The notes beneath the pieces were generated by a model. That model was not told the DNA's origin. It saw only the letters and a program-made list of their open reading frames with translations, and did not search any database. A program made the translations under genes and the position numbers. From NCBI GenBank assembly GCA_022827625.1, contig JAJEIE010000019.1:248001-312000 (forward strand): a DNA stretch of 64,000 nt, read 5' to 3'. This DNA is from Candidatus Poribacteria bacterium. GTDB taxonomy: Bacteria > Poribacteria > WGA-4E > WGA-3G. Shown in pieces: positions 1 through 64,000 of this stretch (the first letter of the stretch is position 1; each line of letters starts with the position of its first letter).

Positions 1-723
1 AGATGTCGGATCGTTCGGGTCAGGACCTGCGATCGCCGCAAGTATAATCCCCGCATCAGCTACACTCCGCGTCATCGGACCGACGTGATCCATTGATTCT
101 GCGAGTGCGAGCACACCGTAACGGCTGACCCTACCCCAGGTCGGTTTTATACCCACGATGCCACACGATGCCGAGGGAAAACGGATGGAGCCACCCGTAT
201 CGCTCCCAAGCGAACCGAAACAAAACCCCGCTGCCGTTGCAACCCCTGAACCACTCGACGAAGAACCTGTCCATCGCTCTGGATTCCACGGATTTTTAGG
301 AATGTCGAACTCAGGGTTGTAGCCACCCATCGCGCCTTCCGTCAAATTGAGTTTGCCGAGTAGGACTGCACCTGCCGCCTCAAGTTTCGCGATGACCGTG
401 GCATCAAACGTAGGGACATGATCGGCGAGGACTTTCGCCGCCCCCATTGTGCGGACACCCTTTGTAAAGCAGAGATCCTTCACTGCAATAGGGATCCCAT
501 GAAGTGGGCCGCGATACATTCCCAATTCGATTTCCTGTTCCGCTTTCTGGGCTGCAGCCATTGCATGCTCCGCCATCACTGTGGCGTAGCTCATCAGTTG
601 ACCGTCAAGCTGCGCTATGCGTGCCAGCATCGTAGTTGTAATTTCGACAGGCGATAACTGTTTAGAAGCAATCGCTTCTGAAATCTCGGTAATCGTCTTG
701 AAATGAAGTGGTGTTTCGGACAT
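1..723 (-). CDS. Amidase signature family protein, partial
   Basis: The N-terminal 241 codons are visible; the rest runs off the left edge. Family members hydrolyse amides with a Ser-cisSer-Lys triad. The catalytic Lys is near residue 82 in HGIPIAVKD. A Gly/Ser-rich stretch follows at about 153-160 (WTGSSSSGSG), and GSDTGGSIR at about 172-180 carries the cis-Ser and the nucleophilic Ser. The start is ATG at 723-721. The family includes GatA and many amide hydrolases. With no gatB or gatC seen beside it, a stand-alone amidase is likelier than the tRNA amidotransferase subunit, but the missing side is not visible. It is 21 bases downstream of the PhyH gene on the same strand, so co-transcription is likely. 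Confidence 0.9.
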   Translation of the reverse strand, partial: MSETPLHFKTITEISEAIASKQLSPVEITTTMLARIAQLDGQLMSYATVMAEHAMAAAQKAEQEIELGMYRGPLHGIPIAVKDLCFTKGVRTMGAAKVLADHVPTFDATVIAKLEAAGAVLLGKLNLTEGAMGGYNPEFDIPKNPWNPERWTGSSSSGSGVATAAGFCFGSLGSDTGGSIRFPSASCGIVGIKPTWGRVSRYGVLALAESMDHVGPMTRSVADAGIILAAIAGPDPNDPTS

Positions 724-744
724 CTGCTTTTTCCTCGTTCTTTT

Positions 745-1608
745 TTAGTTTGCATCACTTGGACGCGGGCGGCCCAAAAGACTTAACAACCGATCACTCG
801 CACCTTCGAGCGCATCTTCAGGAACAGGAACCTCGTTACAGAGGTTAAACCGCCAATACGCCCAATACGCCGCATACTGCGATTGTAAAATGTAGCGCGT
901 CTTATTAGAAAGGTTCGGTGCACCCCGGTGCCAACACTGTGGGTCCTGTAGATAGATGTCGCCTGCCTTACAGAGAATGGAAACCGGTTTATTTCCCTCA
1001 AATTCAGGATTCTCTTGATCGTTCGGATGCCGACCAGAGTAATGGCTGCCCCGGACGTATTGCGTCGGTCCCTCCTCGATTGTATCAATATCGTTCAACG
1101 CCATCTGGACAGTGAACCACATCACTGGCATCCGTAGACGTGGATCGTGGCGGGGCATCTCTTCGGTGACAGGGAAATGCACCGAACCGTCAACGTGCCA
1201 ACTATCAATTGAGAGTCCAGGGAGGTTCCGTAGGACGTTCTGACCACAGAATTTACAGTTCTCACCGACAATCGCCTCTGCCAAACTCAGAATCGGCTCT
1301 CGGAGGAGCATATCTCGGAAGATCGGATCGAGTTCAATCGTATTTCGTAAGATGAAAGGCATCGGTTCCTGGGAATCGGCGTGTGCGCCCATCTGGATAT
1401 ACCTGACATCCGCAAGGTGTGGGTTCGTTCTCTCTGCGAGTTGTGGATCGGCGAAAAACTCGTCTGTCTTTTCTCGGAGCGCGGTAACCTCTTCTTCAGT
1501 CAGCACACCCGGAATATAAACGAACCCATCGCGGAAGAATTGTTCGGCTATCTCTTTTGTCTTCTCTTCACTAAAAGGTTCACCCTTGCGTATTGGACTG
1601 TTTGCCAT
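745..1608 (-). CDS. Phytanoyl-CoA dioxygenase (PhyH) family protein
   Basis: 287 aa. Fe(II)/2-oxoglutarate-dependent oxygenase of the PhyH family, which hydroxylates small organic substrates in the cytoplasm; the substrate cannot be told. The HxD iron motif is visible as WHVDG, the distal iron His in QCWHRGAPN, and a 2-oxoglutarate-binding Arg is likely in the following NKTRY. ATG start with AGGAG upstream. Same strand as the sulfatase (58 bases upstream) and the amidase downstream, so the three may be one catabolic unit. It is one of five PhyH genes in the window. Confidence 0.93.
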   Translation of the reverse strand: MANSPIRKGEPFSEEKTKEIAEQFFRDGFVYIPGVLTEEEVTALREKTDEFFADPQLAERTNPHLADVRYIQMGAHADSQEPMPFILRNTIELDPIFRDMLLREPILSLAEAIVGENCKFCGQNVLRNLPGLSIDSWHVDGSVHFPVTEEMPRHDPRLRMPVMWFTVQMALNDIDTIEEGPTQYVRGSHYSGRHPNDQENPEFEGNKPVSILCKAGDIYLQDPQCWHRGAPNLSNKTRYILQSQYAAYWAYWRFNLCNEVPVPEDALEGASDRLLSLLGRPRPSDAN

Positions 1609-1636
1609 GTTGTTTCTCCTATTGCCTGAAGGCTGC

Positions 1637-1663
1637 GTAGGGGTTGGGTTCCCCGACCCCTAT
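1637..1663. repeat. Hairpin repeat, variant of the GTAGGAGGGATT family
   Basis: GTAGGGGTTGGG and CCGACCCCTA form a hairpin in the gap between the sulfatase and PhyH genes. It resembles the dispersed family at 3220, 29817, 34908, 40674 and 62151 with altered bases. Confidence 0.5.
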
Positions 1664-1666
1664 AGT

Positions 1667-3124
1667 TCAATCCAAATAATCCATCTCTGGTAGCAGATTC
1701 CAACGATACTGGTCTGCGGGTTGTGTATTCCGTCCCCATCTACCGAGGAGTTGTGTGTCTGCACGTTTTGCTGCCAGCTGTGCCGCAACCCAATCTGGAT
1801 CCCAACCGTCCAAAACCTTCTCAGTCAATCGCGCCAAGATGTCTCTGTATGCTGGATCGTTTGCGCGGTCGTGCAACTCGTTCGGGTCTTCCTTCAGGTT
1901 GAAAAGTTGCGCCGGTTGTCCATGATAGTAATTCAACTTCCAATCCCCATCTCGAACCATCCGATGGTAGCAACCGTCATCGGTGCAGTATTCAGAGAAG
2001 GCGGTGTCCTCCCATTGTGTATCTTGATCTTGGAGCAGCGGTAAGAGGCTCCGTCCACGAGAATGGGGCAAAACCGGGGCACCGAGTGCATCGAGCATTG
2101 TAGCGTTCAAGTCCAACGCGCTGACGACCCGATCACAACGCACACCTTCCGATAAAGTACCGCGCCATAATAAGATTGCAGGAACTTTCACCGAATGCTC
2201 ATAAAACGTCTGTTTCCACCAAAGTCCGTGTTCACCGACCTGCTCACCGTGATCCGAACTATAGAGAATCAATGTGTTCTCGTCTAACCCATTTTCCCGA
2301 AGCGCAGTCAAGATTTGCCCAATCATTACGTCCATCCGTGTCACCAACGCCCAATACGCCGTGCGTGCGCGGAGAATCTCCGCATCGGAAACCTCAACGA
2401 TCCCGCACTGCTCACGCCACTGTCGGAAGTGTGGATGCAACGCCTCTGAAAAAGGTTCAGGATTTTCGGGCATTGTCATCTGTCCGTCATACAGTTGGTA
2501 ATCCTCTTGACGTGCAACGAACGGTTGATGTGGCAACATGAACCCGACAGAAATGGAGAAGGGTGTCTCTAAAAGTCCTGCCCGTTTCTGGACACCGAGT
2601 CGATTGAGATAGTCAACTGTTGCAGCAGTCACATCTTCATCGTGGACCTGATACGCGCTTTGACCTGCCCCCGATTTTTCGAGACTCACGCGTGCCGGTC
2701 CTGCTGTTCCAGAGAGTTCACCGTGATCGACACCGCTTCCACCGTGATAGTTCGGACCGTGGTCACCAACGAGACGTTCTGCATACCCGTGGAGTTGATC
2801 GGGTCCGAGTGCGTGCATCCGTCCGATAAGCGTAGGCTGATACCCCGCTGCGCCCATGGCGTGTGCAAAAGTCGGGATCCCAGAATCGAGGATATGACTG
2901 TTCGTCCATACTGCGTTTTCGTAAGGGTATCGTCCACTGAGCATCGACATCCGCGACGGGACGCAGATGGGGGACGGACAATAGACGTTCTCAAGTACGA
3001 CCCCTTCCGCGGCAAGACTGTCAAGATTAGGTGTTTGCACCAACGGATCGCCGTAACAACCGGTCACATAAGGGTTGTGCTGGTCGGAATGGATGTATAG
3101 CAGATTGGGACCTGGATTCGGCAT
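1667..3124 (-). CDS. Sulfatase (type I, formylglycine-dependent)
   Basis: 485 aa. It should hydrolyse sulfate esters; the substrate is unknown. The N-terminal metal site begins with YIHSDQHNP. The C-x-P-S-R signature is CVPSR at residues 54-58, with Cys54 the residue converted to formylglycine. A second metal motif is SSDHGEQVGEHG. The length is normal for the family. I start at ATG 3124 because AAGGAA precedes it by six bases; an upstream in-frame TTG at 3139 is less likely. No signal peptide is evident. It lies upstream of PhyH and amidase on the same strand. No formylglycine-generating enzyme gene is in the window. Confidence 0.94.
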   Translation of the reverse strand: MPNPGPNLLYIHSDQHNPYVTGCYGDPLVQTPNLDSLAAEGVVLENVYCPSPICVPSRMSMLSGRYPYENAVWTNSHILDSGIPTFAHAMGAAGYQPTLIGRMHALGPDQLHGYAERLVGDHGPNYHGGSGVDHGELSGTAGPARVSLEKSGAGQSAYQVHDEDVTAATVDYLNRLGVQKRAGLLETPFSISVGFMLPHQPFVARQEDYQLYDGQMTMPENPEPFSEALHPHFRQWREQCGIVEVSDAEILRARTAYWALVTRMDVMIGQILTALRENGLDENTLILYSSDHGEQVGEHGLWWKQTFYEHSVKVPAILLWRGTLSEGVRCDRVVSALDLNATMLDALGAPVLPHSRGRSLLPLLQDQDTQWEDTAFSEYCTDDGCYHRMVRDGDWKLNYYHGQPAQLFNLKEDPNELHDRANDPAYRDILARLTEKVLDGWDPDWVAAQLAAKRADTQLLGRWGRNTQPADQYRWNLLPEMDYLD

Positions 3125-3219
3125 CGAAGTTCCTTCCAAAGACTTTACTTAATTTTCCTTCATTATACACAGATGATAATTGCCGTCAAGAAAAATAGCA
3201 CAAAGCCATTGAGTTCCGC

Positions 3220-3245
3220 TGTAGGAGGGATTTCCGAATCCCGAC
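3220..3245. repeat. Dispersed palindromic repeat, family B
   Basis: Core GTAGGAGGGATT / AATCCCGAC with a short TCCG centre, able to form a hairpin. Near-identical copies are at 29817-29842 and 34908-34933, reversed copies at 40674-40698 and 62151-62174. It lies between the sulfatase and NIPSNAP genes, which diverge from this gap. Confidence 0.8.
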
Positions 3246-3358
3246 TTCTTGCTGAAAACCAAATCTCCTATCCATCTCAGACAATCGCTTGACATCCATC
3301 ACGTTTTAAAGTATCATTCCCATGATTCAGTCGAACCGAATAACACCGGAGGGATAGC

Positions 3359-3979
3359 ATGATCTATGAAATAAGAACCTACAATTTGAAACTCGGTCAA
3401 CTCAACGAATACTGGGACCGCTTCAGCGAAAAACTACCGGCACGCCAAGCGTTATCGAAACTCGGTGCGCATTGGTACACCGAAGTCGGACCGTTAAATC
3501 AGATGGTTGCCGTATGGCCCTACGAGAGTCTTGAACAGCGGACAGAAATCCGACGCGCTGCGGAAGCCGGACCGAATCCAGTCTGGCCCCCCGATACCAG
3601 TGATCTGATTGTCTCAATGGTATCCGAGATTTTTCTACCCGCCCCCTTTATGGAACCTTTGGATGATAGAGACATCGGACCCATCTATGAAATGCGTCTG
3701 TATACCTATCCACCAGAAGGGATGCCCCAGGTTTTAGAGGCGTGGAGCACAGCCATTCCTGATCGCTTAGAATTCTCACCACTGGCAGGCTGTTGGTATT
3801 CGGAGTATGGCGGTGTCAACAACTTCATCCACGTATGGGCATACAGGAGTTTTGAAGAACGCGCACGTGTCCGAGCAGAGACACGAGAGAAGGGTGTCTG
3901 GCCCCCCAAAGGCTCCGTCAAACCGATTACGCAAGAGAGCAAACTCCTGCTACCTGCACCGTTTTCGCCGATGCAGTGA
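3359..3979 (+). CDS. NIPSNAP family protein, two repeats
   Basis: 206 aa. Two copies of the ferredoxin-like alpha/beta NIPSNAP fold are visible: MIYEIRTYNLKLGQ (residue 1 on) and PIYEMRLYTYPPEG (near 107), each followed by a W-Y/W-A-Y strand (MVAVWPYES, FIHVWAYRS). The biochemical role of bacterial members is not established. ATG start with GGAGGGATAGC directly upstream. A strong hairpin (4003-4023) follows. No operon partner on this strand. Confidence 0.88.
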   Translation: MIYEIRTYNLKLGQLNEYWDRFSEKLPARQALSKLGAHWYTEVGPLNQMVAVWPYESLEQRTEIRRAAEAGPNPVWPPDTSDLIVSMVSEIFLPAPFMEPLDDRDIGPIYEMRLYTYPPEGMPQVLEAWSTAIPDRLEFSPLAGCWYSEYGGVNNFIHVWAYRSFEERARVRAETREKGVWPPKGSVKPITQESKLLLPAPFSPMQ

Positions 3980-4002
3980 TATATCCTTTCTTAAAATAGG
4001 TA

Positions 4003-4023
4003 GGCGAGGTTTGTAACCTCGCC
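4003..4023 (+). terminator. Hairpin after NIPSNAP gene
   Basis: GGCGAGGTT-TGT-AACCTCGCC, a perfect nine-pair stem 23 bases after the stop. No tight T run follows, though TTTACTTTT is nearby. It may be a terminator or another dispersed palindrome. Confidence 0.55.
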
Positions 4024-4145
4024 CATTCAAGGCTTTACTTTTAGGTTGGTAGGTGTAGTTTTTCAAACGCACCGGATCCATACCAAAATTTTTGAAACTC
4101 GTCAAACAAATTGTAGAAATGAATTTTCCTCTTGGTAGGGACCCT

Positions 4146-4616
4146 ATGAACTGCAAAAAACGGTTACTTATTCTATCATGTTCACAACGCAAATCTGATT
4201 CCCCAGAGTCTTTACCTGCAATTGAGAGATACGACGGTCCGTTATTCTTTGTCTTACGTCGTTTTATTCGTGAGTGTCCACAGCAGACAAGGCACCTGGA
4301 TGTGTATATCTTGTCCGCTGCCTATGGGCTTATCCCGTCGGATTTTCCAACTCCATTGTATGATCGGAAGATGAACACATCACGGATTGTAGAGTTGCAG
4401 CCTCAAGTTAATACTGAGTTCTCAAATATTTTACAAAACAAATATGCCTCAATTTGTTTTGTACTTGGAAAGACTTATCTCAAGGCATTTAGGGATTTGC
4501 GACAGTTGATCCCAGCGTTTACAGAATCAATTATCGCTTACGGTCCGATAGGAAAAAAACAGGTTCAACTGAAAAAATGGCTGTGGAAACCTTCGTTAGC
4601 TGATTGGGGTAACTGA
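4146..4616 (+). CDS. DUF6884/DUF5591-like protein
   Basis: 156 aa from ATG 4146, which has TAGGGA upstream; longer in-frame starts at 4092 (TTG) and 4119 are possible. Visible motifs are LLILSCSQRK at residue 7 on, ERYDGPLF, and VYILSAAYGLIP followed by PLYDRKM. This CS-x-RK plus L/V-SA-x-YGL-x-P plus YD pattern resembles DUF6884 proteins. By my reading it also resembles the DUF5591 domain that follows the transglycosylase domain in archaeal TgtA/ArcS proteins. It converges on the TGT/DpdA-like gene 48 bases away, so a shared role in 7-deazaguanine chemistry is inferred, not shown. Confidence 0.65.
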   Translation: MNCKKRLLILSCSQRKSDSPESLPAIERYDGPLFFVLRRFIRECPQQTRHLDVYILSAAYGLIPSDFPTPLYDRKMNTSRIVELQPQVNTEFSNILQNKYASICFVLGKTYLKAFRDLRQLIPAFTESIIAYGPIGKKQVQLKKWLWKPSLADWGN

Positions 4617-4664
4617 GGTAACTGAGGTAACTGGGCCTACGAGTTTGTGTTGGACACACGTTTT

Positions 4665-5861
4665 TTAGGATTTAGAATTGACTTTTTCAATAGCATACTC
4701 GAAAGTTTTCCGATAGACAGGACTCTTCATACGTCCCTCAATAAACATTTCAAATGCTCTTATGCCTTTTTTCTTTTCTTCGCGTACACGTTTCGCCTCA
4801 AAGTTGAATGCGTATAAATTATGGCAAGCTCGGCGATGAATATGTTTTTCTCCGTCCCGATGCTCAAGATAATCTAAGTAAGAAAGCGCATCGCGTTGAT
4901 TCCGAATTGCCCAATCCTGCTTTTTATCCCAGTCTTTGACAGCAAATCCCTCTTCGTCTATTAATTCCAATAAACGATCAGCGAATGCATTACACTTCTG
5001 TTCATATTTCTCGGTATCTTTTTCTTTTTCACGAACAGAAAATCGCGTCCAAGGAAAACCAGGCAATTGAACATTTTTGAATGCAGCACTAATGATCCAA
5101 CTCTGTGAATCAACCGTATCAGCACCAGAATAAAAAGCGAATAGCATTAGCAACGCGGATCCCAATGAAAAGCAATGAATGTGAGTATTTGGAAGAAGTT
5201 TTCTAACTGTATAGATAATCTTAATCGCCGTGCGTTTATTTCCATTGAGTGCCAACGGTGCCAAACTCCCGATACCAATTATCGGAGGGTTTTCACCCCA
5301 AATCTCAACAATACGATCAAGGGAGTTCTTGAGAGTCTCTTGATCGTATCCATGAAGCACCGGCATCAATTGGAAATAATCTGGTAAGTCATTATCTTTT
5401 AGTTTTCCAAACATTGCCTCGGTGTTTGTTACGGTACTTTCCCAACGATCTTGCTTTTCCTTCGGCTCGGAAGTTGGAAGGAAAGGGTGATCAAGAACGA
5501 CAGAGACATCCACAGCAAATTCAATTCCAATCTTAAGGACATCAAGCGAAGCTATGCTGATTTTATCTTGTTTTTGAAAGTTAAAACCACCGGAATCAAG
5601 CATCAATGGACCCTCAAAGTGGATGTATTCGCGAAGTGTTCCTTCCATATTTCTGACTTCTGAAGTAAATCTTCGCGTTCGGTGATTTGCTAACAGATCG
5701 AAGGCATTAACCAGAACTGCTTGGGTACCGGTCATTTCCCAAGGCGGATGAAGAAGCCCTGCATGCGGATAATCACCTATGCGATAACTCGCGAACAGGT
5801 TGGGGGTTTCCAAAGGAACTCTTGAAAAAACGGAGGAGTATGTTACATCTTGATTCATCAA
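4665..5861 (-). CDS. tRNA-guanine transglycosylase/DpdA-like enzyme
   Basis: 398 aa. A TIM-barrel base-exchange enzyme by motif. LDSGGFNF at 88-95 contains the Asp (D89) matching the general acid of TGT's DSGGFQ. IGIGSLAPL at 195-203 matches the glycine-rich base pocket. GADTVDSQSW at 246-255 matches the nucleophile loop, with D251 the candidate nucleophile. TGT and DpdA swap guanine for a 7-deazaguanine in tRNA or DNA. The canonical C-x-C-x2-C zinc site of bacterial TGT is not seen; HRRACHNLY at 342-350 is the only C/H-rich spot near the right place. The start overlaps the ATPase stop by four bases, so the two are translationally coupled. The operon context argues against housekeeping queuosine TGT. 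Confidence 0.78.
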   Translation of the reverse strand: MMNQDVTYSSVFSRVPLETPNLFASYRIGDYPHAGLLHPPWEMTGTQAVLVNAFDLLANHRTRRFTSEVRNMEGTLREYIHFEGPLMLDSGGFNFQKQDKISIASLDVLKIGIEFAVDVSVVLDHPFLPTSEPKEKQDRWESTVTNTEAMFGKLKDNDLPDYFQLMPVLHGYDQETLKNSLDRIVEIWGENPPIIGIGSLAPLALNGNKRTAIKIIYTVRKLLPNTHIHCFSLGSALLMLFAFYSGADTVDSQSWIISAAFKNVQLPGFPWTRFSVREKEKDTEKYEQKCNAFADRLLELIDEEGFAVKDWDKKQDWAIRNQRDALSYLDYLEHRDGEKHIHRRACHNLYAFNFEAKRVREEKKKGIRAFEMFIEGRMKSPVYRKTFEYAIEKVNSKS

Positions 5862-7015
5862 TCACCATTTTCCACAATCTGCCTCATCCGTTCGCGTATT
5901 TTTGGTAAAAAATACCCTGGTAAAACATTCTCTCCAGAAGCTTCAACTTCTTGCTTTAATAAAAGGTACTCTTCTTCAACAATCTCTCGTGTTAGAGGTT
6001 CCAACCCGTCGGGTCGGTTAGATTCATGACGTTTTTTTTCTTTCTCAAACTTGTTACGACCGCTATTGAGGTAGTCAGTCACGTAGTCAGTAGCGAGTTC
6101 AAGACTATCTATGGGTTGGAGCTCCACTGGTTCGCCTAAGCGGCGCTCAATTGCAGGATACTGTTCAAGATCTCTTGGTTCTGGTGTGGTTGCAATTACA
6201 AAGAAAACAGATTCGCTTAATATATCAAAAAGATGCCGCAAGTCTTGGGCGTATCGGGCTTGGTGTGATCGGGTTAACCCTTCAAAGATCTCCTCGAATT
6301 CGTCGAATAACAAGACAATACCGTTGCACATATTAAGTTCCTTTAGGATCTCAAGAAATCCATACAGAAACCGCATAGCGAGTGAAGAACTCGTGATATC
6401 AACTGGAGGATTTCCAGCATCAGTTAAGAGATTCTTGTCAGCAGCGGTGAGTTTTTGCTGCCCTTTTATCCACCGAATGAAGGCATCTTTCTGGCGTTCT
6501 TCCGAACCCGAAAGTGAGGTTTGAGTAGGTTGAGCAATAGCTTTAATGACTTTCAAAAATTCGCTTGATGTTTTAACTGTTTGTGAAAGTTCGCTAATTA
6601 AATTCTTGTTCACTTGTAGTTTATTAACTAAATCGGTCAAGAAGGATCCAGCAAGTTTATCAACAATTTGTCCGTGAACCTTGAAGTAACTTTCGCCAGG
6701 TTCCGAGACATAGATCGGATGAAGATTTTTGATAAGTTTACTCAGTCTTGCCTCGTCAGTCAACCGTTCAAAGTACTGCAAGATATTTGTCTTTCCTGCC
6801 CCAGTTCTTCCGTTAATACGTAACCGTTTTGAAGTTGAGGAAAAATTCTGTAGACTGTAGATAAACTTCTTCTTTACAGCGTCCTGGTCAGTGCAGACAT
6901 CTGACTTAGGTTCAGCGCTCCCTGGGAAGGGGTTTTCAAGAAGAAATACTTCCTCATAAGGGTTGAGTTCTTCAGGTCTTGCTTTAAATAGAGAAAGATC
7001 TTTTTCCAATGCCAA
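5858..7015 (-). CDS. AAA ATPase, ORC/Cdc6-like
   Basis: 385 aa. The Walker A motif is GRTGAGKT at 69-76 and Walker B is GIVLLFDEFEE at 232-242; sensor-1-like VIATTPEPRDLE follows near 273. The ATPase core is split by a helical stretch (about 120-200), and a helical C-terminus follows, as in ORC/Cdc6-like and STAND-type ATPases of mobile or defence loci. It is expected to bind and hydrolyse ATP, perhaps to load or regulate the transglycosylase on nucleic acid. Its start lies one base after the stop of the 305-aa gene, and its end overlaps the next gene by four bases. The exact family is not recognised. Confidence 0.82.
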   Translation of the reverse strand: MALEKDLSLFKARPEELNPYEEVFLLENPFPGSAEPKSDVCTDQDAVKKKFIYSLQNFSSTSKRLRINGRTGAGKTNILQYFERLTDEARLSKLIKNLHPIYVSEPGESYFKVHGQIVDKLAGSFLTDLVNKLQVNKNLISELSQTVKTSSEFLKVIKAIAQPTQTSLSGSEERQKDAFIRWIKGQQKLTAADKNLLTDAGNPPVDITSSSLAMRFLYGFLEILKELNMCNGIVLLFDEFEEIFEGLTRSHQARYAQDLRHLFDILSESVFFVIATTPEPRDLEQYPAIERRLGEPVELQPIDSLELATDYVTDYLNSGRNKFEKEKKRHESNRPDGLEPLTREIVEEEYLLLKQEVEASGENVLPGYFLPKIRERMRQIVENGD

Positions 7016-7016
7016 T

Positions 7017-7934
7017 TTAATCCTCCCACCGAATTAGTTTAACCAATTTGCCATTGATGCGCACTCCATCCTCCAGATACCGACGTTCGATCCACCGTAG
7101 ACGAGGTCTCTTACTGCCAGGCAGCAACTTTGCCGAAAGTTTTTCCTTGAGAATCTCTTTTCTCGATCGTATTGAAGTGATCTGGAGATGGCCAGAAATT
7201 TCCCGGCGGATTGTTGCTGGGGCGAGTGTAATTTCGCCGGGGAACCTTTCTATAAATTGCTTCATCTTCATTTCAAAAGCTTGAAAGGAGATGCGTAATT
7301 CTCGACAAACCTGATGTGCCAACCGCCCAACGTTCGCGTAACCGGACGTTTTCTCTGCCCAATTATAATGTGCTTGGCAGACCGTTTTGAAGTGTTCTAA
7401 GGAAGGCCGATCGACATCCCACTCTCCACCCCAATAAAGGATAGCTTCAAAGGGAGAACGATAAGCATGCCCTAAGGATACTGCCCATGTTTGAAATATA
7501 TCAAAAGCAACGAAGGTAATGCCGTATTTAGGCTTTAATTTACGCCCTAAATCCCTACGAGATTCCTTATCTTGACGTTGCGGAATCTCTATCTTTTGTT
7601 CCTGTTTCAAGCATTCAAGAAAATCCGAGTAAGGTGGATAATTTATCAGTCCTTGACTCATCGGCAACAGGCAATCTCCAGAGTTCCAAGCATGAATAAA
7701 CCTATCGTAATTTTCAGTTAGACACAAGATATTCCGGTCTTGAATACTCCGGACAATCCAATGAGATGCTTCAAAAACTCTCAAGATATCACCTGATCTT
7801 CGGACGAGATTTTTTATCTTTCCTTGACTCTCAACAATTTCATAGAAGGCATCCATTGAAAGTTCACCTGCAGCACGGTATTTCTCAATGGCATCCGCAA
7901 CGGAAAGTAATTTGCTTATGGTAATCGGGTCCAA
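7017..7934 (-). CDS. Uncharacterised protein of the transglycosylase operon
   Basis: 305 aa, no family recognised. The N-terminal 100 residues look helical and could be a winged-helix-like domain. The C-terminal 60 residues are rich in Arg/Lys (KEKLSAKLLPGSKRPRLRW), which suggests nucleic-acid binding. The start is TTG at 7934-7932, supported by GGGAGGTG eight bases upstream; that ribosome site lies inside the 3' end of the preceding frame. It is directly upstream of the ATPase (one-base gap). A DNA- or RNA-recognition subunit is a reasonable guess only. Confidence 0.7.
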   Translation of the reverse strand: MDPITISKLLSVADAIEKYRAAGELSMDAFYEIVESQGKIKNLVRRSGDILRVFEASHWIVRSIQDRNILCLTENYDRFIHAWNSGDCLLPMSQGLINYPPYSDFLECLKQEQKIEIPQRQDKESRRDLGRKLKPKYGITFVAFDIFQTWAVSLGHAYRSPFEAILYWGGEWDVDRPSLEHFKTVCQAHYNWAEKTSGYANVGRLAHQVCRELRISFQAFEMKMKQFIERFPGEITLAPATIRREISGHLQITSIRSRKEILKEKLSAKLLPGSKRPRLRWIERRYLEDGVRINGKLVKLIRWED

Positions 7935-7937
7935 TTG

Positions 7938-8383
7938 TTACACCTCCCGAATTTCCATTACGTCATTAGCAAAATCCTCAACGCGCTGGTGAATAGTAAA
8001 CAAGTTCATATTGCCTGAATGATCTTTGCTTTCAAAGCGAATCGTGCTAAAAACCTGGACGAAATCCCACAGTAGATAATGGATGGGCGTTAACACAAAT
8101 TTCCGGTTGTAAGAATCGTACCGAACAGAGTTAACCTCTGGATCTAAACGTGGGCACCGATGTGGAGACTCGCTTGGTTTTCCAAGGTTGCGAACGAAGC
8201 CATATCTTTATCGCCCGTGATAAGGTAGACCTCTTGGTGAAGTCCACGATCTCGCTTGAGGTTTTTTGATATAGGTTCGTTAGTCTCTGAGCCCTTTGAG
8301 TCCAGCGTTGCAATAGCATGTGATAACTGATTCAAATTGATCACAACTTCGTTCAGCATTTGCTGCTCCTGGAAATCTGACAT
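7938..8383 (-). pseudogene. Frameshifted first gene of the transglycosylase operon
   Basis: Frame one opens at ATG 8383 (start MSDFQEQQML, later VYLITGDKDM) and stops at 8144. A second frame, -1 relative to the first, is open across the break with protein-like sequence (SVRYDSYNRKF, IHYLLWDFVQV, HQRVEDFAND) and ends at TAA 7938, just before the next gene. The second frame has no start of its own near its beginning. Together they read as one protein of about 147 residues broken by loss of one base near 8144-8165, where there is a CCC run. Mutation, assembly error and recoding are all possible; no classic slippery heptamer is obvious. Function unknown. Confidence 0.6.
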
Positions 8384-8592
8384 AACTAAATCTAGTACGG
8401 AATAAGTCTTAATTATTTCCTATGTTTGCCATTTCTAATAACTTCCAATTTCATGAAGATCTCTTTCGGTCAACCTGGCTGGATGCCCACACAACATCTG
8501 TTTTTGAGTCGAATATTCTCACGGACTCACCTTATTTTAAAGTTTACCATAAATTTAGTCCAGCGGTCAAGCAATATTTTCAGAAAAACAAC

Positions 8593-8622
8593 TTGACAGC
8601 AACTTCTTTCCTGTGTTATAAT
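8593..8622 (+). promoter_or_regulatory. Sigma-70-type promoter of the methyltransferase gene
   Basis: TTGACA at 8593-8598 and TATAAT at 8617-8622, 18 bases apart, both perfect consensus. GGAGG lies at 8636-8640, eight bases before the ATG at 8648. The gap 8384-8647 also carries the upstream region of the opposite transglycosylase operon; no convincing minus-strand promoter was seen. Confidence 0.85.
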
Positions 8623-8647
8623 CCTCAATAATAACGGAGGTTCCAGA

Positions 8648-11599
8648 ATGGCGAGAAAGAAACGCACTACCCAGCAAAAAGATGTCCAAGACTACCGACA
8701 CGACACCGCTACCCGAAAAAACAACCCACCCGCAGGCATCGCCGCACAGGGAAAAATCCAAGAAACACCGAAACAGGAATACGCATACAATCCACACCTA
8801 CCCCCCAATCTCCGCTCCGATCCAAACGGAGATGCAGACAAACTCCCCGAACTCCTACAAATCGCACAGCAGCGACAACTCACCGCAGAGGAAGCCAAAA
8901 CCCTCGCCGATGCACTCCGACAACACGACCCGTGGCTCGAATGGGCAGGCAAAGAGGAGACAAAATCGTTTACCGTCGATCCAGTTGCCTTGCACATCCA
9001 CGAACGCGTCAGTGCCAAAGCCATCTTGAAAGTCGCAGAACGCCAGAATGTCCAGCGCGATCTCTTTGCCGACCCGCAGCAGACGTACGGCGAGGCAGTC
9101 GATTTCTACCAGCACGATGTGGATTGGGCAAACCGTCTCATCCTTGGTGATAGTCTTACCGTCATGAGTTCCCTCGCCCACCGAGAGGACCTTGCCGGTA
9201 AGGTGCAGATGATTTATATCGACCCACCTTACGGTATCAAATTCGCCTCTAATTTCCAACCGACAGTCTTTCAACGTGATGTAAAAGACAGGGAACAAGA
9301 TTTAACTCGCGAACCGGAACAGATCAAGGCATATCGCGATACGTGGACACTCGGGGTCCATTCCTACCTCGCCTACCTGCGTGACCGATTAATTGCTGCC
9401 AAAGAGTTGTTGACAGACAGCGGGAGTATTTTTGTGCAGATTAGTGATGAGAATGTTCACCGGGTGCGGTGTATCATGGATGAGGTGTTTGGTGGTGACA
9501 ATTTCGTTGCGAATATAATTTACAAGGTTACTAGTGGTACTCGGCAAAATATAGGACCTCGTCGCATTTCTGATTTCATCCTATGGTACGCAAAGGATAG
9601 AGAACAAGGGAAGTTTAATCGTCTTTATGTGGAAAAGACATTTGGAGAAGGTTCTACATTTAAAAGTGTTGAGTTAGAAAACGGGACTCGGCGTTCAATG
9701 GTAGAAACTGAGCGCGAAAATCCCACTTTATTGCCCCATCATTCACGTCCCTTTCGCTCATTACCATTGCATAGCCAAGGCGCTGGCGACAATCAGGAAC
9801 GTGAATTTGAAGGAAAGAGGTGGAAAATTTCTAATTCTTCACATTGGAGGTATTCACAAGAAGGTTTTTCCAGACTTATTTCAGCAGGCCGCATCCAAGC
9901 AGGGAAAACAGTTTTAGAAGCTATATATTATTTTCATGACTTTAGTGTAGCAGAAATTACAACGACTTGGGATGACACAGCACCTGAGACAATAAGATCC
10001 TATGTGGTCCAAACATCAATTCTTCCAATCCAACGTTGCATGTTAATGACTACTGACCCCGGAGATCTCGTTCTCGACCCAACATGTGGCAGCGGCACAA
10101 CCGCCTACGTAGCTGAGCAATGGGGCAGACGATGGATTACGATTGATACAAGCCGCGTGGCAGTCGCTTTGGCACGCCAGCGTCTCTTAACAGGTTCATT
10201 TGATTACTACGAGTTCAAAGACGAATCCAAAGGTATTAGCGGAGGCTTTGAAAATAAAAAAGTTCCGCACATCACGCTCAAGAGCATTGCTCAAAACACC
10301 GCGCTTGATCCCATCTTTGCAAAACACGAACCAATTCTCATAGAGAAATTGGACACTCTCAACCACGCTCTAACTGAAGTTACACAGGATACCTGTTCAA
10401 AACTCCTAACGAAACTTGCAGAGAAACAGAGGCGCGAAGGCAAAAGAGCTATCACTGATGCCGACTCGCGACGCTGGCAGCTTCCCAAGACAGCATGGCA
10501 AGAGTGGGAAGTCCCATTTGATACCGACCCCGACTGGCCCCAAGCCTTGCAGGATGCCCTAACCGATTACCGTAAGGCATGGCGCGCAAAGATGGATGAG
10601 GTAAATGAATGCATCGCTGCAGCCTCAGAAAGCGAAGAATTAGTTAATTCACCAGAGATAGACAGAAAGCGGATCCGAGTAAGCGGTCCCTTCACAGTTG
10701 AAGCCGTACAACCCCCAGAAGAATCCCTTGATGTGGAGTTACCGATCGGTGGCGAATCCCAAAATGACCCAGACACGTTTGATGCGGAGACAAATGGAAA
10801 CAACGCTGTCAATGCCGAGGCATACCTTGACCAGATGATCCGCCTACTCCGAAATGACGGCGTTCGGTTCCCCAACAACCAAACACTAAAATTTGCCACA
10901 CTCGACCCGTTTGAGGGCGATCTCCTTAATGCTGAAGGGAGCTGGGAAAATGACGATGCAGAACGCAGAGTCGCGGTCGTCTTTGGTCCACAACACGGAC
11001 CTGTAACAGCGATGCTGGTCGAACAGTGTCTGCGCGTTGCGTATCGGTACGATTATGATGATCTCGTCTTTGCAGGTTTCAGTTTCGATGGTGCCGCGCA
11101 GGCCATTATACAAGATGATCTGAATCCCAATGTCCGTATCCATATAGCGCACATCAACCCTGATGTCGCAATGGGGTACCTACTCAAGGAAACGCCTTCT
11201 ACACAACTGTTTACTGTGTTTGGCATGCCTCGCACAACCCTTGAAGTGAAAACCGACGGTGAATACTTCATCAAAATGGAGGGTGTAGACATCTACAATC
11301 CCGTAGATAACACGGTGAGTTCCGCAGGGGCAGATAAGGTTGCAGCATGGTTCGTCGATTCCGACTACGACAGTCGCACCTTCTGCATCACCCAAGCCTT
11401 CTTTCCGGACAAGTCGGCATGGAACAAAATCGCCCGCGCCCTCAAAGGTGTCATTGACGAAGACCGTTTTGAACAATTTAGCGGCACAGAATCGTTACCT
11501 TTCCCTGCTGGCGAACACGCCTGCGTCGCTGTCAAAGTCATAGACCCACGCGGGAACGAGGTGATGTCGGTGCATAATTTGGGGGATCGACGGTATTGA
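8648..11599 (+). CDS. Type III-like adenine-specific DNA methyltransferase
   Basis: 983 aa. Beta-class amino-methyltransferase order: catalytic motif DPPYGIKF at 192-199, target-recognition region, then SAM-binding motif LDPTCGSGTT near 476-485. It should methylate adenine N6 at an unknown site. The C-terminal 470 residues form an extra module ending near NLGDRRY, as in long Mod proteins paired with large helicase-nucleases; that pairing is from memory of such loci. Consensus promoter upstream. The codons for 500-560 and the target-recognition stretch near 9500-10000 look more AT-rich than the flanks, as expected for a swapped specificity region. It is followed by a membrane protein gene and the nuclease gene. 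Confidence 0.92.
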   Translation: MARKKRTTQQKDVQDYRHDTATRKNNPPAGIAAQGKIQETPKQEYAYNPHLPPNLRSDPNGDADKLPELLQIAQQRQLTAEEAKTLADALRQHDPWLEWAGKEETKSFTVDPVALHIHERVSAKAILKVAERQNVQRDLFADPQQTYGEAVDFYQHDVDWANRLILGDSLTVMSSLAHREDLAGKVQMIYIDPPYGIKFASNFQPTVFQRDVKDREQDLTREPEQIKAYRDTWTLGVHSYLAYLRDRLIAAKELLTDSGSIFVQISDENVHRVRCIMDEVFGGDNFVANIIYKVTSGTRQNIGPRRISDFILWYAKDREQGKFNRLYVEKTFGEGSTFKSVELENGTRRSMVETERENPTLLPHHSRPFRSLPLHSQGAGDNQEREFEGKRWKISNSSHWRYSQEGFSRLISAGRIQAGKTVLEAIYYFHDFSVAEITTTWDDTAPETIRSYVVQTSILPIQRCMLMTTDPGDLVLDPTCGSGTTAYVAEQWGRRWITIDTSRVAVALARQRLLTGSFDYYEFKDESKGISGGFENKKVPHITLKSIAQNTALDPIFAKHEPILIEKLDTLNHALTEVTQDTCSKLLTKLAEKQRREGKRAITDADSRRWQLPKTAWQEWEVPFDTDPDWPQALQDALTDYRKAWRAKMDEVNECIAAASESEELVNSPEIDRKRIRVSGPFTVEAVQPPEESLDVELPIGGESQNDPDTFDAETNGNNAVNAEAYLDQMIRLLRNDGVRFPNNQTLKFATLDPFEGDLLNAEGSWENDDAERRVAVVFGPQHGPVTAMLVEQCLRVAYRYDYDDLVFAGFSFDGAAQAIIQDDLNPNVRIHIAHINPDVAMGYLLKETPSTQLFTVFGMPRTTLEVKTDGEYFIKMEGVDIYNPVDNTVSSAGADKVAAWFVDSDYDSRTFCITQAFFPDKSAWNKIARALKGVIDEDRFEQFSGTESLPFPAGEHACVAVKVIDPRGNEVMSVHNLGDRRY

Positions 11600-11720
11600 T
11601 TTTGCTGTTGTCTGAATGCACGTCGCATTTGGGCGGGTACGCCGCAAATCTCGGATTGACGCGGATGACACGGATTAACGCTGATTGTAAGAAACACTCC
11701 TCGCCTGAATCATAGATTTC

Positions 11721-11792
11721 AGCCCCAGCGGGGCGACATGTCTATAGTTACGTGGTGCCCCACCCCTCTTTAGCCCCGGCAGGGCGATATGT
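11721..11792. repeat. Two AGCCCC-type palindromes (family E)
   Basis: AGCCCCAGCGGGGCGACATG at 11721-11740 and AGCCCCGGCAGGGCGATATG at 11772-11791 are direct copies of one hairpin-forming unit. They fill much of the 252-base gap between the methyltransferase and membrane protein genes. GTAGTGCCCC-like sequence lies between. A role in transcript ends or as a mobile palindrome is possible. Confidence 0.7.
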
Positions 11793-11851
11793 GAAGAGTC
11801 AAAAACAGAAGTAAACCTCTACACACCGGTAAAAAAGACACGGATAGAAAA

Positions 11852-13063
11852 ATGAAAAAAAATATAGCCTGCTTCCTATTGGCAGCGTTATTCATAATGA
11901 TACTTCCTCTCTTATTTGCGCAACGAGATCAAAACTTGCAAAGACCTGACCCGGAGATTGCGGCACTCGAAGAACGTATCTCGAAACTCGAAAGTAAACT
12001 CCAGACCGTAGAAAATGTTGAGAAGATGGAACTCGTAGCGAAACTCGCCGAGGCAAATGCGAAACTTACTAATGCAGAGTTTGACAAGTTTAAGAACGAA
12101 TTGAGGGAATCTAACAATGAATGGTTAAAGTCATGGAGTCTTTGGTTTCTGACTATAATTGGAATTTTCGCTGCAATTCTCATTGGTGTTGGTTACGTGT
12201 TTTGGTTTTGGCTTAGATCTAGAGCAAATCAATTGATAGCAGATAAAGTTGAAGAGAGCCTTGATGAATTTACGGAAGCCCTGGCCCAGGTAGATGTTCT
12301 GAAGGAAGCTGTGGGTCAAGTAAATATATTGGAAGATCAGGTAAGTATATTAAAAAAAGAACAGGCAATTTCTGTATTAAGTGGTTTAGTTAATCTTTAC
12401 GATCCAAAAGAACAAAACGATTATGAGGAAACTAGCACAATCCAGAGCGAAACTCTTTTAGATGTATTTGTTGACAAAACACGCAATTTAGGGTTGAGAT
12501 ATAAGGCAGGAGAGGTACTATCCGCTAGAAAAATCCCACAATTTGTTTCTCCATTGCTAGAGTTCTTAAATTCAGTAATCAATTCAGAATTTGATTGGAA
12601 AGATAGTTTGCATGCAGAATCCCGTCTGCTTGATTTTGTAAATTTTCTCGGACATATACACACTCAAGAGGTGTACGAAGAACTAAAAAAGATCCTTGAC
12701 CGTTTGTTATCAACAGAAGATGTGGAACTCAAGGAATTATTATTAACACAGACCGTATTTTCGCTTGCTCGAGTTAGTGGTGAACTGAATACAAAAGATT
12801 CAGTGTTTCTACTTAAAACGGCTATACCGTATTTGAATGTTGAATTAGACGAAGACCAAGCACTAAAAGACTTGACTGAGTATTTTGATGGATTCAACGA
12901 GCCGGAAGGTATAAAGGACATCATGACGAATGGTTTAACAAATATGATGCCGGAAGTAGAAATCAGATGCTTAGAGTTATTACAAAAACACGATCCCGAT
13001 TTTGTAAGAAATTGGAGAGCACAAAAAGAATCCGCTAACACACAAACCGAGGAATCTTCATGA
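11852..13063 (+). CDS. Membrane-anchored coiled-coil protein within the R-M locus
   Basis: 403 aa, family not recognised. Residues 1-23 form a signal peptide (MKKN, then a hydrophobic run ending in LLFAQ). Residues 35-90 are a heptad-rich coiled coil (ALEERISKLESKLQ). Residues 96-120 are a transmembrane helix. Residues 125-165 are a second short coiled coil, and the rest is an acidic all-helical region that could be HEAT-like. The C-terminal part is predicted to be cytoplasmic. Its last four bases overlap the start of the nuclease gene (ATGA), so the two are translationally coupled. A membrane protein between mod and res is unusual. Base composition is more AT-rich than its neighbours. Confidence 0.75.
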   Translation: MKKNIACFLLAALFIMILPLLFAQRDQNLQRPDPEIAALEERISKLESKLQTVENVEKMELVAKLAEANAKLTNAEFDKFKNELRESNNEWLKSWSLWFLTIIGIFAAILIGVGYVFWFWLRSRANQLIADKVEESLDEFTEALAQVDVLKEAVGQVNILEDQVSILKKEQAISVLSGLVNLYDPKEQNDYEETSTIQSETLLDVFVDKTRNLGLRYKAGEVLSARKIPQFVSPLLEFLNSVINSEFDWKDSLHAESRLLDFVNFLGHIHTQEVYEELKKILDRLLSTEDVELKELLLTQTVFSLARVSGELNTKDSVFLLKTAIPYLNVELDEDQALKDLTEYFDGFNEPEGIKDIMTNGLTNMMPEVEIRCLELLQKHDPDFVRNWRAQKESANTQTEESS

Positions 13064-16041
13064 ACCAAAACCGAGCCGACATCCCAATCCAACCTGTCCA
13101 ACAACCCATCCTATGCAGTCCCTACGAAAAACCGAAGGTACACTGGATTTACGACACCCAAACAGGCGAAGCCGTCAAACAATCCGGACGGCGCGATGCT
13201 GGTTACTGGTACAAAACACAACGCACCGGCAGCGCACAACTCCAAATGTTTCGAGAGGAGGAGTGGGACGATCTCCCGTTAGTCAACGCACTCCGCGCAG
13301 ATGTCGAACGGTGGCGCGATGCGAATTACCGAAACGCTACACCCGTAACCCGTGAACTCCTGCGGCATTGGGCGCGCCATGATCTTTTGCGACGACTCTT
13401 TTTCTGTCAACGCGAGGCAGTCGAGACAATCATCTACCTTGCTGAAATCCGCCAAGGCGGCAAGCGAATCGGTTTTAATCCACAATTTACCGATGAAAAC
13501 CTCACCAAGTTAGTAGATACGCCCAACGAACCCGACATTCCAAACCTCATCCGTTACGGCTGCAAAATGGCAACCGGCAGCGGCAAAACTGTTGTCATGG
13601 CAATGCTTATCGCGTGGGCATTTTGTAACCGTGGCAAAGTGCCTTCCGATGAACGTTTCCCTGCAGCAGCGCTCGTTGTCTGCCCGAATCTCACCATCAA
13701 AAAACGGCTTCAGGTCTTGCGTCCTGAAAATAGCGATAACTACTACGACGAGTTTGAACTCATCCCACATAAACTCCGTCCGCTGCTGAATAGTGGGAAG
13801 GTGATGGTTACCAACTGGCATCAATTCGCGCCAGAGTCTGCACATAGTGAAGGCGGTCAAACGTATGCCGTTGTCAATAAAGGCGACGAAACGCCAGACG
13901 CTTTTGCCAAACGTGTCTTGGGTGAACTCTACGACCGCGCCCCGATTATGGTGCTAAACGACGAAGGGCATCACGCCTACCGTCCCGCGCCAACGGAGGA
14001 GAAACTTTCTGCCCAAGAAAAGAAGGAACGTCAGGATGCTACCGTCTGGGTCAGCGGTTTAGACACCTTCAACCAAGCGTGCGGTGTGAAGTTCTGCGTT
14101 GATCTCTCCGCCACACCGTTTTACATTCAAGGGAGCGGATACCACGAAGGAAAACCTTTCCCGTGGCTTGTTAGCGATTTCGGTTTGGTAGACGCAATTG
14201 AGAGCGGTATTACCAAGATTCCTCGCCTCCCCGTGAGTGATACCACCGGCAGACCCGAACCGAAATTTTTCCGGTTGTGGAAGACAATCACTGACGATCT
14301 CTCCGCTGCAGATACGTCGCCGGGCAAAAAGAAAAAACCGAGACCGGATGCTATCTATCGTGAGGCGGAAGCCGCACTTATCACACTCGCCAGTCAATGG
14401 AAAGAGCGGTTTGAATACATCCAAGAAGCATCGGATGCACAGGAGAAGACACCGCCTGTCCTAATTGTCGTTTGTGCGGATACCGATATTGCCAAGTATT
14501 TTTACCAACGGATTTCTGGGGAGCGGGTGGTCGAGGTCGTTGACAATGAAAGCACGACAAGGCGCAGAAAGAAAAAGGAGACCAAGATCGTCTATGAGCA
14601 AGACGTGATCTTTCCCGAACTGGCAAACGGTGAAGGCGTTACACGCACGCTACGCATTGATAGCAAAATGCTTGCAGAAGCAGAAAGCGAGGATCCAAAT
14701 AAAAACCGAAGCCATGCTGCCGAAGACTTGCGGCAGGTCGTCGCCACAATCGGCAAGCGCGGACAGCCGGGTGAGCAGATCCGATGTGTTGTCTCTGTGG
14801 CAATGCTCAACGAAGGATGGGACGCGAACAATGTCACGCATATTCTGGGACTACGCGCCTTTACCAGTCAGCTGCTTTGTGAACAGGTCGTAGGACGCGG
14901 GTTGCGTCGTATGAACTACACGCCTGATCCAGAGACGGGTCTACTCACAGAAGAATACGTTGATGTCTACGGTATTCCGTTTTCGGTTATTCCGTTCAGA
15001 GGCAGACGCACGAATGCACGTGTCCCCGATGACAAACCCAAAAATCACGTCCGCGCTTTGCCTGAACGTGAACATCTTGAGATCCGATTTCCGGTTGTTG
15101 AAGGATACGCCTTCGCACTTCAGAAAAACGAAATCAAGGCGGATATTGAATCTACAGAGCCGTTGCGCATCCAACCCGAAGTTAATCCCACGGCACTCTA
15201 TGTCAAACCCGCCGTTGGGTATGAAACCGGCACGCCTTCCGCGTCAGGTCCAGGCGCGGTGGAACTACAAGACCGTGAGGAATATTACCAGACCACACAC
15301 CTCCAAGCCATCAAATTCGGAATTGCACATCGGATTGTCCACAAATTGGTTGGCGATAGCCAAACCGCACCAGACCCAGACAGCAATCCGAAGCTCCGAT
15401 TGCTCTCCCGACACCGCCTCTTTCCGCAAGTCTTTGGGTTTGTTGATGCTTATGTCAAGAGAAAGGTTGACTTCCGCGATTGTAATCCGTGTGAACTCGG
15501 TCAAGAGAAATACGTTACCCGCATTGTGGAGCGACTCATGACAGCAATCCAACCCGATGAGACGAAGGGTGAAGTGCCGCTCCTTCCTATCCTGAATCGC
15601 TATGCCCCCATCGGCACGTCTGCTGATGTTGACTTTCTCACACCGCGCCCGTGTACCGAGACACTACGGAGTCACGTGAATCAGGTGGTATTGGATACCG
15701 GTACGTGGGAACGTGCAGCCAAGTTTCGGTTGGAACAATCTGAAGTCGTAGAATGTTATGTGCGAAATGACCATCTCGGTCTCGGAATTCCGTATGAACA
15801 CGATGGCGTGTCCCACCTCTACGAACCCGATTTCATTGTGAGGCTCATAAACGGTCTCCATCTCGTTTTGGAAATCAAAGGTTTTGAGCCGGATCAGGTG
15901 CATGCCAAACATGCTGCCGCCAGACGTTGGATATCCGCCGTCAATAATTGGGGCAAATTGAAGAAATGGGAGTTCCTTGTCTGTCGGGATCCACAACTTT
16001 TAGGACGTGAGTTGGATAAATTGGTTGCTGCCAACCGTTAA
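13060..16041 (+). CDS. Type III-like restriction enzyme, helicase-nuclease subunit
   Basis: 993 aa. Superfamily 2 helicase core: Walker A ATGSGKT at 171-177, DEAD-like motif NDEGHHAY near 299-306, SATPFY near 348, and motif VI VVGRGLRR near 610-617. The C-terminal PD-(D/E)xK nuclease has D924 in EPDFIV and ELK-type E938-I-K940 in LEIKG. It should translocate on DNA and cut unmodified foreign DNA together with the methyltransferase at 8648. Motifs are intact, so it is predicted active. It starts inside the last codons of the membrane protein gene. It resembles the large Res proteins annotated as BPTD_3080-type; that name is from memory. Confidence 0.9.
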   Translation: MNQNRADIPIQPVQQPILCSPYEKPKVHWIYDTQTGEAVKQSGRRDAGYWYKTQRTGSAQLQMFREEEWDDLPLVNALRADVERWRDANYRNATPVTRELLRHWARHDLLRRLFFCQREAVETIIYLAEIRQGGKRIGFNPQFTDENLTKLVDTPNEPDIPNLIRYGCKMATGSGKTVVMAMLIAWAFCNRGKVPSDERFPAAALVVCPNLTIKKRLQVLRPENSDNYYDEFELIPHKLRPLLNSGKVMVTNWHQFAPESAHSEGGQTYAVVNKGDETPDAFAKRVLGELYDRAPIMVLNDEGHHAYRPAPTEEKLSAQEKKERQDATVWVSGLDTFNQACGVKFCVDLSATPFYIQGSGYHEGKPFPWLVSDFGLVDAIESGITKIPRLPVSDTTGRPEPKFFRLWKTITDDLSAADTSPGKKKKPRPDAIYREAEAALITLASQWKERFEYIQEASDAQEKTPPVLIVVCADTDIAKYFYQRISGERVVEVVDNESTTRRRKKKETKIVYEQDVIFPELANGEGVTRTLRIDSKMLAEAESEDPNKNRSHAAEDLRQVVATIGKRGQPGEQIRCVVSVAMLNEGWDANNVTHILGLRAFTSQLLCEQVVGRGLRRMNYTPDPETGLLTEEYVDVYGIPFSVIPFRGRRTNARVPDDKPKNHVRALPEREHLEIRFPVVEGYAFALQKNEIKADIESTEPLRIQPEVNPTALYVKPAVGYETGTPSASGPGAVELQDREEYYQTTHLQAIKFGIAHRIVHKLVGDSQTAPDPDSNPKLRLLSRHRLFPQVFGFVDAYVKRKVDFRDCNPCELGQEKYVTRIVERLMTAIQPDETKGEVPLLPILNRYAPIGTSADVDFLTPRPCTETLRSHVNQVVLDTGTWERAAKFRLEQSEVVECYVRNDHLGLGIPYEHDGVSHLYEPDFIVRLINGLHLVLEIKGFEPDQVHAKHAAARRWISAVNNWGKLKKWEFLVCRDPQLLGRELDKLVAANR

Positions 16042-16095
16042 TATTTCTACTTTTCTATCTCCACCTTTCCATCTCCAATTCACCTTTCTAAGCAC

Positions 16096-16142
16096 CAACT
16101 ACTGAACGCTGACTGCCAACTGCCAACTGCTAACAACCAACC
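16096..16142. repeat. Degenerate CAACTGC-type heptamer repeats (family F)
   Basis: Tandem seven-base units such as CAACTGC and GCTGACT run through this stretch. Related tracts are at 21861-21892, 32556-32580, 41854-41884, 43124-43154 and, inside a gene, 45942-45973. The gap 16042-16363 holds this tract and the family A element and no gene. Confidence 0.7.
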
Positions 16143-16185
16143 GCTGAAATACATTTGACATAAAACCAAGAATGTGTTACGGTAT

Positions 16186-16310
16186 TATAGTGAATTCCAT
16201 AATTAATTGAACACTTCCGTTGTAGCGCAAACTGTTAGTTTGCATGCCATCCTTACACACAAACTAACAGTTTGTGGTACAGGTTTCACATATTTTCGGG
16301 CTTTACTATA
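16186..16310. repeat. MITE-like inverted repeat element, family A
   Basis: Outer inverted ends TATAGTGAA (16186) and TTTACTATA (16302-16310) flank an inner long hairpin: TGTAGCGCAAACTGTTAGTT (from 16221) with CACAAACTAACAGTTTGTGG (from 16258). A full second copy is at 29663-29785 and part copies are at 35817-35873, 36068-36091 and 56828-56850. Confidence 0.8.
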
Positions 16311-16363
16311 AAATTAACCTTTCGCACAACAGACAACCACGCACATCATACTAAGGAAACTAT

Positions 16364-19051
16364 ATGGCACGTTCAAAACAGTCAGACCTGTCGTTGATGG
16401 AACTCTATAAACAGGTAAAAAAACAACACGGCGACGCGATCCTTCTCTGTCGCGTCGGCGATTTCTATGAAGCCTTTTTTGAAGACGCAGAACTCATCGC
16501 ACGCCTCCTTGAGATCGCCTTGACAGCAAGAAGTCATAAAAACCAACAATCCCCACCGCCACCGATGGCAGGGATCCCACACCACGCCCTCGACTCCTAT
16601 CTCTATAAACTCGTCAAAGCCGGACATAAGGTCGCTATCTTGGAGCAGACCGAAGACGCAAAGGTGGCACGCGATGAGAACCGACTCGTTAAACGCGATG
16701 TCGTCCGAATCGTTACACCCGGCACCGTGACCGATCCGAAAGTCCTTGAGCATAAGGTAAACAACTATATTGTCTCCATCTATCTCAACAAAGGGACCTA
16801 TGGCGTTGCGATTGCAGATATTTCTACCGGCGAGTTTCTCGTGACCGAACTCACAGACCCATCGCGTCTCTGGTCAGAGATCCACCGCTTTTCCCCGAAA
16901 GAGTGTCTTTTCTCCGATACCTTTGAGGACGAGGAGATGTTCGACCGTCTCAAAACCGAACTCAAGGTGACCCTCAACAACTTACCCGATTGGCGATTTG
17001 AAACGGATACCGCCCGCACGGAACTCCTTGAACATTTCCAAACCATTTCGCTCGATGGATTCGGGTGTGAACACCTTCCGACTGCTATCTCCGCTGCCGG
17101 GGCACTCATCTACTATCTGAACGAGACGCAGAAACAGGAAGTCGAACACATCGTCTCCCTCCAGACCTATACGCTCTCGGATTTTATGGTGCTGGATGCC
17201 GATACCCAACGTAACCTCGAACTCATAGCCTCCATCCGCGACGGCTCCACAAAAGGCACGCTCCTTGAAGTCCTCGATCAGACGGTGACAGCGATGGGCG
17301 GTCGGAAGATGCGGCAATGCCTCCTACAACCCCTACTCGATGAAAAGGAAATTGAAGAACGCCTCAGTGCGGTCGATGAGCTCAAAACCCAGATTAGCCT
17401 CCAGGAAGAACTACGCGAGGCACTCAGGCAGATGTACGATATCGAACGCCTCATTTCGCGTATCAGTCTCGGCTCTGTGAACGGGCGCGACCTGCATGCG
17501 TTGAAGGATTCGCTCTGCCTAATCCCCGATGTCAAGGCGCAGCTCCAAAACTGCAGTCGTCCGTTATTGGTGTCTCTGAACGACACCTTGGATACACTTC
17601 CGGAGTTAGTCGCATTGATTGAAGGCGGTATCCATCCCGACCCACCCGCAACGATTCGCGAAGGCGGTGTGATCTGCGACGGCTATAGCGAGGAACTGGA
17701 CGAACTCCGGCAGATTGTCGGGCAAGGAAAAGAGTGGATCGCCGCGATGCAAGAAGCAGAACGCAAACGGAGCGGTATCCAGTCCTTGAAGATTGGATTC
17801 AATCAGGTCTTCGGCTATTACATCGATGTAACGAAACCGAACCTGCACATGGTGCCTGACGACTATATCCGCAAACAGACGCTTCGCAACTCCGAACGCT
17901 TCATCACACCCGAACTCAAGGAGCAAGAGGCGAAGGTCCTGAACGCGGAAGATCGGATACAGACGTTGGAATATGATCTTTTCTGTCAGATTCGCGAGGA
18001 GGTGTCCAAATGGACGGAAGCCATCCAGAAGATCGCAGCGGCAGTCGCAATGACGGATGTTCTCGCCAATTTCGCCTATATCGCTTCGAGATACAACTAC
18101 GTCAAGCCGACTGTGGCAGCGGTAGATGAGATCGTTATCCGGGATGGTAGGCACCCTGTGGTAGAGCAACTCTTCACGCAAGAAGGGTTCGTCCCCAACG
18201 ATACACTGCTTAACTGCGATGACGAGCAGTTGCATATCATCACGGGACCGAATATGAGTGGTAAAAGTACCTATCTCCGTCAAACCGCACTCATCGTTTT
18301 GATGGCACAGATTGGGTGTTTCGTGCCTGCTTCTGCCGCAAAAATCGGATTGGTCGATCGGATATTCACACGGGTCGGTGCCTCGGACAACCTCGTAATG
18401 GGACAGAGTACCTTCCTCGTTGAGATGAACGAGACGGCGAATATCCTCAACAATGCCACCCGCAATAGCCTTGTCATCTTCGACGAAGTCGGTCGCGGGA
18501 CCAGTACGTTTGACGGACTCAGCATCGCGTGGGCGGTTTCGGAGTATCTCTTAGATGAAAAACGGATGGGGGCGAAAACCTTGTTTGCGACACACTATCA
18601 CGAGTTAGTCGAACTCGCCAGCAAATATAAACGTGCGAAGAACTACAACGTTGCTGTTCACGAGGATGGGCAGAAGGTAACGTTCCTCCGAAAGGTTGTT
18701 CCGGGTGGGGCGGATCAGAGTTACGGCATCCACGTCGCACGGCTCGCTGGGTTACCGCAGGTTGTCATCACCCGCGCCCAGCAGATCCTTGAGGTGCTTG
18801 AGCAGCACAACCTCAGTGTTGAAGCCGATGGCGCGACCGATCAACCGCCGAAAGCGCATCCGACGATGCCTAAACCCCGTCGCCGTGTCTCACGGAAAAC
18901 AATACAAAGTGATGCGCTCCAGATGGCACTCTTTACACCCAAGACGCATCCGCTCGTCGAGGAGATCCGACAATTGGAACTTACGCAGGTAACACCGTTG
19001 GATGCGGTGAATATTCTCTATGATCTGAAGGCGAAAGCGGAGGAGTCTTAG
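16364..19051 (+). CDS. mutS: DNA mismatch repair protein MutS
   Basis: 895 aa, normal length. It recognises mispairs and starts mismatch repair with MutL. The mismatch-reading F-x-E motif is FYE at 34-36 (VGDFYEAFFEDAE). The ATPase has Walker A GPNMSGKST at 628-636, DEVGRGTSTFDG, and TLFATHYHEL. A C-terminal tail with basic residues precedes a conserved end. ATG start. It is convergent with mtaB; only two bases lie between the two stop codons. No mutL in the window. Its codon use matches the core genes, unlike the AT-richer genes to its left. Confidence 0.97.
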   Translation: MARSKQSDLSLMELYKQVKKQHGDAILLCRVGDFYEAFFEDAELIARLLEIALTARSHKNQQSPPPPMAGIPHHALDSYLYKLVKAGHKVAILEQTEDAKVARDENRLVKRDVVRIVTPGTVTDPKVLEHKVNNYIVSIYLNKGTYGVAIADISTGEFLVTELTDPSRLWSEIHRFSPKECLFSDTFEDEEMFDRLKTELKVTLNNLPDWRFETDTARTELLEHFQTISLDGFGCEHLPTAISAAGALIYYLNETQKQEVEHIVSLQTYTLSDFMVLDADTQRNLELIASIRDGSTKGTLLEVLDQTVTAMGGRKMRQCLLQPLLDEKEIEERLSAVDELKTQISLQEELREALRQMYDIERLISRISLGSVNGRDLHALKDSLCLIPDVKAQLQNCSRPLLVSLNDTLDTLPELVALIEGGIHPDPPATIREGGVICDGYSEELDELRQIVGQGKEWIAAMQEAERKRSGIQSLKIGFNQVFGYYIDVTKPNLHMVPDDYIRKQTLRNSERFITPELKEQEAKVLNAEDRIQTLEYDLFCQIREEVSKWTEAIQKIAAAVAMTDVLANFAYIASRYNYVKPTVAAVDEIVIRDGRHPVVEQLFTQEGFVPNDTLLNCDDEQLHIITGPNMSGKSTYLRQTALIVLMAQIGCFVPASAAKIGLVDRIFTRVGASDNLVMGQSTFLVEMNETANILNNATRNSLVIFDEVGRGTSTFDGLSIAWAVSEYLLDEKRMGAKTLFATHYHELVELASKYKRAKNYNVAVHEDGQKVTFLRKVVPGGADQSYGIHVARLAGLPQVVITRAQQILEVLEQHNLSVEADGATDQPPKAHPTMPKPRRRVSRKTIQSDALQMALFTPKTHPLVEEIRQLELTQVTPLDAVNILYDLKAKAEES

Positions 19052-19053
19052 GG

Positions 19054-20409
19054 TCAGGCGGCGGCGATGCAGTCCCCTTCTAACGCACCGAGTGTGACGT
19101 GCTGAATCTGATTGATGGCACTCTCTGGCGCGTCCACGAGGACACGGAGATAGTTGTCGGTAAAGCCTGCGAGGTGGTTGTTTTTCCCCTCTCTACTCGC
19201 TTCGATGAGCACCGCTTTCTGTTTCCCAAGCATCCGTTGCCGAAATGTTCTGTTGAGGCGTTCACCGAGCGCAATCATTGTCTGGCTGCGTTCAGCACAG
19301 ATATGCGGAGATACCTGATCCGGGTAGGTCGCTGCAGGGGTGCCTTTGCGGGGGGAATAGCGGAATACATGGAGTTGACTGAACCCGATCTCTTCAACGA
19401 ATTTACAAGATTCCTCAAAATGTGCCTCCGTTTCACCGGGGAACCCGACCATAATATCGGTCGTGATCCCGACATCGTCACCGAAGACGCGTCGTAGGTT
19501 CTCGACGAGATGGGCAAATTGGGCAGTCGTGTAACGCCTGCGCATCTGTCGCAGTATCTCATCTGATCCGGCTTGGAGGGGTAGGTGGAAGTGGGGCATG
19601 CATTTCGGGAGTGCCGCCATCCGTTCACCGAGCGTATCGGGGAAATACATCGGTTCGATGGAGCTGAAACGGATCCGTTCGATGCCTTCAATGTCGTGGA
19701 TATGCGCTAAGATGTCGGCAATGTCTCTATCCCGACCGGTATCCATACCGTAGGCACCCAGATGCACACCTGTGATGACGACCTCTTTGATACCGCTGTC
19801 GGCGATGCGATGTGCTTCGTCGGCGATGTCGTCGAGCGGACGACTCGTCATCCGACCGCGTACGTAAGGGATGATGCAATAGGTGCAAAATGCGCTGCAA
19901 CCGTCTTGGACCTTAATAAGGGCGCGCGTCCTTTTACCGGCATCGCTCACGCCTTTGCTGAAGCGTGCGTGTTCACGGATAGCGTCGTGCTGAACGGGTT
20001 CTATGGAGAGCAGCGGGTTTGGTATATGCGTTGCTTCTACACTCGGAGACGGTGTTTCGGTGTGCAATAGGTCGAGGTAGCCCTGAAAATCCGCCTTTTC
20101 TCGGTTGCCGAACACAAACGTTACACCCGGTATCTCTTCAATCGCTTCGCGATCGCTTTCGGCATAGCAACCCGTGACAAGCACTTTCGCGTTCGGGTTT
20201 TGACGGATCGCTCTCCGAATGACCTGCCGTGCCTTCTGGTCAGCGGTATTTGTTACGGTGCATGTGTTGATGAGATAGAGGTCAGCACCCTGACGCGATG
20301 TCTCGTCGTCGAGGACGGTGTATCCGTTGCGATAGAGCGTCTCGCGCATGGATTGTGTGTCGTACTGGTTGACCTTGCAGCCCATCGTAATGAGTTTTGC
20401 GGTTCTCAT
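19054..20409 (-). CDS. mtaB: tRNA t6A37 methylthiotransferase MtaB
   Basis: 451 aa. Radical SAM methylthiotransferase adding a methylthio group to t6A37 of ANN-decoding tRNAs. The N-terminal UPF0004 domain starts with MGCKVNQYDTQS, the MtaB form (Cys11), followed by Cys in NTCTVTN and VTGCYAES for the auxiliary cluster. The radical SAM motif is CSAFCTYC, followed by IIPYVRGR as in MtaB. The C-terminal 60 residues are the TRAM domain. ATG start. It is transcribed towards mutS. Miab or RimO are less likely given the CKVNQYDT motif. Confidence 0.93.
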   Translation of the reverse strand: MRTAKLITMGCKVNQYDTQSMRETLYRNGYTVLDDETSRQGADLYLINTCTVTNTADQKARQVIRRAIRQNPNAKVLVTGCYAESDREAIEEIPGVTFVFGNREKADFQGYLDLLHTETPSPSVEATHIPNPLLSIEPVQHDAIREHARFSKGVSDAGKRTRALIKVQDGCSAFCTYCIIPYVRGRMTSRPLDDIADEAHRIADSGIKEVVITGVHLGAYGMDTGRDRDIADILAHIHDIEGIERIRFSSIEPMYFPDTLGERMAALPKCMPHFHLPLQAGSDEILRQMRRRYTTAQFAHLVENLRRVFGDDVGITTDIMVGFPGETEAHFEESCKFVEEIGFSQLHVFRYSPRKGTPAATYPDQVSPHICAERSQTMIALGERLNRTFRQRMLGKQKAVLIEASREGKNNHLAGFTDNYLRVLVDAPESAINQIQHVTLGALEGDCIAAA

Positions 20410-20478
20410 AGGTCTTTTACGGTTCCGTTCTTGTGTTTTGAGTAAATATTATACCCAGTTTTTTCCCAAATTGCAAGT

Positions 20479-20712
20479 GAGATGTGTGATAGGTGGAAAA
20501 GGGAAGAGCTGTTCGTAGTAGGGCAATTCATTGCCCGTTCTTATAGTTAGTTTTACAACGTGCGATGAATCGCACGACTACAAATGGACGAAAATGAGAT
20601 TTGTGATAGATAGAAAAGGGAAGAGCTGTTCGTAGTAGGGCAATTCATTGCCCGTTCTTATAGTTAGTTTTACAACGTGCGATGAATCGCACGACTACAA
20701 ACGGACGAATTT
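20479..20712. repeat. Tandem duplication of a 117-base unit with two palindromes (family C)
   Basis: Units at 20479-20595 and 20596-20712 are nearly identical. Each holds GGGCAATTCATTGCCC and CGTGCGATGAATCGCACG, both self-complementary. The CGTGCGAT palindrome recurs at 27121-27163. The tract fills most of the 359-base gap between mtaB and the Gfo/Idh gene, which holds no gene. Period and absence of spacers exclude a CRISPR. Confidence 0.85.
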
Positions 20713-20738
20713 GTGGGGATTGAAACAGAAGAAAAATA

Positions 20739-20758
20739 GGCGGGTGTAGAGACCCGCC
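20739..20758 (-). terminator. Rho-independent terminator of the Gfo/Idh gene
   Basis: Read on the minus strand: GGCGGGT, loop, ACCCGCC, then TATTTTTC, directly after the gene's stop at 20769. Stem and T run fit an intrinsic terminator. Confidence 0.85.
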
Positions 20759-20768
20759 TTGTGGGTAT

Positions 20769-21740
20769 TTAAGACAGTTCAACCGATTTACCAGTACGTG
20801 CGCACTCATAGATCGCCATGTTCAGTGCGACAGAACGTCTGCCTTCATAGCCGTCTACTGCTGGTGAGCCACCGTCGTTGATGACTTGGAGCATGTCCTC
20901 AATTACGTTGTTCGGATAGGGCGGCAGTTCGATTTCCGGTGCGTCGTCATCGGCGAATTCCCACAGTTCTGGTCCGAGACCGATAATACCTTTTTCACCG
21001 TGAACGTGAATCATTGAGACGTTACCACCGGGGTATGTTGTTGTTGTCAGGACGTGCCCGAGCGCGCCGTTCTCAAATTCGAGGATCGCTGAAGTCATAT
21101 CCTCAGTTTCACAATTTTCGTGATCATAGACATCGAAGTGCGCGCCGATAATCCGTTTGACCGGTCCCATGAACCAGAGCATGAGATCAACGTAATGCAC
21201 GCCTTGATTCATGATAGAGCCACCGCCATCGAGTTCCCACGTGCCGTGCCAACCGACGTAGTAGCTATCTGGGCGTTTCCACTTCATGCGGAGTTCACAC
21301 AGGAGCGGTCTACCGATAGCACCGGTTGTGAGTGCTTTTTGTATGCGACGATTGTGCGTCCCGTAACGTTCGCCGAAATCGACGAGGAGTTTGACATCGT
21401 TGTCTTCACATGTTTTGATGAGGGAGTTGCAATTTTCAACGCTGACGTCCATCGGTTTTGTAGTGATGACGTGTTTGCCGCGGCGTGCCGCCTCCTCTCC
21501 AAATTTTCCGTGGAGTCCGCTCGGTGTCATAATCATCGCCACGTCGATATCATCGCGGTCGAACATCTCAAGTGCATCGTCATGGCTTTCGCAACCGAAG
21601 TTTTCTTCAGCCGTTTTGCGTCGTTTTTCGACGAGGTCCGCCACAGCGACGAGTTCAGCACCCTCTGTACCGTGAATCATACGGGAACGGTTCATGCCCA
21701 TACCTAAACCGACAACACCAAAACGTAGAGTATTAGCCAT
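20769..21740 (-). CDS. Gfo/Idh/MocA family oxidoreductase
   Basis: 323 aa. NAD(P)-dependent sugar or inositol-type dehydrogenase; the substrate is unknown. The Rossmann start is FGVVGLGMGMNRS (residues 6-18), followed by VAVADL. EKP-like motif TTKPMDVS near residue 96 holds the catalytic Lys region. Further motifs are NQGVHYVDLM near 178 and a C-terminal GYEGRRSV. ATG start with AAGGAG upstream. Intrinsic terminator follows. It stands alone. Confidence 0.92.
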   Translation of the reverse strand: MANTLRFGVVGLGMGMNRSRMIHGTEGAELVAVADLVEKRRKTAEENFGCESHDDALEMFDRDDIDVAMIMTPSGLHGKFGEEAARRGKHVITTKPMDVSVENCNSLIKTCEDNDVKLLVDFGERYGTHNRRIQKALTTGAIGRPLLCELRMKWKRPDSYYVGWHGTWELDGGGSIMNQGVHYVDLMLWFMGPVKRIIGAHFDVYDHENCETEDMTSAILEFENGALGHVLTTTTYPGGNVSMIHVHGEKGIIGLGPELWEFADDDAPEIELPPYPNNVIEDMLQVINDGGSPAVDGYEGRRSVALNMAIYECARTGKSVELS

Positions 21741-21860
21741 TAGAAATTCTCCTTTTTTATAAGTCGTCAGCGATCAGGGCGGGTTGTTACACAACCCTTT
21801 CAGCAGTCAGAGGGAATGGTGGTCAACATGCAACAGTTGTATATCATTTTCTACTTTCTT

Positions 21861-21892
21861 TGCTGACTGCTAACCGCTGATGGCTGACAGCC
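21861..21892. repeat. Heptamer repeat tract (family F)
   Basis: GCTGACTGCTAACCGCTGAT followed by GGCTGACAG; the same seven-base wording as the other family F tracts. It precedes the CRTAC1-like gene by about 20 bases, so its promoter and leader would include the tract. Confidence 0.6.
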
Positions 21893-21913
21893 ATTATACC
21901 ATATACAGAGACT

Positions 21914-23575
21914 ATGCGTTACAAAAAATTGACCATACAAACAGTGCTTCTCCTTCTCGTTGTCTTTACCTTTCATGTTTTGAGTGGACAACCGGCGTTT
22001 TCACAAGCGGATGCGGTCAGTTTCACTGATATAACAACGGAACTCGGTATCGAATTTCGGCATGTGAACGGTGAGAGTGGACAGAAATACTTTATTGAAC
22101 CGATCGGCAGTGGGGTTGCCCTCTTCGATTTTGACAATGACAACGATTTAGACCTCTACCTCGTCAACGGCAGCGACTTACCGGGGAGGGTCTCTCCAAT
22201 CTTGCCGACAAACCGTCTTTATCGCAACGATGGTACCACCTTTACCGATGTGACAACACAGGCAGGTGTTGGCGATACTGGTTATGGATTAGGGTGCTGT
22301 GTCGGCGACTACAACAATGACGGTTTCACGGACCTCTACGTAACGAACTACGGCGCGAATGTCCTCTATCACAACAACGGCGACGGCACTTTCAGAGATG
22401 TCACTGCGGCTGCCGGGGTGGGTGGCGATCGGTTTAGCAGCGGTTGCGCTTTCGTAGATATAGATGTAGATGGTGATCTGGATCTCTATGTCGTCAACTA
22501 TGTTCAGTTTGATCCAGAGACGAACCCGGAATGCACTCGACAAGGGATTCGTACCTACTGCACACCGGAAGCACTGCTCGGTGTCTCAGATGTGCTCTAC
22601 CTTAACAACGGCGACAGCACTTTCACGGATGTATCGGAGGAAACGGGGGTAAGCGAAGCAAGTGGTAAAGGGTTGGGGGTCGTCTGTGGAGATGTGGATA
22701 ACGACGGAAATGTGGATATTTTTGTTGCCAACGATACCACACCGAACCTCCTCTACCGTAACACGCCAAACAGTATTGAGATGACAGAGGACGCGCTGTT
22801 CTCCGGGGTTGCATTGAGTGAAGAGGGACGGGCTTATAGCGGAATGGGCGCGAACCTCGGCGATTTCGACAACGACGGCTATCTCGATATTGTCATTACA
22901 AATTTTCAGGACCAGACGAATAGCCTCTATCACAACGCACAAAGCCGTTTCTTCAATGAGGTCAGTTTCGCCAAAGGTATCGGCGAAAGAAGTCTTCCTT
23001 ACTTGGCATGGGGTGTTGATTTCATCGATTTTAACAACGATGGTTGGTTGGATCTGTTTATTGCCAATGGTCACCTTGACGACAACATCGCCGAGATTGA
23101 TCCGATTGGCACATACCCACAACCGAATCAACTTTTTCTCAATAACCGAGGTATCAATTTTTCGGAAGTCGCTGATGAAGCGGTAGCGATGCGGAAAGTT
23201 AGCCGAGGCGCAGCGTTCGGTGATATTGACAACGACGGTGATATAGATGTCGTAGTTTCTAATCTGAAGGATTCACCGACCCTCTTGCGAAACGACAGCG
23301 GCAACACGGCGCAGTGGTTAGCGGTCAAACTCATCGGCACACATTGCAACCGAGATGCCATTGGCGTGCGCGTAACGGTTATTTCTGGAGGCTTAACACA
23401 GATCCGTGAAGTCAAAAGCGGTTCAGGCTATCTCAGCCAGAACGATCTCCGTCTGCATTTTGGATTAGGTGAGGTGACGCGAGTTGATACACTAACAGTA
23501 CGATGGACCTGTGGAAAAGTCCAAACCTTGCAAGATGTTAAAACAAATCAAGTAATTGTTATTACGGAAAATTAA
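21914..23575 (+). CDS. Secreted FG-GAP/ASPIC-UnbV (CRTAC1-like) protein
   Basis: 553 aa. Signal peptide at 1-30 (hydrophobic run, then SGQPAFSQA). At least six FG-GAP/VCBS blades follow, each with a calcium-binding D-x-D-x-D/N-G loop, such as DFDNDNDLDLYLVNGS, DYNNDGFTDLYVTN and DFDNDGYLDIVITN. The C-terminal ASPIC/UnbV domain ends the protein (SGYLSQNDLRLHFGLG, then VDTLTVRW). A calcium-dependent beta-propeller on or outside the cell, likely in adhesion or binding; no catalytic role is claimed. Followed by convergent PhyH. Confidence 0.92.
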   Translation: MRYKKLTIQTVLLLLVVFTFHVLSGQPAFSQADAVSFTDITTELGIEFRHVNGESGQKYFIEPIGSGVALFDFDNDNDLDLYLVNGSDLPGRVSPILPTNRLYRNDGTTFTDVTTQAGVGDTGYGLGCCVGDYNNDGFTDLYVTNYGANVLYHNNGDGTFRDVTAAAGVGGDRFSSGCAFVDIDVDGDLDLYVVNYVQFDPETNPECTRQGIRTYCTPEALLGVSDVLYLNNGDSTFTDVSEETGVSEASGKGLGVVCGDVDNDGNVDIFVANDTTPNLLYRNTPNSIEMTEDALFSGVALSEEGRAYSGMGANLGDFDNDGYLDIVITNFQDQTNSLYHNAQSRFFNEVSFAKGIGERSLPYLAWGVDFIDFNNDGWLDLFIANGHLDDNIAEIDPIGTYPQPNQLFLNNRGINFSEVADEAVAMRKVSRGAAFGDIDNDGDIDVVVSNLKDSPTLLRNDSGNTAQWLAVKLIGTHCNRDAIGVRVTVISGGLTQIREVKSGSGYLSQNDLRLHFGLGEVTRVDTLTVRWTCGKVQTLQDVKTNQVIVITEN

Positions 23576-23601
23576 CCCATACCTCTTCTGTAGGAGGCGG
23601 G

Positions 23602-23649
23602 GAATGCCATTAAGGCATTCATACCCGGTTCATGCCCATAAGGCATGAA
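23602..23649. repeat. Pair of GGCAT palindromes (family D)
   Basis: GAATGCCATTAAGGCATTC (23602-23620) and TTCATGCCCATAAGGCATGA (23629-23648) are adjacent hairpins between convergent genes. They could end transcripts from either side. Confidence 0.65.
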
Positions 23650-23693
23650 TACCGTTGATTCTGATTTTTTCCAAATCCCGATCGCTCCCAATT

Positions 23694-24608
23694 TTATGGC
23701 ACTGCGTAATCGTCTGGATTGTTCTTCCGCCAGTTCGGGAGATACCCCTCCTTGTGACCAAAGCCGTAAGAGGGTCCGATTTGATTCACACTCGACCAGG
23801 GCCACGCCTGCCCACCGATAAGACGGAACGCATCTCCCTTACCGCATAGCCAATAGAACATGTGTGCCACGTATCTCGCAACGCCGTGTCCACCATACGC
23901 TGCCATTTGGAAATCAAATTCAGGTGTTTCTTTCCAATCCCTTGTTGGTGGTGTCGTCCGCCAATAACTGTATTTCAGCATGTGGCGCAGACCTTCCGCA
24001 GTCGATTCACCACGACGATGCAGAATGCTTTGCGAATGGATAACGAAAGAACCCGCGGGTCCTTCACTGGAAACGCCTTTTTCTGTTATATCTCGGCTCG
24101 TTGCGTGGATATGCGAACCGGGCAGGAGTTCTGTGGGTCCGAGTTCCAGCGGCGTATCTTGGGGGAAGTAGAAAACCTCAACGAAATTAGTTTCGGGTCC
24201 GAAGACGTGATCGGCATCGTGGTGCCATCCTTGGGCAGGCATCGGACACTCCACACGGTGGTTGCTTACCAGTACCGGTAACCCGACGTTCTTACCAAGT
24301 AGCGATCGCAATGCCCCGGCGAGTTCGCGATTTAGCAAGACATGCTCAATATACCAATTTTCTAAGAGAATCGAACTCGGTTCGTGTGTATCCCGCATCC
24401 GCTCTAAATCGGTGAGGGTCAGACCTTTTGGCATAAAGCAGGGATTTATCGGCAGATCGCCGTTGAGATAATCACACGTACGCTGATTAATCTCATCAGG
24501 GACGACCCCTTGGAGTCGCAGATAGCCGTCTCTGCAATACTGCAGCACCTCTGTATCGGTGAGTGTCGGTTCACAGTCAAAGGTTCGGTTTACTTTATCA
24601 TGTTCCAT
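23694..24608 (-). CDS. PhyH family dioxygenase
   Basis: 304 aa. The iron motif HxD is GWHHDADHVF near residue 145. The distal His is in QSILHRRGES, with a 2-oxoglutarate Arg near RHMLKYSYW. ATG 24608 is preceded by GAGGAAC and avoids overlap with the GNAT gene; a longer in-frame extension to 24758 runs into that gene and lacks support. Downstream of GNAT and another PhyH on the same strand, so the three form a likely operon. Substrate unknown. Confidence 0.92.
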   Translation of the reverse strand: MEHDKVNRTFDCEPTLTDTEVLQYCRDGYLRLQGVVPDEINQRTCDYLNGDLPINPCFMPKGLTLTDLERMRDTHEPSSILLENWYIEHVLLNRELAGALRSLLGKNVGLPVLVSNHRVECPMPAQGWHHDADHVFGPETNFVEVFYFPQDTPLELGPTELLPGSHIHATSRDITEKGVSSEGPAGSFVIHSQSILHRRGESTAEGLRHMLKYSYWRTTPPTRDWKETPEFDFQMAAYGGHGVARYVAHMFYWLCGKGDAFRLIGGQAWPWSSVNQIGPSYGFGHKEGYLPNWRKNNPDDYAVP

Positions 24609-24627
24609 TGTTAGTTCCTCACGCTTT

Positions 24628-25035
24628 TCATTTTTCCATTCTAAAGACACCGATGCTAAAGCCGTATCGCTGATAAAAGGCGACGGCATCTTCGTTATGG
24701 GCAAGGACATCCAATCTGACCTTCTTATCCGTCCACACGTTTTCGTATAACCAATCAAGCAACCGCGTAGCGATTCCCTTTCGGCGATGCACTCTATTTA
24801 CATACAACTGCCGCATATAGTAGTGTGACTCGTCATCTCTGTATAAACAATAGGCAACAATGCTGCCCTTCTCCTTTGCCATATAGCAGATATAGTCAGT
24901 TGTCAGCCACGTTCGCATACGTTCTGTGAGTTGGGCGATACACATTGGATTCGGGTGTTGTTCATCCTCGATAAGCTCTTGGTTCAGTTCAGCGAGTATG
25001 TCAGCATCCCTAAGTTCTGCTCTAACGATTTCCAT
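24628..25035 (-). CDS. GNAT family N-acetyltransferase
   Basis: 135 aa, normal size for one GNAT domain. It transfers acetyl from acetyl-CoA to an amine; the acceptor is unknown. The acetyl-CoA pyrophosphate loop is RRKGIATRLLDW near residues 84-95, after the beta-4 strand YYMRQLYVNRVH. The C-terminal NEDAVAFYQRYGF is the usual end of the fold. ATG start. It sits 12 bases downstream of a PhyH gene and 19 bases upstream of another. Confidence 0.9.
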   Translation of the reverse strand: MEIVRAELRDADILAELNQELIEDEQHPNPMCIAQLTERMRTWLTTDYICYMAKEKGSIVAYCLYRDDESHYYMRQLYVNRVHRRKGIATRLLDWLYENVWTDKKVRLDVLAHNEDAVAFYQRYGFSIGVFRMEK

Positions 25036-25047
25036 TCTTGTAGTCTT

Positions 25048-25857
25048 CTATGATAGGGTCACGTTATCCCGTTTAACGAGGTCCTTTATTTCCCATTCTG
25101 AACCGTAAGCCGCCAACGCCTTCGTCTCTGGAGAGAGTCTTTCCATCACCTCTGGTGGAAAGGGTTCGCGAAGCCCGCGCTCGTCTTGGAAGAACTGGGT
25201 CTTATAGCGCAAAATCAAGAATCGTCGGTCTCGATCTTTCGGTTTCCACACCAGTACACCGTGCGTCAACATCTCAGTAATAAGCACAACGTCTCCCGCT
25301 TTCGGAGTTACATTAACGAGAGCCGGATGAAGCGGAGCATCTGGATTGTCGGATTCAGGAAAAAACAGATGCTCTGGACGTTCAAACCCACTTTTATGGG
25401 AACCCGGTAGGACGATCAAACCGCCGTCCCCGGGATAGACATCCGTAAAATAGAAGAAACAAACAATGTCGTTCGTGAAGATCTGGTTGTGCCTGACACC
25501 ATACCGTCGCGTCCAGCGAAAATCTTCACCGCCACAGTGAAGCCGTGTCATCTCCTGTCGTTCGTGTGTATTCACAACAAGCGATCCACGGTTGAAACGA
25601 GGTTTATTCCACGTTAATTCTTTAATGATCGGCCATGTGGTCGGATGCAGCGTCAGTGCCTCAAGCGATTTGTCGGCGGAGAACCCGTTTGAGAACCCTT
25701 CACCCCCGCGACTGATGCCGGGTGGCAATTCATCTGGCGCGGTCTGTACGAGTCGTTCGATCGCTGCCTGTGCATTGCTGAGTTCTTGGGGTGTTAGGAC
25801 GTTCTCTAAATGCAGGTAGCCGCGTAGATCAAAAAGATATTTCTGTTTCGGTGTCAT
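25048..25857 (-). CDS. PhyH-like protein lacking a clear HxD motif
   Basis: 269 aa. Overall sequence is PhyH-like: RGYLHLENVLT at the N-terminus, DGGLIVLPGSHKSG near 144-157, TEMLTHGVLVW with a possible distal His199, and Arg-rich DRDRRFLILRY. The position of the HxD iron motif instead reads LHCGGED (His107, Glu111), so the facial triad may be altered or lost. It could be a divergent oxygenase or a non-catalytic paralogue. First gene of the PhyH-GNAT-PhyH cluster. Confidence 0.82.
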   Translation of the reverse strand: MTPKQKYLFDLRGYLHLENVLTPQELSNAQAAIERLVQTAPDELPPGISRGGEGFSNGFSADKSLEALTLHPTTWPIIKELTWNKPRFNRGSLVVNTHERQEMTRLHCGGEDFRWTRRYGVRHNQIFTNDIVCFFYFTDVYPGDGGLIVLPGSHKSGFERPEHLFFPESDNPDAPLHPALVNVTPKAGDVVLITEMLTHGVLVWKPKDRDRRFLILRYKTQFFQDERGLREPFPPEVMERLSPETKALAAYGSEWEIKDLVKRDNVTLS

Positions 25858-26031
25858 GTCTGTCCCTCAAGTTTTTCTTGTGGAATTATGATATAAAGGT
25901 TTGCTTTAAAATTCAAGATAATTTACAATATTAGTATTGAACAGGACGGGGCACAGGTTGGGGTGCGCGTGGAAAAACCCTATACTTGCGCTAAGGATTG
26001 TTATATAAATGCATAAGAAGGATGTATAAAA

Positions 26032-26238
26032 ATGGAATCTATTATTGTTGAGAAACTCAAGCAGCTTCCGCCTGAATGTCATAAAGAGGTCATTGATTTT
26101 ATTGATTCGCTTCTGGCTAAAAAGGATGCAGATCGAAAAAAGAAACCAAAATTAGATTGGATTGGGGGGTTGGAAGAATATCGTGACCAGTATACAGCCC
26201 TTGAACTCGAAAAGAAAACACTGGAATGGAGAGATTAA
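26032..26238 (+). CDS. DUF2281-type small protein (antitoxin-like)
   Basis: 68 aa. Pattern EKLKQLPPECHKEVIDFIDSL is typical of DUF2281, often the antitoxin partner of PIN-domain toxins; that association is general knowledge. AAGGATG precedes the ATG. No toxin follows: the next frame, starting GTG at 26240, stops after eleven codons. It may be an orphan antitoxin or a remnant of a pair. Confidence 0.75.
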   Translation: MESIIVEKLKQLPPECHKEVIDFIDSLLAKKDADRKKKPKLDWIGGLEEYRDQYTALELEKKTLEWRD

Positions 26239-26297
26239 TGTGATTGAGTATTTTTCACCTAATTTGAGGTGACAAGATGCTATTAAAGGAGAACTCT

Positions 26298-27116
26298 ATG
26301 TTTGATCGAAAGACCCAGTCTACCTATAAACCTTTAACACTCGGTTTGATGCTCATATTTGGTTTGATGCTGCTTGCACATGTTGGGCATACTGTAGAAC
26401 CCGAAGTCTGGTTTTCCTTCAAAGGAAAGGACGCGAATGTTGCTGTAGATGCCAGCGGAAATGGCAATGACGGTGTAATTCTGGGCGGTGCGCAACGGGT
26501 GCCGAGTAAAGAGGGTGTCTTTGGGATGGGAATGGAATTCGATGATAGCAAGGAGCAGTTTATTGAATTCGATTACTTAATGCCCAACCCCGGCACACTT
26601 GGGTTCTGGTTTAAACCGTATTGGGACGGTGCCGGTGACGGCACTTATCGGTTATTCGATGCAAGCACGGTTGCGCTCTCCTTCTCCATTGGGAAAGGTA
26701 CCTTGGTGGGCCAACGCGAAGCCGATTTCGTTTTTTTGATAGAGAGTGCACTTGACATAGATGCGCTGATGACTGTTCCCGCCGCTGACGTTGTTAAAAA
26801 AGATGCGTGGATGCACGTAGCGGTGACCTGGAATTTTGAAGATGAGGCGTTCCTCTACATTAATGGTGAGGAGGTCGCGACAAAAGCTGGCATCGGACCG
26901 TTCCCTGAATTCCATAGACCCCCAAGGATTGGTGGTAATAACAAGTTTAATTATAGAGTTGCCGCATCGGGTGCTAACGGGGTTATGGATGAGTTCGCCA
27001 TTTACGGTGAGGCTTTATCCGCGAAGGAAATCCAAACAGAGATGGACCTCCGGGTTTCTGATGTTGAACCTGAGGGGAAACTCGCTGTTACTTGGGGTAG
27101 GATAAAAGCACAGTAA
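26298..27116 (+). CDS. Secreted LamG/concanavalin-like domain protein
   Basis: 272 aa. A signal peptide occupies residues 1-34 (MFDRKTQST, then hydrophobic run to GHTVEP). The rest is a LamG jelly-roll: VWFSFKGKDAN, DASGNGNDG, WMHVAVTWNFEDEAFLYING, and GVMDEFAIYGEALS near the end. Such domains bind carbohydrate or protein. AAGGAG precedes ATG 26298; an upstream ATG at 26277 lacks a ribosome site. Substrate not known. Confidence 0.9.
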   Translation: MFDRKTQSTYKPLTLGLMLIFGLMLLAHVGHTVEPEVWFSFKGKDANVAVDASGNGNDGVILGGAQRVPSKEGVFGMGMEFDDSKEQFIEFDYLMPNPGTLGFWFKPYWDGAGDGTYRLFDASTVALSFSIGKGTLVGQREADFVFLIESALDIDALMTVPAADVVKKDAWMHVAVTWNFEDEAFLYINGEEVATKAGIGPFPEFHRPPRIGGNNKFNYRVAASGANGVMDEFAIYGEALSAKEIQTEMDLRVSDVEPEGKLAVTWGRIKAQ

Positions 27117-27120
27117 GGAC

Positions 27121-27163
27121 AGCGTTTGTAGTAGTGCGATTCATCGCACGTTCCTAATAACGC
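27121..27163. repeat. Palindromic repeat, family C, between convergent genes
   Basis: TAGTGCGATTCATCGCAC core with outer AGCGTT / AACGCT arms; the core recurs in the 20.5 kb tandem repeats. It probably ends transcripts of LamG and the sulfatase. Confidence 0.7.
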
Positions 27164-28557
27164 TACTCATAATCCTCCAATTCATCCCGCAGCCGTTCCA
27201 ATTCCGCCTTTAGTTCCACAACAACCCCCGTATACCCCGGGTCTGCGTAGACATTATGCATCTCGTGTGGATCTTTCTCCAAATCAAACAGTTCCCACTC
27301 TGGTGGTGTAGAACGGTCAATCGCACCGCCTGATCCCAATGCCTCGCCGTAATAGTAGATGAGTTTATACCGTTCCGTCCGCACGCCGTAATGCGCCGGG
27401 ATATTGAAATGTGCCAGATGCATCCAGTACCGATAATACATGGATGTCCGCCAATCTGGAGGGGTCTCACCTGCTAACGCCCCTCGGAGACTCCGCCCTT
27501 GTATATCATCTGGGATTGAGATACCGGCGTAGTCGAGCAGGGTCGGTGCGAAATCGACGTTTAAGGCAATCTGTTCACTTACACCCGCCGCTTGAATCTC
27601 GTGTGGATACCGAACCAGCAACGGAATCCGCATCGATGCTTCGTACATGAACCGTTTATCATACCAGCCATGGTCGCCCAAGAAGAAGCCGTGATCTGCA
27701 GAATAGACGACGATCGTGTTTTCCGCTAAACCTTCCGCGTCCAGATAATCGAGCAGTCGTCCGACGTTCTCATCAATCGCGTGCGCGCAACGGAGATAGT
27801 TCTGCATGTAGCATTGGTAGTTCCACCGTTTCAAGTCGTCGCCTTCCAAACCTTCAGGTGTCGGTTCGGGCAGATGATTTTTCCGTTGCATGATGCTGAC
27901 CTGCGCTGTGTTCATTGCGGCACCCGCTGCCCGATTTTTGTAATCGTCATTGAAAGTTGGTGGTTCAGGAATTTCGTCTGTATAGAGGTGTCGGTGCTTC
28001 GGATTCGGAAAAAACGGGTCGTGTGTTGCTTTATAGGTCGTCATCAGAAAAAACGGCTGATCTGCTTCCCTGTTTTGTAGCCAGTTCAGTGAACTATCCG
28101 TCACGATGTCTGCGGAGTATCCATTGAATTTTTTCCGTTTCCCCATCTCAATCATTTCAGGGTCAATATGCGCGCCTTGCACGGGGAACACATTCCAGTA
28201 ATCGAATCCATGCGGATCGCTGACCCCACCGTGTCCGAGATGCCATTTCCCGACAATCGCCGTCTGGTATCCATCCCCATGCAGTCGTTGGGCGAGCGTC
28301 TGTTCCTGCGTGTGGTCGATTGTATCGGCGAGGGTTTTGATACCGGTTTTGTGGCTGTATTTTCCGGTGAGAATAGAGCCACGCGCCGGTGTGCAGATAG
28401 CGTTCGTGCAGAAACAGTTGTTGAATCGCATCCCACCATTACCAATTCGGTCGATATTCGGGGTGCGATTCATCTCGCTCCCGTAGCAGCTAATTGCGGG
28501 CGCGGCGTGGTCATCGGATACGATGAGAAGTATATTCGGTTTGTACGTCGTTGACAT
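27163..28557 (-). CDS. Sulfatase (type I)
   Basis: 464 aa. Hydrolysis of an unknown sulfate ester. N-terminal metal motif ILLIVSDDHAAP. The formylglycine signature is CTPAR, with Cys in CTNAICTPARGSIL at about residue 56. The central KWHLGHGG motif and the metal motif YSADHGFFLGDHGWY are present. No signal peptide seen, so it may be cytoplasmic or exported by another route. It starts 3 bases after the stop of the alcohol dehydrogenase upstream, so the two genes form an operon. Confidence 0.94.
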   Translation of the reverse strand: MSTTYKPNILLIVSDDHAAPAISCYGSEMNRTPNIDRIGNGGMRFNNCFCTNAICTPARGSILTGKYSHKTGIKTLADTIDHTQEQTLAQRLHGDGYQTAIVGKWHLGHGGVSDPHGFDYWNVFPVQGAHIDPEMIEMGKRKKFNGYSADIVTDSSLNWLQNREADQPFFLMTTYKATHDPFFPNPKHRHLYTDEIPEPPTFNDDYKNRAAGAAMNTAQVSIMQRKNHLPEPTPEGLEGDDLKRWNYQCYMQNYLRCAHAIDENVGRLLDYLDAEGLAENTIVVYSADHGFFLGDHGWYDKRFMYEASMRIPLLVRYPHEIQAAGVSEQIALNVDFAPTLLDYAGISIPDDIQGRSLRGALAGETPPDWRTSMYYRYWMHLAHFNIPAHYGVRTERYKLIYYYGEALGSGGAIDRSTPPEWELFDLEKDPHEMHNVYADPGYTGVVVELKAELERLRDELEDYE

Positions 28558-28560
28558 GGC

Positions 28561-29583
28561 TTATTCCCAGGGTTTAAGGATGATTTTAGAACTTTCGTGG
28601 GATGCAGAGGTCTCAAATGCCTGTTGGATCTCGCTCATCGGGAGGATATTGCTGATGAGCATATCCAGAAGCGGTGAACCTTCAATAACTTTCATCAGTC
28701 CAGGGAACTGACTCAAGTTATAATGCCATGCGCCAGCGAGCTTCAACCCTTTACCGATAAGGTCGGGGCTGACGTGGATAACGGTGTCGTTTCCGCCGCT
28801 TTGACCGACGAAGGCGATGGTGCCGCGTCTGCGCGTCGCGTCAATACAGAGTCGGTGTGCTTGAACGTTCCCTGAACAGTCGAGTGCGAAATCGACACCG
28901 CGTCGATCTGTCGTGAGATCGCGAATCTGATCGACGGCATCCTCGTCCGTTGGATTGATAACCGCTTCGGCTCCCATCTGTTTTGCGCGTTCCACACGCC
29001 ACGGAATCAGTTCCGCCGCGATGACTTTCGCACCACGGAACCGAGCGTTCGTGATTGCACCAAAACCGACGGGTCCTATCCCTGTGATAAGTACAGTGTG
29101 TGTGGCGTTAACACCCATCTCATCAAAAGCGCGGTACGACGGGCCCAAGGCGCAACACGCCAGCGAGGCGTGTTCGTAAGAGACACCGTCTGGAATCTTG
29201 GGAAGCAACCAAGACGGCTTCAGAATATACTGTGCCATCGTCGCACCCCCGTAAGAGGAACCGACGAATTCCTCAAAGTTATAGTTGTTCTCGCAGTGGA
29301 TGTAATCCCCGTCGGTGCAAAGCACGCATTTCCCACACGGATATTGGGGCATCACAACCACCCGGTCGCCGACTTCTACTTTTCCGGGTTGCGCAATGTC
29401 AACGACCTCGCCTGCTGCTTCATGTCCAAGCCAATCGGTTTTGTGTCCGTGTTCAAAAGCGTGGTATTCCGTACACATCGGGGATGCGTGAATCTTCACA
29501 ACGACCCAATCCTCTTTCGGGGTCGGGTCTGGTGCGTCAATCAATCCTGCCTGTCGTTCACCTAAAATTGCTGCTACTTGCAT
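28561..29583 (-). CDS. Zinc-type medium-chain alcohol dehydrogenase
   Basis: 340 aa. NAD(P)- and Zn-dependent oxidation of an alcohol or sugar. Catalytic zinc ligands: Cys37 in SPMCTEYHAFEHG, His and Glu in LGHEAAGEV. The structural zinc cluster is CGKCVLCTDGDYIHCEN. The Rossmann motif is VLITGIGPVGFGA. Followed by a sulfatase, which suggests use of desulfated products. Confidence 0.92.
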   Translation of the reverse strand: MQVAAILGERQAGLIDAPDPTPKEDWVVVKIHASPMCTEYHAFEHGHKTDWLGHEAAGEVVDIAQPGKVEVGDRVVVMPQYPCGKCVLCTDGDYIHCENNYNFEEFVGSSYGGATMAQYILKPSWLLPKIPDGVSYEHASLACCALGPSYRAFDEMGVNATHTVLITGIGPVGFGAITNARFRGAKVIAAELIPWRVERAKQMGAEAVINPTDEDAVDQIRDLTTDRRGVDFALDCSGNVQAHRLCIDATRRRGTIAFVGQSGGNDTVIHVSPDLIGKGLKLAGAWHYNLSQFPGLMKVIEGSPLLDMLISNILPMSEIQQAFETSASHESSKIILKPWE

Positions 29584-29662
29584 GCTTGTGCCTCGTTCTT
29601 TCTGCTAAAAATATAAAAGGACTTCAGTTAAACCTCCACACATTTTAGCATAAGTCGACCTA

Positions 29663-29785
29663 TATAGTAAAACCGAAAAATAAGTGTACATTCGTAGCAT
29701 AAACTGTTAGTTTGTGCAGGAGTGGCACGCAAACTAACAGTTTGCGCTACAATCGGGGGGGCAAGTAATTATTGACTTTACTATA
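29663..29785. repeat. MITE-like element, family A, full copy
   Basis: Outer ends TATAGTAAA and TTTACTATA, inner arms GTAGCATAAACTGTTAGTTT (29694 on) and CAAACTAACAGTTTGCGCTA (29730 on). Same layout as 16186-16310. No open frame inside. It lies in the 498-base gap before the RidA gene, which otherwise holds repeat B and a promoter. Confidence 0.85.
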
Positions 29786-29816
29786 AAGCAAATTGTACGG
29801 AGTCATTCAACTCGCC

Positions 29817-29842
29817 TGTAGGAGGGATTTCCGAATCCCGAC
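29817..29842. repeat. Dispersed palindrome, family B
   Basis: TGTAGGAGGGATTTCCGAAT then CCCGAC, identical in core to the copy at 3220-3245. A family F fragment follows at about 29880. Confidence 0.85.
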
Positions 29843-29908
29843 ACACCACATTGGGAATAGATATCCCGATCGCGACTTTTACTGACGGCTGATAGCCAAA
29901 AACTTTGC

Positions 29909-29937
29909 TTGACAAAATTGGCGAAAATCTGTTTAAT
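29909..29937 (+). promoter_or_regulatory. Sigma-70-type promoter for ridA-like and fabV genes
   Basis: TTGACA at 29909-29914 and TTTAAT at 29932-29937, 17 bases apart. The predicted start is about 138 bases before the RidA ATG. The leader can form GCCGTAATTGCGGC and AGCTTGCAAGC hairpins. Confidence 0.7.
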
Positions 29938-30081
29938 AATAGAGGCGGATACAAACAGTTCGCGTAAGTTTCCGCTCGTTTTAGGGCGCAGCTTGCAAGC
30001 CCATCTTCCAAAGCACGCCAAAAAAACGCCGTAATTGCGGCTTATGAGAATTTAATCCATTTGTAAAAAGGAAAAAATCAG

Positions 30082-30543
30082 ATGAAAATAGAACAACGAC
30101 TTGAAGAATTAGGTGTTGAACTCCCAGAACCAGCGGTGCCTGTAGCGAATTACGTTACAACTGTGCAGACCGGCAATCTCATATTTACTTCCGGACATGG
30201 ACCGGGATCCGGCGAAGGTCCAATCTATAAGAGCCAACTCGGTACAGATGCGACGATCGAAGAAGGCTACGCCTCGGCGCGTCAAGTAGCACTCGGCTTG
30301 CTAAGCACCCTCAAACACGCCCTCGGCGATCTCGACCGAATCAAGCGCGTCGTCAAAGTGGTCGGGTTCGTCAACTCAGCACCCGACTTCACCGATCAAC
30401 CGGCGGTGGTTAACGGCGCATCCGATTTCTTCGTTGAGGTATTCGGCGATAAAGGCAAACATGCCCGTTCCGCAGTCGGTATGGTGCAACTGCCCGGTGG
30501 AATTCCGGTTGAGGTTGAGATGGTTGTTGAAATTGAAGACTAA
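30082..30543 (+). CDS. RidA/YjgF family protein
   Basis: 153 aa. Family members hydrolyse reactive enamine or imine intermediates. Typical motifs: GNLIFTSGHGPG near residue 32, ARQVALGLLSTLKHALGDLDR near 75-95, and HARSAVGMVQLPGGIPVEVE at the end. The Arg in HARSAVG is the residue used by active RidA proteins to bind the carboxylate, and it is present. AAAAGGAAAAAATC precedes the ATG. It is 23 bases from fabV and likely co-transcribed. Confidence 0.93.
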   Translation: MKIEQRLEELGVELPEPAVPVANYVTTVQTGNLIFTSGHGPGSGEGPIYKSQLGTDATIEEGYASARQVALGLLSTLKHALGDLDRIKRVVKVVGFVNSAPDFTDQPAVVNGASDFFVEVFGDKGKHARSAVGMVQLPGGIPVEVEMVVEIED

Positions 30544-30566
30544 CCGCGTAAAAAAAGAAGGATACA

Positions 30567-31760
30567 ATGGCAGTTCAAATTATTAAACCGCGGATACGCG
30601 GGTTTATCTGTACCAATGCCCATCCGGTAGGGTGTCAGACGAATGTACAAAACCAAATCGATGAGATTAAACAAGGTATTCCACACAAAGACACTGGTAT
30701 GAATGCGCTTGTCGTCGGCGCATCCACCGGATATGGACTCGCCTCTCGTATCGCTTTGACGTATGCTTACGGTGCCAAAACGCTTGGGCTCCTCTATGAA
30801 CGTCCACCTGATGACAGACGCACCGCAACTGCGGGTTACTACAACACCGCGGCTTTCCATCAACAGGCAGCAGCGGACGGGTTTTTCGCCGACAGTCTCA
30901 ATGGAGACGCGTTTTCCAATGAAATGAAAGCGGAAGCCATTGATCGCCTCAAAGCAGACTTCGGCAAAATAGATATCCTCGTTTATAGCATCGCCGCACC
31001 ACGCAGAATCCACCCGAACACAGGGACCTCACATGCGTCTGTCCTCAAACCGATCGGAGAACCCTATACAGGGAAGACAATCGATCTGAATCGTGAAGTC
31101 ATCACGCCTGTAACGATTGAACCTGCGAGTGACCAAGAGATCACGGATACGATCGCCGTGATGGGGGGTGAGGACTTAGAGATGTGGGTTGACGCATTAA
31201 CCGAGGCGGAATTGCTCGCACCAGAAGTGACAGTCGTTGCCTATACCTACATCGGCAGCCCCTTAACCTGGCCGATTTATTGGGATGGGACTATCGGTAG
31301 AGCAAAAGACGATTTGAAAACACGTGTGGACGCACTCGATGAACGACTCACGAACCAACTCGGCGGTAGTGCCTATATTTCGGTGAACAAAGCCGTCGTA
31401 ACGCAAGCCTCCGCGGCGATTCCTGTTGTGCCACTTTACGTCAGCATTCTCTATGACATTATGAACGCCAAGGGCATCAATGAGGCTCCCATTGGGCAGA
31501 TGAAACGGCTTTTCTCGGAGCATCTCGGACCCGGGATGGAACCGCAACTCGATGCTGAACGCTATATCCGACTGGATGATCGCGAGCTGCAGCCTGAGGT
31601 GACCGACGCGGTAACGGAGCGGTGGGAACAGATTGATACCGACAATTTCCATGAACTCTCCGATTACGCAGGTTTCAGACGACGCTTCCGAAACCTCTTC
31701 GGGTTTGAAGTTGAGGGGGTGGACTACGATGAAGCGGTAGAGACAGAGTTGGTGTTTTAG
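30567..31760 (+). CDS. fabV: Enoyl-ACP reductase FabV
   Basis: 397 aa, the family's usual length. Reduces trans-2-enoyl-ACP with NADH in the last step of fatty acid elongation. N-terminal IIKPRIRGFICTNAHP and the long Rossmann glycine motif VVGASTGYGLASR (50-62) are diagnostic. The Y-x8-K catalytic pair is Tyr238 and Lys247 (YWDGTIGRAK). FabV differs from FabI in the Y-x8-K spacing. Follows the RidA gene. Confidence 0.96.
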   Translation: MAVQIIKPRIRGFICTNAHPVGCQTNVQNQIDEIKQGIPHKDTGMNALVVGASTGYGLASRIALTYAYGAKTLGLLYERPPDDRRTATAGYYNTAAFHQQAAADGFFADSLNGDAFSNEMKAEAIDRLKADFGKIDILVYSIAAPRRIHPNTGTSHASVLKPIGEPYTGKTIDLNREVITPVTIEPASDQEITDTIAVMGGEDLEMWVDALTEAELLAPEVTVVAYTYIGSPLTWPIYWDGTIGRAKDDLKTRVDALDERLTNQLGGSAYISVNKAVVTQASAAIPVVPLYVSILYDIMNAKGINEAPIGQMKRLFSEHLGPGMEPQLDAERYIRLDDRELQPEVTDAVTERWEQIDTDNFHELSDYAGFRRRFRNLFGFEVEGVDYDEAVETELVF

Positions 31761-31794
31761 TACATAGTAGCTGTGGAGGTCAAACAGAACCTGA

Positions 31795-32133
31795 ATGCGG
31801 GATATACGACCAAGAAAATTACAAGCTCACCGAACTTCAAACGGCAGAGAACCCTTCACTGAGTGGTACGACTCAATTCGAGATGAAGAGATAGAAAACA
31901 GAATTGGAAGACGGCTTGACCGGATCAGATCTGGCAATTTTGGTGATTACCGATCTGTTGGTGCTGGAGTGTTTGAATTGCGGTTCTCTTTCGGTGCGGG
32001 TTACCGCATCTATTTTGGTGAAGTGGATGACACGATCATTCTTCTGCTCTGTGGGGGCGACAAGTCATCGCAGGTGAGGGATATTGAACGCGCAAAAAGG
32101 TATTGGCTGGAATATAAGGAGGCACACCGATGA
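31795..32133 (+). CDS. RelE/HigB-type toxin
   Basis: 112 aa. A RelE-fold ribonuclease-type toxin by pattern: FTEWYDSIRDEEIENRIGRR, GDYRSVGAGVFELRF, GYRIYFG and LLCGGDKSSQ. Members of this group (phage-derived Gp49-like/HigB-1) cut mRNA at the ribosome. It overlaps the antitoxin start by four bases. Toxin-first order is normal for HigBA-like pairs. Start supported by GGAGG about 14 bases upstream; internal starts cannot be excluded. Confidence 0.85.
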   Translation: MRDIRPRKLQAHRTSNGREPFTEWYDSIRDEEIENRIGRRLDRIRSGNFGDYRSVGAGVFELRFSFGAGYRIYFGEVDDTIILLLCGGDKSSQVRDIERAKRYWLEYKEAHR

Positions 32134-32534
32134 CGAAATATCGAACATGGCAAGAGATCTTATTGGAACGGCTTGCTGCTGACCAGAAAAGGGCAATCGG
32201 CTATCTTGACGTAGCACTTGAGGAGTATCAAGAAGATGGGGATACACCCTTCTTTCTACTGGGTCTCCAAAATGTTGTAGAAGCACGAGGCGGAGTTGCA
32301 AAGGTTGCTAAGCAAGTGGGTATTAAGGCGCAATGCCTCTCGGATATGCTCGCAAGCGACGAGGCACCGCGTCTGGATATGCTTATCAAAATTCTCCATG
32401 CCCTCGGATGCCGACTGTCGATCCAACCCTTAAAGCCGATAGAACCTAACGCCGAACTCGCTGCAGCTGAGACTTCAATTGTGCCTTCAGAAGTATCAAA
32501 CCCCAGTGCTGAAGTCTCGGTAGAAAAAAGATGA
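32130..32534 (+). CDS. HTH antitoxin of the toxin-antitoxin pair
   Basis: 134 aa. Helix-turn-helix region GGVAKVAKQVGIKAQCLSDM then LDMLIKILHALGCRL is typical of addiction-module antidotes that bind the toxin and repress the operon. The C-terminal 40 residues are Glu/Ala/Pro-rich and unstructured. ATG start overlaps the toxin stop. The N-terminal LLERLAADQK segment may neutralise the toxin. Confidence 0.85.
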   Translation: MTKYRTWQEILLERLAADQKRAIGYLDVALEEYQEDGDTPFFLLGLQNVVEARGGVAKVAKQVGIKAQCLSDMLASDEAPRLDMLIKILHALGCRLSIQPLKPIEPNAELAAAETSIVPSEVSNPSAEVSVEKR

Positions 32535-32555
32535 ATTGTTACATAGAAACCTCTT

Positions 32556-32580
32556 AACCGGCAACTGAAAACTGATAACT
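32556..32580. repeat. Heptamer repeat tract (family F)
   Basis: AACCGGCAACTGAAAACTGA followed by TAACT between the antitoxin and ThuA genes. Confidence 0.5.
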
Positions 32581-32598
32581 ATCCTAAAGGAGAAACCT

Positions 32599-33327
32599 AT
32601 GACGCAACCCATTCAGGTTACAGTCTGGAATGAATTTAGACACGAAAAAACAAACGAATTCATTGGGGGTCTCTATCCCAATGGGATTCACGGTGCGATT
32701 GCGGATGGTCTCGACAAAGCAGGCGGTTTTAAAGTCCGCTCTGCAACGTTAGATGAACCCGAACACGGCTTAACCGACGATGTTCTTTCAAGCACGGATG
32801 TCCTCATCTGGTGGGGACATGCCGCACACGGTGCCGTTGAGGACGCTATCGCTGCGAAAGTTCGCGCACGCGTGTTGGACGGTATGGGGCTTATTGTCCT
32901 CCATTCAGCACACTATTCTAAACCCTTTACAGGTTTGATGGGGACCTCGTGTAGCCTCAAATGGCGCGAAGCCGCTGAAAAAGAACGTCTCTGGGTGATT
33001 GAACACGGGCATCCGATTGTTGAAGGCTTGGGTGAATACTTTGAAATAGAACACGCCGAAATGTATGGCGAACCCTTCGATATTCCTGAGCCGGATACGC
33101 TCATTTTTGTCAGTTGGTTCCCGGGGGGTGAAGTCTTCCGAAGCGGATGCTGTTATTATCGCGGGCGAGGCAAGATCTTCTATTTCCGTCCTGGTCATGA
33201 GACCTACCCGATCTATTACGATGAGAACGTTCGGCATGTCATCGCAAACGCAGCACGGTGGGCGGCGCCCGGTAATGCCCCGACACCGGTCTTTGGAAAC
33301 GCACAGCCGTTGGAGCCTTTGGAATAA
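32599..33327 (+). CDS. ThuA-domain protein (trehalose utilisation-like)
   Basis: 242 aa. A class I glutamine-amidotransferase-like fold: [43 protein letters not shown], and [15 protein letters not shown] near the C-terminus. ThuA is tied to trehalose and other disaccharide oxidation, but the reaction in this subgroup is unproven. AAAGGAG precedes the ATG. A hairpin at 33341-33364 follows, then the transporter gene 57 bases away. Confidence 0.9.
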
Positions 33328-33340
33328 GGTCTCCGAGAGT

Positions 33341-33364
33341 GAGCGGGTTCGGGAGAACCCGCTC
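33341..33364 (+). terminator. Hairpin terminator after ThuA gene
   Basis: GAGCGGGTTC-GGGA-GAACCCGCTC, a perfect ten-pair stem 13 bases after the stop, followed by ATTATCATT. Confidence 0.75.
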
Positions 33365-33384
33365 ATTATCATTAGGAATCCCCT

Positions 33385-34881
33385 ATGCAGTCAGAAGAAA
33401 ACCAAAAGACTGAATCTGTTGACATTCCACCCGTTACCGGTCCTTATGCTGAACCGTGGTCCCTGAAAAAAATAATTGCACTCGCTGCCGTGTTTGGACC
33501 TGCGGCGATTGTCGCTTCCGTGAGTATTGGCGCAGGCGAAACGATCGTTGTCGTCCGAGCGGGGGCGTGGGCAGGCTATAACTTGCTCTGGCTCGTCCTA
33601 CTTAGTTGTGTCGTGAAAGGTATCTTCGTCACGTATCTACTTGGGCGTTATACGGCAGTCAGTGGCGAATATATCGGACACCGACTCGTCAAGCTGCCCG
33701 GACCGCGGGGGTGGTTCCTTATCGCGATTGTCATCTTTGAAATGGTCGGGGCACCTTTGGCGTGGGTACCAATCGGGAAACCGTGCGGTGCGTTACTCCA
33801 TCATTTATTCAGAGACGCGCTACCCTCCGGAATCTCACAACCCGTTTGGGAAAACCTCATCACGTCCTGTTTCATCACCCTTGCTCTCCTTTTCGGTTTG
33901 CGTATCTCCTTTGAAAAACTCGAAAAGCAGCAGCTCATTATCTGTGCCATCCTCGTTGTCGGAACGATCATCGGCACTTTGATGGTGCGTCCTGACTTCG
34001 GTAAAGCCCTTGTTGGGACCCTCCGTTTTGGGCATCTACCTGAGTTTCCTGAGTGGGCGCCGCAGGATGCGGTTGAGAATCCGTTATTAACAATGGCGAC
34101 GGCATTCGGTTATGTCGGTGGATCTGTGATGGGGTACATCGTCTACGCGAATTGGGTTGGCATCCACCGCTGGGGTATGACATCCCATCGCAGCATTGAG
34201 GATGTTCGCAAACTCGCTGGTGAACGCGATAGAATCGATTACCTCCCTGAGCAACCTGAACAGGTGAGTCAACTCCGGCAAATTCTCGCACCGCTCCGCT
34301 GGGATATCGGCATGGGTGCGATCGTCCTCTTCATTGTGACGGGTGCTTTCATGATTTCAGGGGCGGCTGTTCTGTATGGCATGCAAAGCACCTTTGAAGG
34401 GTGGAGTTTGCTGACGGATCAGGCGAGCGTCTGGCAAAACATTCACGGTTCACTCGTCTGGGTGTATTATATCTGTATCATCGTTGCATTGTGGGGAACG
34501 CTGCAGGCACTCCCCGAGATCTATGCCCGCGTAATGCAAGAGTTCTTTCAGGCGGTCTGGCCCCAACGCGAATGGCGTTACGGGACGCTTCGCAAATGGA
34601 TCTGTCTCTATATCTTTATTACCACGATGGTGCTCATCTGGTTGAACATCCCGTTCGACATCTTGACGCAGATTGCCGGGTTTATTTTGGCGAATTTTTC
34701 AATTGCTATAATGATGCTTGCTGCGTTATACTTGAACGCCAAACTGCCACGTGTGTATCGGACGCGCCCCTTCATGTTCTTCGGTGCGCTTATTTCCGCA
34801 GGTGTACTTATTGTGTTTGCTGGAATTAGCGGTTGGGGTTTAAGCGTCAAGGTTGCCAAACTGATCAGCGGATGGTTCTGA
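33385..34881 (+). CDS. NRAMP-related membrane transporter lacking the DPGN motif
   Basis: 498 aa, about 11 transmembrane helices. Overall NRAMP-like order, but the helix-1 metal motif D-P-G-N is replaced by SIGAGE at 47-52. That places it among NRAMP-related proteins of uncertain substrate (possibly Mg or another ion) rather than Mn/Fe importers. A soluble insertion near 270-300 (RKLAGERDRIDYLPEQPEQ) lies between helices. It overlaps no neighbour and precedes a PhyH gene. Confidence 0.82.
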   Translation: MQSEENQKTESVDIPPVTGPYAEPWSLKKIIALAAVFGPAAIVASVSIGAGETIVVVRAGAWAGYNLLWLVLLSCVVKGIFVTYLLGRYTAVSGEYIGHRLVKLPGPRGWFLIAIVIFEMVGAPLAWVPIGKPCGALLHHLFRDALPSGISQPVWENLITSCFITLALLFGLRISFEKLEKQQLIICAILVVGTIIGTLMVRPDFGKALVGTLRFGHLPEFPEWAPQDAVENPLLTMATAFGYVGGSVMGYIVYANWVGIHRWGMTSHRSIEDVRKLAGERDRIDYLPEQPEQVSQLRQILAPLRWDIGMGAIVLFIVTGAFMISGAAVLYGMQSTFEGWSLLTDQASVWQNIHGSLVWVYYICIIVALWGTLQALPEIYARVMQEFFQAVWPQREWRYGTLRKWICLYIFITTMVLIWLNIPFDILTQIAGFILANFSIAIMMLAALYLNAKLPRVYRTRPFMFFGALISAGVLIVFAGISGWGLSVKVAKLISGWF

Positions 34882-34907
34882 TTAAGACCAAAGCCATGCA
34901 ACCCACT

Positions 34908-34933
34908 TGTAGGAGGGATTTCCAAATCCCGAC
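34908..34933. repeat. Dispersed palindrome, family B
   Basis: TGTAGGAGGGATTTCCAAAT then CCCGAC; one base off the copies at 3220 and 29817. Confidence 0.85.
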
Positions 34934-35020
34934 TTGTGTGAATGGCTCTGAATTAAAATTAACTGATGTGAAGGTGTAGAATACTCTCAACAATTCTGAA
35001 GTTTCAAAAGGAGATAAATC

Positions 35021-35743
35021 ATGGCAAACATCAAAGATGAACTCGAGAAATTGCAACAGGATGGCTTCGTGTTGATAGAGCGCGCGTTATCTCCAGAAGA
35101 GACGCAACAGATCCGTCAGCGCATTAATTACGCACGCGAAATGGGGTGGGAAGAAGGCTTAAACGCCGTCGGCAACATGTGGTTTGATACCCTCCTTGAC
35201 CGAGAGCCGGATACCTATGAACCGCTTGTCGGGCATCCGAGTGTCCGTCCGTATCTCGAAGGATTGATGGGCAAGCAGTGCCAGCTCCGAAGTCTACGTG
35301 CACACATCAACCCAGGTCCGTATCTCCAAGAGTGGCACATGGATTTTTACGGCTATTGGCAGGAGAAGCGATACGTCGAAGAACATCCGTTTGCGATGGC
35401 ACCCGTCGGGATTAACACGACGTTCTATTTTCAGGACAACGATCCCGGTGAGGGACACCTCAAATTTATCAAAGGCGGACATTTGTCAGAGCCGCCGCAT
35501 CTCTATCCATTAGATCGCCCCAAATTTGAAGCGTGGTGTGAGGCGCAAGAACACGTGATCCTGCATCCGAAAGCCGGTGATTGTGTTGTGTTTATTAACC
35601 ACATTCCGCACCAGGGTGCGAAAGAACGCGATGATATGGAGCGAAGCAACGTCGTCTGTCATTATCAGGTAACCCCCATGTATGAAGGGGTTTGGCACGT
35701 CTCTCGACCGCGTGGATATCAAGGCACATTCCCATTTGCTTAA
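35021..35743 (+). CDS. PhyH family dioxygenase
   Basis: 240 aa. Fe(II)/2-oxoglutarate oxygenase by motif: HxD in QEWHMDFYGYW near residues 104-108, distal His in NHIPHQGAKERDD, and the Arg of RSNVVCHY. Short form of the family. AAGGAG precedes the ATG by seven bases. Substrate unknown. A hairpin terminator follows. Confidence 0.92.
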   Translation: MANIKDELEKLQQDGFVLIERALSPEETQQIRQRINYAREMGWEEGLNAVGNMWFDTLLDREPDTYEPLVGHPSVRPYLEGLMGKQCQLRSLRAHINPGPYLQEWHMDFYGYWQEKRYVEEHPFAMAPVGINTTFYFQDNDPGEGHLKFIKGGHLSEPPHLYPLDRPKFEAWCEAQEHVILHPKAGDCVVFINHIPHQGAKERDDMERSNVVCHYQVTPMYEGVWHVSRPRGYQGTFPFA

Positions 35744-35764
35744 ATCTGTGAACCACCCGCCCTC

Positions 35765-35790
35765 GGATGCCTGAACTTGTTCGGGCATCC
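35765..35790 (+). terminator. Hairpin after PhyH gene
   Basis: GGATGCCTGAAC and GTTCGGGCATCC form a 12-pair stem with one G-U pair; no strong T run. Confidence 0.6.
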
Positions 35791-35816
35791 CCGCAGAATT
35801 ACCAGATTAAATTCCT

Positions 35817-35873
35817 AAACTGCATACAGTTTGTGCTACAAATATGTCCTGTTAATTCTAAGATTCACTATAG
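35817..35873. repeat. Partial family A element
   Basis: AAACTGCATACAGTTTGTGC then TTCACTATA, the right half of the MITE-like element with an outer end. The gap 35744-36171 also holds 35893-35909, 35988-36003 and 36068-36091; no gene. Confidence 0.55.
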
Positions 35874-35892
35874 ATAGCCTTGATGTTCGTGG

Positions 35893-35909
35893 CAAGTCAA
35901 ATTGACTTG
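35893..35909. promoter_or_regulatory. Perfect 17-base palindrome, possible operator upstream of dnaK
   Basis: CAAGTCAA-A-TTGACTTG, an eight-base inverted repeat about one central base. It is not the CIRCE operator. It may bind a dimeric regulator. Confidence 0.5.
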
Positions 35910-35987
35910 TAGAATCACTCCTCTCTTAAGACCGTGCCAATTTGGCAGACCTTCAATAGAATTTCGACTATTTCAAGCAATTAATAT

Positions 35988-36003
35988 TGGCATGAATATT
36001 GCA
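35988..36003 (+). promoter_or_regulatory. Possible sigma-54 promoter upstream of dnaK
   Basis: TGGCATGAATATTGCA resembles the -24/-12 consensus TGGCAC-N5-TTGCA, with GG and GC ten bases apart. It is 168 bases before the dnaK start. One base of the -24 box deviates. Confidence 0.4.
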
Positions 36004-36067
36004 AGTTATTCGTTATAGGAAGTTTTGGAAGATAAAGCATACCTGACCCGAAAAAGGCGATTCTTTT

Positions 36068-36091
36068 GTAGCATAAACTGTTAGTTTGTGT
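36068..36091. repeat. Half copy of family A arm
   Basis: TGTAGCATAAACTGTTAGTT then TGT, one arm only, between the sigma-54-like site and dnaK. Confidence 0.7.
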
Positions 36092-36171
36092 CACATCGGT
36101 ATAACTTTCAAGCAATTTCAACCGCTAACCCAAGCGCACGTTAGTATATTTGCACATAGGAGAATTGAGAA

Positions 36172-38109
36172 ATGAGCAAAGTCATCGGAATTGATTTAGG
36201 TACAACCAATTCATGTGTGGCAGTCTTAGAAAGTGGTGATGCCAAGGTCATCGAAAATACAGAAGGAAATCGGACAACCCCCTCTGTTGTCGGTTTTACG
36301 AAGGAGGGAGAACGCCCCGTTGGACTCGTTGCTAAAAGACAAGCGATCACGAACCCTCAAAATACAATTTTTTCGATTAAAAGGTTCATGGGGCGGAAAT
36401 TTAGCGAAATAGGTAATGATGCATCCCGCGTGCCTTATGAATTAAAAGCCGATACAAGTGGCGATGTCGCCGTAAACATTGACGGAAAAGATTATTCACC
36501 CCCTGAAATTTCTGCTATGGTTTTGCGGAAGATGAAGGAGACCGCTGAGGCGTATCTTGGTGAAGATGTTACGAAAGCTGTTGTCACTGTGCCTGCTTAC
36601 TTCAATGATTCCCAACGTCAGGCGACGGCGGATGCGGGGAAAATCGCTGGATTGGAAGTCGAGCGGATTATCAATGAACCGACCGCTGCATCCCTTGCTT
36701 ATGGTCTTCAAAATGAAGGCGATAAAAAGATTGCTGTTTATGACCTCGGTGGTGGGACATTTGACATCTCTATTCTGGAAATTGGAGACGGGGTTTTCGA
36801 GGTAAAAAGTACGAACGGTGATACACACCTCGGGGGCGACGACTTCGACCAAGCGATTATCGATTGGATGGCGCAAGAGTTTCTCGGTAGCCAAGGGCTT
36901 GATTTGCGCAATGATCAGATGGCACTGCAACGGCTAAAAGAGGCGGCGGAAACCGCAAAGTGCGAACTCTCCAGTACACTGCAAACCGACATCAACTTGC
37001 CCTTTATCACTGTTGATGCCAGCGGTCCGAAGCATCTGAACCTGACGCTCACCCGTGCGAAACTGGAACAGATTACAGATGATTTGGTTCAACGTTCGCT
37101 TGAACCCTGCAGGCAGGCACTCTCGGATGCGGAGATGCAACCTGCTGACATTGATGAGGTTATCCTCGTTGGGGGTCAGACGCGTATGCCCAAAGTCCAA
37201 GAGGCTGTCGAGCAGCTTTTCGGCAAAGAACCGCACAAAGGGGTCAATCCGGATGAGGTCGTCGCGATCGGTGCCGCAATTCAGGGAGGGGTACTCGCAG
37301 GTGATGAAGAAGTTAAAGACATCCTCTTATTAGACGTTACACCGCTCTCACTCGGTATTGAAACGCTCGGTGGGATGTTCACACGGTTGATTGATAGGAA
37401 CACAACGATTCCTACCAAAAAATCGAATATATTCACGACTGCTGAGAACAATCAGACTGCCGTTGATGTCCATGTCCTCCAAGGCGAGCGGGAACAAGCG
37501 GTTTACAATAAAACGATTGGACGCTTCCGATTGGGTGAATTGCCACCGGCACCGAGAGGTGTCCCACAGATTGAGGTGGCTTTTGATATCGATGCGAACG
37601 GCATACTCAACGTATCGGCGAAAGATACGGCGACGGGCAAAGAACAGAAGATTACCATTACCGCATCTTCTGGGCTTAGCGAAGCCGAAATTGATCAGAT
37701 GGTGAAGGATGCCGAGGCGCATGCTGAAGAGGATAAGCAGAAACGCGAAGAAGTCGAAACGCGCAACCGTGCGGATTCTCTGGTCTACGAGACAGAGAAA
37801 AACCTCAGTGAATTGGGAGACAAGATAGACGACGCTTCCAAGGAGAAGGTGAACGCCGCCGTTGCTCGTGTCAAGCAGGCGTTGGAGTCTAATAACAACG
37901 CCGAGATCCAACCCGCAACGGACGAATTAACACAGGTCTGGCACGAAGTCTCTCAGTTGATATATCAACAGGCAGCGGAGGCGGGTGCAGATCCAGGAGC
38001 GGCTGCAGGAGACCCGTCTGCTGGGGCAACAACTGATTCCGCTGACAGCGATGTTGTTGACGCTGAATATGAAGTCGTTGACGAGGATGAGAAGAAAGAC
38101 GAGAAGTAG
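36172..38109 (+). CDS. dnaK: Chaperone DnaK (Hsp70)
   Basis: 645 aa, full length. ATP-dependent folding chaperone with DnaJ and GrpE. N-terminal ATPase: [31 protein letters not shown], and the substrate domain after [17 protein letters not shown]. The C-terminal tail is Gly/Ala/Asp-rich and ends in acidic and Lys residues ([11 protein letters not shown]), like the EEVD-type tails of bacterial DnaK. AGGAGAATTGAG precedes ATG. No grpE or dnaJ adjacent; a strong terminator follows. Confidence 0.98.
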
Positions 38110-38134
38110 AGGATAGACCTTCTAAAAGTTAATA

Positions 38135-38175
38135 GAGGGTGATACATAACTTACATCGCGTTATGTATCACCCTC
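38135..38175 (+). terminator. Strong terminator of dnaK
   Basis: GAGGGTGATACATAAC and GTTATGTATCACCCTC form a perfect 16-pair stem with a nine-base loop, followed by ATTTCTTT. Confidence 0.9.
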
Positions 38176-38261
38176 ATTTCTTTCCAATATAAGGACAAGG
38201 TTCGGAATTATCTGGTGCGATTACAAACTACACCTACCGGGGAAGTGCGTCGGTACTATAT

Positions 38262-39200
38262 CTAATACCCCAACAACGCAATACCTTCCCTATAGGTCGC
38301 CGCCGAGTGCTGTAACGAGCCGAGTTCATCTTCCATCAATTCAATTTCCAGAATCTCCTCTACACCGTTCCCACCGAGTTTAATAGGTACCCCAATATAC
38401 AAATCATCAATCCCGTATTGTCCCGTGAGATGTGCGGAGCAGGGCAACAGGCGTTTCTTGTCCAGAATGATAGCCTCTGCCATCTGTGCCAATGATGAAC
38501 CGGCAGCATAATAACCACTTGTTTTGAGAAGGTTCACAATCTCAGCACCCCCGTCCCGAGTGCGTTGCGCCATCGCTTCAATGCGATCTTCCGGTATCAA
38601 CTGCGGAATCGGGATGCCGTTGACGGTGGTATAGCGCGGGAGCGGCACCATCGTATCGCCGTGTCCACCAAGAACAAGGGCGTGGATATCTTCTACGGAG
38701 ACACCCAGTTCAAGAGAGATAAAATAGCGGAATCTCGCCGAATCCAGCACACCTGCCTGACCGACAACGCGGTGTGAAGGAAATCCTGAAACCTTCCACG
38801 CGTGGTAAGTCATAATGTCCAACGGATTGGTGAGCATCATAATGATACAATCTGGCGACTGTTTCACGACGTTTTCCGTAACACTGCCAACGATATTGGC
38901 ATTCGTTTGCAACAGGTCTTCGCGCGTCATCCCCGGTTTACGTGGGGAACCTGATGTAATAATTACGAGGTCGGAGCCTGCGGTTGCGCTGTAATCGAGA
39001 TCGCCGTCAACTGCGGCATCAAACAGTTCTACGGGCCCCATTTGTGCCATGTCCAATGCCTTGCCTTGCGGGACTCCATCAACGATGTCTATCATGACGA
39101 CATCGCCAAGTTGTTTCTGTGCGATCAGAAACGCCGCTGTTGCGCCGACATTCCCCGCACCAATAACACTGATTTTTTTTCTTGCCACTTCTGCCTCCAT
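38262..39200 (-). CDS. mdh: Malate dehydrogenase (LDH-like type)
   Basis: 312 aa. Reversible oxidation of malate to oxaloacetate with NAD. Rossmann motif ISVIGAGNVGATAA; substrate Arg pair in SGSPRKPGMTREDL (malate-type Arg rather than lactate-type Gln); NAD motif MLTNPLDIM; catalytic His in VLGGHGDTMVPLP; substrate Arg in LDSARFRYF. ATG is at 39198-39200. Convergent with dnaK across the terminator. Confidence 0.95.
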   Translation of the reverse strand: MEAEVARKKISVIGAGNVGATAAFLIAQKQLGDVVMIDIVDGVPQGKALDMAQMGPVELFDAAVDGDLDYSATAGSDLVIITSGSPRKPGMTREDLLQTNANIVGSVTENVVKQSPDCIIMMLTNPLDIMTYHAWKVSGFPSHRVVGQAGVLDSARFRYFISLELGVSVEDIHALVLGGHGDTMVPLPRYTTVNGIPIPQLIPEDRIEAMAQRTRDGGAEIVNLLKTSGYYAAGSSLAQMAEAIILDKKRLLPCSAHLTGQYGIDDLYIGVPIKLGGNGVEEILEIELMEDELGSLQHSAATYREGIALLGY

Positions 39201-39266
39201 TGTGAAAATGTACAGTTTTTATTTCTAAAATGACTGTACTAATTATACACGGAAAGCCAACAATAA

Positions 39267-39596
39267 TCAAGTTATTGTCCTCTGCAGATGCATTATCAGC
39301 AGTATAGAGTTGGCGATGCTGAGGACCAAAACAAAGCGAAGGGACCAACGGAATAGACGAGACTCAGGAAACTCCATTCTAAAAAGCAGCAACCGTAACG
39401 CCGCCATCCATATACACGGGACTGTAAAACACAGATTTAGCAAGTCATAGGCATCACCAAGAAAGAGAGTGATGACGGCACCAGTGCTACAGAGAAATAT
39501 CGTGCCGAAAAAAATAATTTTGGCTTTTGCTGACTGCCCGAAGTCAATAATCTGCTTTTTTATCGCTTCCCGTTTCCTTTGCAAATCATCATCCAT
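39267..39596 (-). CDS. Small three-helix membrane protein
   Basis: 109 aa, no family recognised. Residues 1-22 are charged (MDDDLQRKREAIKKQ). Three hydrophobic segments lie at about 24-46, 51-70 and 84-103, ending with HLQRTIT. AAGGAATTTCAA precedes the ATG, a proper ribosome site. Upstream of mdh on the same strand with a 66-base gap. Confidence 0.6.
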   Translation of the reverse strand: MDDDLQRKREAIKKQIIDFGQSAKAKIIFFGTIFLCSTGAVITLFLGDAYDLLNLCFTVPCIWMAALRLLLFRMEFPESRLFRWSLRFVLVLSIANSILLIMHLQRTIT

Positions 39597-39686
39597 TTGA
39601 AATTCCTTAACATCTTTTTTACTTTAAAAAAACTTGCTCAATTGGACAAAGGAGCTTGTGCTATAGGGGCAGTGGGAGGGAATGGT

Positions 39687-39711
39687 AGGGCGAGGAAGAC
39701 AGCCTCGCCCT
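39687..39711. terminator. Hairpin after PhyH gene
   Basis: AGGGCGAGG-AAGACAG-CCTCGCCCT, nine-pair stem, seven bases beyond the stop of the minus-strand PhyH gene; T run lacking. May be a dispersed palindrome. Confidence 0.5.
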
Positions 39712-39717
39712 GAGAGG

Positions 39718-40644
39718 TTAAGCGTGGCGGGGTCCCATTGCATAGGCAGGATTATCGCCGAGGTTATCAATGAGCCAACCGCGAAGCGGCACGTCGTCTT
39801 CGGAGGGGACATAGCGTCCGTTATTTCGGGTCGCGGCACCGAGGAGCTGCCGGCGAATCGGGTCACAACGGTCATAGAGCACTTCAACGCTCATTTCGTC
39901 TTTCGGACGGATCCAGCGGTAGCCGTAGCCGTAGAAGAGTGCTTTCCGGGTAATATCGGAGTGGTTCGGACTCCGTGAGTGCCAGAGCCGCCTATCGAAC
40001 AGCACAGCCGTGCCAGGCTCTACACAGACCGGCATCGCATCGTCAGGCACATCGTCAGCAGTCGCTTCACGCGGGTCTCGTGCGATTTCGGACATCGGAA
40101 CCTCCATATCTGACAAATGACTGCCCGGACGGATATAGAAGTTGCCACGGCCGGGTTCGGAGACATCCGTGAGGAAATACCCCACTTTCAGAGACAAACG
40201 CGGACGTGGATTGGTTTCCAGCTCTATGTTGACGCGTCCACTGTCTTGATGCCATTCCAGCCAGCCTTCACCTTCTTCGGCATCTGGAGCTGCAGGCGGT
40301 TTGACGTGCATGTGGGCATGGTAGAGGTAGATATTCCATCCCAAGATGCCCCAGACTTTCGGTAACGTCGTCGGTAGATCAACGAGACTTAAGAGCGCGT
40401 CATCGGCACCGAGGAAATCCGACCAGCCCCAGTGTGAGCCGAGCGTTGCTCTGCCATTGGCGAGGGCTTTGTTATGCAAGGTATCTACGGCATTTATCAA
40501 CGCTTCGCGCATCTCTGTAGAGAGAGCGTTCGGGATATAGAGATACCCTTGTTCTTCAAAATGATCGCGTTCCTCTTCTGTGATGAGGTGGGCAAGATAT
40601 TTTTCAGGTGCAGCTGTCATGCCCATATTAAGAAGTTCCTTCAT
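39718..40644 (-). CDS. PhyH family dioxygenase
   Basis: 308 aa. HxD in LEWHQDSGRVN near residue 165, PGRGNFYIRPGSHLSD, distal His in DRRLWHSRSPNHS and Arg in ITRKALFYGYGYRW. I choose ATG 40644 because AAGGAG precedes it by seven bases; ATG 40671 upstream has no site. Substrate unknown. Downstream of the isomerase-like gene on the same strand but separated by two family B repeats. Confidence 0.92.
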   Translation of the reverse strand: MKELLNMGMTAAPEKYLAHLITEEERDHFEEQGYLYIPNALSTEMREALINAVDTLHNKALANGRATLGSHWGWSDFLGADDALLSLVDLPTTLPKVWGILGWNIYLYHAHMHVKPPAAPDAEEGEGWLEWHQDSGRVNIELETNPRPRLSLKVGYFLTDVSEPGRGNFYIRPGSHLSDMEVPMSEIARDPREATADDVPDDAMPVCVEPGTAVLFDRRLWHSRSPNHSDITRKALFYGYGYRWIRPKDEMSVEVLYDRCDPIRRQLLGAATRNNGRYVPSEDDVPLRGWLIDNLGDNPAYAMGPRHA

Positions 40645-40673
40645 GGTGATTCTCCTTATTGTGTTGGACATCT

Positions 40674-40736
40674 ATCGGGGTTGGAAACCCCTCCTACAAA
40701 AGATTGGTATATCGGGATTAGAAACCCTTTCCACAA
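40674..40736. repeat. Two reversed copies of family B repeat
   Basis: TCGGGGTTGGAAACCCCTCC (40675 on) and ATCGGGATTAGAAACCCTTT (40711 on); the second is degenerate. They lie between the PhyH and isomerase-like genes. Confidence 0.7.
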
Positions 40737-40740
40737 CAAG

Positions 40741-41604
40741 TTAGCGCACGTACTGTGCAAGATATTCGCGTGAGCGACGCAGCCCCTCAGATTCTGCTTC
40801 CCATGTTCGCCAATAGCGGTAATCTTCGAGTTCTACGCTAACGATACCGTCAAAGCCTTCATCTTCTAAACGTTGTACCACTTTCAGCCAATCCACAACA
40901 CCATCACCCGGAATTGTATACCGCCACCAATCTTCACCGAAGCCGCGGGCCTCACGAAGACTCGGTCCCAGATTGCCGTGTAGATAGAGTGCTTCTTCGT
41001 CGAAGTCGGTATCTTTGCCGTGAACGTGTTTAACGTACGATGCGAATTCGTCAAGCGCGCGGAGGTAATCAATGCCGATTCTGACGAGATGAGATGGATC
41101 GTAGTTGATTCCCAAACCCGGAGAAGAACACACCTCGAACATCGCACGCCACATTTCCGGTGTGCAGCCGAGTGCAGGATAAGCAGGTCCAGGACCCGGC
41201 CACCCTTCAATGGCGATCGTTACATCTTTAGATGCCGCAAACTCGGCAATCGGTGGGATAGTGTCTTTCCAAATCTCAAAGTTTTTGGATCGACCAAGGC
41301 TCGCGTCTTCCGGGACAAAGACGCAAAACATGATATGCACATCGTTATCAGCGGCGGCTTCGATAGCGTCCTTCGCTGCTGCAGCACCCGATTTCTGCTT
41401 GGATTTCTTAGGGCTGAGCAGATCTCGGACACCCGGGAGATCCGCACTGCCGATGGCGAGACCGGCATCCCTCGCGGTTTGAACAATTTTCGGGGTGGTT
41501 TCTCCAATATCAACGGCTTCAAACCCGTTGTCTGCGCACCACTTACAGAAATCTGCGAATGGCAGTTGACGGGCTGTGCCGGGAATACGTAATCCTATTT
41601 TCAT
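40741..41604 (-). CDS. Sugar phosphate isomerase/epimerase-like TIM barrel
   Basis: 287 aa. Xylose-isomerase-like (AP endonuclease 2 family) barrel: MKIGLRIPGTARQLPF, GFEAVDIGE, NDVHIMFCVFV, VTIAIEGWPGPGPAYP, LGINYDPSHLVRIG and VKHVHGKDTDF, then GDGVVDWLKVVQRL and DGIVSVELED. The Glu, Asp, His and second Glu of the metal site are visible. Substrate unknown. ATG start. Confidence 0.9.
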   Translation of the reverse strand: MKIGLRIPGTARQLPFADFCKWCADNGFEAVDIGETTPKIVQTARDAGLAIGSADLPGVRDLLSPKKSKQKSGAAAAKDAIEAAADNDVHIMFCVFVPEDASLGRSKNFEIWKDTIPPIAEFAASKDVTIAIEGWPGPGPAYPALGCTPEMWRAMFEVCSSPGLGINYDPSHLVRIGIDYLRALDEFASYVKHVHGKDTDFDEEALYLHGNLGPSLREARGFGEDWWRYTIPGDGVVDWLKVVQRLEDEGFDGIVSVELEDYRYWRTWEAESEGLRRSREYLAQYVR

Positions 41605-41632
41605 AGTTCTAACTATGGTCCTCTGAGCATCG

Positions 41633-41706
41633 CTCCAAATGTAAAGCTAAGACAAATTGTTCGCTAATCGCTCACAATTTCATTTCGCGATGGTTTCTGG
41701 TTAAAT
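41633..41706. repeat. Family G repeat, inverted partner of 49335-49408
   Basis: Bases 41633-41688 match the reverse complement of 49353-49408 at 54 of 56 positions, and weaker similarity continues to 41706. It lies in the 282-base gap between the isomerase-like and radical SAM genes, which holds no gene. Confidence 0.85.
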
Positions 41707-41853
41707 AACGTGAGTTTGATATTAAGCGCGTACGGAATCAACCCATAATGTGCTTAAATCGTGTGATGCGTTGCCGTATTTTCTGTCTAAACAAGCGCGT
41801 GTGTTTGTGTTATCGCTCAACCCAATCTACGTTTATATAGACTAAACGCTCTT

Positions 41854-41884
41854 AACTGACAACTAACAACTGACAACTGATAAC
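41854..41884. repeat. Heptamer repeat tract (family F)
   Basis: AACTGACAACTAACAACTGA then CAACTGATAAC: seven-base units CAACTGA repeated, immediately downstream of the radical SAM gene. Confidence 0.75.
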
Positions 41885-41886
41885 CA

Positions 41887-43107
41887 TTAAAAACCCATCA
41901 GACCGCAGCATCGACGGCAGACCGGCATCGGTCCATCATTGCTCACAGACTGCCGGAACTTCATCGCCTTCTGGTTGTTCCACATATCGACCACCTTATC
42001 TGTTTGGATGTTACCGATGATATAATCGTGGTAATCTCGGCAGAGGCTCACGTCGCCGTTGCTGTCAATCTCCATTGTCATGTAGATGCTAACACATTGG
42101 TTATAACCGAAGGTCTGTTGATGATCGGTATAATACCGCTGAATTTCGCCACGTGTATTGAGGCGTGGCATCATGATAGGCGGACACTTCTGCTGTTTTT
42201 CGGAGAGGTTCTCCATCTCTTCAAATCGGTCGAGGATAACACCGTGGTCGAAGTCTTTCCATGTCCCTATCCAACCGTAGTGGGTTTGCGGCTTGAAACC
42301 GAAACGATTCTCGAAATCTTCGGTGTGTTCCTGTGCGGATTCCGAATCTATCCACCATGTGAGATAGAAGATCTGCGCGTCGGCGTATTGACTGGTGAAC
42401 TTATAGAGGTCTACAACATCGTCAATATTATACATCGTAACGCAGCTAAGCGGAATGATGTAAGGGAACTTTATGTTCCGCTTCTCTTTTGCTGCGCTGA
42501 GGACTTCTAATGCAGCCTTGACATCTTTGAAGTTGTCATAGTTTGGGGTGAGACCGGGACGTTGCGTATTGTGAATTTCCTCGTTCGGTCCATCAACACT
42601 CAAGTAGATAATTTTGCAGGTTTCCAAAATATCTTCGGCACGTCTGGCGATGTTTGTTGCGTTACTAACAAGGGATATAGGCATGCCTCGTTCTTTGATG
42701 TAGTGCATCAATTCGATAATTCCAGGGTAAAGCATCGGTTCGCCACCCCAAATATACCAGACCGGAGACCAGCCTTCATCCACAATCTGATCCACAAGAT
42801 TCTTATAGACTTCAACCGGGACTTCGCGCTGCTTGAGTTCTTTCATGGACTTGCCGAGCAGGTAACCGTTATCACCCCATTGTCCACAGGAATGGCAACG
42901 GAGGTTGCACATATCGGTAATACGGAGGCTTACCAGCTGAATAGCATCGCCTTTGCCGTGTTTCGCACCGAGTGGATGTCGCCAATTGAAACTTTCCTTG
43001 GCGAGCTGGTAACGCACGAACTTCTTGGAAGTATCCCAATCTTCTGTTATAGCACTGGCGAGTTCATTGACAAAAAATCGTGGTGAAATTCGACTACGTA
43101 GTGCCAT
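41887..43107 (-). CDS. Radical SAM/SPASM protein
   Basis: 406 aa. Radical SAM 4Fe-4S motif C-x3-C-x2-C is CNLRCHSCGQWGDN near residues 71-78. GGEPMLYPG is the SAM-binding GGEP motif near 120. C-terminal SPASM region: CVSIYMTMEIDSNGDVSLC, then CRRCCG at the end. Family members modify peptides or small molecules through a radical; the substrate is not known. ATG 43107 has AAAGGAG; one upstream in-frame TTG exists. No peptide-substrate gene recognised nearby. Confidence 0.9.
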   Translation of the reverse strand: MALRSRISPRFFVNELASAITEDWDTSKKFVRYQLAKESFNWRHPLGAKHGKGDAIQLVSLRITDMCNLRCHSCGQWGDNGYLLGKSMKELKQREVPVEVYKNLVDQIVDEGWSPVWYIWGGEPMLYPGIIELMHYIKERGMPISLVSNATNIARRAEDILETCKIIYLSVDGPNEEIHNTQRPGLTPNYDNFKDVKAALEVLSAAKEKRNIKFPYIIPLSCVTMYNIDDVVDLYKFTSQYADAQIFYLTWWIDSESAQEHTEDFENRFGFKPQTHYGWIGTWKDFDHGVILDRFEEMENLSEKQQKCPPIMMPRLNTRGEIQRYYTDHQQTFGYNQCVSIYMTMEIDSNGDVSLCRDYHDYIIGNIQTDKVVDMWNNQKAMKFRQSVSNDGPMPVCRRCCGLMGF

Positions 43108-43123
43108 CAATTCTCCTTTATAA

Positions 43124-43154
43124 GTTGTCAGTTATCAGTTATCGGTTCTCGGTT
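43124..43154. repeat. Heptamer repeat tract (family F)
   Basis: GTTGTCAGTTATCAGTTATC then GGTTCTCGGTT, units of AACTGAT on the minus strand, just upstream of the radical SAM start. Confidence 0.75.
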
Positions 43155-43242
43155 AAAGAGGTTTTCTGCAACAAAGTGCTTTTTGGGCGGAATCCAGAGA
43201 AAGGTAGATTGTTCCAAACCTGTTTCTTAACCGAAAACTGAC

Positions 43243-43656
43243 TTAAGATGCGTCTTCTGATTTTACGAGTGTAAGTGCTGCGGAATTCATGCAATAACGT
43301 TTGCCTGTCGGCTCAGGTCCGTCATTGAAGACGTGACCCAGATGTGCGTCGCACTGACTACAGACGACTTCCGTGCGCGGCATAAAAAATATGCTGCGAT
43401 CCGATTTTGTCGCAATAGATTCCGGGGAGATGGATTCCCAAAAACTCGGCCATCCGGTTCCAGAATCGTATTTCGTCTCCGAGCTGAAAAGTGGACTTCC
43501 GCAGCAGATACAGTGATAGGTCCCTTGCTCTTTACAATCGTGATATTTCCCCGTAAAAGCGCGTTCTGTTCCTTTCTTCCGGGTTACCTGATATTCTTCC
43601 GGTGTGAGTTGTTCTTTCCACTCTTTTTCTGATTTAATAACTTTCTCTGCTCCCAT
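43243..43656 (-). CDS. msrB: Peptide-methionine (R)-S-oxide reductase MsrB
   Basis: 137 aa. Reduces Met-R-sulfoxide. Zinc Cys pairs are in [11 protein letters not shown] and [14 protein letters not shown]. Fold markers: [12 protein letters not shown] and [19 protein letters not shown], the last carrying the catalytic Cys. Normal length for a stand-alone MsrB. ATG start. Confidence 0.96.
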
Positions 43657-43746
43657 GTTTCGCTCCTTTTATGTATATGACGGGTTTCCTTGAAAAAGTA
43701 CTATGCCACATTTAAAAAAAAAAAGCAAGTCTGTTTTCACCGACCA

Positions 43747-44961
43747 TCAATCCCCATTTTTCCGTTTTGGCTTAACCCGTCCTAAGACTCTACATTTTGT
43801 GGCAGACAAGATTTCGTACCGCACGCCACCCCACGTGATTTTGCGTTGGAAAACTGCATAGAGAGCGTTAATGCCGCCGAGGAATACGGAAATTGAAGTG
43901 ACATAGGAGGTTATGCCAATTGTTTCCCGCATCTTAGGCATTTCACGGAGCCACTGCGGTAGGTTTTTGGCGTAGAGCCTGTAACCAAAAGCTTCCAAAA
44001 AAGGGATGAAGACAATGGGGAATAGCCCTTCACGATAGAATAGAAAGGGAATTGCGCCAAATACTAAGACACCTTTCGGTAGAAGGATAATGAGACTCGC
44101 AAGCCACTGCCGCCAAAGTCCCATGTGAAGTGTCATAATCATCTGCCGATTCGTAAATTCAACGATTTGATGCCATGTACGATTGGCAGTGCGCGTAATG
44201 GCTACGCAGTCTGGGACAAAATGCACCTTCCGCTTGACATCTTTCATCGCAAGCGTGGTATTGTGATCTTCGATTGTTGCCTCTTCCCAGCGTTGAAGAA
44301 TTCGGGCTTTTTCGAGCATTTCGCGTCGGAACGCGTTAGAACCACCCCACACCATGGAGAATGGATGATCCCCTTGGAAACTCATTTGGAAGTTTACCCA
44401 AATGGCTTCCACGAGGGACGCGATGTTCCATGTTTGTGGGAAGTAGAACCGGCCACCGACAGTCGTGCCTATGTCTGATTCTTGGAGTGGGTTCACAAGG
44501 AGTGTTAACCAGTCTTCTCGGATAGCGACATCGGCATCCACAAAGGCAATAACTTCGATATCGTCAGGGAGTTTTTCTATCGCTGTCAGCAGGTTTTGAA
44601 CCTTTTGCGAACGTGGGAGATTGTTCTCAACGATGTTTGGTGCTAATAAGACATAAATATTCGGATACGATTCGGCAATTTCACAGAGGTGCGGATAGGA
44701 GACATCGTGCCCCGAATCCGCTTTTTCATGTGTGACAAAGAAAACTTCGTACATACCGGCGTAGTCTTGGTGTAAGAGACTTTTCGCGTGTTCTGCCGTG
44801 TCGGGATCCCAGCCATAGTGCGGCGCGATGATCGCCACCTTTGGTGTATAGGTTGGACGTCCAGCATTGCGTTCACGCCGCGCATACCAAAAAGAGCGGC
44901 TAATAATGAGTAACTCAAGGATAAAAAGGAAGTAAGCGGTTGCGATAATGTACGTCTGCAT
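43747..44961 (-). CDS. Family 2 glycosyltransferase, membrane-bound
   Basis: 404 aa. N-terminal transmembrane helix (residues 1-22), GT2 core with VAIIAPHYGWDP, FVTHEKADSGHD and IAFVDADVAIREDW (DxD near 136), HVFPD-like VPDCVAITRTANRTWHQ, and three C-terminal transmembrane helices. Transfers a sugar, probably to a lipid (ceramide-glucosyltransferase-like) or a polysaccharide. ATG 44961 avoids overlap with the DUF4340 gene; an upstream in-frame start at 45003 would overlap by 29 bases. Last gene of the GldG operon. Confidence 0.88.
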   Translation of the reverse strand: MQTYIIATAYFLFILELLIISRSFWYARRERNAGRPTYTPKVAIIAPHYGWDPDTAEHAKSLLHQDYAGMYEVFFVTHEKADSGHDVSYPHLCEIAESYPNIYVLLAPNIVENNLPRSQKVQNLLTAIEKLPDDIEVIAFVDADVAIREDWLTLLVNPLQESDIGTTVGGRFYFPQTWNIASLVEAIWVNFQMSFQGDHPFSMVWGGSNAFRREMLEKARILQRWEEATIEDHNTTLAMKDVKRKVHFVPDCVAITRTANRTWHQIVEFTNRQMIMTLHMGLWRQWLASLIILLPKGVLVFGAIPFLFYREGLFPIVFIPFLEAFGYRLYAKNLPQWLREMPKMRETIGITSYVTSISVFLGGINALYAVFQRKITWGGVRYEILSATKCRVLGRVKPKRKNGD

Positions 44962-44974
44962 AGTGTTTGATCGT

Positions 44975-46876
44975 CTACTGTTCCGAAGTCCGGAGCAGCG
45001 CAAGCGTTGTTTTCAATCTTGGTACGCGTTCTGCATTAAGGAGAAAGATTAAATCGGGTTCATGTTGCAGCCGTGCGTAATAATACCCAGCAGTGTCTGG
45101 TTGGTTTCCGATTTGCAAAGTATAGACTTTTTGATCCCGTAGTTCAACAGTTAGCTGCACGTGTGGGTTACTGAAGCCTGTGATGTCATCTGTAGGGATG
45201 GGGTTACGCCCGACATAAGCGTCTGCCATTAGATTGTTGAGTTCATAGATGATGGCATTTACCGCTGTATTATTCGCTGCCTCTTTCACCGGTGCTGTAA
45301 GTCGCCAACTCGTTCCGAGACGTTGACATGTAACGGGTTCTGCATCCTCATTACGCAGTGTGAGTCGGATCGCAGCGTCGATATGGAAATTGAGGATCTG
45401 CTTATCTCGTAACCACGCTGTACCGAGTGCAATCTTATCAATGAGTGCCCGTTTAACACGGGCAATTTGTGATGAATGTGCCGCTTTGACGTAGACGGTT
45501 TCATCGTCCGCAGCGTCTCCGATAAGTAGGGTCGTTGGCGTTTCTTCACCGTGCTGTGTGAATGCAACCTTGATTGCGGGAGCAGCCAAGCCATAAGTCT
45601 GTAGATGTTTAGCGGGTGATTCAACAAAGGCGATGGCTTCGAGCGAATCTACGCCAAAAAGTAGGTCGTCCACTGCCTTTGCGTCTGCCTTTATTTTTCC
45701 TGTCGGTGTTTGCAATTCCCATATATTATCATAACCTTTTGTGCAGACGGTGTCTTGTTCCCCATTTATGGAGATGACAAAGCGGTTTGTAGCAGTCCGT
45801 TGAAAGTCAATAACCCGCTTATCGCGTAAGTCAAAAAAGGATTTATTGAGAAGGCGATAGATGTCATCACGGACAATAGAGATTGAATGAGGCCCTTCAG
45901 TGTATTGGCTATCAGCGGCCAGAGTACTGAGAGTTTCTTTACTGACGGCTGACGGCTGACGGCTGACGGCTGATTTGACATAGACGTATCTTGGACTTCC
46001 AATTTCTGTTGGGACTGCCGAGCCAATGTCAAGGGCGTAGGTCTGATCTGTATCTGTGAGTTGGACGTGGATGCGCGGTGTCCCTAATCCGTATTTTGTT
46101 AATTCGGATGGGGCGAGGGTCTCCGCCGCATCCGCCTCGAAGGTCACCACTTGTAATAGAAGCAACTCCGAAAGAATCCTTTCAATTGCTTGTGCATCCG
46201 CCTTCACCGCAATTGGGGATGTAATGTGCCACGTGCTACCTCGCTTTTCACAATTCACGATGCTTGATGGTGAGGATGAACCGACATTTTCAAGCTTAAA
46301 CGCAATATTAGACACTGTTTCAGGGTTGAACCTAACAACTGACCGGTCTCGAAGATCGGTTGGTGATTTCGTCAGATCATCAAGCGCACTGGATTCAATT
46401 AAAAATATGTGTGCTTCTGATTTTTCTTTGATGTAAACTGAGTAGTTAATTGCTTTATTGCCGATGAAGAAGGTCGCTGCCGGATGAGTGCCATCCGTCC
46501 AAAGTGAGAGTGTGATGTTCGGTGTATCGAGTCCATACTGTGTCAACGCTGGCACTTCAAGCGTGTGTTTGACGCGCTTGTTGAGAATATCGTCTAACAT
46601 CTGTTTCACTTTTTCGTCATCAGCATTTGCCAGAAACGGGGTCTGTAACTGCCATTTTCCATTGACCTCTCTGACCAGCTTCAGGTTTTGATATGCTGCG
46701 TCTGCAAACAAGAGTTCTACTTGTTGGACGCTGTCACGGGCGATACCGTAAACCTCATGAATCGGAGGCTTTTCGTCCACGGACCCGTTATCCATCGGTT
46801 CCTGAAAGAACAGAAAATACGCGCCAGCAGTGCCTACGAGCAGAATGATAATGACCAAGGTCGTCCGAAAATTCAC
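44975..46876 (-). CDS. DUF4340 repeat protein (ABC transporter auxiliary)
   Basis: 633 aa. N-terminal membrane anchor at 4-24 (TLVIIILLVGTAGAYFLFF) and three DUF4340 units with the pattern YGL-x2-P-x-I (near 107, 265 and 433), which often accompany GldG-like proteins. Probably periplasmic. Role: part of an ABC-2 export or motility-associated complex, by context. The start overlaps GldG by four bases. A fourfold CTGACGG heptamer lies in the gene at 45942-45969, encoding the SAVSRQPSAVSKE segment. Confidence 0.85.
   Translation of the reverse strand: MNFRTTLVIIILLVGTAGAYFLFFQEPMDNGSVDEKPPIHEVYGIARDSVQQVELLFADAAYQNLKLVREVNGKWQLQTPFLANADDEKVKQMLDDILNKRVKHTLEVPALTQYGLDTPNITLSLWTDGTHPAATFFIGNKAINYSVYIKEKSEAHIFLIESSALDDLTKSPTDLRDRSVVRFNPETVSNIAFKLENVGSSSPSSIVNCEKRGSTWHITSPIAVKADAQAIERILSELLLLQVVTFEADAAETLAPSELTKYGLGTPRIHVQLTDTDQTYALDIGSAVPTEIGSPRYVYVKSAVSRQPSAVSKETLSTLAADSQYTEGPHSISIVRDDIYRLLNKSFFDLRDKRVIDFQRTATNRFVISINGEQDTVCTKGYDNIWELQTPTGKIKADAKAVDDLLFGVDSLEAIAFVESPAKHLQTYGLAAPAIKVAFTQHGEETPTTLLIGDAADDETVYVKAAHSSQIARVKRALIDKIALGTAWLRDKQILNFHIDAAIRLTLRNEDAEPVTCQRLGTSWRLTAPVKEAANNTAVNAIIYELNNLMADAYVGRNPIPTDDITGFSNPHVQLTVELRDQKVYTLQIGNQPDTAGYYYARLQHEPDLIFLLNAERVPRLKTTLALLRTSEQ
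45942..45973. repeat. Fourfold heptamer CTGACGG inside the DUF4340 gene
   Basis: Four perfect copies of CTGACGG plus CTGA. The coding strand reads SAVSRQPSAVS. Seven is not a multiple of three, so gain or loss of a unit would shift the frame. Confidence 0.85.
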
Positions 46877-48471
46877 ACGTCTTCTCCTTTACGACGTTGC
46901 CACCAGACGATGAGCCCAGCAGTAAAGACGATTGCGGGTATCAGAAAAACAGATGTTATCTGTATGAGCTGGACATCTTGGACACGCATCTGACGCAGTG
47001 CCTGTTTTTGTAAATCGAGGGGACGAATCGCAATAAGGTCCTCCTCTAATGTGAGCCAATTGATTGTGGCTAAGAAGAGGTCTCGATTGGCTTCTCGGAG
47101 GGCGGCATTTACTGCGAAATCTGAATCCCCGAAAACGACAATCCGGGTGGAAGCACCTGTCGTTTCATCTTGATTATTGCTGTTAACCTGCTGCTCAACC
47201 GCAACAGCAACAGATACCGGGGGTGGGGTATCCACACCGTCGGTATAGGCGAGTTCAGTACTGAAAGTGCCGTCGGGCATCCGCTCGGTTTCACCCCAAC
47301 TGTCTTGGATACCCCCTACAGTCTTTGCCAGAGATTTAACGCTGAGGGTCGTCGGGCTATCGGCAGCCGGTGTAACCGAACGCGTTATCGGAAACGCTAC
47401 AAAATCCCGCATAGCCCGTGTAATCTCGTGTAATTCAAATCCTGGCACAGGGGCACCGGGTCCAAATAGCGGAACAAAGTCTGTTTCATCGACGACAAAA
47501 TCGTTTCCTATCGTGACCCCCCATCTTTTCATGAGACGCACGAGGCCGCTATTTGTGTCTTCTGCGGAAGTCAGCGACGGATCTAACATGAGAAGCAATT
47601 TTCCGTTCCGTGCTAAGTATTTTGCCACTATATCGAGTTCATGTCGACTTAAAGGGGTTTTTGGACCGGCGATGACAAGCACTTCACAATCCGCTGGAAT
47701 GTCGGGTTCCGTCAAAAATGAAAGCGAGAATGCAGCGTAATTCTGGTTCTCCAGTTCGGCGCGCAGACTACTGTATCCTTCGTTGTTAAAATCCTCTATT
47801 TCGTGTTCTTCGTGACCGACAAGGAAGTAGATTTTTTTCGTTTCGTCCTTGATGAGTTTGAGGATCGCACTCGTGAATTTCTGCTCTTCAATCGTTGTTA
47901 CCTTTTCATGCCGTGTGTCGCTTTCAAAAACGATTGTTCCGTCTACTCTAATATCGTACTTATTGCGAAGGAGTTGGTCGATGTAAGGATCGGCGTAGGA
48001 GACGGTCACAAATTGCGTTTCGTATGCATACAACCCTAACATGTCTCTGGCACGTTGCTGGTTTTGGGCAGGAACGTTTTGTCCCAAAAATGCCGTGACA
48101 CGGATGTCTTTGTCAACGGTTTTGAGAATCTTCCGCGTCTGTTCGGATAAGGTATACAATTGGTTAAGCGTAATATCTACCCTTTTGTCGAAACGCTGTA
48201 CAACAATCGCATTTACGAAGACTGCAATGCCGATAACGCCAACAATACTCAACGCAACGTTTGCACCATAACGGGCTTGACGACTGACGAAGAAGTCCAT
48301 GATCGCCGAAAATCTCAAGCGAATAAAGATAATGAGCGAGACGAGCGCGAGGAGCAGGCAAATCCAAAAGGCGAGTCGTGCTTGGAAAATCCAGTTGGCG
48401 ATCCCAACAAAAGTGAAAATTAAGGTAAGAATTCCAAAAAGTGGGGCTGCAATGCCTTTGTTAGTTTCCAT
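46873..48471 (-). CDS. GldG-like ABC transporter auxiliary protein
   Basis: 532 aa. Two transmembrane helices at the N-terminus (10-50), another near 70-95, and one at the C-terminus (near 505-525, VFLIPAIVFTAGLIVWW). The long middle region matches ABC_transp_aux: RVTAFLGQNVPAQNQQRA, KIYFLVGHEEHEI, and LLMLDPSLT. Belongs to gliding-type ABC complexes; gliding itself is not implied. It starts three bases after the permease stop. Overlaps DUF4340. Confidence 0.88.
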   Translation of the reverse strand: METNKGIAAPLFGILTLIFTFVGIANWIFQARLAFWICLLLALVSLIIFIRLRFSAIMDFFVSRQARYGANVALSIVGVIGIAVFVNAIVVQRFDKRVDITLNQLYTLSEQTRKILKTVDKDIRVTAFLGQNVPAQNQQRARDMLGLYAYETQFVTVSYADPYIDQLLRNKYDIRVDGTIVFESDTRHEKVTTIEEQKFTSAILKLIKDETKKIYFLVGHEEHEIEDFNNEGYSSLRAELENQNYAAFSLSFLTEPDIPADCEVLVIAGPKTPLSRHELDIVAKYLARNGKLLLMLDPSLTSAEDTNSGLVRLMKRWGVTIGNDFVVDETDFVPLFGPGAPVPGFELHEITRAMRDFVAFPITRSVTPAADSPTTLSVKSLAKTVGGIQDSWGETERMPDGTFSTELAYTDGVDTPPPVSVAVAVEQQVNSNNQDETTGASTRIVVFGDSDFAVNAALREANRDLFLATINWLTLEEDLIAIRPLDLQKQALRQMRVQDVQLIQITSVFLIPAIVFTAGLIVWWQRRKGEDV

Positions 48472-48474
48472 GTT

Positions 48475-49200
48475 CTACCTCCACTTTGACGACTCGATGG
48501 ACTTGAACGTCGCAAACAGACAAACACACGTGAAACTCACATAATAGACGACATCTTGCAGAAGGATGACCCCACGCCCAAAATCGTCATAGTGTTCAGG
48601 GAGTGACAGATAGCTGAGAAATTTTCCGATCGGACCCCCGCCGGCTGAGAGCGCACCGATAACCCAGAGCGTTATGAGGATACCGAAACTCGTGAGTGCC
48701 GCAACGAGTTGGTTTCTGCACATTGACGACATGAGCAGACCGAGTGAGAGAAAGGAGGCACTAATCAGGATGATGCCGAAGTAACCGGTTAGCAACGGAC
48801 CTACGTCCAGATATCCGAAGCGTCCTGTGAGTAATGGAAATAGGAGCGTTAAAGCGAGCATAATCAACACAAGCGTACAACTCGCCAGAAATTTACCGAG
48901 GACGACCTGTCCATCTGTAATCGGAGAGGTGAGCAGGAGTTCAATCGTTCCCGATTTCCGTTCCTCAGCGAAGAGTTTCATCGTCAACACCGGTGTAAAA
49001 AAGAGCAGAATGATAGCCATATTACCAAAAAGGGTCTGCATCACATCCGCACCCGTTCCACCGATATTGCTCGTGCTAATTAGCAAAATAGAAAAAAGGA
49101 AGCCTGAAATCGCTATAAATACGAAGCAGACGAAATAGGCGATCGGGGAGACGAAGTAGGTGTAAAGTTCTTTTGTACAAACGGCAAGAATATTTCGCAT
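48475..49200 (-). CDS. ABC-2 type transporter permease (GldF-like)
   Basis: 241 aa, six transmembrane helices. ABC-2 pattern: YFVSPIAYFVCFVFIAISGF, LFAEERKSGTIELLLTSPITD, and VLGKFLASCTLV. First gene of the permease-GldG-DUF4340-glycosyltransferase operon. The ATP-binding subunit expected upstream is absent: the next upstream gene is an unrelated chlorite dismutase-family protein. It is therefore an incomplete transporter within this window. ATG start. Confidence 0.9.
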   Translation of the reverse strand: MRNILAVCTKELYTYFVSPIAYFVCFVFIAISGFLFSILLISTSNIGGTGADVMQTLFGNMAIILLFFTPVLTMKLFAEERKSGTIELLLTSPITDGQVVLGKFLASCTLVLIMLALTLLFPLLTGRFGYLDVGPLLTGYFGIILISASFLSLGLLMSSMCRNQLVAALTSFGILITLWVIGALSAGGGPIGKFLSYLSLPEHYDDFGRGVILLQDVVYYVSFTCVCLFATFKSIESSKWR

Positions 49201-49205
49201 TTTTT

Positions 49206-49408
49206 AAACTATGGGCATCTGGTCACCGTTCCACTTCGTTTCACGGTGGTTTACGGTTAAGTCTAACACACTCTGACTCTTGTAGGTCTTATACCTACCC
49301 TCTTAAAAATCGGGTATTTCCTTAGTCGCGTCGGAATTAACCAGACACCACTGCGGAATGAAATTGTGAGCGATTAGGGAACAATTTGTCTTAGCTTTAC
49401 ATTTGGAG
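49206..49408. repeat. Family G repeats upstream of the permease gene
   Basis: 49206-49260 resembles 53006-53059 (AAACTAT, then TCTGGTCA and CGTTCCACT-CGTTTCAC), and 49335-49408 is the inverted partner of 41633-41706. The whole gap 49201-49420 is mostly repeat with no gene. Confidence 0.8.
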
Positions 49409-49420
49409 CAGTGACCATAT

Positions 49421-50146
49421 TTAATCGTTAAAAAATTGCGCTCTCACTTTTCCAACGAAGAAGGGACCGAGCGATTCAATATAGTTGGTGGTCTGTTCTG
49501 TTTGACGCATATCTTGTATGAGTCTTGATAACGGGTATAATTCGGGACCGACTAACCCGATAACGAATTCATTGTCGTTGGTATCTAATCCGAAACAGGC
49601 GAGCCGAATGTCGCTGGCATGCCCACCGGCAGCGTAGCTGCGTCCGAGCATAGCGTGCTCTCCCAAAATTCTGCCGCGTTCGCGGTGTTCAAGGCGATAG
49701 AAGTCCGGCTTTCGACGCAACGGATACCAGATCGCCCACGGGAAATTGGGGTTCAGAACATTTTGGAGCGGTTTGTTGAGAAGCCACTCCTCCAAATTCG
49801 GCTCTCTACCACTTGAATAAGTGCGGCCGAGCATTGTCATTTCTGGACGATATGAGAAATCAGGCGTTTCTTGGGTCTTTAGGAGTAAGGCTCGCGATGC
49901 CGCCATCAATGCTGCTGGATTTTCTGCAACAAGAAGGACACCCATTCCCGTTGGATGATTCAAATCGTCATATAGCACTGCATTTAAACGGCTCTGTTCA
50001 AGCGTTTTCGTAATCAGTTCAGGATCCGAGCAGTCTTCAAAGACATGGAGTTGAAAAAAGAGTCGCCTATCGCTAAACTGTGGTTCTCCATCAATCGGCG
50101 CGCCGGTTTCCCGTATATCTATCGGTTCATGCGGCTGAGTATGCAT
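49421..50146 (-). CDS. Chlorite dismutase (Cld) family protein
   Basis: 241 aa. Ferredoxin-like double domain of the family that includes chlorite dismutase and the coproheme decarboxylase HemQ. Markers: FFQLHVFEDC, GMGVLLVAENP, PWAIWYPLRRKPDFY, EHAMLGRSYAAGGH with His164 as likely axial ligand, and CFGLDTNDNEFVIGLVGPE. The Arg of chlorite dismutases is not resolvable. No heme genes are beside it. HemQ is as likely as chlorite dismutase; the exact role is open. Confidence 0.85.
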   Translation of the reverse strand: MHTQPHEPIDIRETGAPIDGEPQFSDRRLFFQLHVFEDCSDPELITKTLEQSRLNAVLYDDLNHPTGMGVLLVAENPAALMAASRALLLKTQETPDFSYRPEMTMLGRTYSSGREPNLEEWLLNKPLQNVLNPNFPWAIWYPLRRKPDFYRLEHRERGRILGEHAMLGRSYAAGGHASDIRLACFGLDTNDNEFVIGLVGPELYPLSRLIQDMRQTEQTTNYIESLGPFFVGKVRAQFFND

Positions 50147-50278
50147 AGTTGTTTTTATATATCCTTTGAAAATTTACAAATGTTCCAGCGTGAATAAAGT
50201 TGTTGTTGGATATGAAAAGGACTTTATCCTACCCCTACCTAACTTTACAGACTTTAGATACACTTTACAGACTTTAGC

Positions 50279-51841
50279 TCACTTTTTCGTATACGATTCG
50301 CGAATCCACGCTTCGAGGCGTTCATCCGGGTTTTCCACAACTGCCTTTGGAAGGGTGAATGTAAATTGTCCAGTATTCTGCTTGATGAGATTCAGACCGT
50401 GCTGATAACTCTCGAGGAGTTCACCGCATATCTGCGCTGTCGATTTTTCTTGGGCGAGCGCACGTTCACGGATGAGGGCAGTCGCTTCGGCATCGAACCG
50501 GATTTGCAATTGATGTTCGGCATAAAACTGCGCTTCATACCGGCGAATCTGCTCGTGCATCACGGTGTTCCGATTGTAGTCGGCATCCTCGATGATGCGT
50601 TTTAGCTCGGTATCTGGATCATCGACAACCTCAGCGGTAATAACAAATTCGCTAACACCTGTGGACGGGAGTTCAAATTTGTAGTTGCGTAAAACCTTTT
50701 CACAGACGGTCATCAAGGCGCGCGCCCCTGTTTTCTGTTCAATCGCTTTTTCAGCAATTCGGTGTAATCCACTGTCTGCAAACAGAGCCGTGATGCCGTA
50801 AGCGCGAAAAGCGTTCTCGTACTGTCGGACAATCGAGCCTTCGGAGTGTTTCAGAATGTGGAAAAGGTCATCAACTTCCAGTGCTGTGCAAACGACGTGT
50901 ACGGGAAGCCGTCCGATGAATTCAGGTTCAAAACCGAAGTCGATGAAGTCCCGCGGTGTGACGTGTCCAAAATAGTCTGCTGCGTCATCACTTTGACTCA
51001 CGACCGCTGCGTTGAACCCAATTCGGCTTTGATGCAACCGTTTTTTGATAATCTGTTCTATACCCGTGAACGCACCGCTGATGATAAAGAGGATGTGGCG
51101 CGTGTTAATGACCTCTTTTTCAACTTTGCCTTGTCTCTGGAATTCCATCGCAGCACGCATCTGTGAAGCGACATCGTTTCCAGCGCGCAGGTCCACTTCC
51201 GTCTCCTCCATCAATTTGAGGAGTCCGATCTGCACGCCACGTCCGCTGACATCACGTCCGAGGATGTTCGGCGGTGTCGCGATTTTATCGGCTTCATCGA
51301 GATAGATAATGCCGTATTGTGCTAATTCGAGATTGTCTTCGGCTTGTGCCACCAGTTCCCGGATTAAGTCGTCTACATTCGCACCGACATAGCCGGTCTC
51401 GCTGAATCGGGTGGCATCGGCTTTGACAAACGGAACCCCGATGAGTTTAGCGATGTGTCGAATGAGGTAGGTCTTACCGACCCCCGTTGGACCGAGCATG
51501 ACGATATTCTGTTTTGAGTAATCGGTATCGGCAGCCTCTGGGTTTTCGTGGCATTCTCGGACGTGGTTGTAGTGGTCGCAGACAGCAATCGCGAGCGCCT
51601 TCTTTGCCTCGTCCTGTTTAATAACATATCGGTCGAGATATTTCTTGATTTCCTTTGGTTTGAGATCAAACTTCAGATCGAAAGTCTTTTTGGGTTCCGG
51701 TTCTTCGGTTTGCGCTTCCGGTTTTGTTTCGCTCGCCGTCGCATTAATCAAGCGGACACTGCCGCCATACTTGCGTTGAACGAACTCTTGGAATTCTTGT
51801 TCAATCTCTTCAGGTGTGGGGATTTTCTTGTTTGTGCTCAC
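50279..51841 (-). CDS. ClpX-like AAA+ unfoldase without zinc finger
   Basis: 520 aa. Walker A GPTGVGKT at 117-124, Walker B IYLDEAD at 179-185, pore loop GYVG at 150-153 (as in ClpX), and a C-terminal small domain with TGARALMTVCEKVL. The N-terminal C4 zinc finger of ClpX is missing; a 60-residue acidic/Lys leader replaces it. It may work with ClpP or alone as an unfoldase. The start is GTG 51841. The C-terminal 90 residues extend beyond the usual end. No clpP in the window. Confidence 0.88.
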   Translation of the reverse strand: MSTNKKIPTPEEIEQEFQEFVQRKYGGSVRLINATASETKPEAQTEEPEPKKTFDLKFDLKPKEIKKYLDRYVIKQDEAKKALAIAVCDHYNHVRECHENPEAADTDYSKQNIVMLGPTGVGKTYLIRHIAKLIGVPFVKADATRFSETGYVGANVDDLIRELVAQAEDNLELAQYGIIYLDEADKIATPPNILGRDVSGRGVQIGLLKLMEETEVDLRAGNDVASQMRAAMEFQRQGKVEKEVINTRHILFIISGAFTGIEQIIKKRLHQSRIGFNAAVVSQSDDAADYFGHVTPRDFIDFGFEPEFIGRLPVHVVCTALEVDDLFHILKHSEGSIVRQYENAFRAYGITALFADSGLHRIAEKAIEQKTGARALMTVCEKVLRNYKFELPSTGVSEFVITAEVVDDPDTELKRIIEDADYNRNTVMHEQIRRYEAQFYAEHQLQIRFDAEATALIRERALAQEKSTAQICGELLESYQHGLNLIKQNTGQFTFTLPKAVVENPDERLEAWIRESYTKK

Positions 51842-51914
51842 GGTTATGTATTACCTCTATTGTGTTGTATTGCCCTGTGAAAGATAAGAAACGCATAGGT
51901 CTCTAAGGTGGACG

Positions 51915-51970
51915 CGAATCAATCAGAAACCGTTGTGAAGCGTAGTGGAACAACGCTCAGATTCTCATAG
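51915..51970. repeat. Family G repeat, reversed
   Basis: AATCAGAAACCGTTGTGAAG then CGTAGTGGAACAACGCTCAG, reverse-complement relative of 53006-53059. Confidence 0.7.
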
Positions 51971-51971
51971 T

Positions 51972-53000
51972 TTAAAAACCGGTTAATTCGCGACGGATAA
52001 TCTCAGTACCCGCTACCATTGCTTTAAGTTTTGCAGCGGCTGCCCATCGCGCCGTTTGACTGAAACCGCAATCTGGGGTGATGGCAAGTTTTTCAGGACG
52101 TACATGCTTGAGGGCTTCACGCAGGAGTTCAGCGACATCCTCTGGTGTTTCTACGTAGTAATTCTTAACGTCAATCAGTCCGGCTGCAAGTTCTTTGTCG
52201 TTCGGGAACTCGCGCCACAATGCGATTTCTGCCATCTCTCGGTTCGCAAATTCGAGTGCGAGTTGGTCAAAATCTGCTTCAAGGATATGTGGGAAGAGCG
52301 GACGATACGAACGTTTGCCGACGGCTCTACCGCGGTAGTTGCCGAAACAGATATGCAGTCCAATCTTTGCCGAAACACCTTCGACGGTGTGGTTGAATAG
52401 TTTCACGAATTCCTGTGGACGGTCTGGATAAACAGCATAGGACGGTTCGTCGAGTTGGATGAATTTTGCGCCCGCTGCGACGAGCTGCCGAAGTTCTGTG
52501 TTAATAATTTCCGCACAGGCGTAGGCGACTTCGAGCCGTTCTTTATAGATGCCGCCCGTCTGAATCCGTCCAGAGAGCGTGAAGGGACCCGGACACGTCA
52601 CCTTGAGCGGTTTCGTCGTCTCATTTTTCGCGAATTCAAATTCTGGAAGAATGCCGAGTCCATCAGGCGCAGCAAGTGGGACAGACGGCAACCATTTGCC
52701 CCGTTGATCGTGTCCGTCGGGTCCTTGTGTTCTCGGTGCCGGCAGCTCCTCTAATCCTGTAAGCCGTTCATAGAAACCGAGCACAAAGTCCTGTCTACGC
52801 ATCTCACCCTCTGTGATGATGTCAACACCGGCGCGTTCTTGATCCGCAATGGCGGTGCGAACCGCGTCGTCGAAGGTTTCGTTGATGTCGGTTTCACCGA
52901 GTTCTCCACGTCCGATGGCTTCCAGTGTCACACACAACCAACTCGGTGGTGCGTAGCTGCCGATAGTGCTGGTAGGTATTAAAATATCCGATTCTTTCAT
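51972..53000 (-). CDS. MetE-like C-terminal domain protein (methionine synthase II family)
   Basis: 342 aa. Cobalamin-independent methionine synthase fold alone. TSTIGSYAPP, VDIITEGEMRR, the metal His/Cys in GLHICFGNYRG, and a final CxG motif ITPDCGFSQTARW supply zinc ligands. Full MetE is about 750 aa, so this is a single-domain family member acting on an unknown methyl donor or acceptor. ATG 53000 is chosen because the upstream extension to 53042 runs into a family G repeat. The N-terminal half of MetE is absent. Confidence 0.85.
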   Translation of the reverse strand: MKESDILIPTSTIGSYAPPSWLCVTLEAIGRGELGETDINETFDDAVRTAIADQERAGVDIITEGEMRRQDFVLGFYERLTGLEELPAPRTQGPDGHDQRGKWLPSVPLAAPDGLGILPEFEFAKNETTKPLKVTCPGPFTLSGRIQTGGIYKERLEVAYACAEIINTELRQLVAAGAKFIQLDEPSYAVYPDRPQEFVKLFNHTVEGVSAKIGLHICFGNYRGRAVGKRSYRPLFPHILEADFDQLALEFANREMAEIALWREFPNDKELAAGLIDVKNYYVETPEDVAELLREALKHVRPEKLAITPDCGFSQTARWAAAAKLKAMVAGTEIIRRELTGF

Positions 53001-53005
53001 TTTTA

Positions 53006-53059
53006 AACTATTAAATCTGGTCATCGTTCCACTACGTTTCACGATGGTGTTTGGTTAAT
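53006..53059. repeat. Family G repeat upstream of the MetE-like gene
   Basis: AAACTATTAAATCTGGTCAT then CGTTCCACTACGTTTCACGA and TGGTGTTTGGTTAA; homologous to 49206-49260. It lies directly upstream of a start codon. Confidence 0.75.
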
Positions 53060-53171
53060 TTCAACAGAAATAGGAACATGTGCAATTATAAATCGCCTCT
53101 ACGTTATTCATAACCTTCTTCTGTTTTTACTAACGTGAATGCACCGAATATCTGCAACAACGGAAGAAACT

Positions 53172-54722
53172 CTAATCTCCGACATTTGCATAGAAAAATG
53201 GTGGCATTGTCAAAGCGACGACATCATCTTCGCCAGAGATTTCGCGTGCCATTGCGAGCGCGTCGTCCAAGTTTTTCGCCCAATCCACACCTAACCGTTT
53301 CGCCACCCGCGGTTCCTTTGGACCCACAAGAATGACTTTCGAGAGATATTTCAGTGGATACGTCGCCCAATACCAAACCGTAAACGGATGAAAACCGTGA
53401 TGCGCAAACTTATTCCGATAGCAGTCGATTAAATACGGGTCCCTCGCGTATTTCTCCTGAAACTTCTGCTGCATCTCAAACGGTTCTGTGGTATCCGCAA
53501 GCACCTCATCGTAAAACATCTTATAGGCGACATGATACTCTTCATGGAAGATTTCATACGTCGGGTTCATGATGATAACAACGCCGTTTTTCTTGATGAT
53601 GGGTTTGTTATAGAACCAGTTGAAGACGTAGCCCAAGATGTCGCTAACCACTAACACCGGATTGATACGCGCATCAACGGCGTAGGGACTCATATCGGGG
53701 AGGCCGAATACCAACGTGCTAAACTGGCGTGGGATGTCTACTGTCAATTGCGCCTTCATAGATGTCAGCGTTCTCTCGTGGACTGCATCGATGTCGCCTG
53801 CGTTAATCTGTATCGGTTCGTAGTCTGTTCGGACACTCTTGAGAATTCCGTAGCGGAGCGATTCAGGCAGAAGCGATAAGGTTGCGGGTGTAAAGGTTTT
53901 CAAAACCTTCTCTGCGATGTTGCAGTCCCGGTTCGGTTTCCCGACGTATCGGAGATGGAATGGATAGATTGCCCCATTCATCGCCGCTTCAAGGACCAAG
54001 ATGGGTGTCTCTTTCTGAATAAGACGACTCATCCGCTCGATACAGGCGTGCATGTGTGAGCCTTCGGGTTGCATCACATGTGGACTCTCGGAGGTCATGT
54101 GTGGCGAGTGGTGCGGTGCGATGGAGTTATACGTACCGAGACCCACAGCGACAGACTTATGTCCCCCGTTGAGCGGAATCTGTATCATATCGACATAAAT
54201 CACCAGATCGGCTTCAAGCACTGCCTTATCCGTCTCGACGGTTTCATCTTTTTCCGTTTTCCCTACGTGGACAATTTGCTCAGCATCTTCGGCATCGAAG
54301 TTTCGGAGTTGGTGTGGGTAGAACTCGTCCATAATATTTTTGCCGAGCATATAGGCGAGTTCGTGTTCCTTCATCTTGCGGTGTAGTGCCACAGCACACA
54401 TCAGTTGGATATTCTTTTTTTCCACGCCGTATCCGTATAGCATCTTCAGAAGCGTCTCAATCATAATCTGCCGCATATCCGGTTTTTTGGTAAGCGGGAA
54501 AGGTTGGCAGTTATCGTCAAAGAGGATAAGCACTTTTGCGTTGCCGTTGACAAGTTCACGGAGTGGCGACATCTCAAGCGGGTTTTCAAAGGCACGTTGC
54601 GTGTGTTCACTGAGCGCGTCGCGCTTAATGCCGGGAAGCGGTGGCTTGGCGTAGTAGACCTCCGAATTATCCGGCAATTTCGCGTTGATAAGATCGTTTC
54701 CAAAATAGGTAAAGTATTTCAT
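53172..54722 (-). CDS. LarA-like nickel-dependent racemase family protein
   Basis: 516 aa. LarA-type N-terminal domain (DUF2088): KVLILFDDNCQPFP where LarA has D-x-T-R-P, followed by LMCAVALHRKMKEHE with the cofactor-binding His. LarA racemises lactate using a Ni-pincer cofactor; related proteins racemise other 2-hydroxyacids. The D-x-T-R-P change (DDNCQP) means substrate binding differs. Longer than LarA (about 425 aa). No larB, larC or larE in the window. ATG start. Confidence 0.8.
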   Translation of the reverse strand: MKYFTYFGNDLINAKLPDNSEVYYAKPPLPGIKRDALSEHTQRAFENPLEMSPLRELVNGNAKVLILFDDNCQPFPLTKKPDMRQIMIETLLKMLYGYGVEKKNIQLMCAVALHRKMKEHELAYMLGKNIMDEFYPHQLRNFDAEDAEQIVHVGKTEKDETVETDKAVLEADLVIYVDMIQIPLNGGHKSVAVGLGTYNSIAPHHSPHMTSESPHVMQPEGSHMHACIERMSRLIQKETPILVLEAAMNGAIYPFHLRYVGKPNRDCNIAEKVLKTFTPATLSLLPESLRYGILKSVRTDYEPIQINAGDIDAVHERTLTSMKAQLTVDIPRQFSTLVFGLPDMSPYAVDARINPVLVVSDILGYVFNWFYNKPIIKKNGVVIIMNPTYEIFHEEYHVAYKMFYDEVLADTTEPFEMQQKFQEKYARDPYLIDCYRNKFAHHGFHPFTVWYWATYPLKYLSKVILVGPKEPRVAKRLGVDWAKNLDDALAMAREISGEDDVVALTMPPFFYANVGD

Positions 54723-54823
54723 GCGACAGTTTCAGTTAATATCCGTAGGGATTCCAGATTTCAATCTATTTTAGCATAGTTTAATGGGGTATTGCAAGTT
54801 TATTATCAAAACAATGCCACGAG

Positions 54824-54866
54824 TTCTATATGGATTGGGCGCGTCTATTGCCCATTTCATATAGAA
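54824..54866. repeat. Hairpin with nested arms
   Basis: TTCTATATG / CATATAGAA outer arms and ATTGGGC / GCCCAT inner arms. It lies between the LarA-like gene and the 175-aa gene and may stop transcription of the latter or be a dispersed element. Confidence 0.55.
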
Positions 54867-54896
54867 TTTGGGGATTCCGGGCAGAGTAAAATTTGT

Positions 54897-55424
54897 TTAT
54901 GGTGAGTTACTTGGAAGAGGCGGTAAGTCCGATTCACTAAAATCAAGCGTAAAAGTCCGAGAATACTCTTTACCTTGTAGGTCCTCATAAGTGACATCAA
55001 TATCGACTGAGCCTTGGCTCAAATCGACCGATCCAGTGAGTCGACTGACTTGGTTACGCTCTATTTTCTGTCCGGGGGCAAGGAGGATAATTCCCCTATT
55101 GAGAAATCCAATCTGATTAAGGGGTACGCCCCCATGAGGTGTGAAACCAATGGGTACTCCAAACTTAATTTTACGGGCAACTCCAGTACCTACGTTTTCT
55201 ACACAAAGTGTGGCCACAATAGTTTCAAAAATGCTTTGGTCTAACCCTCTCTCACTTACAAGACCACTGATTACTTTCTCACGAAGTAGATAAACTATGA
55301 TTTCAGGTTTGTTGGCAGTGTCTACGAGTTTTCTTGTCAAGTAGGCGTACCAACCCGTGATGACTACCAACACAAAAGTTGAAATTACAGTGAGAGCACC
55401 ACTATTGTTATTCAACCACTCCAT
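54897..55424 (-). CDS. Membrane protein with periplasmic or cytosolic beta domain, uncharacterised
   Basis: 175 aa. One transmembrane helix at 12-30 (LTVISTFVLVVITGWYAYL). The rest looks like a beta-sandwich: IVATLCVENVGTGVARKI, LLAPGQKIERNQVS, VDIDVTYEDLQGKEYSRTF. No family recognised. ATG start. Last gene of a five-gene minus-strand cluster of unknown role. Confidence 0.65.
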   Translation of the reverse strand: MEWLNNNSGALTVISTFVLVVITGWYAYLTRKLVDTANKPEIIVYLLREKVISGLVSERGLDQSIFETIVATLCVENVGTGVARKIKFGVPIGFTPHGGVPLNQIGFLNRGIILLAPGQKIERNQVSRLTGSVDLSQGSVDIDVTYEDLQGKEYSRTFTLDFSESDLPPLPSNSP

Positions 55425-55430
55425 TATGAA

Positions 55431-55664
55431 TCAGATCTCCATGGCAATGTTTTTCATTTCGCTTCGAATGATAGAGTTTGTTTCTCGATTAACGACGCGA
55501 AACTCCATCTTTATCTGGCCATTTTCATCGGCATAACGGAGGATGTTTGGATCGTTGACATTCACCTGCATATACTCGTTAACATAACATTCCACAACAA
55601 CAGGTTCATTCCTATCGTTCGGATATGTTATTTTTACATTTTTGTGGAATTGTTGATCGTTCAT
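55431..55664 (-). CDS. Uncharacterised 77-aa protein
   Basis: Beta-rich: MNDQQFHKNVKITYPND, VVVECYVNEYMQVNVNDPN, IKMEFRVVNRETNS. AGAGGG precedes ATG 55664; an upstream in-frame TTG at 55736 starts in the stop of the previous gene and is less likely. Six bases before the 175-aa gene. Function unknown. Confidence 0.6.
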   Translation of the reverse strand: MNDQQFHKNVKITYPNDRNEPVVVECYVNEYMQVNVNDPNILRYADENGQIKMEFRVVNRETNSIIRSEMKNIAMEI

Positions 55665-55736
55665 TGTCTTATTCCCTCTGGATTTAGTGATAGTTTCTAC
55701 AGCAATAGATATGTGTTCAAGTCCGTTCCAATTCAA

Positions 55737-56075
55737 TCAAAGGTTTCCTTCGCGGGCGCGTTCGATTAAGAGGGCAATCATTCGCCGCTCAATATCGATT
55801 AAAGTACGTCCTATAGAGGTTCGCGCCCAGACTTCGTTAATCGCACGCTTTTTACTCAGGACGCCCAGCCCAAGGATGCCTACATCAAAATTGGGACGTT
55901 GCCGAATGCGTTCCGCAACCAATTCTGACTGTTGCTCAGGGGTCAATTGGATAAATGAAAACCGTGCGGGTTCTCCTTCTACCACTTCCCGCAAAGAGAG
56001 CCCCTGTCCGTCGGGATCCATAGCCACCGGACGACTCCAGTGGTCCTCGCGAGGCGTTGGTGCATTATTCGCCAT
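55737..56075 (-). CDS. Uncharacterised 112-aa protein
   Basis: No family recognised. N-terminus is polar with DHWSRPVAMDPDGQG, centre LTPEQQSELVAERIRQRPN, and C-terminus helical with IGRTLIDIERRMIALLIER. AGGAGA precedes ATG. Located in the cluster of small genes 54.9-56.7 kb. No membrane segment. Confidence 0.6.
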   Translation of the reverse strand: MANNAPTPREDHWSRPVAMDPDGQGLSLREVVEGEPARFSFIQLTPEQQSELVAERIRQRPNFDVGILGLGVLSKKRAINEVWARTSIGRTLIDIERRMIALLIERAREGNL

Positions 56076-56138
56076 GATGGTCTCCTAAAAAATAAGTTAC
56101 TCTTTTTGTAGAATAAGGTTATCTATCATAATTATATC

Positions 56139-56482
56139 TTAACATATTCCAAAGCAAAAATCAATAGGTTCCCTAATATACGTCACGAATTGGGTATCTT
56201 CACTGAGCGGCGCGAATATTGCTTCCTCTTTTGGTGTTTGAACCGTGCCGCCTGCCTGAGATGGTAGTAGCGTGGGCAGTGCATGACATTCGGTCGTAGA
56301 ATTGGGTAAAGCACGCGTTGGGTTTTCTGCTGAGGGTTGCCGAGCTGCGGGCACTGGGTAAAGTCGTGGAGTTGAAACAGGCGTGCGACGGCGTTGGGTG
56401 CGATAAAAACGCCAAGTCCCGGCACTGCCATTTGATGTTTCGGTCTGATGATGTCTCTATCAAATTCACTTCCAATCAGCAT
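56139..56482 (-). pseudogene. Probable frameshifted small gene
   Basis: The frame starting ATG 56482 directly after the 81-aa gene (TAA-ATG) begins protein-like: MLIGSEFDRDIIRPKH, LGVFIAPNAVARLFQLHD. After about residue 45 it becomes Cys/His/Arg-rich. A different frame then reads protein-like to 56139: TRALPNSTTECHALP, KEEAIFAPLSEDTQF. This suggests one gene of about 110 residues with a frameshift near 56340-56350. Real gene, error or coincidence cannot be separated here. Confidence 0.4.
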
Positions 56483-56728
56483 TTACATTCCCTCCATGCG
56501 TTCGAGTGTCAAAACGATGTCGCCCCAATCGTAATGCTTAAGCGTCCCGTCGCGTAGCCAATATCCCGCGGCATACGGAATTGACCGATAACCGAGGTCG
56601 TGAAGCGTCTGCTGTGCCCAATCTTCTGCAGCAGACTCGAGCTCCTGTTGTGTTGCACCGGTGATTTCCTTGCTGGATAAGAGCGTCCCACCGGATTGTG
56701 TTTTCAGGGTTGCTTGTGCTGTAAACAT
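56483..56728 (-). CDS. Uncharacterised 81-aa protein
   Basis: First gene of the small-gene cluster. MFTAQATLKTQSGG, ESAAEDWAQQTLHDLGYRS, YWLRDGTLKHYDWGD. No family recognised, no signal or membrane segment. It abuts the next gene (stop TAA followed by ATG). Confidence 0.65.
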   Translation of the reverse strand: MFTAQATLKTQSGGTLLSSKEITGATQQELESAAEDWAQQTLHDLGYRSIPYAAGYWLRDGTLKHYDWGDIVLTLERMEGM

Positions 56729-56827
56729 GTTTTCCTTCTTGTAAAGTTAACCCAAGTTGCTACTTACAAGATTTTAGGTAGGCAGCCACCCGTTTTAACG
56801 AAAGGTATTCATTCTCCAGAGAAGTGT

Positions 56828-56850
56828 TGTAGCGCAAACTGTTAGTTTGC
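56828..56850. repeat. Half copy of family A arm
   Basis: TGTAGCGCAAACTGTTAGTT then TGC, matching the left arm at 16221. One arm only. Confidence 0.75.
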
Positions 56851-56946
56851 GTGCTTTATCAGACACGTTAAAAGTTTCTACAGCAAAGGTGGCAACTTAC
56901 GTTAAAGTTAGGGGACAATGTGAGTCGCGCCCTTTGGTTTATTCAT

Positions 56947-58332
56947 TTACGCCTCAAATAAAATCTTCTGCTGCATATGCTTCCCTGTCCACGGATTCGC
57001 CAGCGAGGGGAGGGTCAATATTCGATTCCATCGTTCGTCGTTTCTGTAGTATTCCTCAATAGAGAAACACTGTATAGGGGTGTAAGTGGTTTCACCCATC
57101 CTTATAGAGTCTAAAGTATGTTTCCAATTGCGTTGTGCCGTTTGCGCATCAAGAGTGATTAGGATACCCATCGCGGCGTTCTCGTTTCGGATATTCGCGT
57201 GAAGTCTATCAAACTTCGCCTTCTGTGAGCCAGCGGCACCTGTAACCTGAACGATAATCGCTTTGCGATCCATGTTATCAGGCGTGTTAAGGAACATCCC
57301 AAACCCGTCAATACCATCATCGCCAACTTTCTGTGGGTTGGATGCCAAGCCATCTATAAGTGAGATCGCCCAGTCCTGGAACTTGAAGGGATTGGTTCTG
57401 GCAAGTTGACGGGCGGTGTCTATATCAACGGGCACGCCTTGGATGGGTAGAGACTCAATACCGTTTGGCGAAAGACGATAGCGGTTAATCAAACGTAGTG
57501 CGAAGGGCAGGATGTCTATACCGATAACATCCCTGCCGTTTTTCTTAGCGGCTTCTATTGTCGTACCACAGCCCGCGAAAGGGTCAAGCACGAGATCACC
57601 GGGATTAGAGGAGGCTTTGATAATGCGTTCATAGAGGGCAATCGGTTTTTGAGTTGGATATCCGAGGCGTTCATTTGCCATGTTATTTATCGTCGGAATA
57701 TCTACCCAATAATCTACCATTCCTTTTTCTTTTCCCGCCATCATTGCACTTGTAGATGGCATAGTTGGTTTATCAAAATACCAATTGGAACTTTTCGTAT
57801 AGAAAAGAATAATATCATGTTTTCTTGAAAAGACCTTAGATGAACTTCCTCCCAGTCCATAACACCAAACGATCTCATTCCGAAAGTTGTTCTCACCGAA
57901 AATCGCATCCATCACGAGTTTCAGATAGTGGCTAGCGTAGGGGTCGCAATGCAAATAGATGCTTCCTGTCTCCTTCAAGATACGGTGCATCATAAACAAT
58001 CGTTCCGCCATGTAGGAGGCGTACGATAACATCTTACTCCGCGGAATGAACCCTTCAAATCCGGCAATCACCTTGGATGCAGGGTTGGCGACAGCGTTCT
58101 TGACGCGTTCAACGCGTTCTGCGGACGTGTTGTCCCAGAGCCAGACATCATCAAACGCCTTGATTTGTGGGTCAATACGGAGTCCAGAATCCTTGAAAAC
58201 CTTGTTATATTTCTCGTTGGAGTTGAACGGTGGATCGAGGCAGATTAGGTCGATATAGTTGTCGGGAAAGCCTGACATAATATCAAGGCAATCGCCGTAA
58301 TAGAGCGTGTTGGGGGCAAATGGAGTGTTCAT
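56947..58332 (-). CDS. DNA methyltransferase with nuclease-like C-terminal tail
   Basis: 461 aa. Beta-class amino-methyltransferase: catalytic motif DPPF at 33-36, SAM motif DPFAGCGTT at 250-258. The C-terminal region DDGIDG (338-343) plus IIVQVTG (359-365) resembles Mrr-like nuclease domains where D and Q-x-K are catalytic; here the Lys position is Thr, so cleavage may be lost. Likely modifies N6-A or N4-C at an unknown site. Orphan: no separate nuclease follows. ATG 58332 is supported by GAGAGGAC; the longer frame to 58461 is not. Confidence 0.87.
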   Translation of the reverse strand: MNTPFAPNTLYYGDCLDIMSGFPDNYIDLICLDPPFNSNEKYNKVFKDSGLRIDPQIKAFDDVWLWDNTSAERVERVKNAVANPASKVIAGFEGFIPRSKMLSYASYMAERLFMMHRILKETGSIYLHCDPYASHYLKLVMDAIFGENNFRNEIVWCYGLGGSSSKVFSRKHDIILFYTKSSNWYFDKPTMPSTSAMMAGKEKGMVDYWVDIPTINNMANERLGYPTQKPIALYERIIKASSNPGDLVLDPFAGCGTTIEAAKKNGRDVIGIDILPFALRLINRYRLSPNGIESLPIQGVPVDIDTARQLARTNPFKFQDWAISLIDGLASNPQKVGDDGIDGFGMFLNTPDNMDRKAIIVQVTGAAGSQKAKFDRLHANIRNENAAMGILITLDAQTAQRNWKHTLDSIRMGETTYTPIQCFSIEEYYRNDERWNRILTLPSLANPWTGKHMQQKILFEA

Positions 58333-58477
58333 AGTCCTCTCGCGGGCTGCAACATGAGAGTAAAGGAATATCCTTTTCTCTGAATCTAAGAAAAATGACA
58401 GGACTATAGGGGTAGGCGCGCCGATGGGCGCGTCAAGAGATAATAGAAAGGTATTTGGCAACCTTCCCTATAGGGTG

Positions 58478-58676
58478 CTGGTTTCCATTAATAATCTCAC
58501 ACGCAAAGCGTCCGTTGTGATACAATAGAAACCAGCGCTGTCATACCAGTACTATGGCAGTGCTAAGCGTCGCGGGTGTTTGTACCACCTGCGGCGCACC
58601 TAAGAAATTAGGAAGCTGCCCTGACGTGAACAACGCTTTATTAGCGAGATACTTTTGAAGCCTTGAGTTCACGTCA
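58478..58676 (+). ncRNA. Structured RNA candidate 1
   Basis: A near-continuous chain of helices: 58478-58485/58528-58535 (CTGGTTTC/GAAACCAG), 58534-58545/58553-58564 (12 pairs), 58567-58578/58586-58597 (12 pairs), 58599-58603/58608-58612, and 58622-58631/58667-58676 (ten perfect pairs). In the two 12-pair helices all four non-Watson-Crick positions are G-U if the plus strand is transcribed but A-C on the minus strand, which favours a plus-strand RNA. No coding sense is apparent. A HEARO/omega-RNA-like identity is a guess; no IscB or TnpB gene is nearby. Confidence 0.6.
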
Positions 58677-58681
58677 AACGT

Positions 58682-58710
58682 ATTATAGCAAAAAAGAAAA
58701 TTTTTGTCAC
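58682..58710 (-). promoter_or_regulatory. Promoter-like pair at the edge of the structured region
   Basis: On the minus strand GTGACA (58710-58705) and TATAAT (58687-58682) are 17 bases apart. Its predicted start falls on the first helix arm at about 58676. This conflicts with the strand suggested by the G-U pattern, so either a second transcript exists or one inference is wrong. Confidence 0.55.
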
Positions 58711-58991
58711 GATTTTTTTCGAGATTCCAGCGCACTCTGCATTCAGGATGGGAACTCTATGCTGGCGCGGTGTGTGGATTGCCGTGTGTCCTGGTGTTAA
58801 AGTCGGTTAGCATTCACCGATCCTATTGATTCACGCAAATGTCAGATTGCTTTCACGCCGGCGACCTTCACGATGATATTTACTATCCTACCAAAGTGTG
58901 GCATTCATGAAGACAAGATTAAAAAATTCCTTTTGATTGAACTGAAGCTCAGTAAGTAAATTCATATAGCATTATGTAGATTTTCCAGGCC

Positions 58992-59073
58992 CCAGTCCTT
59001 TATCCCCCTGCTAAGGTGGGAAGGGTGGCAGAAACGGAAAAGGATTCCGCTCTTAGCAGTGCCACCCGACTGG
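58992..59073. ncRNA. Structured RNA candidate 2 with pseudoknot
   Basis: Three segments pair perfectly with one continuous 22-base stretch, 59052-59073: CTGCTAAG (59008-59015) with CTTAGCAG (59052-59059), GGGTGGCA (59023-59030) with TGCCACCC (59060-59067), and CCAGTC (58992-58997) with GACTGG (59068-59073). The first two helices cross, forming a pseudoknot around the hairpin CGGAA/TTCCG (59035-59049). Strand not settled; on the minus strand a TATACT box lies just before it. Confidence 0.6.
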
Positions 59074-59280
59074 TTTTAAGAGTATAGCATAAAAAGCGAA
59101 AAAAATTACAAATCTTCTTCTTTGCTGAAGTGCCAGCGCTTATTAGGGCCAAAATTCTGTAAACTTACGACAAGTGTTATTGATCAAATTCAAGAGGTGT
59201 CAAATGGTTTCCTAACGCCGAGTGCAGGCGTTTCTGATTATACACCTATGTGATAAGATCCCAAAGCAAAATCAACACAA

Positions 59281-61251
59281 TCAACCCGGCAGCAAACGAT
59301 ACCCAATCCCAGTAAAAAGCCCAACAACAATCCATATCCCACCAATAAAACACTCCCCTAACACAACACCCAAAACCAGCGGACGGAGTTTACGATACTG
59401 CGCAACACCACCAAACTTCAAAACCGTATATTTCAGAAACCAACCAATGAAAAATGAACCCCAAAAACAAAAAGTCGCATAACTCGTTATCAGTAGCGCA
59501 CCGATCGGATGCAGTTTCCACCAGAGATAATGATGCCGCATCCAGAGCATCCCAAACATCGTGAAACCGCCAAAGATAAACGAACCAATCCGCTCCAATT
59601 CAATACCACTTGGATTTTGGAGAATACTCGTGAGTCGGTTAAATGGAACCGTTGTAGAGATCATATACGTCCAGTGCTGTAGATTCACTGCGCCGTGTGT
59701 ATAGGCGAGGTCCAGAGAGGAGTAGTAGGAGACACCCATCGCCAAGACGATAGCGATGCCTATCGCCAGCAGAAATGGACGTTGTTTCAGACGCAGCGGC
59801 TCTGCGAGTTTGAAGTTGTTCATCACCCCCGGCATCAAAATTTCCCGCATGTCGAACATCAAGACCCGTTCATAAGCCACCAAGGTCCAGCTGGAGGCGT
59901 TCACACGGGAGCTGCCGAACAACGTAATCAGGAATTCTCCCGGTAAAAAGGAGTAGATAATAAAGAGTAAACCGCCGTTCGCCACCATCCACGTCCCCAC
60001 CGTCGTTATCGCAAGGAAGATGCCGAGCATAACAAGTGCCACCCAGACGCTCATCCCCGCGAGGCTGCAGATCAGCGTAAGCAGCAAGATACCGACAATA
60101 AATCCGCCTACTGCCCAGACGTACGGCAAAGGTTCGTTACTATCATCGCCTGCGTGTTTCCCAAAAATCGTAGCGAATGCCCGACCGAAGTGGCGTTTAC
60201 CGATAAAGAGGATGAACCCAATAAAGACCAACAGCGCACCCATCTGTTGATTTTGGTGAAAGTTCCACTGGTTCACCTTTGAACCCGTTGCGTAGATGAA
60301 CACCGTCTCCATTTTTCCGAGTAAGAAGAAGAACCAGAAACTGAACGAAATTTCGAGGGTAAGCAGATAGACGATGGCGATGATTGAGGGATAGATAAAA
60401 AAATGTAAATTCGGCCACCACGCCAAAGCGGAGAACGGTTTTTCTGTAAAATATTGAGCAATCGAAAAGTCGAGCGGTGGCCTTGGGAGCGCCGGAAAGT
60501 AGAGGTTTAACCCCCTCAAGCCGTGGAGTATAACCGGTATTGCAAAACCGCACCACATCAGACGCGATTTAAAGAATCGGTTCAGTAGGCTGCTGCCTGA
60601 TGGCGCCTGAAACATCTCCAACGGCAATTGGACAATCGGAAACGTGAACCGTTCGTGTTCTACCCACTGTTTTCGGAGGAGCACTGTCCAACAGATCGTA
60701 ACGAAATAGAAGATGAGCACAAACGCACTCCAGCCGACAATCGGTTTCACCCATGCTCGCCACGGGATTGAATCGCCATCCGGTAATTGTTCATAGAAAT
60801 AGAAGACCGCTTTCGGATCTTTCACGACCATCCAATCGGGAAGGTGCTGATGAAAGAGGGTCGTCCATTCGTTTTCAGCGGTTGCGAAATAGTGTGGACT
60901 CACAGCGAGCGGAACGAGGTATCGCATCAGTCCTGAAGACGGGATGCCGGATGCCACGATCATCATTCCCCAGATAACAAGAAGCTCATTGCCTTGCAAT
61001 TCTGTGCCGGGTTTCAATCGCTTAAGCAGGACATTGACGCTGAGAACGAAAACCAGCATGAAGAAGACAATAGCAATCGGCAGATGGTTTCCTGCGAGAT
61101 AGGTGCCACCAACATGAAAGTCGTTATAGGGCGTAGCGAGACATTGACATATCACCCCTACCATGCCGATAAGCACACTCCGCGCCGTGATGCCTTTGTG
61201 GGTGGAAAGAGTGGTGTGTGGAGATCTCTGTAAAATGGCTGGGGATGTCAT
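59281..61251 (-). CDS. DUF6785-type multi-pass membrane protein
   Basis: 656 aa, about 14 transmembrane helices. OPT-like sequence for an uncharacterised transporter family: PYNDFHVGGTYLAGNHLP near the N-terminus, GNELLVIWGMMIVASGIPSSG, LRKQWVEHERFTFPIVQLPLE and SFWFFFLLGKMETV. ATG 61251 avoids the overlap with the upstream small gene; an extension to 61296 would overlap by 17 bases. Transported substrate unknown. Minus-strand neighbour of an alcohol dehydrogenase. Confidence 0.82.
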   Translation of the reverse strand: MTSPAILQRSPHTTLSTHKGITARSVLIGMVGVICQCLATPYNDFHVGGTYLAGNHLPIAIVFFMLVFVLSVNVLLKRLKPGTELQGNELLVIWGMMIVASGIPSSGLMRYLVPLAVSPHYFATAENEWTTLFHQHLPDWMVVKDPKAVFYFYEQLPDGDSIPWRAWVKPIVGWSAFVLIFYFVTICWTVLLRKQWVEHERFTFPIVQLPLEMFQAPSGSSLLNRFFKSRLMWCGFAIPVILHGLRGLNLYFPALPRPPLDFSIAQYFTEKPFSALAWWPNLHFFIYPSIIAIVYLLTLEISFSFWFFFLLGKMETVFIYATGSKVNQWNFHQNQQMGALLVFIGFILFIGKRHFGRAFATIFGKHAGDDSNEPLPYVWAVGGFIVGILLLTLICSLAGMSVWVALVMLGIFLAITTVGTWMVANGGLLFIIYSFLPGEFLITLFGSSRVNASSWTLVAYERVLMFDMREILMPGVMNNFKLAEPLRLKQRPFLLAIGIAIVLAMGVSYYSSLDLAYTHGAVNLQHWTYMISTTVPFNRLTSILQNPSGIELERIGSFIFGGFTMFGMLWMRHHYLWWKLHPIGALLITSYATFCFWGSFFIGWFLKYTVLKFGGVAQYRKLRPLVLGVVLGECFIGGIWIVVGLFTGIGYRLLPG

Positions 61252-61279
61252 AGGGAGTGTGTCAGTTTCGCACCGGATA

Positions 61280-61519
61280 TTAGGTATCGGTACCAACGCG
61301 TTGAGCGATCGCGCTGTTTTCTTTCGTGATCCGAATAAGAAACCGTAGTGCTTCGTTTACAGATGCAGCGTCTGGAAATACTTCAGCAACATCAGGCTCT
61401 AATTGGACGACAAATCTACCGAAATGCTTCCGTTCGGGCCCCATTTTTCTTACCTGCAAACTTTTTAAATCGTATTCTGGTCTCAGTTCATCTTCGGTTG
61501 TTGTTTTATCTTTCTTCAT
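61280..61519 (-). CDS. Small protein, antitoxin-like
   Basis: 79 aa from ATG 61519; a TTG at 61558 is possible. Motifs GRFVVQLEPDVAEVFPDA and SVNEALRFLIRI match a common small bacterial protein often next to toxin-type genes; this is from memory. No toxin partner follows; the next gene is a transporter 28 bases away. It starts within 23 bases of the dehydrogenase stop, so translation may be coupled. Confidence 0.6.
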   Translation of the reverse strand: MKKDKTTTEDELRPEYDLKSLQVRKMGPERKHFGRFVVQLEPDVAEVFPDAASVNEALRFLIRITKENSAIAQRVGTDT

Positions 61520-61541
61520 GTCCACTCGAACTCCATTAAAA

Positions 61542-62783
61542 TTAGTTCCGTAAATCAAACACGGTTTTCACCGTAACCGTTTTCCCAGTATTCAGGGCAG
61601 TCTGAATGGCGCGTTTGTAGTCTTGTAGTGGAAATATAGCACTCACTAACGGACGCAAGTGCGATTCCATCTTCTCAAGGAGTCGCATACCGAGTATAAA
61701 GGTATGCACCTGTTCACCATTATAGGTTTCGAGTCCGTAGGTATACGCACCCTCCACCTTCAACTGCTTATACCAGATAGATGTCCAGTCAATATTCTTA
61801 GGTATCCCCGGCATTCCGACTAAGATGACTTTTCCACCTGCGCGCGTAAAACGAAGTGCGTCGTCTATCGTGACGCTAGAGCCGATACAATCGAAGGTAA
61901 CGTCCACGCCGCCAACCAATACTTGCTGTCCGAGTTCGGGTTGATGCGATACTGCACCTGTGAGTTCACAGAACGCTGCATAGCGGTCCCTGTTTGGTGA
62001 TAGTACATCATCCGCCCCGAGTTCACGTGCCAACCGCTGTTGGTGCGGATATTTGGCGAAGATAATGATGCGATTCCGCTGTCCGAGCACCCGCAACGCA
62101 GCAACAGTAAGCAAACCCATCGTGCCGCCGCCAATCACGCAGATTGAAGAGTCGGGATTACAAATCCCTCCTACCGGATGCCGTGCTTTCAAAACACCGT
62201 GTAACGCACACGCAAACGGTTCGAGTAACACAGCCGCTTCGTCCGAAATACCGTCAGGAACGAGATGGAGTTGCGATGGATGCGCAAGCACGTATCGGCT
62301 CCACCCGCCGCCTGTATCGCGACAATAACCGGTCTGGATGCCCTCTGAAATATCGCCGCTTGTGATATTTTCACAGTTGGCGAAACGGAAATTTCGGCAC
62401 TGATGACACGCTGGTGAAATCCCTCGAACCTTACACGACAAGGCAGGTTCAATGACCACACGCGCACCAACGCCGAAGCCATCCACTGCGTCACCGATTT
62501 CCGCGATGTCGCCTACGATTTCATGCCCTAACACAAAAGGTGTTGACGTGAACGGCGAAAAATAAGGACTCCCTTTCGCAGTGATTGTCGCCAAATCGGA
62601 GCCGCAGATACCGCTGAGGCGGGTCTCGACTTTAACCCATTCAGGTGTTGGCAGTTGCGGCTCCGGTATATCAACGAGACGCGTACAGGAAAATGGCGAC
62701 GTATAAAGGCTCCGCCACCGTTTTCCAAGGTAGCGCATCGCAAGATAACGTGGGATACTTTTGGTATATTGGACGGCTTCCAC
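61542..62783 (-). CDS. Zinc-type alcohol/polyol dehydrogenase with a repeat inside
   Basis: 413 aa. NAD(P)-dependent medium-chain dehydrogenase: catalytic Cys in SGICGSDLATI, LGHEIVGDI, zinc cluster CHQCRNFRFANCEN region, and Rossmann ICVIGGGTMGLL. Between ALHGVLKAR and the Rossmann motif an extra segment HPVGGICNPDSS matches the family B palindrome at 62151-62174 translated in frame. GTG start at 62783. The segment extends a surface loop before the NAD fold and leaves the frame intact. Confidence 0.9.
   Translation of the reverse strand: MEAVQYTKSIPRYLAMRYLGKRWRSLYTSPFSCTRLVDIPEPQLPTPEWVKVETRLSGICGSDLATITAKGSPYFSPFTSTPFVLGHEIVGDIAEIGDAVDGFGVGARVVIEPALSCKVRGISPACHQCRNFRFANCENITSGDISEGIQTGYCRDTGGGWSRYVLAHPSQLHLVPDGISDEAAVLLEPFACALHGVLKARHPVGGICNPDSSICVIGGGTMGLLTVAALRVLGQRNRIIIFAKYPHQQRLARELGADDVLSPNRDRYAAFCELTGAVSHQPELGQQVLVGGVDVTFDCIGSSVTIDDALRFTRAGGKVILVGMPGIPKNIDWTSIWYKQLKVEGAYTYGLETYNGEQVHTFILGMRLLEKMESHLRPLVSAIFPLQDYKRAIQTALNTGKTVTVKTVFDLRN
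62151..62174 (-). repeat. Family B palindrome within the dehydrogenase gene
   Basis: GTCGGGATTACAAATCCCTC then CTAC on the plus strand, the reverse of the intergenic copies with two changes. On the coding strand it reads VGGICNPD. It keeps the frame. Confidence 0.85.
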
Positions 62784-62801
62784 TGTGTTGTACTAATGTC
62801 C

Positions 62802-63386
62802 CTAATGATCACTGTCAAATTTGACACGTCTATAGATATGCTGCAAAGGCAGCTCACACCCAATAGACACAAGCGGCACCACATCCACAAGTGCCCGAAA
62901 TTCTGTTGGTATCCACTCAGGTTCTTGGCGACGATATTGCACCACCTGTACGTTCTCTTGTGAAATCAGAATATATTCCTGCAAAGTGTCAATCTGGCGA
63001 TAATGCGTGAATTTTTCCTCTCTGTCATACGTTTCAGTGGAGGACGAAAGGACCTCTACGATGAGTGTTGGATTCAGGAGCATGTCAAAAGTATTATCCG
63101 CAGCGCGCGGTTCCCCGCAAACAACGACAATATCCGGGTAAAAGTAGGATCCTGTTCGGCTAACTTTTACACGCAGATCACCCGTAGCAGCAACTTGACA
63201 GTTACCATCCATCAATTCGTTGTTCAGATGGGTTGCTGTGTCTAACGTGATGAAGTTATGCGCGAAACTGGCACCCGCCATCGCGATTATCTCTCCATTC
63301 ACATATTCGCTTTTTCTTGTCGCCTTACGTTCCAATTCAAGGTATGCTTCAGGTGTCAAGTAAGTGGGTGCTGCCATAGCTGCCAT
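62802..63386 (-). CDS. Uma2 family protein (PD-(D/E)xK-like)
   Basis: 194 aa. Uma2/DUF820 pattern: YLTPEAYLELERKATRKSEYVNGEI, YFYPDIVVVCGEP with the D of the nuclease core, LIVEVLSSSTETYDREEKFTHY with the E-x-S/L segment. Family members have a restriction-endonuclease fold but an unproven role. GGAGG precedes ATG. Stands between the dehydrogenase and sulfurylase genes. Confidence 0.9.
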   Translation of the reverse strand: MAAMAAPTYLTPEAYLELERKATRKSEYVNGEIIAMAGASFAHNFITLDTATHLNNELMDGNCQVAATGDLRVKVSRTGSYFYPDIVVVCGEPRAADNTFDMLLNPTLIVEVLSSSTETYDREEKFTHYRQIDTLQEYILISQENVQVVQYRRQEPEWIPTEFRALVDVVPLVSIGCELPLQHIYRRVKFDSDH

Positions 63387-63425
63387 TTAACTGCCTCCTT
63401 CTCCCATATTTTCGTCTAAACCAGA

Positions 63426-63447
63426 GGCGGGACGAGGAAATCCCGCC
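63426..63447 (-). terminator. Hairpin after ATP sulfurylase
   Basis: GGCGGGA / TCCCGCC, seven pairs, downstream of the sulfurylase stop on the minus strand. Short T run on that side (GGTTTAG). Moderate support. Confidence 0.5.
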
Positions 63448-63461
63448 TTCAGACAGTTCAC

Positions 63462-64000
63462 TTACGCACTCGCCTCAGTCTGGTAGTATTCCATAAGAAT
63501 CTCCGCGACTTCAGGACGCGCAATCTCCGGGGGCAACGGCTCACCCGCAGCGAGAATCTCACGCTGTCTCGTGCCAGAGACGTTAAAATAATCATCGCCA
63601 TCGTGCGGGCAGTCGCGCATCATCACAATCTCATTACACTTTTTACACCAGACCGTGAAATCACCGCGGAAAATCCCGATCTCCAAAGCACCTTCAGGAA
63701 CTGTATCGAAAACCTCTTGCGCTTCAAACGGTCCGTAGTAGTCGCCAGCACCCGCATGATCCCGTCCGACAATGAAGTGCGACGCACCACAATTCTGACG
63801 GAAAACAGCGTGTAGGAGTGCCTCCCGCGGTCCTGCGTAGAGCATATCGAATCCGTAACCCGTGATAGAGACAGTATTTTCGGGGAAATAGTGTTGCACC
63901 ATCGCACGGATAGACGCATCGCGAACGGCAGCGGGAATGTCACCGGGTTTGAGTTTGCCCAAAAGCATGTGGATCAGAACCCCATCGGCGTTGACTTCTC
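63462..64000 (-). CDS. sat: Sulfate adenylyltransferase (ATP sulfurylase), C-terminal part
   Basis: At least 179 codons are visible; the N-terminal part lies past the right edge. Makes APS from sulfate and ATP. Motifs: FIVGRDHAGAGDYYGPF, FNVSGTRQREILAAGE (active-site loop), and LPPEIARPEVAEIL at the C-terminus. A ferredoxin-like CKKCNEIVMMRDCPHD zinc segment is present, as in the short sulfurylases of this type. The frame is open to the window end (EVNADGVLIHMLLG), so the internal ATG at 63968 is not the start. Confidence 0.93.
   Translation of the reverse strand, partial: EVNADGVLIHMLLGKLKPGDIPAAVRDASIRAMVQHYFPENTVSITGYGFDMLYAGPREALLHAVFRQNCGASHFIVGRDHAGAGDYYGPFEAQEVFDTVPEGALEIGIFRGDFTVWCKKCNEIVMMRDCPHDGDDYFNVSGTRQREILAAGEPLPPEIARPEVAEILMEYYQTEASA

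Follow-up and report, generated by a model that had tools for sequence, protein, structure and literature searches.

The Dpd system of Salmonella Montevideo comprises DpdA-K and places dPreQ0 and dADG in DNA, and the known 7-deazaguanine DNA systems are built around DpdA. DpdC, a further component, matches DUF6884 (GATOR-GC, PMC11888242), a family that Pfam relates to YaaA (PMC11701544). For the BREX-related capture (BRC) systems, no homologues of DpdB or DpdC have been reported (PMC12839542). The locus described here lies in a window of 64,000 nucleotides, the whole stretch of DNA that was analyzed, whose host is a sponge-type bacterium with a Poribacteria-type genome. It pairs a transglycosylase of the TGT superfamily, assigned by scores and tree to a lineage separate from DpdA, with a BrxD-like ATPase, a winged-helix protein designated U, and a DUF6884 protein, and would thus represent a second TGT lineage in apparently the same chemistry. 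The features of the locus and its flank are as follows.

4146..4616, plus strand: DUF6884 protein, 156 aa (Pfam DUF6884; CSQRK and LSAAYG motifs)
4665..5861, minus strand: TGT-superfamily transglycosylase, 398 aa (Pfam TGT; TTG start at 5861, ATG at 5858)
5858..7015, minus strand: BrxC/D-type AAA+ (ORC/Cdc6-like) ATPase, 385 aa (Pfam PF10923)
7017..7934, minus strand: U, basic protein, 305 aa (no family in the Pfam scan)
7940..8265, minus strand: frameshifted remnant of a predicted PIN-nuclease gene, C-terminal third (blastn against L032, 74% identity)
8266..8454, minus strand: frameshifted remnant of a ~140-aa gene, N-terminal part, fused to the PIN remnant by a deletion
8648..11599, plus strand: type III-like DNA methyltransferase (Pfam N6_N4_Mtase, 113.5 bits; PADLOC MTase_III, 596 bits)
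13060..16041, plus strand: BPTD_3080-family restriction endonuclease (NCBIfam NF046055, 954.7 bits, cut-off 800)

An ORF check of the window places the four genes named by an earlier, sequence-only reading of this DNA exactly where that reading had put them. The four-base overlap it described between the TGT and ATPase genes holds when counted from the TTG start and shrinks to one base from the inner ATG, the ATPase gene is indeed one base from the gene for U (pI 9.3), and the DUF6884 gene converges on the TGT-ATPase-U operon. The cassette stretch has a GC content of 42%, compared with 48% for the window. The methyltransferase and the restriction endonuclease are neighbors outside the cassette. 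The compact four-gene system that had been proposed is in fact a six-gene set lacking its 140-aa and PIN genes, and the locus is the remnant of a cassette of DUF6884, the ~140-aa protein, a PIN nuclease, U, the ATPase and the TGT.

The transglycosylase belongs to the TGT superfamily, as indicated by its Pfam TGT score (60.0 bits, cut-off 26.3), its fold and its two catalytic aspartates. The residues D89, D124, H170, GIGS (196-199) and D251 are all present; when aligned to the archaeal TGT 1iq8, D89 and D251 coincide with its catalytic motifs LDSG and FDS, and both residues are invariant in an alignment of eight cassette TGTs and eight haloarchaeal TGTs, in agreement with the sequence-only reading of a TGT-fold enzyme built around D89, GIGS and D251. 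The AlphaFold model (pLDDT 74) matches solved TGTs with Z values of 27-28, and VIA-align superposes it on 1iq8 over 324 residues with a Z of 27.9 and an rmsd of 3.2. The lack of a canonical zinc cluster was also correctly seen: the CxCxxC motif is missing from the bacterial cassette TGTs in the alignment, with the histidine of HNL, the last ligand, kept, and the haloarchaeal homologues retain CxCxxC, a site (CxCxxC...H) that is usual, not universal, in the superfamily.

The same reading had called the operon DpdA-like, and for the enzyme itself this does not stand. The score against the NCBIfam DpdA model (NF041059) is 25.3 bits, far under the 200-bit cut-off, compared with 326 bits for a fused TGT encoded in the genome of the window. 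In a maximum-likelihood tree DpdA, the second haloarchaeal TGTs and this fused TGT form a group with 100/100 support, and the cassette TGT falls outside it, grouping (98/98, on long branches) with the DUF6884-associated TGT lineages L038 and L043/L044; the long branches leave its deeper placing uncertain. Score and topology thus assign the cassette TGT to a lineage separate from DpdA. The best family model is the archaeal tRNA enzyme TgtA (TIGR00432), at 59.7 bits against a cut-off of 350, and hmmscan finds no RNA-binding domain in the protein. Poribacterial TGTs of ~640 aa (L040-L042), which are TgtA-like and lie in unrelated neighborhoods, were set aside; DUF5591 was confirmed in L040.

The ATPase scores 36.6 bits against Pfam BrxC_BrxD (PF10923, cut-off 22.2), which bears out its description as ORC-like, and carries a Walker A motif (GRTGAGKT) at residue 69 and LLFDE at 235; against the BrxD equivalog model it reaches 34.6 bits, under the cut-off of 350. 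The second product of this pair, U, was rightly described as a basic protein without a family. Its AlphaFold model (pLDDT 87.7) shows helix-turn-helix units followed by strand pairs and predicts a chain of three winged-helix-like units. The N-terminal unit matches the winged helices of MukF and MarR (Z up to 10.7, 83 residues, rmsd 2.6), and Foldseek found nothing at E <= 0.001 in the PDB or among viral models, so that structural comparison supports the N-terminal winged helix, the evidence for the remaining units being their secondary structure. A search of U against PDB sequences gave no match, and BrxA is not among the matches listed for U. An identity of U with DUF4007/SspB was considered and rejected (hhalign probabilities of 0.1 and 0.2 against ten DUF4007 proteins).

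One protein encoded on an Ensifer plasmid fuses a PIN domain to a U-like part; an ATPase of the same kind comes next, and there is no TGT gene within 9 kb. The hmmsearch E-values for this locus, and for one search for DUF6884-TGT fusions, refer to very small databases. The fusion physically ties PIN to U, and the occurrence of PIN-U-ATPase without a nearby TGT suggests that U and the ATPase are a targeting hub that can work with a TGT or with a PIN effector.

The protein encoded by the converging gene is DUF6884-like, as had been proposed (Pfam PF21818, 37.1 bits, cut-off 30). PADLOC assigns it to PDC-M57A (32.8 bits) with a weak match to DpdC (11.2 bits), and the cysteine and lysine of its CSQRK motif, which is accompanied by LSAAYG, are invariant in the alignment; judged by family and motifs it is a DpdC/YaaA-related protein. 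DUF6884 is the first operon gene in most relatives, its orientation and side vary between them, and DUF6884-TGT fusion proteins exist. The expected DUF5591-type partner was not found in the Pfam scan of the window, and DUF6884 takes that place.

Comparison with the relative L032 reveals a deletion of ~1058 bp in the window, with its junction near 8265 and 2 bp of microhomology, in addition to frameshifts. This ~1.06-kb deletion destroyed the 140-aa and PIN genes. The 79-aa ORF at 8144-8383 links the beginning of the 140-aa gene with the final part of the PIN gene. Both genes are whole in relatives, and the ORF is a scar of the deletion and not a gene. The PIN gene is intact in L032, L034, L035, L037, L039 and L052 and is separately broken in L033. 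Its ~388-aa product can be classed as a PIN-domain nuclease by family score (PIN_4, cut-off 21.9; 34.9 bits in L037 and 22.3 in L032), and D169, D270, D296 and D298 are invariant in the alignment. The four remaining window genes are open and under purifying selection, with dN/dS values of 0.10-0.31 overall (0.12-0.14 for the TGT) and 0.12-0.31 against L033, which likewise lost PIN. Synonymous divergence between the window and L033 is 0.16-0.18 for the ATPase and U and 0.70 for the TGT, and such inequality between genes of one locus pair points to a probable reshuffling of the cassette by recombination.

Among the 85 genomes of the phylum that were searched, six further genomes encode a full-length TGT of 65-85% identity, and one more (L039) has an internally deleted TGT with PIN, U and the ATPase intact. 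The six-gene cassette is complete in the Poribacteria L032, L034, L035 and L037. A genome-wide scan added two Anaerolineae loci, L052, which has all six genes, and L053, which is partly decayed; broken cassette genes thus occur in L033, L039, L053 and, as described below, L069. Patchy presence within a genus and the GC difference (42% compared with 48%) suggest that the cassette is mobile. The poribacterial and Anaerolineae cassettes contain no second TGT as a possible writer, the window cassette has no DpdB (DGQHR/ParB-like) gene, a DGQHR protein being encoded upstream in L037/L051 only, and no PglZ or BrxC (DUF6079/DUF499) was present among the cassette proteins scanned. Viral contigs held no close relatives of the TGT, U or PIN, and phage records gave only weak matches, to Sulfolobus viruses. 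Two neighbors were seen in passing: NurA-like (under the Pfam cut-off) and HerA-like genes lie directly downstream in L052, and an SspD-type gene adjoins the cassette in L034, L035 and L037.

A protein search of plasmids identified haloarchaeal TGTs of 344 aa with ~25% identity. On all eight plasmids with this TGT (8/8) it is encoded in one overlapping operon, in the order TGT, a hypothetical protein of ~300 aa (4-base overlap) and an ATPase annotated as BREX ATP-binding, which is frameshifted in L069. Profile comparison by hhalign relates the ~300-aa protein to U (probability 92.7, E 4e-7, 214 columns) and the haloarchaeal ATPase to that of the window type (98.8, E 1e-16), so that on alignment evidence the former is U and the ATPases are homologous across domains; the eight plasmid records that contain U are precisely those that contain the TGT. 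Upstream, seven of the eight plasmids carry a further TGT gene, a long one of 734-970 aa. The tree places those of L054, L055, L057, L066, L067 and L068 with Nostoc DpdA, for L065 the gene is known solely by its annotation, and that of L055, the sole one scanned, scores 281 bits against DpdA (cut-off 200) and is followed by a DUF6884 protein matching DpdC models (38 bits). In L069, the stretch that was seen contains DUF6884 and lacks a long TGT. The genes queC, folE, queE and queD lie alongside in L055 and L067, queE and queD in L068 and queD in L054, and a gene for a preQ0 (YhhQ; queuosine-precursor) transporter is present in L066 and L069. The DpdA-type TGT and the preQ0 genes tie the trio to 7-deazaguanine DNA chemistry. 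QueC is encoded by all poribacterial carriers, without being specific to carriers among Poribacteria, and the two carriers among the Anaerolineae have YhhQ-type transporters but no full-length QueC; with QueC or YhhQ in each host checked, a source of preQ0 is available there.

We consider it fairly probable (roughly 60%) that the operon represents the modifying half of a restriction-modification-like cassette built on a TGT, where we infer that DNA is what is modified. The winged-helix units of U would bind DNA, on which the BrxD-like ATPase would oligomerize together with U and open or position the target. The TGT would then exchange a target guanine for preQ0, with D251 as the nucleophile and D89 as general acid/base, and the DUF6884 protein could turn this preQ0 into another base, probably the amide (ADG) or one similar to it. 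In a complete cassette the U-ATPase hub may recruit the PIN nuclease and its 140-aa partner against unmarked invaders, the modified base probably marking the host's own DNA. Because of the deletion, the PIN step of the window copy would be dead, and what is left should now be able to mark DNA but not to restrict it. The chief counter-evidence comes from L039, whose TGT is internally deleted and which kept PIN, U and the ATPase, a state that a strict scheme of self-protection would not predict. The weak DpdC match of the window's DUF6884 protein, the occurrence of QueC beyond the poribacterial carriers, the DpdA already beside the trio in haloarchaea and the Ensifer locus without a TGT also count against this reading. 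More tentatively, and just short of an even chance, this may be an undescribed class of DNA-marking immunity in bacteria and haloarchaea, in which a BrxD-like ATPase/winged-helix hub serves both a non-DpdA TGT of 7-deazaguanine chemistry and a PIN effector.

Other readings of the same genes must be weighed. The TGT could act on RNA, either tRNA or RNA of an infection, in a tRNA-modification or translation-linked defense with the PIN protein as an RNase effector. To our knowledge, the biochemically known TGTs outside the DpdA group all act on tRNA, and the best family model here is that of a tRNA enzyme, TgtA. PIN domains are often RNases, and the PIN endoRNases that serve as backup effectors of BREX-type systems (PMC12839542) also count toward an RNA target. 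We nevertheless regard it as unlikely: the TgtA score is 59.7 against 350 with no RNA-binding domain in hmmscan, the partners of the enzyme are a winged-helix protein and a BrxD-like ATPase, and the haloarchaeal copies accompany DpdA/DpdC-type DNA-modification genes. Those same DpdA genes raise a different point, since a true DpdA beside the trio means that the second, non-DpdA TGT may do something else there. The trio might then be a reader or effector arm, its TGT attacking or excising guanine in unmarked DNA by covalent base exchange or base excision and so flagging invaders, with DpdA (in haloarchaea) or another enzyme as the writer. The Ensifer locus, where U and the ATPase accompany PIN without a TGT and may thus belong to the effector side, and L039, where the TGT went and PIN stayed, are in keeping with such an arm; the missing writer TGT in the poribacterial and Anaerolineae cassettes and the purifying selection on the window trio after loss of the nuclease make it distinctly unlikely.

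That the window copy is a dying defense locus without present function is suggested by the destroyed PIN and 140-aa genes and the breaks in L033, L039, L053 and L069, but four open genes with the low dN/dS values against L033 given above render it highly improbable. Finally, DUF6884, the TGT and the ATPase could be separate island passengers, chance neighbors that form no joint system, in a low-GC stretch beside a type III-like restriction system where DUF6884 shifts orientation and side between relatives. The recurrence of the same gene set in three bacterial/archaeal lineages, the co-occurrence on all eight haloarchaeal plasmids with 4-base overlaps, and the DUF6884-TGT and PIN-U fusions leave very little room for this explanation.

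The preferred reading, a modification half that has lost its restriction partner, retains much of what the sequence-only reading proposed. The base-modification or defense cassette with its partner in a separate gene stands, as the set recurs and adjoins preQ0 genes in haloarchaea; DUF5591 as that partner does not. That proposal was to fall if the TGT or DUF6884 profiles failed, if D89 and D251 did not align with TGT catalytic residues or if the neighbors did not recur; the profiles match, the residues align and the neighbors recur. In both bacteria and archaea, BREX-type parts would here deliver non-DpdA TGT chemistry; for U and the 140-aa protein, two families without earlier study, a role is now predicted; and DUF6884, of unknown function in Pfam, acquires a recurrent genetic partner. 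The window carries a natural copy with its effector already removed, and the four-gene set lends itself to direct testing in a laboratory strain.

The gene set was not found in the literature on DpdA, Ssp, HerA/NurA and BREX, in which coverage of Dpd is incomplete and an earlier mention possible. As in Dpd, a TGT-superfamily base exchanger is combined with a DUF6884/YaaA-type partner comparable to DpdC and with a separate restriction arm, and preQ0 is the likely donor. In contrast to Dpd, the cassette TGT lies outside the DpdA clade (25 compared with 200 bits), there is no DpdB, the cassette has a BrxD-like ATPase and the winged-helix protein U, and a PIN nuclease replaces DpdD-K. The closest characterized TGT by sequence is archaeal TgtA/ArcS (1iq8, TIGR00432), from which the cassette enzyme differs in scoring under the TgtA cut-off, in lacking the C-terminal DUF5591/PUA, in the loss of the zinc motif and in its operon partners. 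Like SspB-SspC-SspD (Ssp; PMC8092258), the operon is a three-gene module of a DNA-acting protein, an ATPase and a modifying enzyme, but U is unrelated in sequence to DUF4007/SspB (hhalign probability 0.1) and the TGT replaces the PAPS-reductase-like SspD. BRC (PMC12839542) is the nearest published idea joining a TGT to BREX-type parts, and it shares with the cassette a TGT, a BrxC/ORC-type AAA+ ATPase and a multi-winged-helix DNA-binding protein. The components differ: the cassette is without PglZ, DUF6079, the STAND NTPase and GNAT, its ATPase is small and BrxD-like, and DUF6884 is a constant member.

The TGT-superfamily transglycosylases (TGTs) of the comparison loci, and genes related to or flanking the cassette, occur in the following arrangements.

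L043, 1641-6790, and L044, 8832-13757: DUF6884, NurA-like, HerA-like and TGT genes, a single operon in each
L045, 5467-14472: DUF6884-DpdA fusion with HerA-like, NurA-like, UvrD-like and PD-(D/E)XK operon partners
L038, 2234-10564: distant poribacterial locus; DUF6884, N4/N6 methyltransferase, DruE/DpdJ-like helicase, TGT
L087, 8633-18978: Ensifer canadensis pT173c; PIN-U fusion (U, the predicted winged-helix partner of the ATPase) and BrxC/D-like ATPase
Window, 11852-13063: gene for a 403-aa protein that belongs to no known family; the type III-like methyltransferase lies on one side of it and that system's restriction gene on the other
L052, 10156-12005: macro-domain protein and partner, downstream of the Anaerolineae cassette
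L040, 9519-11447; L041, 2000-3922; L042, 10411-12360: poribacterial TgtA-like TGTs (~640 aa) fused to DUF5591
L058, 3560-5704: Nostoc pNOS3756_2; DpdA with a YaaA-like N-terminus

The TGTs of L043 and L044 are 352–359 aa long, and the arrangement was domain-scanned in L043. It is a third DUF6884/TGT arrangement, apparently an undescribed TGT-HerA-NurA system. The L038 TGT has 393 aa.

The window's own genome carries an additional DUF6884/TGT locus, L045, on contig C31, where the fusion protein (589 aa) has a DpdA score of 326 bits.

No TGT was found near the 662-aa PIN-U fusion of L087; SNF2 and DUF1156 genes adjoin the fusion/ATPase pair. The N-terminus of the window's 403-aa protein appears hydrophobic and coiled-coil, and the macro-domain partner in L052 reads, from its sequence, as DarT-like.

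The L058 DpdA, adjoined by a small second TGT that two helicases flank, is a DpdC-DpdA-like fusion. The TGT-DUF5591 proteins, whose DUF5591 part was tested in L040, have an architecture of the archaeosine type, here in bacteria.
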